Positions 1 to 47,686 of a stretch of DNA of 47,686 nt are shown piece by piece (positions within the stretch are counted from its first letter, which is position 1; every line of letters starts with the position of its first letter). The notes below the pieces were generated by a model that saw only the letters and a list, made by a program, of their open reading frames with translations, did not search any database and was not told the origin of the DNA. The DNA is from Firmicutes bacterium ZOR0006 (lineage in GTDB: Bacteria; Bacillota_I; Bacilli_A; Culicoidibacterales; ZOR0006), in assembly GCA_000798955.1 (NCBI GenBank), contig JTLC01000030.1, positions 1 through 47,686 of the forward strand, written 5' to 3'. Both the position numbers and the translations under genes were made by a program.

Positions 1-7
1 TAGCCAT
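1..7 (-). CDS. start of next phage structural gene (partial)
   Basis: On the minus strand an ATG at 7-5 follows a good Shine-Dalgarno (CGGAGGAAC) and begins Met-Ala before running off the window. In SPP1-like head operons the gene after the minor capsid protein is usually a scaffold or other head gene, but nothing here identifies it. Confidence 0.5.
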
Positions 8-35
8 TTTAGTTCCTCCGGGTTTTGGTATTTAA

Positions 36-44
36 ATTATACCA
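36..44 (-). promoter_or_regulatory. extended -10 promoter for the next head gene
   Basis: On the minus strand TGGTATAAT (hexamer at 36-41) forms an extended -10 about 20 bases before the Shine-Dalgarno of the gene starting at 7. No good -35 is seen. A promoter inside a head operon would keep downstream genes expressed despite the broken gene upstream. Confidence 0.45.
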
Positions 45-69
45 TACTGTCTTTTACCTTTGGTCCAAT

Positions 70-549
70 TTATATTCTACATCCAACTGATATTCCATTA
101 ATTTCAATTGATTCTTTAAGATTTTTTCCTGTTCCACTTTTCAAACCAATTAATGTAGATTCAATTTTCTTGAACATCTTATCTGTTTGCACTGCTTGTT
201 GCGCAATACTTCTGTCAAATCCAAGGAGTTGGTGACGTTCATTTTGTGTTGCTAATCCAGCTGCCTTTGAAAACTGCTTGTACTCATCACGCAACCGTTG
301 CAATTTTAAGCTGTGCTGTGTGAATTTTTCGTTATCATTCGCTTCTTTGAACGCAAGCAGTGAAAGTTTCTCTTTTCGAATGGCTGTTTCTATTCGTCTT
401 TGCCGTTGTGTTGCCTCGTAAGCGGTGTAAGTCTTATCACCATATTCAAATGTGCGATTATCGTTTTCTTCAATACGCTTCAAATCTGCATCGCTGTAGG
501 CACGTGTGCTAATACCAGGAAAGAACGGAAAGAATGAGTGGCGGCAATT
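70..549 (-). pseudogene. phage minor capsid protein, C-terminal fragment
   Basis: Reading from 549 the frame begins N-C-R-H-S-F-F-P-F-F-P-G, the conserved stretch of SPP1-like phage minor capsid proteins (Phage_min_cap2 type), and continues about 160 residues to a stop at 70. No ATG or good RBS lies at the 5' end: the first possible start is a TTG at 483 without a convincing Shine-Dalgarno. The matching upstream sequence ends in another frame at 549-551, separated by an extra 8 bases. I read this as the C-terminal third of a minor capsid gene whose N-terminal part is at 1346-2125. The fragment is silent unless the ribosome shifts or hops. Confidence 0.8.
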
Positions 550-638
550 TACCTATTATAGCCTCCGAGTCCTTCTCCAGTTCCGTAACCTGTACTTTCA
601 ATAAAATCTGGATAATCTTCTTTAGCTTTCATTGGCAT
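549..638 (-). pseudogene. middle fragment of the minor capsid gene, with its own RBS
   Basis: A 29-codon frame starts ATG-CCA-ATG at 638 behind AAAAAGGGGTG. It encodes K-A-K-E-D-Y-P-D-F-I-E-S-T-G-Y and then G-T-G-E-G-L-G-G-Y-N before R and TAA. The GTGEGLGGYN stretch followed by CRH is a minor capsid signature, so this is the natural continuation of the fragment ending at 1346 and should lead into the fragment at 70-549. The start codon and RBS lie just outside the HNH gene and look as if they arrived with the insertion. That would give the downstream part of the split gene its own translation start. Confidence 0.75.
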
Positions 639-653
639 CACCCCTTTTTAATT

Positions 654-1292
654 TTATTTCTTATTATTCACAGGAGGAGTTGTTAAAGACTTCTCAATGC
701 TCCATCCTCTTTTTAATCTTTTATAAATTATATCAGCTTTAATACCTACTTCATCAGCCCACTCTGCTACTGTTTTTGTCTCATTATTAAATGTTTCAAA
801 ACGACTTGTGGTTCTATTATTACACTGAATCTTCATTGTTACCCATCTGCAATTATCTGGAGAATAATCACCATCTACATTTATTCTATCTAAAGTTAAT
901 TCATCATTATATCCATTTTCTACTGACCAGTCCATAAAATTGATAAATCCGTCTTTTCCAAGCCATTCATCACAAATATTAATATTCTTACCGCCATAGT
1001 ATTTATATCTACTATTTTTAGGATTGTAACATCTTTGTTTTAACCCTCTATACTCTTTATTGAGCCTTGTTTTATACATTCCATGTTTTTCACACGTTTC
1101 TTTTATTCTTTGATTTCTATAGCACCCACAAGATGTCGTAGCCCCTTTTATTAAACTGCTAATATAAATTACTTTTTCGTTACCGCATTCGCATTTACAC
1201 AAAGCGTAATTACGTTTTGCTTTTTCATTATAAACCAATCCTGTAATTGTCAACTTACCATAAATTTGACCAATTCTATCTATCGCTTTCAT
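654..1292 (-). CDS. HNH-type homing endonuclease with C-terminal DNA-binding module
   Basis: The 212-residue product has an N-terminal Cys cluster (CKCECGNEK, then SCGCYR), the RCYNP...YYGGKNI stretch, and the LDRINVDGDYSPDNCRW motif. These are typical of phage HNH/AP2-like endonucleases that move as selfish genes. The C-terminal 40 residues (TVAEWADEVGIK...RLKRGWSIEKSL) form a NUMOD1-like helix-turn-helix module that would read the target DNA. It starts at ATG 1292 behind GAGGTG and has its own extended -10 promoter. It sits inside the minor capsid gene, splitting it between Lys-Gly-Lys and Ala-Lys-Glu-Asp. Only about 90 bases of the insert are non-coding, too few for a normal group I intron, so it is probably a free-standing endonuclease. 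Confidence 0.85.
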   Translation of the reverse strand: MKAIDRIGQIYGKLTITGLVYNEKAKRNYALCKCECGNEKVIYISSLIKGATTSCGCYRNQRIKETCEKHGMYKTRLNKEYRGLKQRCYNPKNSRYKYYGGKNINICDEWLGKDGFINFMDWSVENGYNDELTLDRINVDGDYSPDNCRWVTMKIQCNNRTTSRFETFNNETKTVAEWADEVGIKADIIYKRLKRGWSIEKSLTTPPVNNKK

Positions 1293-1309
1293 AAAAACAC
1301 CTCTTTATA

Positions 1310-1318
1310 ATTATATCA
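1310..1318 (-). promoter_or_regulatory. extended -10 promoter of the HNH gene
   Basis: TGATATAAT on the minus strand (hexamer at 1310-1315) lies 17 bases upstream of the HNH start codon, just after the stop of the truncated capsid fragment. It suggests the endonuclease is expressed independently of the head operon. Confidence 0.5.
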
Positions 1319-1345
1319 TAAAAAGGGGAAAAAGTGTGTATTTTA

Positions 1346-2125
1346 TCAGCCTTTCCCTTTATAGCAATACACTTGCCCTTGCCAAGCAGCATGCGATGGA
1401 CGAGCAGTTGAATGGGCAGAAACTTCAACGTATTCAGCACCTAGCTCTTCCATACGAGCTAAAGTCATCTTATTCGTCATTTCATTCAGACCGCTCATTA
1501 CCGCACGTCTAACAGCAACGTCAAGCTTATTCGACCAACCGCTTTTGTAATCAACGTAGCGGACACCTGATGTAACAAGTTGCTGCACTGCTTGGCGAAT
1601 GCCAGTTACAGGATCAACAACACCACTGCTAATTTGGAAATGCGTATAATCAAGTGCGTTTATCAGCATACCAGATAAGTCGACATATTGGGTTTCACCA
1701 TTGACAATGCGAGCAAAACCAAGTGAACGAGTGAAGTTTTTTAACTCTTTATTTGTTTGCTTTATTGTTGCTTGAACGATTCGCTCTAACTCTGGTGTCA
1801 TTGCCACTAAATCTAAATCAGATTGTATCACACCTGCTTGCTGATAAATCTTATTTTCTTGTGAAATTGACATATATGCCGCTTCATAAAATAAATCGGC
1901 TATTTCTTTTTCACTCTTCTTTAGTGTCTTGGCCAACTCTTGCTGAATATGACCTTTACTAATTCCCAGTGCTTCAGCACGTTCTGCTTGCCATTGTACT
2001 GTTTCAGTGACTTTACTCGCTTTTTCAATTCGTCTTGCCATGTCTTTAATGACAAATTCTTCAAACTGTTGATAAATAGGACGAATATACTCCGGCAATA
2101 CTTCCAATTCTTCGGGCGTTAACAT
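1346..2125 (-). pseudogene. phage minor capsid protein, N-terminal fragment
   Basis: This 259-residue frame matches the N-terminal half of SPP1-type minor capsid proteins (helical, ending A-R-P-S-H-A-A-W-Q-G-Q-V-Y). It stops two codons after Tyr-Lys-Gly-Lys, where the HNH element begins. In the family this motif runs directly into the YPDFIEST...GGYNCRH segment, found here at 549-638 and 70-549. The start at 2125 follows portal by 4 bases with normal operon spacing. The fragment is probably translated, but whether a split protein can still work in the capsid is unknown, and the second lesion further downstream makes it doubtful. Confidence 0.82.
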
Positions 2126-2129
2126 TTAT

Positions 2130-3560
2130 TTACTCCCTATCGCCGAATGGATCAGGAGAAACTGGTTGCGTTTGAGGCATTAATAACAATGCTTCTTCTT
2201 CGCTCACGCCATATTTCTTAGCCAAATACTTTTCAGGACGTAAAAGCCCTGCAGCAACATCTGCTTGCATACTTGCTAATTCCTTTTCTCTATCGACAAC
2301 AATTGAGTCATCCCACTTGTACGCTGTTTCATACTTATTGCCACATAACTTGTACAATTGCCCCCAAATGGCCATTGCATACACTAAATCATCTAAAGCA
2401 AATTCAAGGGCTTGTTGGAGCTCTTTAACTGTTGCATATAATCGTTGTTTGCTTGAAATGATTTCAGTTGCTGTCTTTGGAATTTCAGCTGGATCACTAA
2501 TCGTTCCATAGCTCATGCCGACATTAAACTCAATCCGCTTCAATAATTCATTTAATCCCATAAACAATTCATTATTACGAATATTTGGACTAAATACGCT
2601 ATACAAGTCTTTATCTGGTCCAGATTGAACATCTAATTTACGGAATAAACGTTCTTTGCCTTCTGGTAAAATCGGTTCACCTGTTTTTTTATCCGTCAAG
2701 ATAGCATTACGGTCAACATCAATTGCCAGCTCACTACCTTGATACTCCCACAAAATACGTGAATACTGCTTGTCTGCTTGTTTAATCATTTCAACTAGTT
2801 CAGGTTTCCCAAACAAAGACATGCCAAGTGGTGATGTTGTATCAATTGTATTTCCATATGGCATTTTGAAATAAGCAAATAAAGGCTTTTCGACATTTTT
2901 AATTGTCCATGGTTCTTCTGAAATATCTTGCCACTCATCAATAGTGGCCATTGAAATACGTTCACCTAATGTTTGATTATCTCGGTCAAAGCTTGAACCA
3001 AATGATTTTCGTTTAAAGGCTGCATTCTGGATTGTGTAGTCCGTGCCAAGCAGTTGATGATGCTCAACTCGTGTATAGATGTAGTCTCCTTCACGTTTTT
3101 CTTCCAGGAACACAGCTCCAGTAATCTGTTTTTGTGAATTATAGCTCGTTGGGAAAAAGTTATGCGCTTCAACAATATCAACTGCAATATTTGCTCCATC
3201 GACATATGGTTTAAACACAATTCCACCTGTTGCAACTGCTTGCTCTGTATAAAGCCTAATTTTGCTTAATACACGTTGAAACTGCATATCAATATACTCA
3301 TTGTTGCTAACGGTACTTTCAAGCTCTACAACAGCTAAACGAGCCAATTCACTTGCTAATGCACTCGGAATTCCTAAAGAGTGAGTTGTTTCCCAATTCA
3401 ACCAAGGAGAAGTTCCGACATACATTCGGTGCCATAGTTGGATTGCTTGTGCCATTTCATCGGAAGTGGCAATTTGCACATCGAATGTTTTTTCTAAAGT
3501 ATGCGTTTTAAACAAGTTTCTCACCACCTCTCGTAATTTTGTCATTAAATCATTCCACAC
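2130..3560 (-). CDS. phage portal protein (SPP1 gp6-like)
   Basis: The 476-residue protein is of normal portal length and has the late segment FNVGMSYGTISDP followed by KTATEIISSKQRLYATV, a hallmark of the SPP1 gp6/Phage_prot_Gp6 family. Portals form the dodecameric ring at one capsid vertex through which terminase packages DNA. The start lies 3 bases after the terminase stop and the minor capsid gene begins 4 bases after its end, so the three are translated as one late operon. No lesion is visible in this gene. Confidence 0.93.
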   Translation of the reverse strand: MWNDLMTKLREVVRNLFKTHTLEKTFDVQIATSDEMAQAIQLWHRMYVGTSPWLNWETTHSLGIPSALASELARLAVVELESTVSNNEYIDMQFQRVLSKIRLYTEQAVATGGIVFKPYVDGANIAVDIVEAHNFFPTSYNSQKQITGAVFLEEKREGDYIYTRVEHHQLLGTDYTIQNAAFKRKSFGSSFDRDNQTLGERISMATIDEWQDISEEPWTIKNVEKPLFAYFKMPYGNTIDTTSPLGMSLFGKPELVEMIKQADKQYSRILWEYQGSELAIDVDRNAILTDKKTGEPILPEGKERLFRKLDVQSGPDKDLYSVFSPNIRNNELFMGLNELLKRIEFNVGMSYGTISDPAEIPKTATEIISSKQRLYATVKELQQALEFALDDLVYAMAIWGQLYKLCGNKYETAYKWDDSIVVDREKELASMQADVAAGLLRPEKYLAKKYGVSEEEALLLMPQTQPVSPDPFGDRE

Positions 3561-3563
3561 GCT

Positions 3564-5198
3564 CTATTGCCCCTTTCGTTTCCAAATTGAATTAGTCGCA
3601 TAACGCACAGCATCAATATGGTGATTGTTTGCATCGACAAAGCAACTAATAACATTGCCATCTTTGTCTCTTTCGTATTCATATTCAAGAAACTCCATTA
3701 ATGTGTGTGGACAACGTTCTGGATCAATAATAATTTTCGTCATTGATTGTAACCATTTCACCGAATACTCAACAGAACCAGGACCTTTACTAGCCGGTCG
3801 AGCATTTAAACCATATGAACGATAATCTTGAATTGATTTATTTTCAGCGCTATCACATGTTACTAGGTCATCGCCATCAATACGTTCAAGCAGCATATTT
3901 GCCGTTTCTTTATTTGATTTCCTATTCGCTCGCATCTCTTCAAAGATATACAAGTAATTTCGCGCTGGGTCATGATAAACACGAACAAATGCCCAAGGGT
4001 CAGGGTACCAACCCCAGTCAACACCATTACAAATAGAGTCAAATTGATCAATCACTGCTTGCGGTATTGCTTCAGCAACAACATTATCAAAGACATTTCC
4101 GCCATTTCCATTTGGAATCCCAAGATATTCATGTTCATATGCGCTTGGATTCACTTGTTTTAAGTGCTCTGCTTCATCAATGAACGCTTTCCCTAACCAT
4201 TTTTTTGGGACCATAGTGTAATCACTGTGAACAACTAAACGATTTGCTTTAGGAACGTCTAAATATTTATTTGCCCAATTGTTTTTGGTTTTCGGTGGGT
4301 TAAATGATTTGAAGATATATGCATCATCTCCACCACGGATAACTGATTGCTCAATTGTCCGGACTGATTCAGGTCCTTTAAATTGATCCAACTCCTCAAG
4401 CCACAGTATACCAATGTAGCCTTTCGATACTTTAATACCTTTCAGCTTCGTTGGTTCATCTGCTCCACGGAAAAATATCTTCTGTCCGGTAGGCTTATAA
4501 GTTATCTCTAAGGGCGACAAACTAAATTTAAACTTATCTGTTAGCCCTAGCTTTTCAATCGCCCACGTTAACTGTGCATACACACTGTCACGCAATGTAT
4601 TTGCTACTTGTCGCATAACAACAGCATTTAATTCCTCATCACTGATTATTCTGTCAATAATTTCAAGTGATACAAATGTTGATTTGGTCGAACCTCGTCC
4701 ACCACTGAACACATATTCTTGATACTCTTTTTCAGTTATAGCAAGCAGTGGTTCAATAAACGGTGGTGCGATGAGTGTTGCTGGTAATGCAAATGTTTCA
4801 ATCTGTTCTGCTTGTTCATCTGCCAATCTAGCCTTTTCCTCTTCATATTGAGCTATCTTCAAGTCTAGTTCCTTTTTAGCTAATTCAATTTCAGAAGCTT
4901 CTTTTCTATCTTTCCACTTGTCTGGATTCCTGTTCTTGAGCCAAAATATCATACTCGCAACATTCCCAGACAATGCGGATTCATATAATGTTTGGGCCAC
5001 TTTATAATCAGCAACTTCCTTGCTCTCTTTTAGGGCTGCCGAAAGTGCCACATATTGTTTGATATAAACACGAAACGTTGAATAGGCAATACCGAGTTTT
5101 TTTGCTATTTGTTCATCAGTATATCCATCTCTTGCCCAACAAGTTATTAATTCCATATTTGGTTCTACGTGTGTTTCATATTTTGACTTCCTAGCCAC
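3564..5198 (-). CDS. terL: fused terminase small-large subunit
   Basis: The 544-residue protein combines two units usually encoded separately. Residues 1 to about 100 look like a small subunit: KYETHVEP, a helix-turn-helix (YTDEQIAKKLGIAYSTFRVY) and MIFWLKNRNPDKWKDR. A coiled linker (about 100-135) leads to a large subunit with Walker A SGGRGSTKST (about 165-174), Walker B YIGILWLEEL (about 261-270) and a C-terminal RNase H-like nuclease (VDWGWYPDP, VTCDSAENKSI, HHIDAVRYA). It cuts and pumps DNA into the prohead through the portal. The join is in frame with no stop, so it is a true fusion rather than a missed boundary. The ATG at 5198 follows GAAAGGGGTG. Confidence 0.92.
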   Translation of the reverse strand: MARKSKYETHVEPNMELITCWARDGYTDEQIAKKLGIAYSTFRVYIKQYVALSAALKESKEVADYKVAQTLYESALSGNVASMIFWLKNRNPDKWKDRKEASEIELAKKELDLKIAQYEEEKARLADEQAEQIETFALPATLIAPPFIEPLLAITEKEYQEYVFSGGRGSTKSTFVSLEIIDRIISDEELNAVVMRQVANTLRDSVYAQLTWAIEKLGLTDKFKFSLSPLEITYKPTGQKIFFRGADEPTKLKGIKVSKGYIGILWLEELDQFKGPESVRTIEQSVIRGGDDAYIFKSFNPPKTKNNWANKYLDVPKANRLVVHSDYTMVPKKWLGKAFIDEAEHLKQVNPSAYEHEYLGIPNGNGGNVFDNVVAEAIPQAVIDQFDSICNGVDWGWYPDPWAFVRVYHDPARNYLYIFEEMRANRKSNKETANMLLERIDGDDLVTCDSAENKSIQDYRSYGLNARPASKGPGSVEYSVKWLQSMTKIIIDPERCPHTLMEFLEYEYERDKDGNVISCFVDANNHHIDAVRYATNSIWKRKGQ

Positions 5199-5251
5199 GG
5201 CATCACCCCTTTCACGTGTGTATTTATGCCTTGATATTTAACTTTTCCAAC

Positions 5252-5281
5252 AAAAAAAGACAAAAGAAAACGCCTTTTGTC
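5252..5281 (-). terminator. minus-strand terminator upstream of terL
   Basis: Read on the minus strand, GACAAAAG and CTTTTGTC (8-bp stem, 7-base loop) are followed by seven T. It would stop transcripts entering from the right, including a candidate antisense RNA of the small peptide gene at 5335. It ends one base before the -35 box of that gene. Confidence 0.75.
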
Positions 5282-5310
5282 TTGATAACCAACTTCAAGA
5301 ATAGTGTAAT
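5282..5310 (+). promoter_or_regulatory. promoter of small-peptide cassette 1
   Basis: TTGATA (5282-5287) and TGTAAT (5305-5310) are separated by 17 bases, and the AGGAGGTGAA ribosome site begins 11 bases later. Transcription runs against the surrounding minus-strand late genes, so the cassette is expressed separately, probably in the lysogen. Confidence 0.65.
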
Positions 5311-5334
5311 TATAAATGTTAGGAGGTGAAACAA

Positions 5335-5463
5335 GTGGGAAAACGTAAAAATAAAAAAGCAAAGCTCACACTAGAAAATGTAACTTTGCTCATCGTCGCT
5401 ATCCAAGGATTACTATCAATTATCCTTGAAATAGTGAAATTCTTAATCGAAATAAGCGAATAA
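5335..5463 (+). CDS. Hol-Tox-like hydrophobic small peptide (cassette 1, ORF1)
   Basis: A GTG start at 5335 behind a strong AGGAGGTGAA site opens a 42-residue peptide. It has a very basic N-terminus (MGKRKNKKAK), then one hydrophobic helix (VTLLIVAIQGLLSIILEIV, about residues 16-34) and an acidic tail. This pattern resembles the putative holin-like toxin (Hol-Tox) peptides of Bacillota prophages and type I toxins. A hairpin follows 12 bases after the stop, and an antisense promoter faces it. It is too short for ordinary gene callers. Its likely role is membrane depolarisation or growth control when the antisense RNA falls, but this is inference from shape and layout. Confidence 0.7.
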   Translation: MGKRKNKKAKLTLENVTLLIVAIQGLLSIILEIVKFLIEISE

Positions 5464-5475
5464 GAATCTTGAGGT

Positions 5476-5491
5476 GAGGGCTGACCCCCTC
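5476..5491 (+). promoter_or_regulatory. hairpin after peptide gene (cassette 1)
   Basis: GAGGG and CCCTC enclose the 6-base loop CTGACC, followed by TTCTC. It may be a weak terminator or a stabilising 3' structure, and on the other strand it would be the 5' hairpin of the antisense RNA. The equivalent in cassette 2 at 18427-18442 has a loop of the same size that also contains TGAC. Confidence 0.5.
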
Positions 5492-5528
5492 TTCTCATAC
5501 TTATATTATCACATTCCCACTTAAAATT

Positions 5529-5648
5529 ATGTTAGAAAATAAAACACCATTTTGGAAATTCATAACTATTATCGCTTTTATAGCTGCTTGTTTCTTGTTA
5601 ATACGTACTATTCTTGAAATTATAACATTTATCAACTCACTATTTTAA
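5529..5648 (+). CDS. 39-residue membrane peptide (cassette 1, ORF2)
   Basis: An ATG at 5529 opens 39 codons encoding a largely hydrophobic peptide with aromatic N-terminus (TPFWKF) and one membrane helix (about residues 10-34). There is no Shine-Dalgarno, so it may be translated only from read-through or leaderless transcripts. Its position, 65 bases after ORF1 and 13 before the DNA-binding ORF3, matches cassette 2 (63 and 12 bases). That parallel is the main reason to believe it is real. I do not recognise a family. Confidence 0.5.
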   Translation: MLENKTPFWKFITIIAFIAACFLLIRTILEIITFINSLF

Positions 5649-5661
5649 GGAGGTGAAACAT

Positions 5662-5862
5662 ATGACTGACGTTCGTGAAGTATTCCTTACTTCTGAGGTT
5701 GCTAAAGACTTAGATTACGATACAGCGTATATTATTCGTGTCGCAAAAACTTTAGATTTATCAGAAGCTGATTTCCGTCCATCTGGGAAACGCAACTACT
5801 TGTTCAGCAAAAATGCTGTTGAAATCTTACGAAAAAAATTTGCTGAAAACCAAAACAAATAA
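5662..5862 (+). CDS. MerR/excisionase-like small DNA-binding protein (cassette 1, ORF3)
   Basis: The start is ATG 5662, 7 bases after AAGGAGGTG, giving 66 residues. The N-terminal part (FLTSEVAKDLDYDTAYIIRV) forms a helix-turn-helix and is followed by an R-x-S-G-K-R-N-Y-x-F wing and a final helix, like the DNA-reading half of MerR or Xis proteins without an effector domain. It closes the plus-strand cassette and is followed by a terminator at 5876-5913. It could autoregulate the cassette promoter or bind phage DNA. An AbrB-like protein holds the same position in cassette 2. Confidence 0.75.
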   Translation: MTDVREVFLTSEVAKDLDYDTAYIIRVAKTLDLSEADFRPSGKRNYLFSKNAVEILRKKFAENQNK

Positions 5863-5875
5863 AAAGAGTTAAACA

Positions 5876-5913
5876 AAAGGAGTTGTATCCTAGTAAAGTG
5901 ATACAGCTCCTTT
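5876..5913. terminator. bidirectional terminator
   Basis: A long stem (AAAAGGAG..TGTATC paired with GATACA..CTCCTTTT) with A-rich and T-rich flanks ends cassette 1 on the plus strand and can end the minus-strand gene at 5925-6170. Confidence 0.85.
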
Positions 5914-5924
5914 TAATTTTTAAA

Positions 5925-6170
5925 TCATAACTCGACCCCTTCGATTTCTGCTCGTTGTTCTAGAATATCTAAATATTGTTCCATCACATCAAGTTGTGCT
6001 TCTAACAAACCAATAGGGCATTTAGGAACAAATGGTAATCGATTTCCTTTATAATCACTTAGCATTCTATGTAATCCTTCATGACGTAATTTAAGTTGAT
6101 AAAATTCTGCCTTAAAACGTTCTTTGAAATCTGCACTATTCATCATTTCGATTGTATCTTGTAAAGTCAT
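5925..6170 (-). CDS. crAss001_48-like small phage protein
   Basis: The 81-residue protein has a helical N-terminus, a central FVPKCPIGLLEAQL and a C-terminal YLDILEQRAEIEGVEL. These resemble the small phage family called crAss001_48-related, whose function is unknown. It starts at ATG 6170 behind AAGGAATTAAAAG, 36 bases after the Cro-like gene at 6207-6443. It is the last minus-strand gene before the reversed cassette. Confidence 0.6.
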   Translation of the reverse strand: MTLQDTIEMMNSADFKERFKAEFYQLKLRHEGLHRMLSDYKGNRLPFVPKCPIGLLEAQLDVMEQYLDILEQRAEIEGVEL

Positions 6171-6206
6171 CTTTTAATTCCTTTTCCTTTTCCAAAATAA
6201 AAACTC

Positions 6207-6443
6207 CTACTGGAGTTCTCTTTGTCTTTGTTGTTTAAATTCACTTTTATTGACAGAGAATAAGTATGTATAATTCAATCCTAGTGATGAAGCAATTTTT
6301 TTAATAATAAGTAGCTGCTCTTCCATCGCGCCATCTTCGATTCGTCGATATGATTCAACACTTATTCCCAATGTATTTGCCATATGTGTACGATCAAAAT
6401 TTAAGACTTTACGTTTTTGTTTTATTTTTTCACCAAAATTCAT
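6207..6443 (-). CDS. small XRE-family helix-turn-helix regulator
   Basis: The start is ATG 6443, 6 bases after the AAAGGGGAA site. The open frame continues upstream without an RBS. The 78-residue protein has an N-terminal XRE domain (GEKIKQKRKVLNFDRTHMANTLGISVESYRRIE) and a short tail. It lies between the late regulator and the terminase, a place for control of late gene timing. Its Shine-Dalgarno AGGGGAA is perfectly complementary to the loop TTCCCCT of a hairpin in the leader (plus-strand positions 6449-6455 and 6516-6522), so its translation may be controlled by RNA structure. Confidence 0.75.
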   Translation of the reverse strand: MNFGEKIKQKRKVLNFDRTHMANTLGISVESYRRIEDGAMEEQLLIIKKIASSLGLNYTYLFSVNKSEFKQQRQRELQ

Positions 6444-6448
6444 ATAAT

Positions 6449-6735
6449 TTCCCCTTTCCGTATGCCGAAGCAGATATATGACCGGAATATCAATCAATAG
6501 GAGGACACAGGCAATAGGGGAACCTGTGTTGTCATATATCTGCCTCGACACTCGAACAAAAGAGTTGACTGAAAACTGTTCGAGGAAGGTGTTATTTTTG
6601 CTATAACAAGCAGTATAAGCTGATTTAACGACTACTTATACTCAGTCGGACCTCAAATCTCGGCGTACCTTTTATTTGCGCAGATAGCGAAACCTTCATT
6701 AAAAAGTGGTGCGGCTTCGTGTCAATCTTCCGCAG
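6449..6735 (-). ncRNA. structured RNA-like intergenic region
   Basis: This roughly 290-base gap has no gene but many perfect inverted repeats. GCAGATATATGAC at 6470-6482 pairs with 6531-6543, extendable by CGA/TCG past one mismatch. A nested hairpin pairs 6505-6511 with 6523-6529. CTCGAACA at 6551-6558 pairs with 6577-6584. TGTTAT at 6590-6595 pairs with 6603-6608. AGTATAAG at 6612-6619 pairs with 6635-6642, and CGACT at 6629-6633 with 6644-6648; these two interlock as an H-type pseudoknot. TGCGG at 6710-6714 pairs with 6730-6734. The nested loop is complementary to the ribosome site of the regulator gene at 6443. The strand is chosen from the flanking genes. It may be a leader or an independent phage RNA; I do not recognise a known class. 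Confidence 0.6.
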
Positions 6736-6751
6736 TTTAATAATAGCACGT

Positions 6752-7237
6752 CTATTCTGCTGAATTCTGCTGAAAGTTTTTAAATACAACAATTTTTTCA
6801 AAAGCTCTCTGCAATCTCTTGACTATGGTTGTATCACTCGTATTCATTAAACGCGCTAAACTTCTTGTTGAATGCATAAATACACGTTTTTTTTCAGAAC
6901 AATAATATGGTCTTATGTAATATGAACGTACAGTTTCATCTAATACAGGATCTAATTCTGCTTGAATGATCAGTTCATTGACTTCCATCACCAATTCTTG
7001 CTCCTGTCTGACTCGCTCTGAATATTGGTTAATTAATAATTCTAACTTTCTTTCCATCTTTTTGTGAGTATCATTTGCTGCTTCTGTTCGATTGCTTCTA
7101 GGCATTCCGTTGCTTTCCATGACTTCCAATTGCCCAATGCTGTTGTTTGAATCTTCAATCGCATTATGTAAGCGTTCTAACTCTGCTCGTATTGTTTTAA
7201 TTGATTCAAATTTACATTTTATCGTTTCGCTAGTCAT
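6752..7237 (-). CDS. RinA/ArpU-type late transcription regulator
   Basis: The 161-residue protein has a long helical N-terminal part (residues 1-100, coiled-coil-like) and a C-terminal helix-turn-helix (HSTRSLARLMNTSDTTIVKRLQRAFEKI). Both the layout and the place just upstream of the terminase are those of RinA/ArpU-family sigma-like activators that switch on packaging and head genes. The start at ATG 7237 precedes a clear RBS-spaced upstream gap of about 45 bases. Assignment rests on architecture and location, so the exact family is moderately sure. Confidence 0.7.
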   Translation of the reverse strand: MTSETIKCKFESIKTIRAELERLHNAIEDSNNSIGQLEVMESNGMPRSNRTEAANDTHKKMERKLELLINQYSERVRQEQELVMEVNELIIQAELDPVLDETVRSYYIRPYYCSEKKRVFMHSTRSLARLMNTSDTTIVKRLQRAFEKIVVFKNFQQNSAE

Positions 7238-7282
7238 TGTTTCTAACCCCTTTTTTAATTATGCATAATCTTGGTGTATTTA

Positions 7283-7474
7283 TTATGTATTTGTATAGCC
7301 TTCTCCAAGCGGATCTAATACATTTATTTTTTGTTGCAATCGTCTGTTTTTGTTTCTTAGCACCATAATTTTTTGTTGTTGCTTTTTTAAAGTACGCTCG
7401 AATATAAAGATGTAAGCAACAATCCAAAGTAACGTTGTTATTGTTGCACCAACAATAAAGAACTGAATTTCCAT
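7283..7474 (-). CDS. small single-pass membrane protein with coiled coil
   Basis: The 63-residue protein starts at ATG 7474 behind AAAGGAGAGG, immediately after the stop of the gene at 7477. Residues about 5-27 form one membrane helix (FFIVGATITTLLWIVAYIF), followed by a basic, Gln-rich coiled tail (LKKQQQKIMVLRNKNRRLQQ). The layout is like small phage membrane proteins but no family is recognised. An overlapping frame at 7230-7427 lacks an RBS and is a shadow. Confidence 0.65.
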   Translation of the reverse strand: MEIQFFIVGATITTLLWIVAYIFIFERTLKKQQQKIMVLRNKNRRLQQKINVLDPLGEGYTNT

Positions 7475-7476
7475 TA

Positions 7477-7791
7477 TTAAACCTCTCCTTTTGTGACGAT
7501 AAAATAATTATCTTTTTTTGCCTTTTTTAACAGATATCCTGCTTGTTGCAGCTGTTTACCAAACATCTTTTGCTCATTTTTTCGAATAATTGTATTTCCG
7601 AAACTTGCTAATCTTCTTGAAATGTCTCCAAGATTATCTGTTCTACACTCAATATCAAAAATTGGAGTGATTGCTTGTTCCCAAGATTGACCTCTATTTA
7701 AACGATTACGTATCGTTTTCGGTGCAAGTCCTGTTTCTTGTGACCACTCGGTAATGGATTTCCCTTTGTACTCTAGCCTGTTTAGATTCAT
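7477..7791 (-). CDS. phage DNA-binding protein with NUMOD1-like module
   Basis: The start is ATG 7791, 7 bases after TAGGAGAA (the frame runs upstream to 7839 but overlaps the previous gene). Residues about 7-40 (YKGKSITEWSQETGL then PKTIRNRLNRGQSWEQAI) match the same helix-turn-helix module as the C-terminus of the HNH endonuclease at 654-1292. The rest is basic and helical. It is probably a small DNA-binding protein that shares a module with homing enzymes; no enzymatic domain is seen. Confidence 0.65.
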   Translation of the reverse strand: MNLNRLEYKGKSITEWSQETGLAPKTIRNRLNRGQSWEQAITPIFDIECRTDNLGDISRRLASFGNTIIRKNEQKMFGKQLQQAGYLLKKAKKDNYFIVTKGEV

Positions 7792-7801
7792 TTGTTTTCT
7801 C

Positions 7802-8083
7802 CTAAAATAGTGTTTCTTCGATAATTTCGATTGAAACACCTTTTTCTTTTAATTCGTTGTGTGTATACACGTTTACCAGAAACTCGCCTGACATTTTCGA
7901 ATTAAACGTGTCAAAATTTGGTTCTGTGTTTTCTATGAAGTCTACAAGTCTTTTGGCTCTTTCGATTTCAAATATTGTTCGATAACACTCATTGCCAGGA
8001 CCATGCCAAGTCATGATTGTTTCAGTATTCTGAAATTGGCACAGGACATCATTCGTGCCGATCACTCTTATTTTGCACTTCAC
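7802..8083 (-). CDS. hypothetical phage protein
   Basis: A GTG at 8083 lies one base after the RusA stop and 8 bases after GAGGAG inside the end of rusA, so I prefer it to the TTG at 8101. The 93-residue protein looks like a beta-rich small phage protein (KIRVIGTNDVLCQF...) with alternating strands and helices. No family is recognised. Tight coupling to rusA places it in the recombination block. Confidence 0.6.
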   Translation of the reverse strand: MKCKIRVIGTNDVLCQFQNTETIMTWHGPGNECYRTIFEIERAKRLVDFIENTEPNFDTFNSKMSGEFLVNVYTHNELKEKGVSIEIIEETLF

Positions 8084-8084
8084 A

Positions 8085-8489
8085 CTATTCAAACTCCTCA
8101 ACTTCGATTTTTATCATATCTTCCATGCCCCAAAATTTCTCAAGTACACATATGACAACCTGGCGATCATCAATGAACGTTCTATTGTTCATCGTGTCTA
8201 AAATTGTCTTTGCTAGATTATCGACATCTGCGTGCTTCTCACAATACTTACCATCAAGCAATTTCTTCTTTCGATTACTCATACTTTGTGGGAGTGCATA
8301 AACAAATGCGATTTTGATATATATTTGTTTATCACTGTGCCATTTTGGAATTTTCCATTTGATTTTATTTTTAAAATCTTTATATTTTTGCGTGTTATAA
8401 GCATGGCCTTTTCTTGAAAATCGTGGTCTTGGTGCTGGCACTGGTCGCTCATTAAGAATGACCAGTGCTTTTCTTAACGAATCGGGCAT
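8085..8489 (-). CDS. rusA: RusA-like Holliday junction resolvase
   Basis: The 134-residue protein has the RusA core: basic N-terminus with RPVPAPRPRFSRKGHAYN, then KKLLDGKYCEKHADVDNLAKTILD and DDRQV, with the Asp residues that bind metal. RusA homodimers cut four-way junctions symmetrically, resolving recombination and replication intermediates before packaging. Length and motif order are normal. It sits with Sak4-like and MazG-like genes in the early operon and overlaps the next gene upstream by 16 bases. Confidence 0.9.
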   Translation of the reverse strand: MPDSLRKALVILNERPVPAPRPRFSRKGHAYNTQKYKDFKNKIKWKIPKWHSDKQIYIKIAFVYALPQSMSNRKKKLLDGKYCEKHADVDNLAKTILDTMNNRTFIDDRQVVICVLEKFWGMEDMIKIEVEEFE

Positions 8490-8728
8490 AGTTTAGCACC
8501 ATATTGCTTTTTAAGTTGCTCTCGTTGGGTTGAATTAGCTTCATAAATAAATGCGACATAACCTTTACTCTTGCATTCTTTACGCTCGTTTCCAACTTTG
8601 ATTCTGTCATGAAATTTTCGTTTATCAATTTCAAGTTCATCAAAGACTTTTCGTGTGTTTTTATCCTTTTTGGCAACTACAACTTTTCCGTGTTCAACGA
8701 TTAAACTGATTAATTTTCTAGTTCTCAT
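8474..8728 (-). CDS. hypothetical phage protein
   Basis: The ATG at 8728, after GAGGG, is preferred to the TTG at 8734, and it overlaps the end of the MazG-like gene by 11 bases. The 84-residue protein is basic (many Lys and Arg) with a long helix-rich middle and ends near KQYGAKLCPI, overlapping rusA. No family is recognised. Translational coupling with rusA suggests a role in the same recombination block. Confidence 0.55.
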   Translation of the reverse strand: MRTRKLISLIVEHGKVVVAKKDKNTRKVFDELEIDKRKFHDRIKVGNERKECKSKGYVAFIYEANSTQREQLKKQYGAKLCPIR

Positions 8729-9005
8729 CAACAATTCCCTCTACTTTTTCATACCGCTTCAATACATCCCACAACTTGTTATTTAAATCTGTCTGTGTAA
8801 ATTCGACTTGATCCATTATCTGCACGAGAACAATCAATACATCGGCAATCTCTTCTTTGACATTTTGAATATCTTGATTGCGGATAGCTAGTGATAATTC
8901 CAACGTCTCTTCATTGAGTTTCTGGATTAATTGCTGTCTATTGTTGCTAATACTCGTTTGTTCCAACATTTGCAATATTCTATTTTTAAGACTGAATATT
9001 TCCAT
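8718..9005 (-). CDS. MazG-like NTP pyrophosphohydrolase
   Basis: The 95-residue protein carries the helical MazG/dUTPase-like core, with LNEETLELSLAI and later VKEEIADVLIVLV. These are the E-E-x-x-E and E-x-x-D type metal ligands of the all-alpha NTP pyrophosphatase superfamily. Such phage enzymes hydrolyse nucleoside triphosphates, often to clean the pool or affect ppGpp. Start at ATG 9005, about 9 bases after GAGG, and it overlaps its neighbours by 11 and 20 bases. Confidence 0.8.
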   Translation of the reverse strand: MEIFSLKNRILQMLEQTSISNNRQQLIQKLNEETLELSLAIRNQDIQNVKEEIADVLIVLVQIMDQVEFTQTDLNNKLWDVLKRYEKVEGIVDEN

Positions 9006-9192
9006 CTTCTAGCACCTCTACCAAGCTGTATTCTTCTGTGTTTTTAGTTTTTAAAATATCATATTTTTTATCAGTACGAGCGTCATATAATCTCATCCGA
9101 TTCTCTTCAAAAATAAGTGCCATTTCAAAGCCATTCAGAGTTTGAATGACTACTTTCAAGGCTAATAACACCTCATTTGTTCTCTCGTTCAT
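8986..9192 (-). CDS. hypothetical phage protein
   Basis: The ATG at 9192 overlaps the stop of the previous gene (TGATG) and follows GGAG, so it is preferred to the upstream in-frame start. The 68-residue protein is a small helix-strand mix (GFEMALIFEENRMRLYDAR) with no recognised family. It is translationally coupled on both sides, overlapping the MazG-like gene by 20 bases. Confidence 0.55.
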   Translation of the reverse strand: MNERTNEVLLALKVVIQTLNGFEMALIFEENRMRLYDARTDKKYDILKTKNTEEYSLVEVLEDGNIQS

Positions 9193-9365
9193 CAAACTTG
9201 CTCCTTCACTTCTATTCTCACATGCCAATATCCGTCTTGATACGTTTCTAGCAACAGTATCTGCTCAAAATCAATTTCTCTACACAATTGATCATAATAG
9301 TGATAAAGTGCCTTCTGGTATGCTTTGCGTTTGATTCTATGTTTAAATATTTTATTTATTTTCAT
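9192..9365 (-). CDS. hypothetical phage protein
   Basis: The ATG at 9365 after an AGG-type site gives a 57-residue protein with a strongly basic start (KINKIFKHRIKRKAY) and an aromatic-rich middle (LYHYYDQL), then an acidic end. No family is recognised. It overlaps the stop of its upstream neighbour and the start of the downstream one, as is usual in compact early phage operons. Confidence 0.5.
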   Translation of the reverse strand: MKINKIFKHRIKRKAYQKALYHYYDQLCREIDFEQILLLETYQDGYWHVRIEVKEQV

Positions 9366-9367
9366 GC

Positions 9368-9592
9368 TTACCAACCTACAAAAATTTTATAAATAATTTG
9401 ATTATTGTGAATCACACAATTGATCATAGTTATGTTCCAATCGTTCCATACCGCAAGTCTCTTCAAATCATTGGTTAATACAACATCACCTTCATCGCTA
9501 TAAATACGATACACATCACTCACTATGTCTCTTTTTTTATTCATGTGTTCCATGAATGCTTTTACTGTTTGGAATCTATATGCTTGCTTCAT
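9368..9592 (-). CDS. hypothetical phage protein
   Basis: Two ATGs occur at 9595 and 9592. The second is better spaced (5 bases) from AAAGGG, so I chose it. The 74-residue protein is a small globular fold with YRIYSDEGDVVLTNDLKRLAVWNDWNI and a beta-rich end. No recognised family. Its start overlaps the membrane peptide gene at 9580-9732. Confidence 0.5.
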   Translation of the reverse strand: MKQAYRFQTVKAFMEHMNKKRDIVSDVYRIYSDEGDVVLTNDLKRLAVWNDWNITMINCVIHNNQIIYKIFVGW

Positions 9593-9732
9593 CATTCATT
9601 CCCTTTCAAAAAACACAACAAACATGCTGAAACAAGTGCTATCAACATGTAGAAAAGAAATGCTAGTGCACTCAACTTCAAACAAAGTATGAATACGTAC
9701 ACTAGCATAAACATCATCATAAGCTCATTCAT
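9580..9732 (-). CDS. 50-residue membrane peptide
   Basis: An ATG at 9732 lies 3 bases after the stop of the SSB-like gene and opens 50 codons. It encodes two adjoining hydrophobic stretches (FMLVYVFILCLKLSALAFLF and MLIALVSACLLCF) with a short polar end. The Shine-Dalgarno is weak, so translation would depend on coupling to the SSB-like gene. No family is recognised. The hydrophobic pattern, in-operon position and overlap with the next gene support a real but small gene. Confidence 0.45.
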
Positions 9733-9735
9733 AAA

Positions 9736-10533
9736 TTAGAACGGTAAATCGTCATCTGACACATTAATCATCTGTTCAGGTTGTTGGAACTGACCAATTT
9801 GTGGCTGTTGGTACTGCTGTTGTGTTTGTTGTTGGATAGCATTTGATTGATCAATTGCTTGTTGCATTCCAGGACGAACCTGTTGTTGTGGTGCTCGCTG
9901 TGCGTTCATTTGTTGCATTTGATCATGTGTTGCTGATTGTGGGTAACGATAATAATGTTCGTTTTGTTGTTTTCCAAATTGTCCACCAGCAAAATTGTTT
10001 TGTTGTTGTCTATTCGCTTGAGGTGTAACCGTTTGAACTTCACTAACTGCGTATACCTGTTGCCCCTGGAATTGCTCGATTTTACGAATAACACCTTTTG
10101 TCCGTTCATTCCCTTCGTGAACATAGCTTTCAAGCGCTACGGTACCGTTAAATAGTTTTCCAATGAAATGTGTTTTATTGACACTTTGGAGTGAGCGTAC
10201 ATCAATGTTTGGATTAATCATCTGCACGAATGAAAAGAATTTATCTGTTTGTTCCGGGAACACGCTATGGAACACTTTCTGTCCATCTTTGTTTTCGCAT
10301 GTAAGATTCAAAAAGATTGTTCCCTTTTGAGATGTACGTTGCTTGATATCAGTGATTGTGAATGTATATGTTCCCGCTTTGATTGATTGGCTATTAATAT
10401 CAACTTGCTGCGCTTGCGAGAAGTTCACACCGATATTAAAATTATCATCTGCTTGACCTTGATTGTTATTTCCATACCCACTGCTTGCTTGTTGATTTCC
10501 CTGTTGGTTGTTAAAATTGTTGTTGTAACTCAT
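9736..10533 (-). CDS. phage SSB-like protein (DUF669-type) with DDDLPF tail
   Basis: The 265-residue protein has a folded part from about residue 30 to 175 (IKAGTYTFTITDIKQRTSQ, then LNLTCENKDGQKVFHSVFPEQ), a Gln/Asn-rich linker and a C-terminal acidic tip ending DDDLPF. Bacterial SSBs end in a similar D-D-D-I-P-F-like tip that recruits replication partners. The fold and tail match the DUF669 phage group that acts as SSB. It follows the Sak4-like ATPase by one base, so both are probably produced together for single-strand annealing and replication. Confidence 0.8.
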   Translation of the reverse strand: MSYNNNFNNQQGNQQASSGYGNNNQGQADDNFNIGVNFSQAQQVDINSQSIKAGTYTFTITDIKQRTSQKGTIFLNLTCENKDGQKVFHSVFPEQTDKFFSFVQMINPNIDVRSLQSVNKTHFIGKLFNGTVALESYVHEGNERTKGVIRKIEQFQGQQVYAVSEVQTVTPQANRQQQNNFAGGQFGKQQNEHYYRYPQSATHDQMQQMNAQRAPQQQVRPGMQQAIDQSNAIQQQTQQQYQQPQIGQFQQPEQMINVSDDDLPF

Positions 10534-10534
10534 G

Positions 10535-11260
10535 CTATTGTTCTCCTTTTAGTTCTTTGATAATTTTTTCTAATGTTGGATTGATGATTTCATAGTTGAT
10601 ATTTCTATTCTTTGTTCGTGCTTTTGACGTGAATAATGGATCACCGCCAATTTTGACTGAATAGATTGGTACACCATCTCGTACTGTGATTCGTGTATGG
10701 CCAATAACATCAACCGCACCTTCGATATGTTTTTGTAGTTTCTCTTGTAAATCAATTGAAACGCCTGGATTCATAATAATTCCGTCTCCGAAACCACCCT
10801 TTGCATCCCGTTCATGGCCAATAAAGACAACATGGAATTTCAATTCTTTTGCTACTTGTTTGATAAACGTGATATACGAGATTATTTTTGCTGCGACAGC
10901 ACCATGATCATTGAACGTTGCTTTCCGGATATTGCCACCTAGCATATCGTTTAAGACCATGTGCTGTAACTTACTCAACGTATCAATTACTAACACATTA
11001 AAGTGTGTATCGACTTTTACTGCTTGTAGTTGTCCGAGAATAGCTTCAAAGTGTTCTGTACATTGAATATCAACAACAAAGCCTTTATCCGCTACTTCTG
11101 TACCGTCTTCATGTATATCAAGAATAAGTGGTATTACTTTATCTCCGGCTGTTGCTAACGTTGTTTTACCAGTTCCAGGCTTCCCATATAGCATGAACGT
11201 GGTCGGTTTATTTTTGTTTTTTTGTTGTACGGAAACAATTCCTAGATTTGAATGATTCAT
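10535..11260 (-). CDS. Sak4-like RecA-fold ATPase
   Basis: The 241-residue protein has Walker A GKPGTGKTTLA near residue 27 and Walker B VLVIDTLSKL, then a FIGHERDAK segment. It matches the phage nucleotide-binding/Sak4 family, remote RecA relatives that anneal single strands with the help of their cognate SSB. The ATG at 11260 follows an AGGAGG-type site. It is coupled to the SSB-like gene downstream. Alternative: another RecA-type phage ATPase; the SSB partner favours Sak4. Confidence 0.82.
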   Translation of the reverse strand: MNHSNLGIVSVQQKNKNKPTTFMLYGKPGTGKTTLATAGDKVIPLILDIHEDGTEVADKGFVVDIQCTEHFEAILGQLQAVKVDTHFNVLVIDTLSKLQHMVLNDMLGGNIRKATFNDHGAVAAKIISYITFIKQVAKELKFHVVFIGHERDAKGGFGDGIIMNPGVSIDLQEKLQKHIEGAVDVIGHTRITVRDGVPIYSVKIGGDPLFTSKARTKNRNINYEIINPTLEKIIKELKGEQ

Positions 11261-11280
11261 TTTCCGTTCCTCCTATCTAG

Positions 11281-11523
11281 CTAATTCCTTGGCGCTAGTT
11301 CCTCTAACTCTTTCCCAATTGCAACAAGCTCATTTGTTACAGTGATTATGTTTGCTTGGACACTGTTCAGCGACTCAAGCAGATGTTTAAATGTCGGTTC
11401 GTTCTGTTCAACTGGTTGTAGCTGTAACTCTCCAATCGCCATTTTTATGTAACGTTTAGTCGTTAGCAAATTATTCTTATTAATCATCAGTTCACTTCGT
11501 CTTTTTACAAGTAAATTACTCAC
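11281..11523 (-). CDS. hypothetical coiled-coil phage protein
   Basis: A GTG at 11523 about 9 bases after GAGG opens an 80-residue helical protein with Leu/Asn-rich heptads (LLTTKRYIKMAIGELQLQ and LLESLNSVQANIITVTNELV). No family is recognised. It overlaps the end of the upstream gene and lies 20 bases before the Sak4-like start, so it is likely part of the same recombination or replication set. Confidence 0.55.
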   Translation of the reverse strand: MSNLLVKRRSELMINKNNLLTTKRYIKMAIGELQLQPVEQNEPTFKHLLESLNSVQANIITVTNELVAIGKELEELAPRN

Positions 11524-12130
11524 TAATACTCACCTCTTTCAGTCTTTGCTCAATGGCATGCTTGGTTACTGCTTGCCAACGTTTGTAAGGAAATGCATTG
11601 AATTCCACTCCACGATTCGTCTGAATGAACCAGGGCTGTTTCGTGTGTTCTTGGTATTCAAACACAATCAAATTGTTTTTAAGCGTTGTCTTCAAATAGT
11701 CAATCTGCTTGTTCAACAGCGCATTTTCTTCCTTCAAATCTTCAATTTCATATGTTTCTTGTTCTTTTTGGAAATTCAGGTGGTCTAATGTATCGCTCAA
11801 AACCCTATACTTTGCTTCTAAGCGTTTTTTATCTTTCAAATGAGTATTGATTAACAAACTTGCCATTCCATGCTTAAGCGTTGCTTTATTTAGTTTTTCG
11901 GTTAACTGCTTAATCTCATATTTCTTTTGCTGGCTATACTCAAACTCTCGTTCGATGACAGTGTTGCATGTTTCCACTTTGACAAGCAGACTATTATTCG
12001 TATCTTCTAGCTCTTGAATGCGTTCAAACGCTCGTTTAAATTTGATTTCATTGATTTTAGAATCGAATGAATCTCTTAAATTTTTGGCTGTCATTTCTTT
12101 GTACTGTTTTCTCGTTAGAATCTTAAACAT
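11516..12130 (-). CDS. hypothetical coiled-coil phage protein
   Basis: The 204-residue protein starts at ATG 12130 after AAGGGG. It is helical throughout, with a long coiled coil (about residues 20-150, with stretches such as IQELEDTNNSLLVKVE and EIEDLKEENALLNKQIDYL) and a short C-terminal globular end (PWFIQTNRGVEFNAFPYKRW). No enzymatic motif or family is recognised. It may be a structural or accessory factor for the neighbouring recombination genes. Confidence 0.6.
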   Translation of the reverse strand: MFKILTRKQYKEMTAKNLRDSFDSKINEIKFKRAFERIQELEDTNNSLLVKVETCNTVIEREFEYSQQKKYEIKQLTEKLNKATLKHGMASLLINTHLKDKKRLEAKYRVLSDTLDHLNFQKEQETYEIEDLKEENALLNKQIDYLKTTLKNNLIVFEYQEHTKQPWFIQTNRGVEFNAFPYKRWQAVTKHAIEQRLKEVSISE

Positions 12131-12333
12131 TTTTATTCCCCTTTAAGTTTTGAATTTGTGTGATTACTTGCTGTTCAGAAACATGTTGTTCCATGATTGC
12201 TTCATCTTCTGTGATTACTTCATTATCATCGTTTATTATAAAAAATTGGATTTGCTAGCATTGTCTTGCCAACTCCCTTTCTTGGCCGTAAGTATTCTTT
12301 GAGTTTCAATGTTCCTTCGCACCAATTCGGCAT
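12123..12333 (-). pseudogene. frameshifted small phage protein (MPNWCEGTLK family)
   Basis: A start at ATG 12333 after AGGAG begins M-P-N-W-C-E-G-T-L-K-L, a motif of small conserved phage proteins, and reads to a T6 run (plus-strand A-run 12240-12245). There it slips out of frame and stops. Skipping one T restores a frame that runs to 12123 and reads NDDNEVITEDEAIMEQ, like the end of the protein at 12356-12652. So this is one gene broken by a single extra T in a homopolymer. It may be a real +1 frameshift, a phase-variable site or a sequencing error. Confidence 0.55.
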
Positions 12334-12488
12334 ATCATCCACTCTCCTTTATCGCTTACGCGTCTTGTTCGCTGCTTCCAAATAAAATTCCAAAGAACTG
12401 CTTGAGCGCTTCTGCTTGTTCGTTCAATTCTGCTTGCTGCTCTTCAATGATTTCATCATCTTCTTCGATTACTTCATTATCATCGTTT
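12213..12488. repeat. 22-bp direct repeat shared by two neighbouring genes
   Basis: The plus-strand sequence GATTACTTCATTATCATCGT followed by TT occurs at 12213-12234 and again at 12467-12488. It encodes the NDDNEVI segment in both proteins, pointing to a duplicated acidic tail. Confidence 0.75.
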
Positions 12489-12652
12489 GTTAATTTTGCG
12501 ATAACTGTCAGTGCTGTATCAAATGCGAACATTTGCGCCTGTGCTTGTTTGTATTCAGTGAAGCCTGGTCGTTCTTCGCTCATAAAGTAATTTTCTATTA
12601 CGAATTTCTTTTCGCTTTCGATTCCGTTGATAATTTGTTCTAGCTTATTCAT
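12356..12652 (-). CDS. hypothetical acidic phage protein
   Basis: The 98-residue protein starts at ATG 12652 after a weak AGG-rich leader. Its N-terminus is helical (KLEQIINGIESEKKFVIENY) and its C-terminus is very acidic (NDDNEVIEEDDEIIEEQQAEL). The coding DNA for the NDDNEVI part shares an exact 22-base repeat with the frameshifted gene downstream (12213-12234 and 12467-12488). No function is known. It lies 12 bases after the initiator gene. Confidence 0.6.
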   Translation of the reverse strand: MNKLEQIINGIESEKKFVIENYFMSEERPGFTEYKQAQAQMFAFDTALTVIAKLTNDDNEVIEEDDEIIEEQQAELNEQAEALKQFFGILFGSSEQDA

Positions 12653-12664
12653 TGTTTAGTCCTC

Positions 12665-13609
12665 CTAAGATAGTGGGCTCGGATTCATTTCACCAGTTTC
12701 TGGATGAAGTCCCTCTCCCATTAGATATTTGATCATTGCTAATTCTCGTTCGCTCTCTGGTGTCTGTTCAACTTCGGTAGGTGCTTCCCACTTCGGCATA
12801 ACTTCTACACGTTGCTGCTTGCCGTATTTACTACCACGTTGCTTTGCTCGCAGTTCTTCGGCACGTTCAAGGTCAGCGAGTGTTTTTATGCCCTGGGTCG
12901 TTAATCTATCAACCGCTTTTTTCAGGTAGTTTAGATTTACTCCGTTTGTAGCAGTAGACACACATTTGTCGATAACTGCTTGTAACAATTCAACATCATG
13001 TTCTTCCGTCCACTCTCGAACTGTTTCCACTACAAAACTTGTAGTTGGAATATTAAGCGATTGAAGATCATTTATGATTGTTTGTTCGTTGTTCGTTGAA
13101 TTGGTAGATTCTATATTTTCTAAATCATCAACAGTATTAGTAGGTACTTCATCTAAAGAACAACAACTTAAATTGTTATTCTTAATATTGTTCTTTATAA
13201 CTTGTTCTTTATTATGGGTCACTGTGACCATAGGTATGGGTCCCGCTGACCTATGGGTATGGGTCTCTCTGACCATAGGTATAGGTCTCTCTGACCCATA
13301 GGGAATATCAGAAACTATATATAAATTTGACGTCTTAGAACCATTTTCACTTGCTCGATTTACTCTTTTTATGTATTTATTTTGCTCTAGTTCATTCAAT
13401 CTCCTTTTAACTGTACTAGCACTCATCCCACATTTTTCAGCTAGTACATTTATACTTGGAAATGCTTTGGAACCGTTATTGCTGTAGCGACAGAGAGCAA
13501 CATAAATCAATTTTGATGATGTATCTAAGTTGCAATCATCAATTAAGCGATTATCTACTTGAAAGAACGGTAGGGATCTTCCGTCTTTTATCTTGAAATC
13601 ATCCATCAT
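12665..13609 (-). CDS. phage replication initiator (winged helix, DnaD-like C-terminus)
   Basis: The 314-residue protein has an N-terminal winged helix (SSKLIYVALCRYS, then FPSINVLAEKCGMSASTVKRRL), a low-complexity middle made by the iteron repeats, and a DnaD-like helical part (VELLQAVIDKCVSTATNGVNLNYLKKAVDRL). It resembles phage initiators that bind repeats in their own gene and load the helicase. Iterons at 13213-13301 encode the Pro/Met/Thr-rich stretch at about residues 103-132. The start is ATG 13609 or ATG 13606. It is the first replication gene after the regulatory block. Confidence 0.8.
   Translation of the reverse strand: MMDDFKIKDGRSLPFFQVDNRLIDDCNLDTSSKLIYVALCRYSNNGSKAFPSINVLAEKCGMSASTVKRRLNELEQNKYIKRVNRASENGSKTSNLYIVSDIPYGSERPIPMVRETHTHRSAGPIPMVTVTHNKEQVIKNNIKNNNLSCCSLDEVPTNTVDDLENIESTNSTNNEQTIINDLQSLNIPTTSFVVETVREWTEEHDVELLQAVIDKCVSTATNGVNLNYLKKAVDRLTTQGIKTLADLERAEELRAKQRGSKYGKQQRVEVMPKWEAPTEVEQTPESERELAMIKYLMGEGLHPETGEMNPSPLS
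13213..13301. repeat. phage replication origin: four iterons inside the initiator gene
   Basis: Four copies of a 21-base near-palindrome (TATGGGTC, 5-base middle, GACCATAG) start at 13213, 13235, 13258 and 13280, so they are 22-23 bases apart, two helical turns. The pattern TATGGGTCxCtxTGACCATAG is conserved with only a few changes. An AT-rich stretch (13313-13330, CTATATATAAATTT) lies beside them, as expected for a duplex unwinding element. An in-gene origin of this kind is known from lambda O. The window-wide uniqueness of the repeat is judged by eye. Confidence 0.85.
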
Positions 13610-13800
13610 TCCACCTCCACAAAGTAATCACCGAACCAGTGGTTTTCAATCCCTTCGTATTCATCAATATCGCTAGCGGAGCAACCACTGAACAAGTACA
13701 GGAATTCTTTGACTGATTGAAGCTTTTTAAAATTGCCTTTCGATTGAACACCGTGCAATCCTAATGATCCACCGTGGAAAATGCTGTATTTTCTTACCAT
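13606..13800 (-). CDS. hypothetical phage protein
   Basis: The ATG at 13800 overlaps the end of the membrane protein gene and follows GGGG-TG. The 64-residue protein has an aromatic, Gly-rich N-terminus (SIFHGGSLGLHGVQSK), then a helix (LQSVKEFLYLFSG) and an acidic end (DEYEGIENHWFGDYFVEVE). No family is recognised. It overlaps the initiator start by 4 bases. Confidence 0.5.
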   Translation of the reverse strand: MVRKYSIFHGGSLGLHGVQSKGNFKKLQSVKEFLYLFSGCSASDIDEYEGIENHWFGDYFVEVE

Positions 13801-13949
13801 GTTGCAACACCCCAAGCTATCGCAAGATTTTGAAGCCAACTTACTAATAAGATGAATGTAAGCAAGAATCCTAATCCAGCTAGTGTTTCAATTACTGATT
13901 TTTTTATGCTATATGTTTTATCTTCTGTTTGAATAAGTATTTTCATCAT
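13794..13949 (-). CDS. small single-pass membrane protein
   Basis: Two ATGs (13949 and 13946) follow AGGGGAAATA; both give about 51 residues. Residues 8-16 are polar and Lys-rich, then one membrane helix (ETLAGLGFLLTFILLVSWL) and a short end. The open frame extends upstream to 14015 without an RBS. Function unknown. It is the first minus-strand gene downstream of the reversed YjzC-like gene. Confidence 0.5.
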   Translation of the reverse strand: MMKILIQTEDKTYSIKKSVIETLAGLGFLLTFILLVSWLQNLAIAWGVATW

Positions 13950-14083
13950 TATTTCCCCTGTTCGACTGATTTTCTGGCTTTTTTCAAAGTATTTTGTGAA
14001 TTCAGACAAAATCACCTCTTTCTTTGTCGTTTTGATTAGTTATTTTGTTATACTTGTAACATCTTTTAGAAAGGAGGTATTTT

Positions 14084-14254
14084 ATGAGTAATAAAAATTT
14101 GATTCCCCCAGGAACTGATAACAAGCCAAGTGGTCAATATGTCGAAGTCGGTCCTCGTGGCGGTGAAGTAAAGAATGCGCGCACGGTAACTATCGACAAG
14201 GGCGATCGTCTTCCGCCAACCCAAGAAAAAGGGCGGAAGTGGCAACGAAAATAA
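14084..14254 (+). CDS. YjzC-like small protein
   Basis: An ATG at 14084 after AAGGAGGTATTTT opens 56 residues: a Pro/Gly start (IPPGTDNKPSGQYVEVGPRG), VKNARTVTIDKGDRLPPT and a basic end (KGRKWQRK). The G-x-Y-V-E-V-G and D-K-G-D-R-x-P-P pattern resembles B. subtilis YjzC, a small protein of unknown function. It is transcribed against the early operon, has its own terminator and looks like a lysogenic cargo gene. Too short for the default gene caller. Confidence 0.7.
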   Translation: MSNKNLIPPGTDNKPSGQYVEVGPRGGEVKNARTVTIDKGDRLPPTQEKGRKWQRK

Positions 14255-14259
14255 ATTTT

Positions 14260-14300
14260 ATAAGACTCATTCAGTTGGCGCTGAATGGGTCTTTTTATTT
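14260..14300. terminator. terminator after YjzC-like gene
   Basis: AAGACTCATTCAG and CTGAATGGGTCTT form a strong stem around TTGGCG and run into a T tract on the plus strand. On the minus strand the flanking sequence is also A/T rich, so it can act both ways. Confidence 0.85.
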
Positions 14301-14303
14301 GTC

Positions 14304-14561
14304 CTAAACTGTTTCAATCGTTACTTGGTAATCGTCATTAGCAATTCCTTTGTAACCTTCCTTGTCGTTACCGAATACTCTTGCTACCAGGTTATTGTCT
14401 TTATCTTCTACCGTAAATTGCCAATCAACACCTTGTGCTAATTCTTTTTTGCGCCGGCTAAAGCAATATGATTTTCCAAACATATTAATTTGCAACCAAC
14501 TCTCGGCATATTTCTTTTCGTTATTTTCTACATAAACTGTTAAATGGTGTTTAATAATCAT
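14304..14561 (-). CDS. hypothetical phage protein
   Basis: The start is ATG 14561 after GGAGAATAAAAAA, and the frame upstream to 14624 lacks an RBS. The 85-residue protein is beta-rich (HHLTVYVENNEKKYAESWLQ, YCFSRRKKELAQ, WQFTVEDKDNNLVARVFG) with basic patches. No family recognised. It is coupled closely to the excisionase-like gene upstream. Confidence 0.55.
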   Translation of the reverse strand: MIIKHHLTVYVENNEKKYAESWLQINMFGKSYCFSRRKKELAQGVDWQFTVEDKDNNLVARVFGNDKEGYKGIANDDYQVTIETV

Positions 14562-14565
14562 TTTT

Positions 14566-14787
14566 TTATTCTCCTTCCCAAATCTCATAAATGAAGTTGT
14601 CTTTATCCAGTCCAAGTGATTCAAAGAAAAACTTCTTCGACACTCGGCTATTGATCGTCGTAAACCCCTCTTTTTCGAGACGCTTATTCATATCTTTCAT
14701 AATTTTGTAGGCCTTGCTGGCGCTACACTTCGCAATATTGCCGACTTCTTCTGCTCGTAGCAGTACTGGTAGTTGCTCGTAGTTCAT
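14566..14787 (-). CDS. small helix-turn-helix regulator (excisionase-like)
   Basis: The 73-residue protein has a helix-turn-helix of the excisionase/MerR type (LLRAEEVGNIAKCSASKAYK) and then KIMKDMNKRLEKEGF and VSKKFFFESLG. This pattern is seen in small phage and ICE regulators. It overlaps the antirepressor gene by 4 bases (ATGA), so both are made together. It may set the direction of integrase action or repress early genes. Confidence 0.7.
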   Translation of the reverse strand: MNYEQLPVLLRAEEVGNIAKCSASKAYKIMKDMNKRLEKEGFTTINSRVSKKFFFESLGLDKDNFIYEIWEGE

Positions 14788-15509
14788 CGTAGTTCCTCCA
14801 TTCGCATCTGTGCATTAGCACCGATAATCATTAATGACAATTCTTCATTCGGATTGAATTTTTCAATCATTTCTAGTGCTGTTTTGAACTCTTTCTTTGG
14901 AATGTCTTGATAAGACGGTACTTGAAATGAATTCCACAACAATTTATGTATCGAGTTGAACGTTTTATTTTTGACAACTTTATTTTTATAAGCTCTGCTC
15001 TCATAGCCAAGCAGACGAGTCGCTTTCTTCTGAATTGCTTCTTTGATTTGTTTCGATTGCGCTCGTGTTAAATTCAGGTTGTTTTCAATTTCGACCATCT
15101 TCGTTTCAATCACTTGAATTTGTTCTGCTTGCTGCGTTTGATTTTGTTCGAGTTGAATCATGAACTTCAATTCAGTAGACAGATTAGCGAATGGATCCGC
15201 TAGCTTTTGTTCCAGCTTCTCAACATAAGCAATCACCGCTTTTCGCACCGACTTACTTTCTCGTACTAAAACTTGTTTAGCTTGGGACGGTGTAAGTTCG
15301 TACATTGGGTACTCACGACCGCGCACTTCATATTTTCGTTCCAAAATTTCTTGGAGCGAGATTTCTTCTTCAAATTCGTCTCGAACAATATTTAAAAATG
15401 TGTCATGACGTAATTCTGATTTGTTGTCGTACTGCTTACGGAATAGATTAATTTGCTCCACCAACTCCAAAGTTGTGATTGTTCCATTTTGTAAATTTGT
15501 TAATTCCAT
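14784..15509 (-). CDS. phage antirepressor (Rha-like N-terminus, ORF6C C-terminus)
   Basis: The 241-residue protein has an N-terminal helix-rich DNA-binding part (LVEQINLFRKQYDNKSELRH, VRGREYPMYELTPSQAK), coiled central helices, and the ORF6C domain (RLLGYESRAYKNKVVKNKTF, then HKLLWNSFQVPSYQDIP). Antirepressors of this kind bind CI or compete at operators to promote lysis. It starts at ATG 15509 after GAAGGAGGAAC. The 19-bp operator at 15525-15543 lies just upstream of its RBS, so CI or Cro may directly control it. Downstream coupling with the excisionase-like gene is by a 4-base overlap. Confidence 0.85.
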   Translation of the reverse strand: MELTNLQNGTITTLELVEQINLFRKQYDNKSELRHDTFLNIVRDEFEEEISLQEILERKYEVRGREYPMYELTPSQAKQVLVRESKSVRKAVIAYVEKLEQKLADPFANLSTELKFMIQLEQNQTQQAEQIQVIETKMVEIENNLNLTRAQSKQIKEAIQKKATRLLGYESRAYKNKVVKNKTFNSIHKLLWNSFQVPSYQDIPKKEFKTALEMIEKFNPNEELSLMIIGANAQMRMEELR

Positions 15510-15524
15510 GTTTGTTCCTCCTTC

Positions 15525-15543
15525 ATTTCACGAAACGTGAAAT
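15525..15543. promoter_or_regulatory. operator O1 (CI/Cro)
   Basis: ATTTCACG, AAA, CGTGAAAT form a perfect 19-bp palindrome between the cro stop and the antirepressor RBS. The same ATTTCAC...GTGAAAT motif recurs at 15778-15796. Confidence 0.8.
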
Positions 15544-15545
15544 AA

Positions 15546-15746
15546 TTACTTAAAAATTTTTTCGTACGTCAAACTCTCATCGTACTGTTTAAACATTGCT
15601 ACAATTTTATCAATCTCGCTTTTTGTGAACTCTCTGTTACCAGTCTCTTTTAGAGAGTATGTAGGTACTGTAGTACCTATAACTTCAGCTACTTTTGATT
15701 GATTGAGATTATAGCGAGCTCGAAGCGCTTTTAACTCTCGTGACAT
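15546..15746 (-). CDS. Cro-like XRE regulator
   Basis: ATG 15746 is 8 bases after AAGGAGG. The upstream in-frame GTG sits too close to that site. The 66-residue protein is a single XRE helix-turn-helix (RARYNLNQSKVAEVIGTTVPTYSLKE) with a short tail, and is transcribed divergently from the CI gene across the operators. That arrangement is the classic lytic/lysogenic switch, with this protein as Cro. Confidence 0.85.
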   Translation of the reverse strand: MSRELKALRARYNLNQSKVAEVIGTTVPTYSLKETGNREFTKSEIDKIVAMFKQYDESLTYEKIFK

Positions 15747-15777
15747 TTCGTCCACCTCCTTGCTTCTCCTTAAGTTT

Positions 15778-15826
15778 ATTTCACAATTCGTGAAATGTCA
15801 ATGTATTTTTTCACTAATTGTAGAAA
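15778..15826. promoter_or_regulatory. operators O2 and O3 in the CI-Cro intergenic region
   Basis: O2 at 15778-15796 is ATTTCAC, AATTC, GTGAAAT (perfect arms). O3 at 15808-15826 is a decayed copy (TTTTCAC, TAATT, GTAGAAA). A half-site ATTTCACG is at 15869-15876 just before the CI RBS. Spacing between O2 and O3 is 30 bases. They are natural binding sites for CI and Cro around the divergent promoters. Confidence 0.75.
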
Positions 15827-15890
15827 AAGTTTATTTTTTTGCTTAAAAGGTTTATATTTAAGGTATAAATTTCACGTTAAGGAGAAAAAC

Positions 15891-16535
15891 ATGACAATCG
15901 GAAAAAGATTACGCGATTTAAGAAAAAAAGGCGGATATTCAGTACCACAATTGGCAAAAAAACTAGGTGTTTCAACTTCTACTATTTATGGTTACGAAAG
16001 CAATTCTCGAGAAGCTAGTGATGAACAAAAACAAAAGCTTGCTAAAATATACAATGTTTCACTCGACTACTTGATCACTGGTAGCGAAACCCAGCCAACC
16101 ACGCCCACACTCTACAAAAACCCGAACCCACGATATGCTCCTTTATTAGGAACGGCCAGTGCTGGTACACCTGAGAGCGTAGATCAGTTTATTGATGAAA
16201 TGTTAGAAATACCGAATTTTATTAAGCATGAAGCTGAACACATGTTCTTTATCAAAGTGAACGGTGATTCTATGAACAAACTTATGGGAAACGGATCAAC
16301 TGCTTTGATTCTAAAATCAGAACACTTCACGACACAGCCAAAAACGGGCGATATCGTCGTGTTTAAGGTTGATGGTGAATATTGCATCAAGCGATTCATT
16401 GAAACCGATACAGTCGTTATATTCGAGCCTGCTAGCTATTCAGATGAGTTTAAGCCGCTCGTCTACGTTAAAGGCACGAGCATTGACATTGAAGTAATTG
16501 GAAAAGTGATCTATACATACAACACGTGGGAGTAA
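15891..16535 (+). CDS. LexA-type CI repressor
   Basis: ATG 15891 follows TAAGGAG; the open frame upstream is unsupported. The 214-residue protein has an N-terminal XRE helix-turn-helix (YSVPQLAKKLGVSTSTIYGYE), a linker, and an S24 peptidase domain. The likely self-cleavage site is Ala91-Gly92 (GTASAGTPE). The catalytic dyad is Ser127 (NGDSMN) and Lys167 (GEYCIKRF). RecA-stimulated self-cleavage during DNA damage would release the phage, so it responds to the SOS signal. It is the first gene of a plus-strand operon with the HipA-like pair. Confidence 0.92.
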   Translation: MTIGKRLRDLRKKGGYSVPQLAKKLGVSTSTIYGYESNSREASDEQKQKLAKIYNVSLDYLITGSETQPTTPTLYKNPNPRYAPLLGTASAGTPESVDQFIDEMLEIPNFIKHEAEHMFFIKVNGDSMNKLMGNGSTALILKSEHFTTQPKTGDIVVFKVDGEYCIKRFIETDTVVIFEPASYSDEFKPLVYVKGTSIDIEVIGKVIYTYNTWE

Positions 16536-16568
16536 GTAAATATTCAAACTATTGAACAAGGAGGAAGT

Positions 16569-17420
16569 ATGGAAGAGATAACAAAAACTGTCGTCAAAGT
16601 GACAAGTAAGGTTCCAACAGGAATGACCGAGCCTTTAACCGCTATGTTGGACGATGACACTAAGGTATTCATCAAGCGTAACAATCACACGGCATTCGGA
16701 AACTTTTTCCTTATAAACGAGTGGATTGGATTTAAATTAGGCGAAATGCTTCAGTTGAATCAACCTAAATTCGGTATTGCGATGATGGGAGTGAATTTAG
16801 ATGCTTCACTGCTTGAAAGTAAATATTTTCCAGGTGATTGCACATACTGTTCTTATACAGAAGCAATAACATTGGCCCAAACATATAACTCTCAGGAGAT
16901 CAGCCACTTATTAAGTGTTATGGATGAAGAAGAAATTAAACTATTCATAGAGGTGGTTTTTTATGATGCGATTATTTATAATGGTGATAGAGATAATGGT
17001 CAGAATATTCTAATCGATTCAAATTTACGAACATTCGCTTTTGATTATACTCACGCATTTTACTCACCTTTTGACTGGAATAGAAAATCAACATTTGCGA
17101 GTATTTACGATAATGATGATCCCGATGAAAATTTTGCTTCACTCGATGGAATATTTGATGAAAACTCAGGAATATACGAAGCATTAGCTGAAATTCCTAA
17201 TAGTTACCTGCTTGTTGATGATATTTATACAAAGTTCGATAAATTATTTACATTACAACTAATTGACGATGTATTCACTAGCATTCCTGATGAATTATTT
17301 GAATTTGGCATTGATAGGTGTGATTTGAAATATTTACAACACTTTATCGAAACTAGATTTTACCAATTAGCGCTTATTCGTGAAAAACTATACACTTTGA
17401 TGGGAGGTGAGCGGCGATGA
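16569..17420 (+). CDS. HipA-like kinase (HipA_2 type)
   Basis: The 283-residue protein starts at ATG 16569 behind AAGGAGG, 33 bases after the CI stop. It carries the HipA_2-type catalytic loop YNGDRDNGQNILID (about 138-150) and the metal site FAFDYTHAF (Asp159), with a KVFIKRNNHTAFGNF segment for nucleotide binding. The kinase is of serine/threonine type; in HipA proteins it phosphorylates a cell target and slows growth. No HipB antitoxin is beside it; a 262-residue partner overlaps its end. It is transcribed with CI, so it is lysogen-expressed, which suits a defence or exclusion role. Confidence 0.78.
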   Translation: MEEITKTVVKVTSKVPTGMTEPLTAMLDDDTKVFIKRNNHTAFGNFFLINEWIGFKLGEMLQLNQPKFGIAMMGVNLDASLLESKYFPGDCTYCSYTEAITLAQTYNSQEISHLLSVMDEEEIKLFIEVVFYDAIIYNGDRDNGQNILIDSNLRTFAFDYTHAFYSPFDWNRKSTFASIYDNDDPDENFASLDGIFDENSGIYEALAEIPNSYLLVDDIYTKFDKLFTLQLIDDVFTSIPDELFEFGIDRCDLKYLQHFIETRFYQLALIREKLYTLMGGERR

Positions 17421-18205
17421 ATAATGAATTAGTAACTTTACAATATGCAATTTTGAAATACAGAAAAGATGTAGTCTTGCCAGAAAACAATGAATTCCAA
17501 GAAACATTGATTGTTGGTGCTATTTTCTATATCAAAGAAACAAATTACCGAAAGATTTTCTTTACTAAGAATCACAATGACTTCTTTAACAAAAAAGTGT
17601 TCACTGGAAAGTTAACATTTACAATGTATACAGAAGCAATTGAGCAAAATTGGCATCAATCACTCTTCAATACCGAACGGAACGAAAATATCAATCTTGA
17701 AACGTTCACACACAAGTACGTCAATAACTTCTACTTCTCATCTATCAAGCAGCGAACAATCAACAGTGATAATGTAGCAAGTGAAATTAAACTTTTTTGT
17801 GAAAATATCGACAAAGTAGAATTTTCTCCAACGAAGAAAAAACCAGATGAATTAAAAAAAGCGCTTCGAAATGCTTTAACAAATTACACGCTTGTCACAC
17901 CAAATGAACACATCAGAGGTGAATTTGGCGATACGTTCAAAGTTGCATTCAGTAGTGGTAACGATGCATACGTATTGTTAGACTTTAGTTCTCATGGGCC
18001 GAACTTTTGGAATCACATCCGTTCGATTGCATATTTCGCATCAAATAGTGAAAACGTGAACCTCTATCTCGTTTACACCGCACCTGGCAACGATACAAAA
18101 CATGTAGAGCAGTTCCACCAAGCTGTAAAATTACTGGAACACAATAAAGTAACATGTATTAATCAAGCAAACCTATCACAATATATTTTCGATAAATACA
18201 ACTAA
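17417..18205 (+). CDS. DUF3037-like partner of HipA-like kinase
   Basis: ATG 17417 overlaps the kinase stop by four bases (ATGA), so it is coupled. The 262-residue N-terminus (LQYAILKYRKDVVLPENNEF, then LIVGAIFY) resembles DUF3037, a family usually found next to HipA-type kinases. The C-terminal 90 residues (GDTFKVAFSSGNDAYVLLDF, then ASNSENVNLYLVYTAPG) look like a separate beta-rich domain that I do not recognise. The pair probably acts as a two-component effector of phage exclusion or growth control, but this is inference. A bidirectional terminator follows directly. Confidence 0.6.
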   Translation: MNNELVTLQYAILKYRKDVVLPENNEFQETLIVGAIFYIKETNYRKIFFTKNHNDFFNKKVFTGKLTFTMYTEAIEQNWHQSLFNTERNENINLETFTHKYVNNFYFSSIKQRTINSDNVASEIKLFCENIDKVEFSPTKKKPDELKKALRNALTNYTLVTPNEHIRGEFGDTFKVAFSSGNDAYVLLDFSSHGPNFWNHIRSIAYFASNSENVNLYLVYTAPGNDTKHVEQFHQAVKLLEHNKVTCINQANLSQYIFDKYN

Positions 18206-18207
18206 AC

Positions 18208-18239
18208 AAAAAAAGCCCCCTTTCTCAAGGAGGCTTTTT
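18208..18239. terminator. bidirectional terminator
   Basis: A stem of AAAAAGCC..CCT with AGG..GGCTTTTT ends the CI-HipA operon on the plus strand. On the minus strand it is followed by seven T and would end an antisense RNA of the next peptide gene. Confidence 0.85.
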
Positions 18240-18273
18240 CTTCTTTTTCACCTGTTTTTTTTGCTACTTTCTA

Positions 18274-18302
18274 TTGAAAAAACGGACGCCGTTTATTATA
18301 AT
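18274..18302 (+). promoter_or_regulatory. promoter with palindromic operator, small-peptide cassette 2
   Basis: TTGAAA (18274-18279) and TATAAT (18297-18302) are 17 bases apart, a near-consensus promoter. The spacer holds a perfect 15-bp palindrome, AAACGG-ACG-CCGTTT (18280-18294), placed between -35 and -10 where a bound protein would block polymerase. The likely binder is the small regulator at 18634-18816 or another phage repressor. Confidence 0.75.
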
Positions 18303-18324
18303 AAAAGAGTAGGAGGTGAACAAA

Positions 18325-18420
18325 ATGCATAGACATTCTAAGCGGAAAATTGAAGGTAAAATCAAGGTTTCGATTAATTTAGTTATTGTGAAGTTTACAT
18401 TCAATTTAGTCCGAAAATAA
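18325..18420 (+). CDS. 31-residue cationic peptide (cassette 2, ORF1)
   Basis: ATG 18325 lies 5 bases after AGGAGGTGAA and opens 31 codons. The peptide begins with a basic MHRHSKRK and has alternating hydrophobic and polar residues (KIKVSINLVIVKFTFNLV), suggesting an amphipathic strand. The leader and RBS copy those of the Hol-Tox-like gene at 5335. It is followed by a 5-bp hairpin (18427-18442) and faces a candidate antisense promoter. No family is recognised. Confidence 0.6.
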   Translation: MHRHSKRKIEGKIKVSINLVIVKFTFNLVRK

Positions 18421-18426
18421 GAGTTC

Positions 18427-18442
18427 GGGAGTGACAGCTCCC
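18427..18442 (+). promoter_or_regulatory. hairpin after peptide gene (cassette 2)
   Basis: GGGAG and CTCCC enclose the 6-base loop TGACAG, followed by TCTCTT. It is the counterpart of the hairpin at 5476-5491, with stem length and loop size conserved. Confidence 0.5.
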
Positions 18443-18483
18443 TCTCTTACCACTTAGAATACCATAAACGCATTTGATAATCT

Positions 18484-18621
18484 ATGAAAAAAACATTTGA
18501 TTTCAAAAAATTTAAAGTTGAAATGACTGTTACACGTCAAAAAATCACAGTAAAATCAACGCTACAACTTCTTGCAGTTATTACAATAGTTGCAGCAATC
18601 ATTTACTTATTCACACGCTAG
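18484..18621 (+). CDS. 45-residue membrane peptide (cassette 2, ORF2)
   Basis: ATG 18484 opens a 45-codon frame with a basic N-terminal half (KKTFDFKKFKVEMTVTRQK) and one membrane helix (LQLLAVITIVAAIIYLF) near the C-terminus. No Shine-Dalgarno precedes it. It ends 12 bases before ORF3. The same place in cassette 1 is held by a 39-residue membrane peptide, also without an RBS. I do not recognise a family. Confidence 0.5.
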   Translation: MKKTFDFKKFKVEMTVTRQKITVKSTLQLLAVITIVAAIIYLFTR

Positions 18622-18633
18622 GAGGATATTTCA

Positions 18634-18816
18634 ATGCAAAAAACAGAACGTGTCTTGAATGTGATGTTCAATAAGCCATCACCAGCCGGTAAAATTCCAT
18701 CACCCCGAATGACGATTCCAAAGCAATGGTTAGAAGCAATGGGAGTGAATCCAGAAGAGCGATCAGTCGTTGCAATATTTGATGGTGAAAAAATTATTAT
18801 CAAGAAAGCCGAATAA
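18634..18816 (+). CDS. AbrB/SpoVT-like small regulator (cassette 2, ORF3)
   Basis: ATG 18634 follows AGGAGGATATTTCA. The 60-residue protein (PRMTIPKQWLEAMGV, then SVVAIFDGEKIIIKK) matches the swapped-hairpin AbrB/SpoVT fold used by many antitoxins and transition regulators. It lacks a C-terminal domain. It is likely to bind DNA, perhaps the 18280-18294 palindrome of its own promoter. A terminator follows at 18831-18857. Confidence 0.75.
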   Translation: MQKTERVLNVMFNKPSPAGKIPSPRMTIPKQWLEAMGVNPEERSVVAIFDGEKIIIKKAE

Positions 18817-18830
18817 TACGAGAAGAATGA

Positions 18831-18857
18831 AGCTAGTCACTATGACTGGCTTTTTTT
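18831..18857 (+). terminator. terminator of cassette 2
   Basis: AGCTAGTCA and TGACTGGCT form a stem followed by seven T, ending the regulator cassette before the integrase promoter. Confidence 0.85.
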
Positions 18858-18899
18858 GTTTTCTTTACATTCGTATGTACCTTAAAAAATCTAAAACGA

Positions 18900-18927
18900 T
18901 TGTATTACTTCTAAATCACTGTATAAT
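18900..18927 (+). promoter_or_regulatory. integrase promoter
   Basis: TTGTAT (18900-18905) and TATAAT (18922-18927) are 16 bases apart, 45 bases before the integrase start. The integrase is therefore transcribed separately from the cassette. Confidence 0.7.
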
Positions 18928-18971
18928 TTTACTTGTCATTTTGGCAACAAATATAAGTAGGAGTTGATACT

Positions 18972-20093
18972 ATGTCAGTCAAAAAAACTACAAATAAAAC
19001 AACTTGGGAATTTTGCACCCGTTATACTGATGTTCAAGGAAATCGGAAACAAAAGCGCCTACGTGGTTTTATTACCAAACGTGAGGCCCAGGAGGCGGAA
19101 CGTGATTTTTTAAATAGCTTGAATCATAACGGTATCTTAGAACGTGATGATATGACCGTTTCTAAACTGATAGATTTATACTTGGAAGCGCGAAAACCTG
19201 AAATTAAGGCAAATACATTCCAAAGCTTGACTAACTTCTGTTCCAAGCACATTAGGCCGTTCCTGGGCAACGTGAAGGTGTCTAACTTGAATCAAAACAC
19301 AGTGGCTTCATTTCACAAATACCTGCTTGATGATGTTGGTGTGAAATTATCATCAGCAAAAACAATTCACGGGAAGCTGATAGCAATGATCCGCTATGCC
19401 GAAGTACATTATAATATTCCGATGATTTCGCATAAACTACGTCCACCGAAGATTGTTGGCCTATTAGAAGAAAAACGATTAAAATTCTATACACCAGAAC
19501 AAGTGCGTGAATTTGCGAATGCTGCACGATCAGTCAATGATTTGATTGCGAATATGATTATTGTGCTGGCACAAACAGGTTTACGAATTGGGGAGCTCAC
19601 TGGATTAACGTATAAACACATTGATTTTGAAAAAAAGAAAATCCTTGTCCGCCAAACTGCGTATTACACAATGCTCGATGGCAAGTCACAAATGACGATA
19701 TCAGCTCCTAAGACACGTTCTTCTATTCGTGATGTTTTGATGACTTCTGAAACTTTTGACATTATAAAGGCAATGTATGAAGCTGACAAGCTCATTGTTG
19801 GTTTTACAAAAGAGTTCTACATCTTTAGCAATGCAAAAACAAATGCGTTGCCATATTACAGTATTTTGCGTTATTTCAATGCTGCACATGCAAAAACAAC
19901 ACTACCAAAAATAACGATTCATGATTTGCGCCATAGTCATGCGAGTCTCTTGATTCACCTTGGGGCTGATGTTCTGCTTGTGAGTAAGCGACTAGGACAC
20001 AAAGATGTGACTACTACTCTCAACATCTACTCTCACCTGTTCCCAGAGCGTGAAAACACGATAATTGACACGCTAAATGAGCATTTAAAATGA
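18972..20093 (+). CDS. int: tyrosine recombinase (phage integrase)
   Basis: ATG 18972 follows AGGAG. The 373-residue protein has an AP2-like N-terminal arm-binding domain (WEFCTRYTDVQGNRKQKRLR), a SAM-like core-binding domain and the catalytic domain. Visible catalytic residues are Arg in TGLRIGELTGL, the His-x-x-Arg box HDLRHSHASLL, His in GHKDVTTTLNIYSH and the Tyr nucleophile in NIYSHL. It inserts and excises the prophage by strand exchange between attP and attB. Arm-like repeats follow directly at 20096-20116. Confidence 0.95.
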   Translation: MSVKKTTNKTTWEFCTRYTDVQGNRKQKRLRGFITKREAQEAERDFLNSLNHNGILERDDMTVSKLIDLYLEARKPEIKANTFQSLTNFCSKHIRPFLGNVKVSNLNQNTVASFHKYLLDDVGVKLSSAKTIHGKLIAMIRYAEVHYNIPMISHKLRPPKIVGLLEEKRLKFYTPEQVREFANAARSVNDLIANMIIVLAQTGLRIGELTGLTYKHIDFEKKKILVRQTAYYTMLDGKSQMTISAPKTRSSIRDVLMTSETFDIIKAMYEADKLIVGFTKEFYIFSNAKTNALPYYSILRYFNAAHAKTTLPKITIHDLRHSHASLLIHLGADVLLVSKRLGHKDVTTTLNIYSHLFPERENTIIDTLNEHLK

Positions 20094-20095
20094 TT

Positions 20096-20116
20096 TTGTG
20101 ACTTTCTTGTGACTTT
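20096..20116 (+). repeat. tandem arm-type repeats near attachment site
   Basis: TTGTGACTTT occurs at 20096-20105 and 20107-20116, 11 bases apart, directly after the integrase stop. Such repeats are the usual arm-binding sites of the N-terminal domain of integrase. The attachment core itself cannot be assigned because only one prophage end is in the window. Confidence 0.6.
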
Positions 20117-20124
20117 AGCCAAAA

Positions 20125-20175
20125 TAAAAAACGTCATCAACCCAGTGTTTAAAAGGGCTGAATGACGTTTTTTTG
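20125..20175. terminator. bidirectional terminator at the prophage-host junction
   Basis: AACGTCAT and ATGACGTT frame a stem with inner CCC and GGG; both strands carry A- or T-rich tails. It ends the integrase gene on one side and the penicillin-binding protein on the other. It may also be the phage attachment region. Confidence 0.8.
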
Positions 20176-20177
20176 TT

Positions 20178-22259
20178 TTATTGCGTTTTTTTGCTGTTGA
20201 AATAAGCATCAATGACTTCTCGAGCAATTTGTGCTTGCATATGACTACTTGGTACTGATAAATCATCTGCTGGTTGAACACTTGGTACAACGACAGCTAG
20301 AGCAATTTCAGGATTATCAAATGGTGCAAATCCGATATATGTAATATTAAAAACTTTTTTATCGTATTGACCATCACCATCGGGATCAATATAGGCCTCA
20401 GCAGTTCCGGTTTTCCCACCAGACTCATAAGCAACACCACTACCCTTAAATTCACTATAGGCTGTTCCATCACCGACAGAAGTAACTTGATGCATGCCTT
20501 CTTTTATTTGGTCGAAATAATTTTGCGTCAGTGGCACACAGTTTAAAATCTCACGGTTGTTTTCCAATAAGATTTTGTCACCCTCTCCTGTTTCACCTTG
20601 AGCAACAACACTATCGACTAAATATGGCTGCACACGACAACCATTATTGGCAATTGTCGAAACGTACTGTGCCATTTGTAGAGGCGTGTATTGATCATAT
20701 TGACCGATTCCAAAGTCAAGTACAAGTCCAGGGTCCGGATTGTCTTTTCCGATGAATCCAGTTGATTCATTTGGTAAATCGATTCCGGTTTTGACACCAA
20801 GACCAAACTGTTGGAAACTTTCACGTAATTTTGTAATGGTTCCATCTTGAATATACAGTTCTCCATTTGGAATATACTGCCCACCACCAAGTTGAATAAT
20901 CAGCTTCCACATATATGCATTGGAAGACATACGTAAAGCATCAACATCACTGATATTCCCCATGACTTTCCAAGATTTTTTCAGTGGCGTACCTTTAAAT
21001 TGGAGTGCTTCATCGAGTAAGTACTGACCTGGTGAAATTGCCCCAAGTTGATAACCAGATAACACGGTTGCCGGTTTTACACTTGAACCCATTTGGAAAT
21101 TACCTGTTGCATTTAAAATCGAAACATCAGCGAATTCTTTCGTTTCAGGATCGTATTCTTGACCAGCCATAGCAATGATTTCTCCAGTTTGCGGATTAAT
21201 TGCGGAAACAAATGCTTGAGTTAAATTTGCTGCTGCCGGATTATTTCGTTCTTCAAGCAATTGTCGTTGAATAATTTCCTCAACTTGTTTTTGGAAATCA
21301 ATATCTACAGTTAAATTAAGTTGATAGCCGGCATGTCCTTTTTCAACAAGTGTTTTATCAAATGTCCCGTCATCCCGTTTTTCATACGCAAACATATCAG
21401 CTTGACCACGCAAGTATTCTTCGTACGACTGTTCAAGTCCACTGCGCCCAACTCGCTCATTCAAATTATAGCCTAAAGCCATATAATAATCAGCAACTTC
21501 AGCAGGTAGTCCTTGTTTTGAAGAAGTAACACTTCCTAAAATTGTTTGCATTGAGTCGCCTTGTAAGTATTCACGATCCCAGTTGAGATTTGCTTCAACG
21601 CCAGGCATTGTTCCTGAATGTTCAGCAACACGAGCAAATTCTTCTTCCGAGACATTTTCAGCTTTAATTGTCACACTTTTACTAATTGAAGATTGGTCCA
21701 TTAAGCTTTTAATATATTCAAGTTCAATTAGTTGTGAATCCATTGCAGCAATCGCCTCAGCTGGGATTTGTTGCATAATTTCTTGCGTATATGCATCATA
21801 TTCAATTTCCCCAGCTTCATAGGCTGCTTTCGTTTCGGCACTTGCATAATTTTCGACGGTTTCTTCGTTATTTAAATAATAAAAAAGTCGTAAATCATTG
21901 TCATTAATAACAGAAATATCAATTTCAATTAAGCTCGCTAATTTTTCAGCAATCGCTTTGTATTCTTCATCCGTTGTTCCTTTTTGGAAGGTATAAATAA
22001 TATTTTTAACTGGCTTATTGCTCACGACAACTTTTCCGTCAGCATCAACCATGACCCCTCGTGGTTGGTTGGCTGAGTAAGTAATTCGGCTTTGTTGGTT
22101 GTACTCTTTGGCATACACCTCATGTTCGATTACTTGAATATAGAATAAGCGCATTGCATAGACAATCATAATTAATGCCATTACTAAAATAATTAGACTT
22201 GTTCGCCACTTTGCCATTTCGGTTAGGCGCCCTTCATGCTCTTGAGCCATGTTTTGCAT
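20178..22259 (-). CDS. class B penicillin-binding protein (PBP2/MrdA-like transpeptidase)
   Basis: The 693-residue protein has a short cytoplasmic start, one membrane anchor (TSLIILVMALIMIVYAMRLF), a dimerisation or pedestal domain and the transpeptidase domain with SxxK at about residue 393 (SSVK), SxN at about 446 (SSN) and KTGT at about 617. These catalyse peptidoglycan cross-linking. The size and domain order are those of elongation-type PBP2. I prefer ATG 22259 to the upstream GTG. The integrase-side junction lies right at its 3' end. Confidence 0.9.
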   Translation of the reverse strand: MQNMAQEHEGRLTEMAKWRTSLIILVMALIMIVYAMRLFYIQVIEHEVYAKEYNQQSRITYSANQPRGVMVDADGKVVVSNKPVKNIIYTFQKGTTDEEYKAIAEKLASLIEIDISVINDNDLRLFYYLNNEETVENYASAETKAAYEAGEIEYDAYTQEIMQQIPAEAIAAMDSQLIELEYIKSLMDQSSISKSVTIKAENVSEEEFARVAEHSGTMPGVEANLNWDREYLQGDSMQTILGSVTSSKQGLPAEVADYYMALGYNLNERVGRSGLEQSYEEYLRGQADMFAYEKRDDGTFDKTLVEKGHAGYQLNLTVDIDFQKQVEEIIQRQLLEERNNPAAANLTQAFVSAINPQTGEIIAMAGQEYDPETKEFADVSILNATGNFQMGSSVKPATVLSGYQLGAISPGQYLLDEALQFKGTPLKKSWKVMGNISDVDALRMSSNAYMWKLIIQLGGGQYIPNGELYIQDGTITKLRESFQQFGLGVKTGIDLPNESTGFIGKDNPDPGLVLDFGIGQYDQYTPLQMAQYVSTIANNGCRVQPYLVDSVVAQGETGEGDKILLENNREILNCVPLTQNYFDQIKEGMHQVTSVGDGTAYSEFKGSGVAYESGGKTGTAEAYIDPDGDGQYDKKVFNITYIGFAPFDNPEIALAVVVPSVQPADDLSVPSSHMQAQIAREVIDAYFNSKKTQ

Positions 22260-22288
22260 CACTTCACTTTCTTTGAATATATATATTG

Positions 22289-22306
22289 AATCAGAAAAAA
22301 CTGATT
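22289..22306. other. small inverted repeat upstream of the PBP gene
   Basis: AATCAG, six A, CTGATT form an 18-base hairpin in the leader or promoter region of the PBP gene. It could be part of a regulator site or leader hairpin; no known motif is matched. Confidence 0.3.
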
Positions 22307-22392
22307 AATTCGTTGCTTAATACACGCTTTTAATCTTATCATATTGCTACTCAAAAGTCATATGAGAAATCAGTAAAACACGCAGAGAAATG

Positions 22393-22418
22393 AAAAAGGC
22401 ATTCAATGATGAATGCCT
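22393..22418 (-). terminator. sodA terminator
   Basis: AGGCATTC and GAATGCCT pair around ATCATT, and a T tract follows on the minus strand. It lies just after the sodA stop at 22436. Confidence 0.9.
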
Positions 22419-22435
22419 GAAAGTCTCAAGGTTGA

Positions 22436-23044
22436 TTATTTTGTTGCGGCATAGCGTGCTGCTACTGCATCCCAATTCACAACATTCCAGATGACATGTG
22501 CAAATTCAGGACGACGATTTTGGAATTTTAAATAGTAGGCATGTTCCCAAACATCTAATGTTAACAACGGTGTTAAGCCATCAGTTAATGGACAATCTTG
22601 ATTTGCTGTTGAAGTAATTGCTAATTTTCCATCAGCATCAACAACTAACCAAGCCCAACCTGATCCAAAACGAGTTTTCGCTGCAGTTTCAAATTTTTCT
22701 TGGAATTCAGCAAAACTTCCAAATGTTTCATTGATAGCTGTTGCTAATTCTCCTGTTGGTTCACCACCAGCATTTGGCGCTAAGCTTAACCAGTAGAAAT
22801 CATGATTGTAAACACCACCACCGTGGTTACGAACCGCAGTGCGAATGCTCTCAGGTAATTTATCTAAGTTTTTAATAATTTCTTCTAATGACCAAGTAGC
22901 AAATTCAGGATGATTTTCTAAAGCGGCATTTAAGTTTGTTACGTATGTCGCATGGTGCTTTCCGTGGTGGATTGCCATCGTTTCTTTGTCTAAGTGTGGT
23001 TCTAATGCATCGTATGCATATGGTAATTCGATTAATGTAAACAT
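22436..23044 (-). CDS. sodA: manganese/iron superoxide dismutase
   Basis: The 202-residue protein begins [18 protein letters not shown] and has metal ligands His (AIHHGKHH), His (VYNHDFYW), Asp and His (LDVWEHAYY). The [10 protein letters not shown] segment and the overall pattern favour the manganese form. It dismutates superoxide to oxygen and hydrogen peroxide, which AhpCF, encoded nearby, can remove. The start has a GAGGAAGATTAG-like RBS. Length is normal. Confidence 0.93.
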
Positions 23045-23088
23045 CTAATCTTCCTCATTTCTTTTAATTATCTGTTGAATATGTCTTC

Positions 23089-23094
23089 ATTATA
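23089..23094 (-). promoter_or_regulatory. sodA promoter (-10)
   Basis: TATAAT on the minus strand at 23089-23094 has GGGACA 17 bases upstream as a weak -35. A candidate Fur/PerR-like 7-1-7 element (TGAAAAT-C-ATTCTGA, minus strand, about 23161-23176) lies further upstream with three mismatches to the consensus, so that part is a weak call. Confidence 0.5.
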
Positions 23095-23252
23095 TCGCAT
23101 GTTTCTCACCATGTCCCTAAATATGCTTTTAATTTTTCCGATATAAATCTTTATTTTTTTCAGAATGATTTTCATTTTCGAAAACGTCTTTCACTATCTT
23201 TCTAAAAAAAATTTGGTATACTAAGAGTACTTAGCAAAAAGGAGTGACTGAA

Positions 23253-24347
23253 ATGTATCATCGAACACAAACCCGACCAGTTTTTGTCGGCGGGATTCAA
23301 ATAGGTGGCAATAACGAAGTTGTCATTCAAAGTATGACCACAACAAAAACGCGTGATGTTGACGCTACTGTTGAACAAATTTTACAGTTAGAAGCGGCAG
23401 GCTGCCAAATTGTTCGCTGTACGTGTCCGACATTAGCGGATGCTCAGGCTATTGCAGAAATTAAAAAGCGAGTGAATATTCCAATCGTAGCCGATATTCA
23501 TTTTGATTATCGGATGGCATTGGCTGCAATTGAAGCTGGTGTCGATAAGATTCGTATCAATCCCGGAAATATTGGGAGTGACGAAAAAGTTCGCCAAGTT
23601 GTTGAAGCTGCTAAAGCAAAACACATTCCTATTCGCATTGGTGTGAATGCTGGTTCATTGGAAAAGCACATTCTTGATAAATACGGTTATCCAACGGCAC
23701 AAGGGATGTTAGAGAGTGCTCAATATCATGTGGAAATTTTAGAAAAATTAGGCTTTGAAGATATCATTATTTCGATGAAGGCGAGCGATGTCAATTTAGC
23801 AATTGAAGCCTACCAACTAGCTGCTGAAGCATTTCCCTATCCACTTCATTTAGGAATTACCGAGGCGGGAACAATCTTCAGTGGAACAATTAAAAGTGCC
23901 GCTGGGCTAGGTGTCCTTTTATACCAAGGAATTGGCAGCACGATTCGAGTTTCTTTAACAGCTGATCCTGTAGAAGAAATCAAAGTTTGTAAAGAATTAT
24001 TAAAAAATTTCGGTTTAGCATCGAATGTTGCTACCTTGATTTCCTGTCCAACTTGCGGACGAATTGAAATTGACTTAATCAGTATTGCAGCTGAAATTGA
24101 GCAATTCTTAGAAAAGGTGCCAGTTAATATTCATGTTGCTGTTTTAGGCTGTGCTGTTAATGGTCCTGGTGAAGCGAAAGAAGCTGATATTGGCATTGCG
24201 GGTGCTCGTGGTGAAGGTCTCCTCTTTAAAAAGGGGAAGATTGTTCGGAAAGTTCCTGAAGCTGACATGGTTGAAGAATTAAAGAAAGAAATCCTTCTCA
24301 TAGCTGAAGAAAAAATTGCTGCGGCAAATGCCGAAAAAAATCAATAA
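23253..24347 (+). CDS. ispG: 4-hydroxy-3-methylbut-2-enyl diphosphate synthase
   Basis: ATG 23253 lies 8 bases after GGAG; the upstream GTG in the same frame is not used. The 364-residue protein is the full-length bacterial enzyme. The [4Fe-4S] cysteines are in SCPTCGR and [10 protein letters not shown]. It converts methylerythritol cyclodiphosphate to HMBPP, a late step of the MEP route to isoprenoids. This enzyme is absent from most Lactobacillales, so it helps to place the host. A bidirectional terminator follows at 24350-24391. Confidence 0.95.
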
Positions 24348-24349
24348 CT

Positions 24350-24391
24350 AAAAGGCGACACTCCTTAGCAATGAGGAGTATCGCCTTTTTA
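24350..24391. terminator. bidirectional terminator
   Basis: AAAGGCGACACTCC and GGAGTATCGCCTTT form a long stem ended by T tracts on both strands. It separates convergent ispG and the DUF6933/pRiA4b protein gene. Confidence 0.9.
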
Positions 24392-25477
24392 TTAATAAAT
24401 TTGTTTTAAATCGTGATTGATTTTCAAAATATTTGGCTCTGTTAATACCAGTTGGGGTGCCAACAAGTGCAGTTGGAGTTGTTCTTCTGGTGGCAAAAGC
24501 TCAATATGCTCAAGCATTTCGCATAAAAAACCATATCCATCAGGACCGCCAATATCTTCTGGGGGACAACCACCACTTGCGAGTAAGCAGCGTGGCACGT
24601 CAGTAGCAGCAAATCCACGGATGTGAATCGTGTGTTGCCAGGCACTCTCAAAGTCGTAGACATATTCAAAATCCATTCCTGGTACAAAAACATCAGCAAG
24701 TTTCGTCTTTTCAGCTGTCAATATCACTGGGCCCTGTTCCTCATGGGGAACGAGACGTTTAAATTGTCCGCTTAAAATTCGGACGGCTTGATTAGGCAGC
24801 AAACCATCGAAAGCGTAGGCATGTCGATTCTCCCAACCAAAAGCGATTTGAATACTATCGTGGAGTTGGCTAAAGGTAAAATCTTGCGGAATATATAACC
24901 GACGAGCTGCAAAGCGTGCGCCAAAGTCGATCCGAATTAATACATCAAAAGCTGCTTGTTCTTTTGCTGGTCGTTGTATCGTCGTCAAATTTTGTAGCAA
25001 GTGGATTGTTTCTTGGGCTGGAAAAATGAGTTCTGTTCCTACTTTAGCCGGAATAGTATTAATGTAGTGAGTAAATTGAAATTGAAACAAAGTCTCTCCT
25101 TCAAAGAAAGCATCATTTTCGCGGAATTCTTGTGTCACATGGCCAACACGGCCCATGTAGACTGGTCCACGGCTTTTACTGTATTCTAGTTCATCAGCTT
25201 GATCAAAATAGGCGGCAATCATTTCTTCGCTAGCACCAAACATCGTGAATACTTCGCGGATTCCTTCAATAATTATTGTTGTTAAGTTTTGCCAGGCACT
25301 TTGCGGTAAATTTGCTACGACAAATGAGAGTCTTGTAGCATCATTCGTAACAAAGAGGACTCGTTGATGGTTGACTTCATAAAGTGTTGCACTCCATGAA
25401 AAAAATTCTGGTTCAGTCTTTGAAATAGGTGTTTTTTTAGCTGTTTTCAGTAGTTTTTGACTACAACAAATTTGCAT
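24392..25477 (-). CDS. DUF6933 plus plasmid pRiA4b ORF3-like protein
   Basis: The 361-residue protein has two domains. The first 150 residues (CCSQKLLKTAKKTPIS, then LFVTNDATRLSFVVANLPQS) match DUF6933. The last 190 (VLIRIDFGARFAARRLYIPQ, then FEYVYDFESAWQHTIHIRG and CLLASGGCPPEDIGGPDG) match the PRiA4_ORF3 family. Both are widespread and without a proved function. It stands alone with its own promoter. I assign no function. Confidence 0.75.
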   Translation of the reverse strand: MQICCSQKLLKTAKKTPISKTEPEFFSWSATLYEVNHQRVLFVTNDATRLSFVVANLPQSAWQNLTTIIIEGIREVFTMFGASEEMIAAYFDQADELEYSKSRGPVYMGRVGHVTQEFRENDAFFEGETLFQFQFTHYINTIPAKVGTELIFPAQETIHLLQNLTTIQRPAKEQAAFDVLIRIDFGARFAARRLYIPQDFTFSQLHDSIQIAFGWENRHAYAFDGLLPNQAVRILSGQFKRLVPHEEQGPVILTAEKTKLADVFVPGMDFEYVYDFESAWQHTIHIRGFAATDVPRCLLASGGCPPEDIGGPDGYGFLCEMLEHIELLPPEEQLQLHLLAPQLVLTEPNILKINHDLKQIY

Positions 25478-25679
25478 ATTATCAGTCCTTTTCCGTAGTT
25501 GAAATTTTTTTAAAAAAATCTCACCACTGCTTCTCTAGTATGGCAAAGTCAGCGGATGATTGCAATTGAAAAACACAATTAACTGGATTTTTTGCCCGTT
25601 TATTGTGAAAAAATTAAGTTGAACTCCACGAATATTTGTGTGAAGCTTAAAGAGAAGAAAATACCGAGGAGGTTTTACA

Positions 25680-25904
25680 ATGACGTTACACAAAAATGAT
25701 TGTCACAAAACAAAAAAACACGGGAAAAAAAACCATAAAAATTGTGGTTGCAACAAAAAAAGTCACAAAAAACACGATGTGACTGATCAAAAACATATGA
25801 TTGTCCTTGCAGTCGTCTTAGCTGTCGTATTAACAGGTGGATTAGCTGTCATTGGTTATTTTGCTTGGAAAAACTTACAAGTTTTCATGGATGAACTTGA
25901 ATAA
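25680..25904 (+). CDS. Lys/His/Cys-rich single-pass membrane peptide
   Basis: The 74-residue protein starts at ATG 25680 after GAGGAGG. Residues about 4-34 are very basic and rich in His and Cys (CHKTKKHGKKNHKNCGCN, then KKSHKKHD); then a single membrane helix (IVLAVVLAVVLTGGLAVIGY) and a short acidic tail. The His/Cys cluster could bind zinc, copper or iron on the cytoplasmic face if the N-terminus stays inside, as the basic side predicts. No family is recognised. Nearby stress genes make metal or redox function plausible only by association. A terminator follows. Confidence 0.65.
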   Translation: MTLHKNDCHKTKKHGKKNHKNCGCNKKSHKKHDVTDQKHMIVLAVVLAVVLTGGLAVIGYFAWKNLQVFMDELE

Positions 25905-25908
25905 CGTA

Positions 25909-25945
25909 AAAAGCTATTAGCACTTTCGCTAATAGCTTTTTTTTA
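25909..25945. terminator. terminator
   Basis: AAAAGCTATTAGC and GCTAATAGCTTTT pair around a 6-base loop and run into eight T on the plus strand. The A-rich side also gives a weak minus-strand tail for gpx. Confidence 0.9.
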
Positions 25946-25951
25946 TTTCAT

Positions 25952-26431
25952 TTATTCCCCTAAAAGACGTTGAATATCTTGTTCAATTTTAAGTGGGGAA
26001 ACAGTTGGCGCATAACGTTTGACGACCGTTCCTTGACGATCAACAAGGAATTTTGTGAAATTCCATTTTAATTCTTTACCAAATAGGCTTTTTGTTTCAT
26101 TTTTTAAAAATTGAAATAAAGGATCGGTATTTTTGCCATTGACATCAATTTTGGCCATAATTGGAAATGTTACACCAAAATTTAGTTGACAGGCACTTTG
26201 AATTTCTTGATTATCAGCAACTTCTTGGTTAGCAAATTGGCTACATGGAAAGCCAAGTACGCGTAATCCTGTTGCTTGGTAGCGTGTATGTAAGTCTTCA
26301 AGTTCTTTAAACTGTGGCGCTAAGCCACATTTTGTTGCTGTATTGACAATTAAGAGCACATCACCTTGATATGTTTGCATTGAAAGCCCGTGACCATTGG
26401 CTTGTTTCACTGTGTATTGATAAATACTCAT
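25952..26431 (-). CDS. gpx: glutathione peroxidase-like thiol peroxidase
   Basis: ATG 26431 follows GAAAGGTGGAAATAAA; the frame upstream is not coding. The 159-residue protein has the peroxidatic Cys in TKCGLAPQ, the Gln region (QFANQE), and Trp/Asn in KWNFTKF, which together make the catalytic tetrad. In bacteria these small Cys-type enzymes usually use thioredoxin and reduce peroxides. It lies just after an OhrR-like repressor with its own operator, so the pair should respond to organic hydroperoxides. Confidence 0.88.
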   Translation of the reverse strand: MSIYQYTVKQANGHGLSMQTYQGDVLLIVNTATKCGLAPQFKELEDLHTRYQATGLRVLGFPCSQFANQEVADNQEIQSACQLNFGVTFPIMAKIDVNGKNTDPLFQFLKNETKSLFGKELKWNFTKFLVDRQGTVVKRYAPTVSPLKIEQDIQRLLGE

Positions 26432-26463
26432 TTTATTTCCACCTTTCATTGTTGAGAATTTTG

Positions 26464-26898
26464 TTACTTGACAAGTGTTTCTAATAGTAAATCGAGTTGT
26501 TTTTTTAATGTAAATAAATCCGCTGCTGTGTGTTGAAGCTGGCAGTACAATGACTCAGGAACTGTCAAAATATCTTTTTGGAGCTGCCAACCTGCTAATG
26601 TTGGTGCAACTATGACTGTACGTTCATCACTTTCCAGTCGTGTTCGCGTCACAAACCCTTGCAATTCAAGCTTTTTCAAAAGTGGTGTTAATGTTCCTGA
26701 ATCTAAATATAATTTACTTCCCAACGCTTTAACAGAAATAGCCTCGTGTTCCCAAATGACCATCAATGCAATATATTGCGTATATGTGAGGCCGTGGGTA
26801 TCGAGTAAGGGTTTATACAGTTTTATCACTTCTTTTGAAGTCGCGTAAAGCGAAAAACAGAGTTGATTTTCCAGTTTTATTTGGTGTTCTGTCTGCAT
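26464..26898 (-). CDS. ohrR: OhrR-type MarR regulator
   Basis: The 144-residue protein is a MarR winged helix with the conserved reactive Cys near the N-terminus (ENQLCFSLYATSKE) and TYTQYIALMVIWE, which are OhrR hallmarks. Oxidation of this Cys by organic peroxides releases DNA. The operator at 26921-26935 sits between it and the divergent radical SAM gene, and the gpx gene is downstream in the same direction. No Ohr enzyme is in view; gpx replaces it in this operon. RBS is AAAGGAG. Confidence 0.88.
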   Translation of the reverse strand: MQTEHQIKLENQLCFSLYATSKEVIKLYKPLLDTHGLTYTQYIALMVIWEHEAISVKALGSKLYLDSGTLTPLLKKLELQGFVTRTRLESDERTVIVAPTLAGWQLQKDILTVPESLYCQLQHTAADLFTLKKQLDLLLETLVK

Positions 26899-26920
26899 AA
26901 AGCATCTCCTTTAGATTTTA

Positions 26921-26935
26921 TAAAATTAAATTGTA
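26921..26935. promoter_or_regulatory. OhrR-like operator
   Basis: TAAAATTAAATTGTA differs by one base from the B. subtilis OhrR box TACAATTAAATTGTA. It lies directly upstream of the ohrR RBS, where it can autoregulate the ohrR-gpx operon. Confidence 0.75.
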
Positions 26936-27095
26936 CACAATCTTATAAGTGAATAATACTGTTTATTTGCTACTAAGTCAACTTTTCTTTTCTGAAATTA
27001 GTAAAAAAATTGCAGAAAAAGTGTTTTTCACTTTATTTTCATGAGTTATTCATAGTAAAATGAGATGGATATTGACTAAACGTTAGGAGATAAAC

Positions 27096-27896
27096 ATGAA
27101 TACTTATATTGAAATTGTACATTCAGCCCAAGAACGTAAAGATTTAGGGATGAAGCGATATGGCTTAGTAGAATACCCCGATTCACTCCACCGTGAATTT
27201 ATTATGTTACGTGGATCAGGATGTGGTTGGTCACGCTGTACATTCTGTGATTATTGTGCCGATAAGGATACTGACATCCAAGCAAATTATCGCCTGAACC
27301 GCTCCGTATTGAAGCAAGTCACGGGGAAACATCAGTGTTTGCAAATTGTTTCAAGTGGGAGTTTTTCCGAACTTGATTTTCAAACAATTACAGCTATTCA
27401 ACAAACAGTACACAATCAAAAAATTACACACTTGATTCTTGAAACGCATACAATGTATGAGCGACAATTACCGAATATTCGCGCCCTTTTTCCAGGTGTA
27501 ATAATTGATTTTATTGTTGGTGCTGAGACGTTCGATCTAGATTTACGCACAAAATTAAATAAAGGTCACGGTCAACGCACGGTTGCTGACTATACACAGC
27601 ACTATCAATGGACAAATATTTTATTTGGCTTTGAAGAACAAGATGCCTTAACTCGATTAGAAAGCGATGTTTACACAGCTCTGGAACACTTTAAACGCTT
27701 TACAATTTGTATTTTCTGTGACAATGATACCGCAATTAAACGTGATCAAGCATTGATTGATCGCTTCTATAACTCAGAACTTTTTCAATTTTTGACAACA
27801 AATTCTGAGGCGCGATTTAAATGCGAAATTTTAGACGACTGTGACACGCGTGCCCCACATACGATTGATGGCGTGGGAGGAATCCAATATGACTAA
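27096..27896 (+). CDS. radical SAM protein, possibly queuosine-related
   Basis: ATG 27096 follows TAGGAG. The 266-residue protein has the cluster Cys43-x4-Cys48-x2-Cys51 (GCGWSRCTFCDYC), a spacing differing from the usual Cx3Cx2C, plus Cys54. Its length and short radical SAM core suggest a small-molecule enzyme. The gene overlaps by 8 bases the start of a queuosine-precursor transporter, which makes a role in queuine or queuosine salvage likely (for example a QueL-like lyase). This role is from context; I have no homology score. Confidence 0.6.
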   Translation: MNTYIEIVHSAQERKDLGMKRYGLVEYPDSLHREFIMLRGSGCGWSRCTFCDYCADKDTDIQANYRLNRSVLKQVTGKHQCLQIVSSGSFSELDFQTITAIQQTVHNQKITHLILETHTMYERQLPNIRALFPGVIIDFIVGAETFDLDLRTKLNKGHGQRTVADYTQHYQWTNILFGFEEQDALTRLESDVYTALEHFKRFTICIFCDNDTAIKRDQALIDRFYNSELFQFLTTNSEARFKCEILDDCDTRAPHTIDGVGGIQYD

Positions 27897-28653
27897 TGAA
27901 ATTCTTTTTTTGATTTCGATTTTATTTTACCTAGGGACAGTACTTGTTGCCTATCGTTTATTTGGTAAAACCGGATTATTTGTTTGGTCAGCTGTCGGTG
28001 TTGTGCTCGCAAATATTGAAGTTATTAAAATGGTCACGATGTTCGGTATGAGTGTTACGCTTGGAAATGCTTTATATGCAAGTACATTTGTCGTAACTGA
28101 TATTTTAAGTGAGAACTATACAAAAGCTGATGCCAAAAAAGCCGTGAATATTGGCTTATTCGTGACCATTACATGGGTACTAGCAACGCAAATGATTCTC
28201 GTTTTCATCCCAAATGAACTCGATTTTATTCAACCTGCTTTTGAACAAATGTTTGGATTGTTACCCCGGATGGCATTAGCAGGAATTTTCACGTATGCTG
28301 TTGTCCAGCGACTTGATGTCTACTTGTATCATAAATGGTGGGAATTTACCAATAAACGCTTTGGGACGAGTACAAAATATATTTGGATTCGAAACAATGG
28401 TTCAACATTAATTAGTCAATTTGCAGATACGATTATTTTCACAGTAATTGCCTTTGCTGGTGTGCTACCAACAGCTGAGATGATTGGATTAATTATTCCC
28501 TCATATATTTTAAAATCAATGGTTGGATTACTCGATACGCCAATTATTTACCTTGCTAAAAAGTGGCAAAAAGATGGTAAGATTCCTGATGAACCACTTG
28601 ATATTAGTGAAAATCAAGAAAATATGACAAGACAACAGCTCGAAATTGCTTAA
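27889..28653 (+). CDS. yhhQ: queuosine precursor transporter (YhhQ family)
   Basis: ATG 27889 follows GGGAGGAATCCAAT. The 254-residue protein has six or so membrane helices and the YhhQ/Vut_1 segments LSENYTKADAKKAV and IRNNGSTLISQFADTIIF. These transporters import preQ0, preQ1 or queuine. The 8-base overlap with the radical SAM gene makes a transport-plus-processing operon likely. A strong terminator follows. Confidence 0.88.
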   Translation: MTNEILFLISILFYLGTVLVAYRLFGKTGLFVWSAVGVVLANIEVIKMVTMFGMSVTLGNALYASTFVVTDILSENYTKADAKKAVNIGLFVTITWVLATQMILVFIPNELDFIQPAFEQMFGLLPRMALAGIFTYAVVQRLDVYLYHKWWEFTNKRFGTSTKYIWIRNNGSTLISQFADTIIFTVIAFAGVLPTAEMIGLIIPSYILKSMVGLLDTPIIYLAKKWQKDGKIPDEPLDISENQENMTRQQLEIA

Positions 28654-28654
28654 A

Positions 28655-28698
28655 AAAACACGTTCTCATCTCAAAACTTTGAGTAAGAACGTGTTTTC
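28655..28698. terminator. bidirectional terminator
   Basis: AAAACACGTTCT and AGAACGTGTTTT with inner CTCAAA/TTTGAG form a long stem with A/T-rich ends, ending the yhhQ operon and the convergent DUF6508-like gene. Confidence 0.9.
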
Positions 28699-28709
28699 TA
28701 ATTGTAAGC

Positions 28710-29015
28710 TTAGTCTAAAAACTGGATCATTCGCGTAACTAGTGTTGCTAACTCACCTGAGTCACGACGGCTTTGTAATGAACCACTGCGGTGTTGCTCT
28801 TCACGAAGTAACATCATCAATAATGCGGCACATAAATCGTAATCGGCGCTTTCAAGACGCTCGAGTTCTTTATCGGCATTAATTGGATCTGTTGTCATAT
28901 AGTGTAAATAATCGGTTTTAAAGGCCCGAATTTCTTTTAACATACGATACCATTCAACTGGATCAGCTGATTGTAAGACTTGTGTTAATAATAGTTGTTT
29001 GTTTTTATTTGTCAT
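28710..29015 (-). CDS. hypothetical protein (DUF6508-like)
   Basis: The 101-residue helical protein has the pattern DYDLCAALLMMLLREEQHRSG then SLQSRRDSGELATLVTRM. It resembles the small DUF6508-type family, whose function is not known. The ATG at 29015 is 9 bases after AGGAG, and that AGGAG is part of a 9-bp hairpin in the short leader (29021-29029 paired with 29058-29066). Translation may therefore need melting of the hairpin. Confidence 0.6.
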   Translation of the reverse strand: MTNKNKQLLLTQVLQSADPVEWYRMLKEIRAFKTDYLHYMTTDPINADKELERLESADYDLCAALLMMLLREEQHRSGSLQSRRDSGELATLVTRMIQFLD

Positions 29016-29020
29016 GTGTA

Positions 29021-29079
29021 TATACTCCTATTTCCTGTATCTAACTCATGCCAAAACAGGAGTATAGCTTATTATACCA
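29021..29079 (-). promoter_or_regulatory. promoter and RBS-sequestering hairpin of DUF6508-like gene
   Basis: Extended -10 TGGTATAAT lies on the minus strand at 29071-29079, so transcripts should start near 29064. The RNA would begin with TATACTCCT-type sequence that pairs perfectly (9 bp) with the ribosome site AGGAGTATA at 29021-29029. The hairpin therefore hides the RBS; it could be a thermosensor or a ligand- or protein-controlled switch. Confidence 0.55.
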
Positions 29080-29242
29080 CAAATTCATCGGCCACTTGTT
29101 GTATCTCGCTTTTTTTCTAAATTTTTCACGACTCACTTATGCCACAGTTTTCTGATATCTAGACAGCTACTGCTAAATTTTTCTTTGTTCGCTAGTAGTC
29201 TAGCTCGAGCATTGTTTCACTCATTTCATAGATTTTAGCGGC
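29080..29242. other. intergenic stretch with no gene
   Basis: Nothing coding is seen between the DUF6508-like promoter and the ahpF terminator. A 6-bp CTAGAC/GTCTAG hairpin with internal CTACT/AGTAG pairing (about 29159-29205) is the only notable structure, and its role is unknown. Confidence 0.6.
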
Positions 29243-29298
29243 AAAAAAGAGCAGGCATCGACAAGAAATTTATTTTCCTGTTAATGTTTGCTCTTTTT
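29243..29298 (-). terminator. ahpF terminator
   Basis: GAGCA and TGCTC close a long hairpin with inner AACAGGAAA and TTTCTTGT, followed by a T tract on the minus strand. It lies about 80 bases after the ahpF stop. Confidence 0.75.
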
Positions 29299-29375
29299 AC
29301 AATCATAGTCTGGCTAGTTTATTCTGTCTACTACCACGATCAATCGTTCTGGACTTGAAAAATGGCTATGAGTAT

Positions 29376-30908
29376 TTAGTTTCTGATTAACCAGTCAAAA
29401 GCACCAAGTGCTGCCGTTGCACCCGATCCCATCGAAATAATAATTTGTTTATAGGCCGAATCAGTACAGTCTCCCGCTGCAAATACGCCTGGAATACTTG
29501 TTGCTCCATGTTTGTCGACAACGATTTCTCCCATTCGTGTTTTTTCAACGCTATCGCCTAACCATTCTGTATTTGGTACGAGACCAATTAAAATGAAAAC
29601 ACCTTCAACTGCTAACGCATGTGATTCATTTGTTGCACAATCTTCATAGGTTAAACCTGAAACAGTTTCGTTTCCAGTGATTGCCGTTGTTTTTGCACCT
29701 GTAATTACTGTCACGTTTGGTAATGAATACACGCGTTCTTGTAAGACTTTGTCAGCTTTCAACGTTGGTTGGAATTCAATCACTGTGACATGGTTCACGA
29801 TTCCCGCAAGATCAATTGCCGCTTCGATTCCTGAGTTCCCCCCACCGATAACAGCAACATTTTTGCCCTTAAATAACGGTCCATCACAGTGTGGACAGTA
29901 CGCCACACCTTTATTTTTGAATTCTTTTTCACCAGGAACATTGATATTGCGCCAACGTGCTCCGGTTGCTAAAACAACTGTCTTACTTTGAAGTACAGCT
30001 CCATTTTCAAGCGTAATGTCAACATACTCGTTTTTTGTTAAACTTGCAACTTGTTGACCCTTCATCAAGTCGACAGGATATTCTTTGACGTGTGCTTCAA
30101 CTTGAGCCATTAATTTTGGACCTTCTGTATACGGTGTTCCAATCACATTTTCAATTCCAAGCGTTTCCATTACTTGTCCACCAAATGTTTGCGCCACGAG
30201 ACCAGTTTTAATGCCTTTTCGTGCTGCATAAATTGCGGCACTTGCCCCAGCGGGTCCCCCACCAACAACTAAAACATCAAAGATACCTTTGTCACTAAAT
30301 TCACTTGCATCGGCTGGTCCTGTTACTTTATCGAGAATTTCTTCAATTGTTGTGCGACCATTCCCAAATGCTTCACCGTTCGCAAACATCGTTGGCACAG
30401 CCATAATCGTTCGTGCATCGACTTCTTCTTGGAACATCGCACCATCAATCATTGTATGACTAATGAGAGGATTCAAAGCACTCATCATATTAAATGCTTG
30501 CACGACATCCGGGCAATTATGACAACTTAAGCTGATATATGTTTCAAAATGAAGTGGGGTTGAAATTGCACGAATACGATCAATAATTTCTTGCTCAACT
30601 TTTGGTGCACGTCCACTCACTTGCAGTAATGCTAAAATAAACGATGTGAATTCATGTCCTCCAGGAATTCCGGCAAACACGACCCCACTCGCTTGGCTTC
30701 CTGTTTGATTAATCATAAAACTTGGTGTTCGTTCAAGTGCGACGTGTTCAACATGAAGTCGTGGCGAAAGTGCAACAACTTCAGTGACAAATGTTGCCAT
30801 TGCTTGAGAGTGTTCATCAGTTCCCAAACTGAGTTGGATTGTTAAATCTGATTCAAGTAATTGTAAATATTGCTCTAATTGATTTTTGATTTCTGCTTCT
30901 AAATGCAT
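29376..30908 (-). CDS. ahpF: alkyl hydroperoxide reductase subunit F
   Basis: The 510-residue protein has an N-terminal thioredoxin-like region with the CHNC redox pair (SCHNCPDV), then FAD-binding GGGPAGASAA, the CPHC active centre (YCPHCDG), NAD(P)-binding GGGNSGIEAA and the C-terminal FAD site AAGDCTD. It passes electrons from NADH to AhpC. It lies downstream of ahpC with a hairpin between them, so it is probably made in lower amount. Start at ATG 30908 after GAAGGAGG. Confidence 0.96.
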   Translation of the reverse strand: MHLEAEIKNQLEQYLQLLESDLTIQLSLGTDEHSQAMATFVTEVVALSPRLHVEHVALERTPSFMINQTGSQASGVVFAGIPGGHEFTSFILALLQVSGRAPKVEQEIIDRIRAISTPLHFETYISLSCHNCPDVVQAFNMMSALNPLISHTMIDGAMFQEEVDARTIMAVPTMFANGEAFGNGRTTIEEILDKVTGPADASEFSDKGIFDVLVVGGGPAGASAAIYAARKGIKTGLVAQTFGGQVMETLGIENVIGTPYTEGPKLMAQVEAHVKEYPVDLMKGQQVASLTKNEYVDITLENGAVLQSKTVVLATGARWRNINVPGEKEFKNKGVAYCPHCDGPLFKGKNVAVIGGGNSGIEAAIDLAGIVNHVTVIEFQPTLKADKVLQERVYSLPNVTVITGAKTTAITGNETVSGLTYEDCATNESHALAVEGVFILIGLVPNTEWLGDSVEKTRMGEIVVDKHGATSIPGVFAAGDCTDSAYKQIIISMGSGATAALGAFDWLIRN

Positions 30909-30939
30909 AGAATTGCCTCCTTCTTGATAATTGAAAGAA

Positions 30940-30977
30940 GGCTGCTAGCAACAGAATCAATTCTGACACTAGCAGCC
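30940..30977 (-). promoter_or_regulatory. hairpin between ahpC and ahpF
   Basis: GGCTGCTAG pairs with CTAGCAGCC and encloses CAGAAT/ATTCTG. A T-poor tail follows, so it may partially stop transcription or stabilise the ahpC mRNA, setting the AhpC:AhpF ratio. Confidence 0.65.
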
Positions 30978-30989
30978 CTAGATAATTGC

Positions 30990-31553
30990 TTAGATTTTTC
31001 CGACTAAATCAATGCTTGGTTTTAAAGTTGAAGCGCCTTCTTTCCATTTTGCTGGACATACTTCACCTGGATTATTGCGAACATATTGTGCTGCTTTTAC
31101 TTTATCGATTAAGATACTTGCATCACGTCCAATTCCACCAGCACTAATTTCAACTGATTGTACTTTACCTTCTGGATCAATGATGAATGTTCCACGATCA
31201 GCTAACCCTGTCTCTTCATCTAATACGTCAAATAAACGTGAGATTTTTTGTGATGGATCACCAACCATGATGTATTCGATTTTTCCGATTGCATCTGAGT
31301 GATCGTGCCAAGCTTTATGTGTGAAGTGTGTATCAGTTGATACTGAATATACTTCAACGCCCATTGCTTTTAAAGCAGCATATTGGTTTTGTAAATCTTC
31401 TAATTCTGTTGGACAAACAAATGTAAAGTCTGCTGGATAGAAGCAAACGATGCTCCATTGACCTTGGAAGTTTTCTGAAGATACTGTTGTAAATGTCCCA
31501 TTGTGATACGCATCAGCGTTAAATGCACCAATTTCTTTTCCGATTAATGACAT
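30990..31553 (-). CDS. ahpC: alkyl hydroperoxide reductase subunit C (peroxiredoxin)
   Basis: The 187-residue typical 2-Cys peroxiredoxin has the peroxidatic Cys in DFTFVCPTE and the resolving Cys in GEVCPAKW. It reduces hydrogen peroxide, alkyl hydroperoxides and peroxynitrite, and is recycled by AhpF. It precedes ahpF in the same operon and starts at ATG 31553 after CAAGGAGG. Length and motifs are normal. Confidence 0.97.
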
Positions 31554-31594
31554 GAAAATGTCCTCCTTGAGATTATATTTTTTGATTTTGATGA

Positions 31595-31618
31595 AGTAAT
31601 CATGAGCTCTTGATTACT
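31595..31618. promoter_or_regulatory. near-perfect palindrome upstream of ahpC
   Basis: AGTAATCA, TGAGCTCT, TGATTACT form a 24-base palindrome with two central mismatches. It lies between the ahpC RBS and a candidate promoter (TTGTCA with CAGAAT 17 bases later, minus strand, about 31641-31669). It could be an operator for a peroxide regulator or a leader hairpin; it does not match the PerR box. Confidence 0.5.
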
Positions 31619-31679
31619 GTTACCCTTATTCTGTCACACTTCAGCTTTTTTGACAATTGATATGCACCGGATTTTTTAT

Positions 31680-31961
31680 TTTTAGCAAATACGAGATTCT
31701 TCTCGTCAAAACAACAAAAAAAAGAGCATCTTCCTTTATATTTACGAAATAAACCAATTCATAAATCACATTAATTAAGAAACACCTGAAATTATAATAA
31801 AAATACCCCGCAGATGCCGCTCAGATGAATACTTGTTGGTTTTTCGCCAAGCAGTGCCGGTGATTGTATGTGATCACACACTTGTTATCATTTTTATCTT
31901 TTCTTTTTCTCACTCAAAATCAATTTTAGTACTATTTTTTGTCTCGATTCAACTCGATAAT
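31680..31961. other. intergenic stretch, nothing coding
   Basis: Between the ahpC leader and the hydrolase promoter I see no gene. The frame that reads into the hydrolase from 31833 has no RBS and is not translated. A TGTGATCACA palindrome at 31868-31877 is noted without function. Confidence 0.6.
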
Positions 31962-31990
31962 TTGACAAAATTCAGAAATATCGGTACGCT
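31962..31990 (+). promoter_or_regulatory. promoter of beta-lactamase-like gene
   Basis: A perfect -35 TTGACA (31962-31967) is 17 bases before a weak -10 TACGCT (31985-31990), about 29 bases upstream of the start codon. Confidence 0.55.
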
Positions 31991-32018
31991 GAATTTACTA
32001 CCTGAAGGAGTTGACGAA

Positions 32019-33065
32019 ATGGAATTACCTGTAAATGATGCAAAGGAAAAACAGCCTAACCAAAAACCCAAATTAAAACGCAAATATCGCCGCTTTCTTA
32101 TCATTATCGCAAGTATGTTGACCGTAACGATTTTTGCCAGTATGTCTGGCATTGTCTGGGCACGATTTGTTGGTGAACAACGAACGGAAGAAATTTTGCC
32201 ACTTGAGGAACAAAGTGCACCCGAAGCTGAATCCGAAGTTGATTCAGAAGTTGGTATTGAACCAGAACCAGAGCCAATTGATCCCTGTAATCCTGATGTT
32301 ATTCCACAGTTACTTAGCACATTCACTCAAGCTCAAGCTGAGATTGGAGTTGAATTTGCGATTAGTTATTATAATATTAATGGGAACTGTACATTTGAAC
32401 AAAATGCTGATCAAGCATGGCTTGCTGCGAGTACAGCGAAAATTGCCATTGCACTCATGACTTTTGAAAATATTGCCAGTGGTATATGGACTCCAGATAC
32501 CTGGATTTCATATAATGCTGAGAGCCATTTTGAAGGTGGTGCTGGCCCATTACAGTTCGATGAAGCATTTACTGGAGCAACTGTCAGTGAACTAGCCGAG
32601 TTAATGATTACCCAATCAGATAACATTGCTACCAACATGCTTTTGAGCCAGCTTGGATGGACTATCGGGACACAAGAGTATATTGCACGAATAACAGGTA
32701 TTCCTGCTCAAGATCCCAGCCAAAATTTGATTAGTGCTCATCAACATTTACTCATCATGCAACACTTGTTGAATGCGAATACGCCAGGACACAGTGAAAT
32801 TTTGCTCTGGATGGAGCAAGCGAGTGATCGGAGCCGATTGGCTGCAATTACAAATCCAGACGGAACGCAACCAGTCGTTGCCCACAAAATTGGCGATTAT
32901 TGGGATGAATCTGGTGTGTATTACCATGATGTTGCCTATGTACAAGGCGAAAACCCCTATCTTTTAATTGTGATGACCAAATCTGCTAGCGGTGTTCGTG
33001 ATGATATTTATGCTCAAATCACTGACTTAGGTCAACAAATTCAAGCCTTGCATACAACACCATAA
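32019..33065 (+). CDS. membrane-anchored class A beta-lactamase-like serine hydrolase
   Basis: ATG 32019 follows GAAGGAG; the long upstream frame is not used. The 348-residue protein has a basic N-terminus, one membrane anchor (FLIIIASMLTVTIFASMS), an acidic Pro/Glu linker and a class A-type domain: S138-T-A-K141, S200-D-N202 and K290-I-G292 (instead of KTG). The E-x-x-x-N acidic loop that deacylates penicillin in class A enzymes is not visible (IPAQDPSQNLISA in its place). Cys90 and Cys124 could form a disulfide. It may be a surface hydrolase or a low-activity lactamase. A terminator follows. Confidence 0.75.
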   Translation: MELPVNDAKEKQPNQKPKLKRKYRRFLIIIASMLTVTIFASMSGIVWARFVGEQRTEEILPLEEQSAPEAESEVDSEVGIEPEPEPIDPCNPDVIPQLLSTFTQAQAEIGVEFAISYYNINGNCTFEQNADQAWLAASTAKIAIALMTFENIASGIWTPDTWISYNAESHFEGGAGPLQFDEAFTGATVSELAELMITQSDNIATNMLLSQLGWTIGTQEYIARITGIPAQDPSQNLISAHQHLLIMQHLLNANTPGHSEILLWMEQASDRSRLAAITNPDGTQPVVAHKIGDYWDESGVYYHDVAYVQGENPYLLIVMTKSASGVRDDIYAQITDLGQQIQALHTTP

Positions 33066-33076
33066 TTAATAGTCAG

Positions 33077-33117
33077 AAAAAGTGGTGAAATCGAACATAA
33101 TCGATTTCACCACTTTT
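33077..33117. terminator. bidirectional terminator
   Basis: AAAAGTGGTGAAATCGA and TCGATTTCACCACTTTT form a 17-bp stem with T tracts on both strands, serving the hydrolase and the convergent acetyltransferase gene. Confidence 0.93.
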
Positions 33118-33635
33118 CATTTTTTTTGCAGCATCACATAAGCCGTCCTATTCCCATCACGAACTGTCTTCGTAATCGTAAATCCGTGGTTACCATAAAA
33201 TTGAAGTGCCCGTGTATTCGTTGTCAAACATTTCAAGCTTAGTGGTTCGGGACATAGCTGTTGCATTGTCATTATCAACTGACTCCCAATTCCCCGATGC
33301 TGATAGTCCTCGGCAATATACAGGTGATGGATAAAAGCGTCAATTTCCCACAATCCAATAAAACCAACAATCCTTTCGGCCACCGTGGCAACGAAAATCA
33401 ATTCACCAACTGTGTCAGTCACGAAATCAACAATCATCGCCTGTTCCTGTTCACCGAGTAGTTGACAGTGAGCAGTTTCATACAGCTGCTGAAGCTGTGG
33501 GTTATCGTTACTGTTCGCTTGACGAATAGTGAACGGCAAATCATTCGCTTGTAGACTGTTTAAACGTTGTAGCTTGCAGTTTTTCCTATTGAAGTCACGA
33601 GCTTTCGGCGGGCTAGTGAAGTTAGCGTGTTTCAT
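33117..33635 (-). CDS. GNAT acetyltransferase
   Basis: The start is ATG 33635 or 33638, overlapping the end of the upstream GNAT gene by about 15 bases. The 173-residue protein has a short basic leader and a GNAT core with FTIRQANSNDN, ELIFVATVAERIVGF, and the acetyl-CoA site HHLYIAEDYQHRGIGSQLI. It then ends ALQFYGNHGFTITKT. Substrate unknown. It is translationally coupled to its neighbour, so the pair acts together or is made together. Confidence 0.8.
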   Translation of the reverse strand: MKHANFTSPPKARDFNRKNCKLQRLNSLQANDLPFTIRQANSNDNPQLQQLYETAHCQLLGEQEQAMIVDFVTDTVGELIFVATVAERIVGFIGLWEIDAFIHHLYIAEDYQHRGIGSQLIMTMQQLCPEPLSLKCLTTNTRALQFYGNHGFTITKTVRDGNRTAYVMLQKK

Positions 33636-34185
33636 CATAGTCTGCCTGTAAAATTCCATATAGAGCAACATCACACACACCTTGGTTATTCCAATCAGCT
33701 TGTCGCCGAGTTCCTTCGTACAAAAACCCACTTTTTTTCAGGACTGCTCCAGAACCGGGATTGTGGAGATCATGCCGCGATTCGAGTCGATTAACTTGAA
33801 CAACATGAAAAAGAAAATCCATGACGGCCTGGAGTGCTTCACTCATAATTCCTTCTCCCCACCATGGTTCACCTAAACAATATCCGATTTCCATTTTGCT
33901 CATCCGATCATCGCTAGAAACAACACTGATTGTACCAATTGGCTGATCCGATTGTTCAGTTAGGATAATCCCCCATTGGTAAAAGGCAGGGTTTTGATAG
34001 TCGCGGACCCAACTTGTCAGTAGCGCCTGTGTCACGCTTATATCTTCGTGTGGTGGCCATGTCAAAAATTTCGTTACTTTTTCATTCGAAGCCCAATTTT
34101 CATACATTGCCGGTGCATCACTAAGCTGCAAGGGGCGTAAAATCAACCGTGGTGTTTGTAATAGTTGTGTTCCTTGATGTTTCAT
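33622..34185 (-). CDS. RimJ/RimL-type GNAT acetyltransferase
   Basis: The 187-residue protein matches the Acetyltransf_3 group: TPRLILRPLQLSDAPAMYEN, MEIGYCLGEPWWGEGIMSEA (acetyl-CoA loop), VNRLESRHDLHNPGSGAVLK and KSGFLYEGTRRQ. Such enzymes acetylate protein N-termini or small molecules such as antibiotics. Substrate cannot be told. ATG 34185 begins the two-gene operon with the second GNAT gene. Confidence 0.85.
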   Translation of the reverse strand: MKHQGTQLLQTPRLILRPLQLSDAPAMYENWASNEKVTKFLTWPPHEDISVTQALLTSWVRDYQNPAFYQWGIILTEQSDQPIGTISVVSSDDRMSKMEIGYCLGEPWWGEGIMSEALQAVMDFLFHVVQVNRLESRHDLHNPGSGAVLKKSGFLYEGTRRQADWNNQGVCDVALYGILQADYDETR

Positions 34186-34261
34186 TGCTTTCTCCCTTAC
34201 TTTTTATTTTTGTGATTATTATACCGAGTTTACATACTAAATGCAAAGTGATTCCACAATA

Positions 34262-34302
34262 AAAATCCAAACATACTTTTACGAATAGCATGTTTGGATT
34301 TT
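34262..34302 (-). terminator. lacZ terminator
   Basis: AAAATCCAAACAT pairs with ATGTTTGGATTTT and a T-rich end follows on the minus strand, after the lacZ stop at 34316. Confidence 0.9.
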
Positions 34303-34315
34303 GTGATTTCTAAGC

Positions 34316-37374
<3,059 letters not shown>

Positions 37375-37513
37375 TTTTCCTTTGTGACCAAGTGATATTT
37401 GGTCTGAATTTCTTTGCTTTTTGTTTGGTGTTGCCACCACCATGAGTGCTTTCCCCTTTTGGCAATCACTCACGATTATGACATTGCTCATTGTTTACAT
37501 CCGTTTGCGGCTG

Positions 37514-39745
37514 CTAGACTTGTTCTAAAACAAGTATCACTGATGCATAATCACCAACAACTTGATCTAAAATTCCGAGTGCTTGTAATAAGCGTGGATT
37601 GAATTCAATTCCCCACTGCATTAATTCGTCACCGTTGAAGTGATAATCGGTTCCTTGCACACGGTATGTTGCTTCAGGATTTAAGCCTTGTAATTGTAAC
37701 CGTGTTGGCAAGACATTTGGTTGTGCGAGTACACGGTAGTATCCGACTAAGCTGCGCTTTTGATCGGGACTCACAACTGACCAGGCTGTTTCGTTGCCTT
37801 GGTATGGGCTTAACAGCCGGTAGAAATCACCTGTTAATACGAGATTGCGTTGTTCTTTGTAGAACGCAATTTGTTCAGCAATTGCTGCTAATTCACTTTC
37901 TGGTAATTGTGTTAAGTCAAGTTCATAACCTAATACTCCAAAGAAGGCCACATCCCCACGCGTTTTTAAGCTCGTCATGCGGTGCACTTGGTGGTTTGGT
38001 ACTGCCGATACATGGGCACCCATTGTTGATAATGGATAGCTAAATGACGTACTGTACTGAATTTTCAAACGTTCAACGGCATCACTGTCATCACTTGTCC
38101 AAATTTGTGGTGAATACGTTAAAATTGCTGGATCGAAACGTGAACCACCAGCTGCACAACCTTCGACAAGAATGTGTGGGAATTCTGTCACTAATTGGTG
38201 GTAGAAACGATACATGCCAATGATGTAACGGTGGGCAACTTCTTGTTGCTGACCAGCTGGAAGGTTTAACGAACCAATTTCAGTCATTGTTCGGTTCCAA
38301 TCCCACTTAATATAACGAATATCGCCACCCTCACGGATAACTTTTGCAATCATCGCATAGACATGGTCAACAACTTCATCATTTGTGAAGTCAAGAACAC
38401 ACTGGTTACGTCCAAGTGTTTGTGGACGATTTGGTACTTGAATGACCCATTCTGGATGTTGACGGTATAAAACACTATTTGGTGAAACCATTTCTGGTTC
38501 AATCCAAAGCCCAAATTGTAAGCCTAAAGCCGTGATTTTGTCAGCTAAGCCTTTGACACCATTCGGTAATTTTTCCGGATTATGGAACCAATCCCCTAAT
38601 GACGTTTGGTCATTGTTGCGTTTCCCGAACCACCCATCATCAAGGACAAATAACTCAATCCCAACTTTTTTTGCTGCTTGCGCTAATTCAAGAATTTTGG
38701 CTTCATTAAAATCGAAGTATGTTGCTTCCCAGTTATTAATTAATACTGGCCGTTCACGGTTCACCCATTCTTGATTAATCAGATGTTGACGGTAGAAGTT
38801 ATGGAAGCGGTGGCTCATCCCATTTAAACCGTTATTACTATAGACCATGACAACTTCTGGTGCTTGTAATGTCATTCCTGGCTGTAAATCCCAGTTGAAA
38901 TCAAAGTAATTTAATCCTTGTTGCACGCGTGCTGTATCAAATGGTGTGACTTCAACTTGACCAACATGATTGCCGCTGTACACAAGATTAAATGCGTACG
39001 CTTCCCCTTGAGCTTCAGTTGTTGTTGGCTGCTTTAAGACGAAGAACGGATTGGCAGTTGAACTACTTGTTCCACGTGTACTCGAAATGCTCTGTAGACC
39101 ATGGTGTAATGGTGAAACTTGTAAATGACGCTCACGAACCCATGCCCCAGTAAAAGTCATCATTTCGTAATCTTTTGTCGGTAAGTCAAGGTTCATACTT
39201 AAGAAACGTTGCACTTGAACACTTGCAGTCCCTTCATTTTCAATGCGAGCATGACGTGTTAACACATCAGTTTCAATAAATAATGTATACGTTAAGACGA
39301 GTTTTAAATTTGTCATTTGATCACGCAGTGTGATTGCGAGCGACTCAACTTGTTGCTCAGCAGTCGTAAATGTTGCTGGTAAGTCAACAAGCGGGGCTTT
39401 TGTTTGCGTCAGTTTGTGACTTTCGTACACGAAGTTAACAATACGGCTTCCATCTTGTTGTAAGACTTCGATTGCTGGTTGGCGATAATCTGATGTTCCG
39501 TAGGTTGGATATTCTTGCGCAATCAGATCAAGGCAATAACTATCATCTTCGGGAAATACGGTACACGTATTTCCGTAACTTCCGGTAAAGAATTGATGGC
39601 TAAAATCTTCACGATGACGTAATTTCGTTCCATAATACAAATGACCGAGATTCCCATTTGCTAATACATGCATAATATAACTAAATGTTTTCCCCTGAAT
39701 GTGAAATTGTTGACTGTTGGCTTCAAAATGAATCGTTGGTTGCAT
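37514..39745 (-). CDS. aga: alpha-galactosidase (GH36)
   Basis: ATG 39745 follows AGAAGGAGACTACTT; upstream residues in frame are not used. The 743-residue protein matches GH36. The nucleophile Asp is in YIKWDWNRTM and the acid/base Asp in WTSDDSDAVERL, with PEWVIQVPNRPQTLGRNQ and FVLDDGWFGKRNND typical of the family. It releases galactose from melibiose or raffinose. The downstream lacZ and the galT-galK genes feed the same galactose. The promoter carries a cre-like site and a GalR operator. Confidence 0.96.
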   Translation of the reverse strand: MQPTIHFEANSQQFHIQGKTFSYIMHVLANGNLGHLYYGTKLRHREDFSHQFFTGSYGNTCTVFPEDDSYCLDLIAQEYPTYGTSDYRQPAIEVLQQDGSRIVNFVYESHKLTQTKAPLVDLPATFTTAEQQVESLAITLRDQMTNLKLVLTYTLFIETDVLTRHARIENEGTASVQVQRFLSMNLDLPTKDYEMMTFTGAWVRERHLQVSPLHHGLQSISSTRGTSSSTANPFFVLKQPTTTEAQGEAYAFNLVYSGNHVGQVEVTPFDTARVQQGLNYFDFNWDLQPGMTLQAPEVVMVYSNNGLNGMSHRFHNFYRQHLINQEWVNRERPVLINNWEATYFDFNEAKILELAQAAKKVGIELFVLDDGWFGKRNNDQTSLGDWFHNPEKLPNGVKGLADKITALGLQFGLWIEPEMVSPNSVLYRQHPEWVIQVPNRPQTLGRNQCVLDFTNDEVVDHVYAMIAKVIREGGDIRYIKWDWNRTMTEIGSLNLPAGQQQEVAHRYIIGMYRFYHQLVTEFPHILVEGCAAGGSRFDPAILTYSPQIWTSDDSDAVERLKIQYSTSFSYPLSTMGAHVSAVPNHQVHRMTSLKTRGDVAFFGVLGYELDLTQLPESELAAIAEQIAFYKEQRNLVLTGDFYRLLSPYQGNETAWSVVSPDQKRSLVGYYRVLAQPNVLPTRLQLQGLNPEATYRVQGTDYHFNGDELMQWGIEFNPRLLQALGILDQVVGDYASVILVLEQV

Positions 39746-39781
39746 AAGTAGTCTCCTTCTTTTTGAGTAATATCTAAAACG

Positions 39782-39855
39782 AGAAATCGTTTTCACACCC
39801 TTATTATAGCAGAACAATATTTTTTTACTAGTGTTTTCGTAAACTTTTACTAAAA
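39782..39855 (-). promoter_or_regulatory. aga promoter with cre and GalR operator
   Basis: On the minus strand TGCTATAAT (hexamer at 39803-39808) is an extended -10. A full-match cre-like site AGAAATCGTTTTCA lies at 39782-39795 just downstream. A GalR-like operator (TTTTCGTAAA, C, TTTTACTAAAA) lies upstream at 39834-39855, covering the -35 region. The set fits dual control by CcpA and the divergent LacI-family regulator. Confidence 0.75.
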
Positions 39856-39890
39856 TATTTTTTACTTTTTGGCATTATTTCAAGAAAATC

Positions 39891-39920
39891 TTTACTTGTA
39901 AGCGTTTTTAATGGTAGAAT
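39891..39920 (+). promoter_or_regulatory. galR promoter with cre-like site
   Basis: TTTACT (39891-39896) and TAGAAT (39915-39920, preceded by TGG) are 18 bases apart. The cre-like TGTAAGCGTTTTTA at 39897-39910 lies in the spacer, so CcpA may directly repress the regulator. Confidence 0.65.
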
Positions 39921-39949
39921 AAAATAAGAAAACTTTAAGGGGGACAAAA

Positions 39950-40993
39950 ATGGCAACATTAAAAGACATTGCCAGTCAAGCAAATGTTTCTGTGAGTACG
40001 GTTTCACGTGTTTTGAATTATGACACGACTTTATCAGTATCCGATGAGACACGTTCCAATATTTTACGCATTGCTGACGAGCTTAATTATCAAAAAAACA
40101 AAAAAACAGCTACTGCTCATACGCCTTTCACACCAAAAGTTCGGGGGCGAATTTTAATTGTCACATGGTATAGTAGTCTTCAGGAGCTAGAAGACCCTTA
40201 CTACCTTTCGATTCGATTAGGAATTGAAGAAGAATGCAAAAATCAAAACTTACAGATTATTGAAACTCTGCATTTAAATGGGGCAGATACGCTTGATTTA
40301 CCTAAATATGATGCTGATGGTCTCATTGCTATTGGGAAATTTTCACAAGCACAAATTACGTTTCTTGAAACGCTTGCGCCACAACTTGTCTTCGTCGATT
40401 CTAATCCGAATTCACAAAAATTTACGAGTGTCGTTGCCGATTTAACTGGAGCAACAACACTGGTACTCAAACATTTATTGGAATTAGGTCATACTCATAT
40501 TGGCTTCATCGGTGGCCGTGATTTTGTTGGTGATCAACAGCAACTAATTGCTATCGATGATATTCGTGAGCAAACATTTACAGAATTTATGAAGTTGCAA
40601 AAACGTTTCCAACCTGAAGATGTGTATGTAGGGAAATTTCATGTGAGTGATGGCTATGCCTTGATGAAAGCCGCAATTGCTAAAGGTAATTTACCAACTG
40701 CCTTCTTTATCGCAAGTGATTCAATGGCAATCGGCGCCCTCAAAGCTTTGCATGAAGCTCAGATTGCCGTACCACAGCAAGTTTCGTTATTTGGTTTTAA
40801 CAATATTGCAACATCTGAATTTTCACAACCAGCCTTATCAACAGTTCATTTACACACCCACGATTTAGGTCGTTATGGTGTGAAAATGTTAAGTGAACGT
40901 TTACGTGATACGCAAATGATTTTACCAGTCCAAGTTATTTTACCAACTAAACTCATTATGCGCGATAGTTGTATTGCTTTAAAAAAATCGTAG
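39950..40993 (+). CDS. galR: LacI-family galactose regulator
   Basis: ATG 39950 follows GGGGGACAAAA. The 347-residue protein has the LacI helix-turn-helix (LKDIASQANVSVSTVSRVLNYD) and a periplasmic-binding-like core with IGFIGGRDFVGD and IASDSMAIGALKALHEA. It is the only regulator in the sugar cluster, sits divergently from aga and has repeated TTTTAGTAAA sites at the target promoters. Its inducer is probably galactose or a related sugar. A terminator follows. Confidence 0.88.
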   Translation: MATLKDIASQANVSVSTVSRVLNYDTTLSVSDETRSNILRIADELNYQKNKKTATAHTPFTPKVRGRILIVTWYSSLQELEDPYYLSIRLGIEEECKNQNLQIIETLHLNGADTLDLPKYDADGLIAIGKFSQAQITFLETLAPQLVFVDSNPNSQKFTSVVADLTGATTLVLKHLLELGHTHIGFIGGRDFVGDQQQLIAIDDIREQTFTEFMKLQKRFQPEDVYVGKFHVSDGYALMKAAIAKGNLPTAFFIASDSMAIGALKALHEAQIAVPQQVSLFGFNNIATSEFSQPALSTVHLHTHDLGRYGVKMLSERLRDTQMILPVQVILPTKLIMRDSCIALKKS

Positions 40994-40997
40994 TCCC

Positions 40998-41032
40998 ACT
41001 CGTGTGAATAGCTGTTCACACGAGTTTTTTTG
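40998..41032 (+). terminator. galR terminator
   Basis: ACTCGTGTGAA and TTCACACGAGT pair and are followed by seven T on the plus strand. Confidence 0.95.
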
Positions 41033-41035
41033 CAT

Positions 41036-41082
41036 ACAAAAAAGCTAGCTCCTTGTTGTCGTAACAAAGGCTAGCTTTTTTT
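41036..41082. terminator. galT terminator
   Basis: AAAAAAGCTAGC and GCTAGCTTTTTT frame inner TTGTT/AACAA. The minus strand ends in a T tract just after the galT stop. The plus strand also has a T tract, so it is bidirectional. Confidence 0.9.
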
Positions 41083-42577
41083 ATTGAATCGTTGCTAAAA
41101 AGCGTTTAAAGGCTGCTTCACCTGCCTGGTTTTGTTTAAATACCCCGGCATCCTCTAATACTCGCATAAACTTCAAACCAACTTCAGCTTGAAACATCTT
41201 TTGAATTTCAGCTACTGCTATTTGTGGATATTTTTTTTGCAATTCATCAAACCACATTTGGTGCTGTGCTAATTCAGGGTTCACTGCTACATCAAGTGAT
41301 CCGGTTGCAAAGGCTTGCGCTAATTGCTCAAGTTCAGTTGCTAAACGGGCTGGTAAGACCGCTAACCCCATTACTTCAATTAAACCAATGTTTTCTTTTT
41401 TAATGTGGTGGACATCATCATGAGGGTGGAAAATTCCGAGTGGATGTTGTGCATCAGTACGGTTGTTACGTAAAACTAAATCAAGCTCGTACTTGCCATC
41501 ACGCATCCGTGCAATTGGCGTAACCGTATTATGCGGTGTTTCCTCGCTAAAGGCGTGAATTTCAACTTCAGCATCGCTATAATTTTGCCATGTTTGGAGG
41601 ACATGCTCTGCTGCTGCAACAAGTTGTTCCTGGTTATGACTTTGTAAACGGACAACACTCATTGGCCACTGCACTTGGGCAAAGTGGACAGCAGGATAAT
41701 TCGTAAAAGTTTGGCTTGGCAGACTTGCTGCTCGTTCCATCGCAAAGGTATAGCGTCCACCTTGGAAGTGATCATGAGCTAAAATTGAACCACCAACGAT
41801 TGGCAAATCAGCATTTGAGCCAACAAAGTAGTGCGGGAATTTTTCCACAAAAGCGAGTAAGCGCGCAAATGTCGCTTTTTGAATTTTCATTGGCTCATGG
41901 GCACCTTTTAACACAATACAGTGTTCGTTGTAATACACATATGGCGAATATTGTAAGTACCATGCTTCTCCCGTTAATGAAACAGGCAGGATACGGTGGT
42001 TATTTCGCGCTGGATGCTTGATTGTCCCATGGAAACCTTCATTTTCAACACATAATAAACATTTAGGATAATTCGTAGATTTGACGTGCTTTTCTTTGGC
42101 GATATCACGGGGATCTTTTTCTGGTTTTGATAAATTGATTGTCATATCTAATGTTCCGTATGGTGTTGGCGTTTGCCAAACAATATTTTGATCAGTACGA
42201 TCGGTACGGATATAGTTTGAGGCTTTACTGAGGGTATAGAAATACTCAGTTGCTTTTTGTGGCTGAGCAGCATAGTGCTGATTAAATTCGGCAATCACTT
42301 GACTTGGCCGTGGCATAAAGACATCCATTAATTTCGTATCAAATAAATCACGTTCCGTAATCGTATCTTCAATCAAACCTTGTGCGACTGCATAGTCAAT
42401 CAGTGGTGTCAGTAATGATGCTGGGTTGTCAACGTTGGGAGTTACGACTTCTTGCGGTGTGAAATCCGTTAATTGTAATAAACCTAACAATTGGTTCGTT
42501 GTATAGATTGTATCTTCTGGTTGAATCAGTTGTTTTTCTTGTGCAAAAGCAACTAAACGTGTAATATGTGTATCCAT
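41081..42577 (-). CDS. galT: UDP-glucose-hexose-1-phosphate uridylyltransferase, class II
   Basis: The 498-residue protein is the longer Firmicutes-type GalT family 2, distinct from the E. coli enzyme. It has NYPKCLLCVENEGFHGTIKH, PARNNHRILPVSLTGE and the active-site area GGSILAHDHFQGGRYTFAME with paired His residues. It exchanges UMP from UDP-glucose to galactose-1-phosphate. It is downstream of galK in the same operon, about 30 bases away. Its stop overlaps a terminator. Confidence 0.94.
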   Translation of the reverse strand: MDTHITRLVAFAQEKQLIQPEDTIYTTNQLLGLLQLTDFTPQEVVTPNVDNPASLLTPLIDYAVAQGLIEDTITERDLFDTKLMDVFMPRPSQVIAEFNQHYAAQPQKATEYFYTLSKASNYIRTDRTDQNIVWQTPTPYGTLDMTINLSKPEKDPRDIAKEKHVKSTNYPKCLLCVENEGFHGTIKHPARNNHRILPVSLTGEAWYLQYSPYVYYNEHCIVLKGAHEPMKIQKATFARLLAFVEKFPHYFVGSNADLPIVGGSILAHDHFQGGRYTFAMERAASLPSQTFTNYPAVHFAQVQWPMSVVRLQSHNQEQLVAAAEHVLQTWQNYSDAEVEIHAFSEETPHNTVTPIARMRDGKYELDLVLRNNRTDAQHPLGIFHPHDDVHHIKKENIGLIEVMGLAVLPARLATELEQLAQAFATGSLDVAVNPELAQHQMWFDELQKKYPQIAVAEIQKMFQAEVGLKFMRVLEDAGVFKQNQAGEAAFKRFLATIQ

Positions 42578-42607
42578 GATTGTTTCCTCATTTTCCTTTT
42601 AATCTTC

Positions 42608-43792
42608 TTAAGCTGTATACACAGTCGCCTCATTTGTGATAACGCGTGTTCCATCGGCAACGTCAGCAACGTAGAATGTTGGTGCGTAACCAATAATTTC
42701 ATGATATGCTTTAGCAACTTTTTCTTTGAACTGCTCGATTTGATCTTTGGCAACAATACTAACCGTACAGCCACCAAATCCAGCTCCCGTCATCCGCGAA
42801 CCAATCACCCCATCTTGTAATAATGAAACGCGAACTAATGTATCTAACTCAAGTCCTGTCACTTCATAGTCATCACGTAATGATACGTGCGAAGCAACCA
42901 TTAATTGACCAAAGTGGGCTAAGTCTTTTTTTTCTAACGCTTCAACGGCAGCTAATGTGCGTTGGTTTTCATAAACAGCATGTTTTGCCCGTTTGCGCAC
43001 AACTTCATCCGCAATCAGATGTGCCAGCGCATCAAATTGTTCATTTGTTAATTCCCCAAGACTATGAATACTTGTTTCTTGTTGTAAAATTTCCAGTGCT
43101 TGTGTCGTTTCACCACGGCGTTCATTGTATTTTGAATCAGCTAAACCACGACGTTTATTGGTATTGGCAATGACAATTTGGTACCCGTTTAAATCAAGTG
43201 GTGAGTAACGATAGTTTAACGTATTACAATCTAATAAAATCGCATGATTGGCTTTTCCCATTCCAATCGCAAATTGATCCATGATTCCACAGTTTACACC
43301 GATAAATTCATTTTCGGCTTTTTGGCTCATTTTCACCATCTCAACCATTGATACTTCTAATTGGAAAACTTCCTGTAAAACAACTGACATCGCTAATTCA
43401 AGTGATGCTGATGAAGATAATCCAGCTCCATTGGGAATATTTCCGTAGAATAAGATATCAAATCCATGTGCGAATGTCCCAAATTGTTTTTGGAAGACAT
43501 CGATCACCCCTTTTGGATAGTTCGCCCAATCATCTTTTGGATCATTCACAATTGTTGTCATTGTTCCTGCAATAACACCTTCTTGTTCGAAGTTTAGTGA
43601 ATAAAAGCGGTAATTTTGATCTTGGCGTGGTTTCACTAACGCATATGTACCAAAACTTAACGCACATGGGAAAACATGTCCCCCATTATAGTCTGTATGT
43701 TCCCCAATTAAATTGACACGTCCTGGTGAGAAAATTGTCGTTTCATGTGTTGTTCCAAAAATTTGTTCGAATTTTTTTGCTAATGTTTTCAT
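42608..43792 (-). CDS. galK: galactokinase
   Basis: The 394-residue GHMP kinase has the galactokinase signature GRVNLIGEHTDYNGG, the phosphate loop NGAGLSSSASLE and GAGFGGCTVSIV. It phosphorylates galactose to galactose-1-phosphate for GalT. It lies between the M24-like protein gene and galT in one operon. RBS is AAAGAGGTATTTG-like ahead of ATG 43792. Confidence 0.97.
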   Translation of the reverse strand: MKTLAKKFEQIFGTTHETTIFSPGRVNLIGEHTDYNGGHVFPCALSFGTYALVKPRQDQNYRFYSLNFEQEGVIAGTMTTIVNDPKDDWANYPKGVIDVFQKQFGTFAHGFDILFYGNIPNGAGLSSSASLELAMSVVLQEVFQLEVSMVEMVKMSQKAENEFIGVNCGIMDQFAIGMGKANHAILLDCNTLNYRYSPLDLNGYQIVIANTNKRRGLADSKYNERRGETTQALEILQQETSIHSLGELTNEQFDALAHLIADEVVRKRAKHAVYENQRTLAAVEALEKKDLAHFGQLMVASHVSLRDDYEVTGLELDTLVRVSLLQDGVIGSRMTGAGFGGCTVSIVAKDQIEQFKEKVAKAYHEIIGYAPTFYVADVADGTRVITNEATVYTA

Positions 43793-43840
43793 CTCTCAAA
43801 TACCTCTTTCTTTTATTACTCTACTATTTGTTTATCTTTT

Positions 43841-44920
43841 TTATTTGTCATCACGAACAAGAATCACTGGGCGTTTAATCCCTGCAAATTCAATTGTTGG
43901 CCATGATGGTGTTTGTGTTAAAATCTCGATGCCATCTTCAGTGACTAAGAAGGTATCTTCGCATTTCACTCCTGGCAACATCGGATTCCAAGCATAAGCT
44001 TGATTCGCGTATACCGGTGCTTGTGTTTGTGGTGTCACTAAGTATTCGCGCGGTGCAAATCCTGCTAATCCCCCTTGATGAAGAATTTGCCAGTCATTTG
44101 GCTTACCAACAGCACGATAGAGATCAATCCCTGCGGTTAAAATGTCACAAGCAAGTGCTCCGGGTTTTGTTGCATGCATCATGGCAGCCGAAATTTTGGC
44201 AACCGCTTCTTGGTTCTGAAGCAGTGTTTCTGGCAATGCACCAAAGTGAACTAAACGCGTCACATTCGCAACTAAACCTTCTCGTTCTCCACACAACACA
44301 ATCATCACTTGCTGGTAAATGGCTTTTGCTGTTGGCATTGGGTGACGGTAGTTTACTAGGCGTTGATCACTTGAAACGAGAATCACTTGTGGATGAATGC
44401 CTTTCGCTAAGCACGCTTGTGCGAGTTGAGCCTCAACCTCGTGTTCACTCATTCCTATCGTAATTGTTTGACACAATGTTTCCACAAGCTCAGCACTTTC
44501 CTGGCATAATATCCGAAACCGTGCTTGTTCGTCAGCTGTTAAGACACTCCGGTATGGTGTTAATAAATGATCGACAACCGGTAATGCCCCAAACGGTACA
44601 TCTGAAACTGTTTGCGTCTTCGCAATGACTTCGGCGATTAGGGCATCTTTGTCCTCATACCAGAAACAGCTGCGAATCTCATAATCAAATGTCACTCGTG
44701 TCAGTTCTTCTTCTAAAATCCGATTTTTTTCGGTTTCATCAACAATGAGAATAATCTGTTTTGCCGTAATAAACCAATCAGCAACACCGCATTCACTATT
44801 GCGAACAATTGTACTATCACCACCTTGGGTAATCCAGGCGAAGTTATTGGTTTTACGGAATAAAATTCCTTCATAGCCATGTGCATCAAGAAATGCACGA
44901 ATTTTTTGAATTTGCTCCAT
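43841..44920 (-). CDS. M24-like protein with lost metal ligands, in gal operon
   Basis: The 359-residue protein has an aminopeptidase P/M24 fold with an N-terminal creatinase-like domain (FLDAHGYEGILFRKTNNFAW). The active-site region differs from a true peptidase: the two Asp ligands are replaced (VLCGEREGLVANVTR, with Cys or Leu and Asn), the EP ligand is Asn-Pro (AWNPML), while His (LHQGGLAGF) and the last Glu (KCEDTFLV) remain. It should not bind two metals. It is first in the galK-galT operon with its own operator, so a role in sugar metabolism is likely, but the function is unknown. Confidence 0.75.
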   Translation of the reverse strand: MEQIQKIRAFLDAHGYEGILFRKTNNFAWITQGGDSTIVRNSECGVADWFITAKQIILIVDETEKNRILEEELTRVTFDYEIRSCFWYEDKDALIAEVIAKTQTVSDVPFGALPVVDHLLTPYRSVLTADEQARFRILCQESAELVETLCQTITIGMSEHEVEAQLAQACLAKGIHPQVILVSSDQRLVNYRHPMPTAKAIYQQVMIVLCGEREGLVANVTRLVHFGALPETLLQNQEAVAKISAAMMHATKPGALACDILTAGIDLYRAVGKPNDWQILHQGGLAGFAPREYLVTPQTQAPVYANQAYAWNPMLPGVKCEDTFLVTEDGIEILTQTPSWPTIEFAGIKRPVILVRDDK

Positions 44921-44959
44921 GTTTTTTGCTCCCTTTGTTTTGTTAACTTCATTTTACTA

Positions 44960-45005
44960 TAAAAGCGTTTTCATTTCTAGTGTTTTAGTAAATATTTTAC
45001 TAAAA
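44960..45005 (-). promoter_or_regulatory. GalR operator and cre-like site of the gal operon
   Basis: TTTTAGTAAA, TA, TTTTACTAAAA make a near-perfect palindrome at 44983-45005. A cre-like TAAAAGCGTTTTCA is at 44960-44973. Both lie between the symporter terminator and the M24-like start, so they control the M24-like, galK and galT genes. Confidence 0.8.
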
Positions 45006-45025
45006 ATTTTTCCGAGGTTTTTCTT

Positions 45026-45056
45026 CAAAAAAAAACAAGTCCAATATGGACTTGTT
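45026..45056 (-). terminator. symporter gene terminator
   Basis: AACAAGTCC and GGACTTGTT pair around ATAT; on the minus strand a run of nine T follows. It lies right after the symporter stop at 45065. Confidence 0.95.
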
Positions 45057-45064
45057 CATACTTG

Positions 45065-46480
45065 TTATAATTCTGGTGCTAAGGTCATCGTTGCCACTGA
45101 AGTTTGTGGTTTTGCATCAGCCGCAGCTAACTCTGCTAAAATTTCATCGTGGAATGAACCATTTAATCGATAGAACTTCTTATAAACGAAGAACGAAATC
45201 ACAGTTAATAGAATTGGTACTCCAATCATCAGTACGCGCATTCCCATAATTGTTGCCGCTGTTTGCTCAACATTCGGCTCATAGCCAATCACTGTTAATC
45301 CTAAACCAACAATTAATCCAGCAAATGCTCCGGCAAATTTTACTAATAATGTTTGTACTGAGAAAACAATACTTTCGTTACGAGTTCCTAATTTATATTG
45401 CCCATAGTCAACAACATCCGCTAACATTACCGTTGCTAATGCTAATGAGAACCCTGAACCAAGTTTCATTAAGACTGCTGAAGCACTGATAAAGAAACTA
45501 TTTGTTGGGAAGACAACACCACTAATTAGTAAGAGTAATAATCCGGCAACTGGTAAAACACAAGCAATTGCATAAATGACTGGTCGTGGTAAATGTTTGG
45601 CAATTTTTGGGAATAATGCTAATCCGACCATTTCCGCTGCGCCAAACATCATGAAGACTGAGAATAAATCAGCATTACCAACGGCATATGTGAAGTAATA
45701 AATCGCAAATCCACCCGCTAATTGTACGGCCATATTATATGATAAGATAATGCCGATAAAAGCACGCAGTTGATCATTTGATTTGATAACGTTGATCATT
45801 TCTTTAAAACCTGTTTTAGGCGCTGCCTTTTGTTCAGCAACTGTCAGAGAGTTTCGCTCTTTCACAAAAACAACTGTCACAATCGCCGAGATAATGAAGA
45901 TAGCTGCAATAATGATTGCTGCAACTGAGAATCCTTTGGCTTGGTTGCCATTTCCGAGTAAGCCAACGACTTGTAGTCCAAAGGAACCAACTAATAACCA
46001 AGCTAAACTTGCAAAAATACGAGGAATGACCGCTACTTTTTCACGATCACTTTTGTTATTTGTTAATGAAGGTAACATTGACCAGTAAGGGATGTCCATA
46101 ATTGTATATGTCATACCCCAAATGATATATGCAATTGCTACATAAATATAAAGATTTGTGCCTGTCATTCCTTCTGGCGTACTAAATAAGAAGATAAATG
46201 CAATCGCATTGATAATCGTTCCAATTAAAATCCAAGGTCGGAATTTCCCCCATTTTGTTCGCGTATTATCAACAATCATCCCCATAACTGGGTCATTGAT
46301 TGCATCCCAGAACCGAGCAAAGAAAAATAATCCTCCAACAAATGCTGCTGAAATTCCTAAAACATCAGTAAAGTAAAACATGAGATAGGTGAAGACTAGG
46401 GCACAGACTAAGTCTTTTCCTAAGGCTCCAAAACCATATGAGTATTTTTCCAAGTTCGAAAGTTTTTTATTTTCTTTCAT
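45065..46480 (-). CDS. GPH-family sugar:cation symporter (MelB-like)
   Basis: The 471-residue protein has about twelve membrane helices and GPH signatures: YGFGALGKDLVCALVFTYLM, the DAINDPVMGMIVDNTRTKWG loop (Asp residues typical of the cation site) and MDIPYWSMLPSLT. Such carriers import melibiose, raffinose or other galactosides with Na+ or H+. There is no phosphotransferase domain at the C-terminus. It is next to the galactosidase genes and has its own regulated promoter. Sugar specificity is inferred from the surrounding genes. Confidence 0.93.
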   Translation of the reverse strand: MKENKKLSNLEKYSYGFGALGKDLVCALVFTYLMFYFTDVLGISAAFVGGLFFFARFWDAINDPVMGMIVDNTRTKWGKFRPWILIGTIINAIAFIFLFSTPEGMTGTNLYIYVAIAYIIWGMTYTIMDIPYWSMLPSLTNNKSDREKVAVIPRIFASLAWLLVGSFGLQVVGLLGNGNQAKGFSVAAIIIAAIFIISAIVTVVFVKERNSLTVAEQKAAPKTGFKEMINVIKSNDQLRAFIGIILSYNMAVQLAGGFAIYYFTYAVGNADLFSVFMMFGAAEMVGLALFPKIAKHLPRPVIYAIACVLPVAGLLLLLISGVVFPTNSFFISASAVLMKLGSGFSLALATVMLADVVDYGQYKLGTRNESIVFSVQTLLVKFAGAFAGLIVGLGLTVIGYEPNVEQTAATIMGMRVLMIGVPILLTVISFFVYKKFYRLNGSFHDEILAELAAADAKPQTSVATMTLAPEL

Positions 46481-46524
46481 TTAATATTACCCCTTTTCTA
46501 ACAATCACTTCGAAACCGCTTAAT

Positions 46525-46627
46525 TGTAATCGTTTTCTTTATCTGAGATTATTATACCAAGCATTTTAGTAAAAATGCAAGCGTTTTCTTTTTATTTTTA
46601 CTAAAATGTTTTTTATTTTTACTAAAA
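46525..46627 (-). promoter_or_regulatory. symporter promoter with two cre-like sites and GalR half-operators
   Basis: An extended -10 TGGTATAAT on the minus strand has its hexamer at 46551-46556. cre-like TGTAATCGTTTTCT is at 46525-46538 and TGCAAGCGTTTTCT at 46576-46589. GalR-like halves occur at 46564-46573 (TTTTAGTAAA), 46597-46606 and 46618-46627 (TTTACTAAAA), the last two exactly 21 bases apart, two helical turns, so bound repressors could face the same side. Confidence 0.75.
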
Positions 46628-46631
46628 ATAA

Positions 46632-46657
46632 AAAACAAGGTAATGAAACCTTGTTTT
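46632..46657 (-). terminator. galE terminator
   Basis: AAAACAAGGT and ACCTTGTTTT form a stem with T-rich tail on the minus strand, after the galE stop at 46669. Confidence 0.93.
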
Positions 46658-46668
46658 CAGAAAGAAGA

Positions 46669-47682
46669 TTATTTTTGATATCCGTTTGGATTTTGGCTCT
46701 GCCAACGCCAAGAATCTTCACACATTTCTTTTACTCCATATTTTGCCGACCAACCTAATTCAGCATTGGCCAACTTGGGATCAGCATAGCACATGGCAAT
46801 GTCTCCAGGGCGACGATCAACAATTTCATACGGAATTTCTTGACCACTCGCTTCACTAAAGGCTTTGACTAAATCGAGAACACTCAAACCATTTCCCGTC
46901 CCAAGGTTATATGTCACCAGTCCAGGATGTGACTCAAGCTTTTGTAATGCTTTAACATGACCATCCGCAAGGTCAACAACATGAATATAATCACGTACTC
47001 CTGTCCCATCCGGTGTCGTGTAATCACCACCAAAGACACTTAATTTAGGTAGCTTACCAACTGCAACTTTTGTGATAAATGGCATCAGATTATTCGGTAT
47101 TCCATTCGGCTCCTCTCCAATTGTTCCACTTTTATGAGCACCTACTGGATTGAAGTAACGTAAAATTGCAATATCCATTTCTGGCTCGGCTTTTGCAATA
47201 TCGCGTAGCATATCTTCTATCATTAATTTTGTACTTCCATATGGATTTGTCGTTGAAAGTGGAAAATCTTCTGTGATTGGGCACGCGTGAGGGTCCCCAT
47301 AAACAGTAGCTGATGAACTAAAAACAAACTTTTTCACTTCAAATGTTGCCATCACGCGTAAGAGCGTTAACGTATTCACAATATTATTTGTATAGTACGC
47401 TAATGGCTTCGCTACTGACTCACCTACAGCTTTAAAAGCTGCAAAATGAATCACTGATTCAATCGCATTTTCTTGAAAGACGGTTGTTAGTGCTTCTTCA
47501 TCCATGACATTTACATGATAAAACTTTGGCTTTACCCCTGTAATTGCTGCGATACGTTCCAACACAATCTCACTACTATTGCTTAAATCATCGACAATGA
47601 CTACTTCTTTTCCTGCTTCAATCAACGCAATGGTTGTGTGGCTACCAATATAACCCATTCCACCTGTTACTAATACTGCCAT
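46669..47682 (-). CDS. galE: UDP-glucose 4-epimerase
   Basis: The 337-residue SDR enzyme has the NAD-binding VTGGMGYIGSHTTIALIEAG, catalytic Ser/Thr and Tyr-x-x-x-Lys (FSSSATVYGDP, YGSTKLMIED), and GVRDYIHVVDLADGHV. It interconverts UDP-galactose and UDP-glucose and completes the Leloir pathway with GalK and GalT. The start codon is at 47682, close to the window end, so the promoter lies outside. It is separate from the galK-galT operon and from the symporter gene. Confidence 0.96.
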   Translation of the reverse strand: MAVLVTGGMGYIGSHTTIALIEAGKEVVIVDDLSNSSEIVLERIAAITGVKPKFYHVNVMDEEALTTVFQENAIESVIHFAAFKAVGESVAKPLAYYTNNIVNTLTLLRVMATFEVKKFVFSSSATVYGDPHACPITEDFPLSTTNPYGSTKLMIEDMLRDIAKAEPEMDIAILRYFNPVGAHKSGTIGEEPNGIPNNLMPFITKVAVGKLPKLSVFGGDYTTPDGTGVRDYIHVVDLADGHVKALQKLESHPGLVTYNLGTGNGLSVLDLVKAFSEASGQEIPYEIVDRRPGDIAMCYADPKLANAELGWSAKYGVKEMCEDSWRWQSQNPNGYQK

Positions 47683-47686
47683 TCCT

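Follow-up and report, generated by a model that had tools for sequence, protein, structure and literature searches.

Two prophage cassettes with paired small peptides, a predicted antisense RNA and a small regulator as candidate addiction modules

The window analyzed here is a stretch of 47,686 nucleotides, contig JTLC01000030.1 of Firmicutes bacterium ZOR0006, and it carries two small cassettes (Table 1). Each consists of a promoter, a first short open reading frame (ORF1), a hairpin, a second short frame for a membrane peptide without a Shine-Dalgarno (SD) sequence (ORF2), and the gene of a small regulator. A preliminary description had proposed that cassette 2 copies the plan of cassette 1 without sequence identity. 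The coordinates confirm that the order is the same, and the near-equal spacers (63/65 and 12/13 nt) are exact. The best DNA match between the cassettes is an 11-nt SD stretch (E 0.19), which is the ribosome binding site that they were said to share; no other significant DNA similarity was detected. The antisense RNA lengths had been given as 247 and 241 nt; a uniform rule predicts 241 nt in both. The hairpin of 5 bp with a 6-nt loop is present in both cassettes, but was rejected as a universal mark because the loops of relatives vary from 3 to 7 nt.

Table 1. Features of the two cassettes in the window.
Feature	Position	Strand	Remark
Cassette 1 promoter TTGATA-N17-TGTAAT	5282..5310	+	
Cassette 1 ORF1, 42-aa basic and hydrophobic peptide	5335..5463	+	GTG start
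Cassette 1 hairpin GAGGG-CUGACC-CCCUC	5470..5497	.	
Cassette 1 predicted antisense RNA, ~241 nt	5257..5498	-	-10 TGT-GATAAT; terminator 5283-5257
Cassette 1 ORF2, 39-aa membrane peptide	5529..5648	+	no Shine-Dalgarno
Cassette 1 regulator, MerR/excisionase-like HTH, 66 aa	5662..5862	+	
Cassette 2 operon promoter TTGAAA-N17-TATAAT	18274..18302	+	11/12 consensus positions match
Cassette 2 palindrome AAACGG-ACG-CCGTTT	18280..18294	.	within promoter spacer; AbrB-like regulator predicted to bind here
Cassette 2 predicted operator AAACGGACGCCGTTT	promoter spacer		putative own site of the AbrB-like regulator
Cassette 2 ORF1 Shine-Dalgarno AGGAGGTGA	18311..18319	+	duplex -16.1 kcal/mol
Cassette 2 ORF1, 31-aa cationic peptide	18325..18420	+	candidate toxin
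Cassette 2 hairpin, core GGGAG-UGACAG-CUCCC	18418..18449	.	predicted antisense RNA 5' stem-loop and its mRNA mirror
Cassette 2 antisense extended -10 (TGG-TATTCT)	18456..18464	-	
Cassette 2 predicted antisense RNA, ~241 nt	18208..18449	-	ends at terminator 18241-18208
Cassette 2 ORF2, 45-aa membrane (TM) peptide	18484..18621	+	no Shine-Dalgarno; SD energy -0.7 kcal/mol
Cassette 2 regulator, AbrB/MazE-fold, 60 aa	18634..18816	+	phrog_2329
Cassette 2 operon terminator	18829..18853	+	

Both window strands were scanned for the plan, defined as ORF1 with an SD, a hairpin, a membrane ORF2 without one, and a small regulator. Exactly two loci were returned, cassettes 1 and 2, and none in dinucleotide-shuffled windows (0/15). 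The likeness of the cassettes is therefore not a chance coincidence. Both have an upstream minus-strand terminator and both run against adjacent minus-strand phage genes. An Rfam search of the window gave no match. Between the repressor and cassette 2 (16569-18205) lies the gene of a HipA-like kinase (HipA_2, E 4.3e-11), followed by an overlapping gene whose 262-aa product has no convincing family assignment; the two are likely an accessory or defence pair.

The preliminary description had called for a search for the architecture outside the window, and the plan was found to recur. Two more copies lie in the host genome on contig C24, and ~20 further diverged copies are present on phages and plasmids of Clostridioides and Terrisporobacter and in related genomes. 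With the AbrB-like protein of cassette 2 (phrog_2329) as the lead, modules were located in the Clostridioides phages phiCD08011, phiCDKH02, AR1074-1, CD2301, Hain-Saunders-2022a and ES-S-0173-01, in C. difficile plasmids, in the Terrisporobacter plasmid pTM2, and in other Peptostreptococcaceae and related genomes. This regulator occurs in 21/71 of the Peptostreptococcaceae genomes searched, only some of which have the module; many AbrB relatives are standalone, each with its own palindromic operators. The modules are located near int or parA, and tandem or multiple copies are frequent (two each in C24, pTM2 and CD2301, four in ES-S-0173-01). The four in ES-S-0173-01 are all different and form a tandem array of ~3.5 kb on the minus strand (L146, ~21-25 kb), with AbrB, AbrB, XRE and AbrB regulators. 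The cassette 1 ORF1 and MerR-type regulator found no match as queries against phages, and the regulator was detected only in the window genome among 395 Bacilli and 71 Peptostreptococcaceae genomes. Its sole relative (L053:2501-2692, 58%) is standalone, and the promoter region of that gene contains ATAGTATT-N6-AATACTAT.

Conservation was assessed with 19 modules, and kinship-reduced tests used 14 less related representatives. Order and spacing are maintained across the 19 modules. The plan persists in around two dozen diverged copies whose ORF1, ORF2 and regulator sequences vary, which supports the modular, part-swapping system that had been proposed, and the aligned homologues have many features in common where a lack of any had been named as the outcome that would speak against it. 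L130 and L108 retain the promoter palindrome of this type, the hairpin and the AbrB gene, but have a 69-aa acidic protein in the place of ORF1 and lack ORF2. L114 is a module remnant in which selection appears relaxed.

Over the 19 modules, the median SD energy was -15.9 kcal/mol for ORF1, -8.9 for the regulator and +1.0 for ORF2, the best ORF2 value being -3.9. Thirty ordinary window genes gave a baseline of -9.05, and 1/30 was weaker than -4. A strong SD precedes ORF1 in 19/19 modules and ORF2 is without one in 19/19. L136 is an exception, with AAGGAG 11 nt upstream of ORF2. The preliminary description had named an ORF2 untranslated in both cassettes as an outcome that would speak against it. 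In well-diverged C. difficile pairs the dN/dS of ORF2 is mostly 0.14-0.31, and this purifying selection indicates that ORF2 is translated in relatives. ORF1 is also under purifying selection, and a cationic, mostly hydrophobic peptide is conserved. Nearly all ORF1 peptides have a basic N-terminus, a hydrophobic C-terminus and a clear TM-like segment, which is absent in C24a and marginal in cassette 2, a cationic peptide of only marginal hydrophobicity. Apart from the TM segment in these two, ORF1 combines a small hydrophobic peptide with a strong ribosome binding site, as type I toxins do. Neither ORF1 nor ORF2 matched a curated toxin family among Pfam and NCBIfam profiles at E up to 1.

Cognate ORF1 and ORF2 peptides align better with each other than with those of other modules (permutation p 2e-5 raw, 1.6e-4 composition-corrected, in a test designed after the sequences had been seen). 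The resemblance is clearest in ESSb, pTM2b and L124, and suggests that the two ORFs cooperate or arose via duplication. Alternatively, the effector proper could be ORF2. ORF1 would then be a leader whose translation unfolds the hairpin or brings ribosomes to ORF2, comparable to the part that mok plays for hok. The lack of an SD at ORF2 throughout is compatible with such a role, as are the ORF1 stop at or just ahead of the hairpin and an SD-like GAGGA at ORF2 in L114, which has lost ORF1 and the hairpin. However, the 37-77 nt that separate ORF1 from ORF2 are a long distance for reinitiation, and a cationic, mostly hydrophobic ORF1 under purifying selection is more than a leader requires. We consider a leader function unlikely.

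In 18/19 modules an extended -10 of the TGN-TATAAT type is found on the minus strand of the ORF1-ORF2 interval, ~20-30 nt ahead of the ORF2 start. Fisher p was 2.7e-10 for the 19 modules and 2.8e-7 for the 14 representatives, compared with 0.98 and 0.91 for the sense strand. The -10 of cassette 2 is weak by itself (p ~0.2), and the significance comes across modules. The predicted antisense RNA would be paired from no more than 16 nt after its predicted start, and no more than 11 nt in 18/19. The covariance analysis that had been suggested was carried out with 16 aligned hairpins. The stems covary, with 167/176 pairs kept using 33 pair types (matched in 0/5000 shuffles, or re-pairings), while the loops are hypervariable and differ between alleles. 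Because the hairpin is placed at the predicted 5' end with its stem kept and its loop variable, we infer that it is the recognition stem-loop of the antisense RNA. The putative RNA is supported by sequence conservation, namely of the -10 and of this 5' stem-loop. L006 and L068 have one stem in common, and their loops, UUGCAC and GUGCAA, are each other's reverse complement, which is what an inversion of the hairpin would produce. An antisense terminator was identified by a simple rule in 5/19 modules, one of them being the operator palindrome. It is strong in cassettes 1 and 2; as a general module feature it is not supported, most relatives having no obvious one.

The model of the cassette 2 regulator shows the AbrB/MazE swapped-hairpin fold (pLDDT 89). 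PDB fold matches to AbrB and MazE had probabilities of 0.96-0.99, but E values of 0.18-0.26; the profile of the AbrB-like regulator matched abrB at E 1e-3, and the Pfam match of E 7e-4 was just under the cut-off. On the predicted structure, the protein belongs to the AbrB/MazE swapped-hairpin DNA-binding family. The name MerR-like, given earlier to the cassette 1 regulator, goes back to weak matches of a relative (E 0.028) and is kept here as MerR/excisionase-like. In 14/19 modules the ORF1 promoter contains a palindrome between its -35 and its -10 (p 1.8e-9 over representatives). That of cassette 2 has no second copy anywhere in the window. In cassette 1, HainS, ESSa, ESSb and L112 the best promoter palindrome was not significant; cassette 1, whose regulator differs, has no promoter palindrome such as the AbrB modules have. 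The predicted C24b operator is ATTGGTTACCAAT. Related regulators have predicted operators in common across contexts: ATTGGTWACCAAT is found at C24b and L136 and also at the standalone L063 gene, and TGACGTAACGTCA at phiCD08011 and at the standalone L104 gene. Standalone AbrB relatives in L004, L005, L010, L011 and L065 have several flanking TTCGTACGAA palindromes.

The last position is filled by one of three regulator folds that are unrelated to each other: AbrB, MerR/excisionase-like (cassette 1) or XRE (ES-S-0173-01). The XRE regulator (HTH_3, E 2.4e-9) is preceded by an SD, and its module has the hairpin ATACAAGAGG-TCGCAC-CCTCTTGTAT. On the antisense strand of that module a TGT-TATAAT lies 23 nt ahead of ORF2 (MKRDTK...), which again lacks an SD. 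L050, from C. difficile, is a naturally occurring chimera with respect to ORF1. Its ORF1 is 98-100% identical to the L028 type, and from the hairpin through ORF2 to AbrB it matches the L038 type at 95-100% identity, which places the breakpoint near the hairpin. Because L050 joins ORF1 and hairpin-ORF2-AbrB of different alleles, it offers direct sequence evidence that module parts are exchanged.

We propose, with a probability of roughly two in three, that the cassettes are alleles of one kind of addiction module, mobile and autoregulated, which has paired peptides and resembles type I toxin-antitoxin systems. A single promoter would serve ORF1, ORF2 and the regulator. The regulator, a dimer by family, would bind the palindrome between -35 and -10 and repress its own operon, as the conservation of the operator suggests. 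From the opposite strand, a promoter just upstream of ORF2 would produce an antisense RNA of ~240 nt in the two cassettes of the window. Judging by the conserved promoter, this RNA would cover ORF1 and its ribosome binding site and not ORF2, and the variable loop of its 5' stem-loop would provide pairing specificity. It would silence ORF1, the likely toxin, which is small, cationic and in nearly all copies hydrophobic. ORF2, the matched membrane peptide, lacks an SD and hence may be translated weakly, or only via coupling or after RNA processing, and could either act alongside ORF1 as a second toxin or, as its partner, moderate its effect. When the prophage or plasmid is lost, the unstable antisense RNA would disappear first and the lingering mRNA would kill or arrest the cell. 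Alleles that differ in regulator, operator and loop could coexist in one cell, and recombination would exchange their parts. We read the modules as addictive because of their mobile setting, their parA and proven-toxin homologue neighbours, the predicted antisense control and the cationic, mostly hydrophobic peptides. Against this, an addiction module has no obvious need of an autorepressor.

More speculatively, ORF2 could be a dedicated neutraliser of ORF1, descended from it or co-evolving with it, and made without an SD from mRNA that survives antisense destruction of the ORF1 part. We hold this role to be improbable. If true, the transcript would give toxin without the antisense RNA, and neutraliser plus repressor with it, and the modules would form a class of toxin-antitoxin systems in which control is layered over RNA, peptide and transcription and parts can be exchanged. 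It also seems rather improbable that the cassettes are effector operons for exclusion, in which a naive, repressor-free cell receives a burst of peptide that shuts out competing phages or changes the membrane for as long as regulator is still building up, with the antisense RNA merely trimming the burst. The regulator gene comes last in an operon that appears to be autorepressed, both cassettes oppose neighbouring phage genes, and the modules lie near int or parA, all of which would suit exclusion. By itself, however, this explanation leaves the conserved antisense promoter and the covarying recognition hairpin unaccounted for, and alleles stacked in one element suit addiction better. That the AbrB-like protein is itself the toxin, like SymE under SymR antisense control, is very improbable: its fold adjoins the predicted antisense RNA and one homologue is annotated SymE, but the SymE_toxin profile, which has a cut-off of 29, gave only weak matches of 12.3 and 14.9 bits, the predicted RNA stops short of the AbrB gene, standalone homologues have their own operators, and other regulator folds occupy the slot.

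Read as addiction modules, the cassettes combine antisense control, autorepression and a conserved SD-less gene, in genomes where nearly all genes have an SD. They make the use of SD-less starts and the exchange of toxin-antitoxin parts testable. No description of the paired-peptide module was found in the literature searched, and the family, widespread on phages and plasmids, is apparently undescribed, adding to what is known of the mobile elements of gut Bacillota and Clostridia.

The regulator fold is common to the MazE/AbrB antitoxin and SymE families. No MazF-like toxin gene, which a type II MazEF system would have, was found inside the modules. In hok/mok/sok, mok overlaps hok and no autorepressor is known. 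The modules resemble it in having a predicted antisense RNA directed at a candidate membrane toxin and possibly a coupled reading frame, and have no sequence relation to it. In C. difficile, CD0956.2 and CD0977.1 with their RCd RNAs are type I modules of phages and plasmids with proven prophage stabilisation (PMC7699646). They too are small, hydrophobic, cationic peptides with an antisense RNA (predicted in our case), on phages and plasmids, but have a hydrophobic N-terminus and a lysine-rich C-terminus, the opposite topology to ORF1, and no second peptide or regulator is described for them (PMC7699646). ORF1 was therefore rejected as a member of the CD0956.2/CD0904.1 family, the true homologue being a separate upstream ORF. 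In C. difficile phages the module adjoins parA and a CD0956.2-like toxin, yet it is not described with these proven addiction genes in PMC7699646, the text of which does not mention AbrB. In the parA regions of C. difficile phages and of a plasmid, a CD0956.2-like type I toxin ORF immediately precedes the module (L006:1262-1414, L068:938-1096, L008:1077-1184, L075:41-139). The parA-region system 'gp33' of PMC7699646 is unlikely to be ORF1, as a CD0956.2-like ORF of the described topology is directly upstream. The closest analogue is yonT/yoyJ/SR6 of the Bacillus subtilis prophage SP-beta, in which SR6 overlaps the yonT 3' end and the yoyJ 5' end (PMC5848175, PMC8464778). Both are prophage operons that encode two small membrane peptides in succession and have a single antisense RNA, here predicted. 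The layout is different (PMC5848175): the accessible text of these papers reports no adjacent repressor, whereas the module has one, and the antisense -10 lies upstream of ORF2, so that the predicted RNA starts there and covers ORF1 rather than overlapping both peptides.
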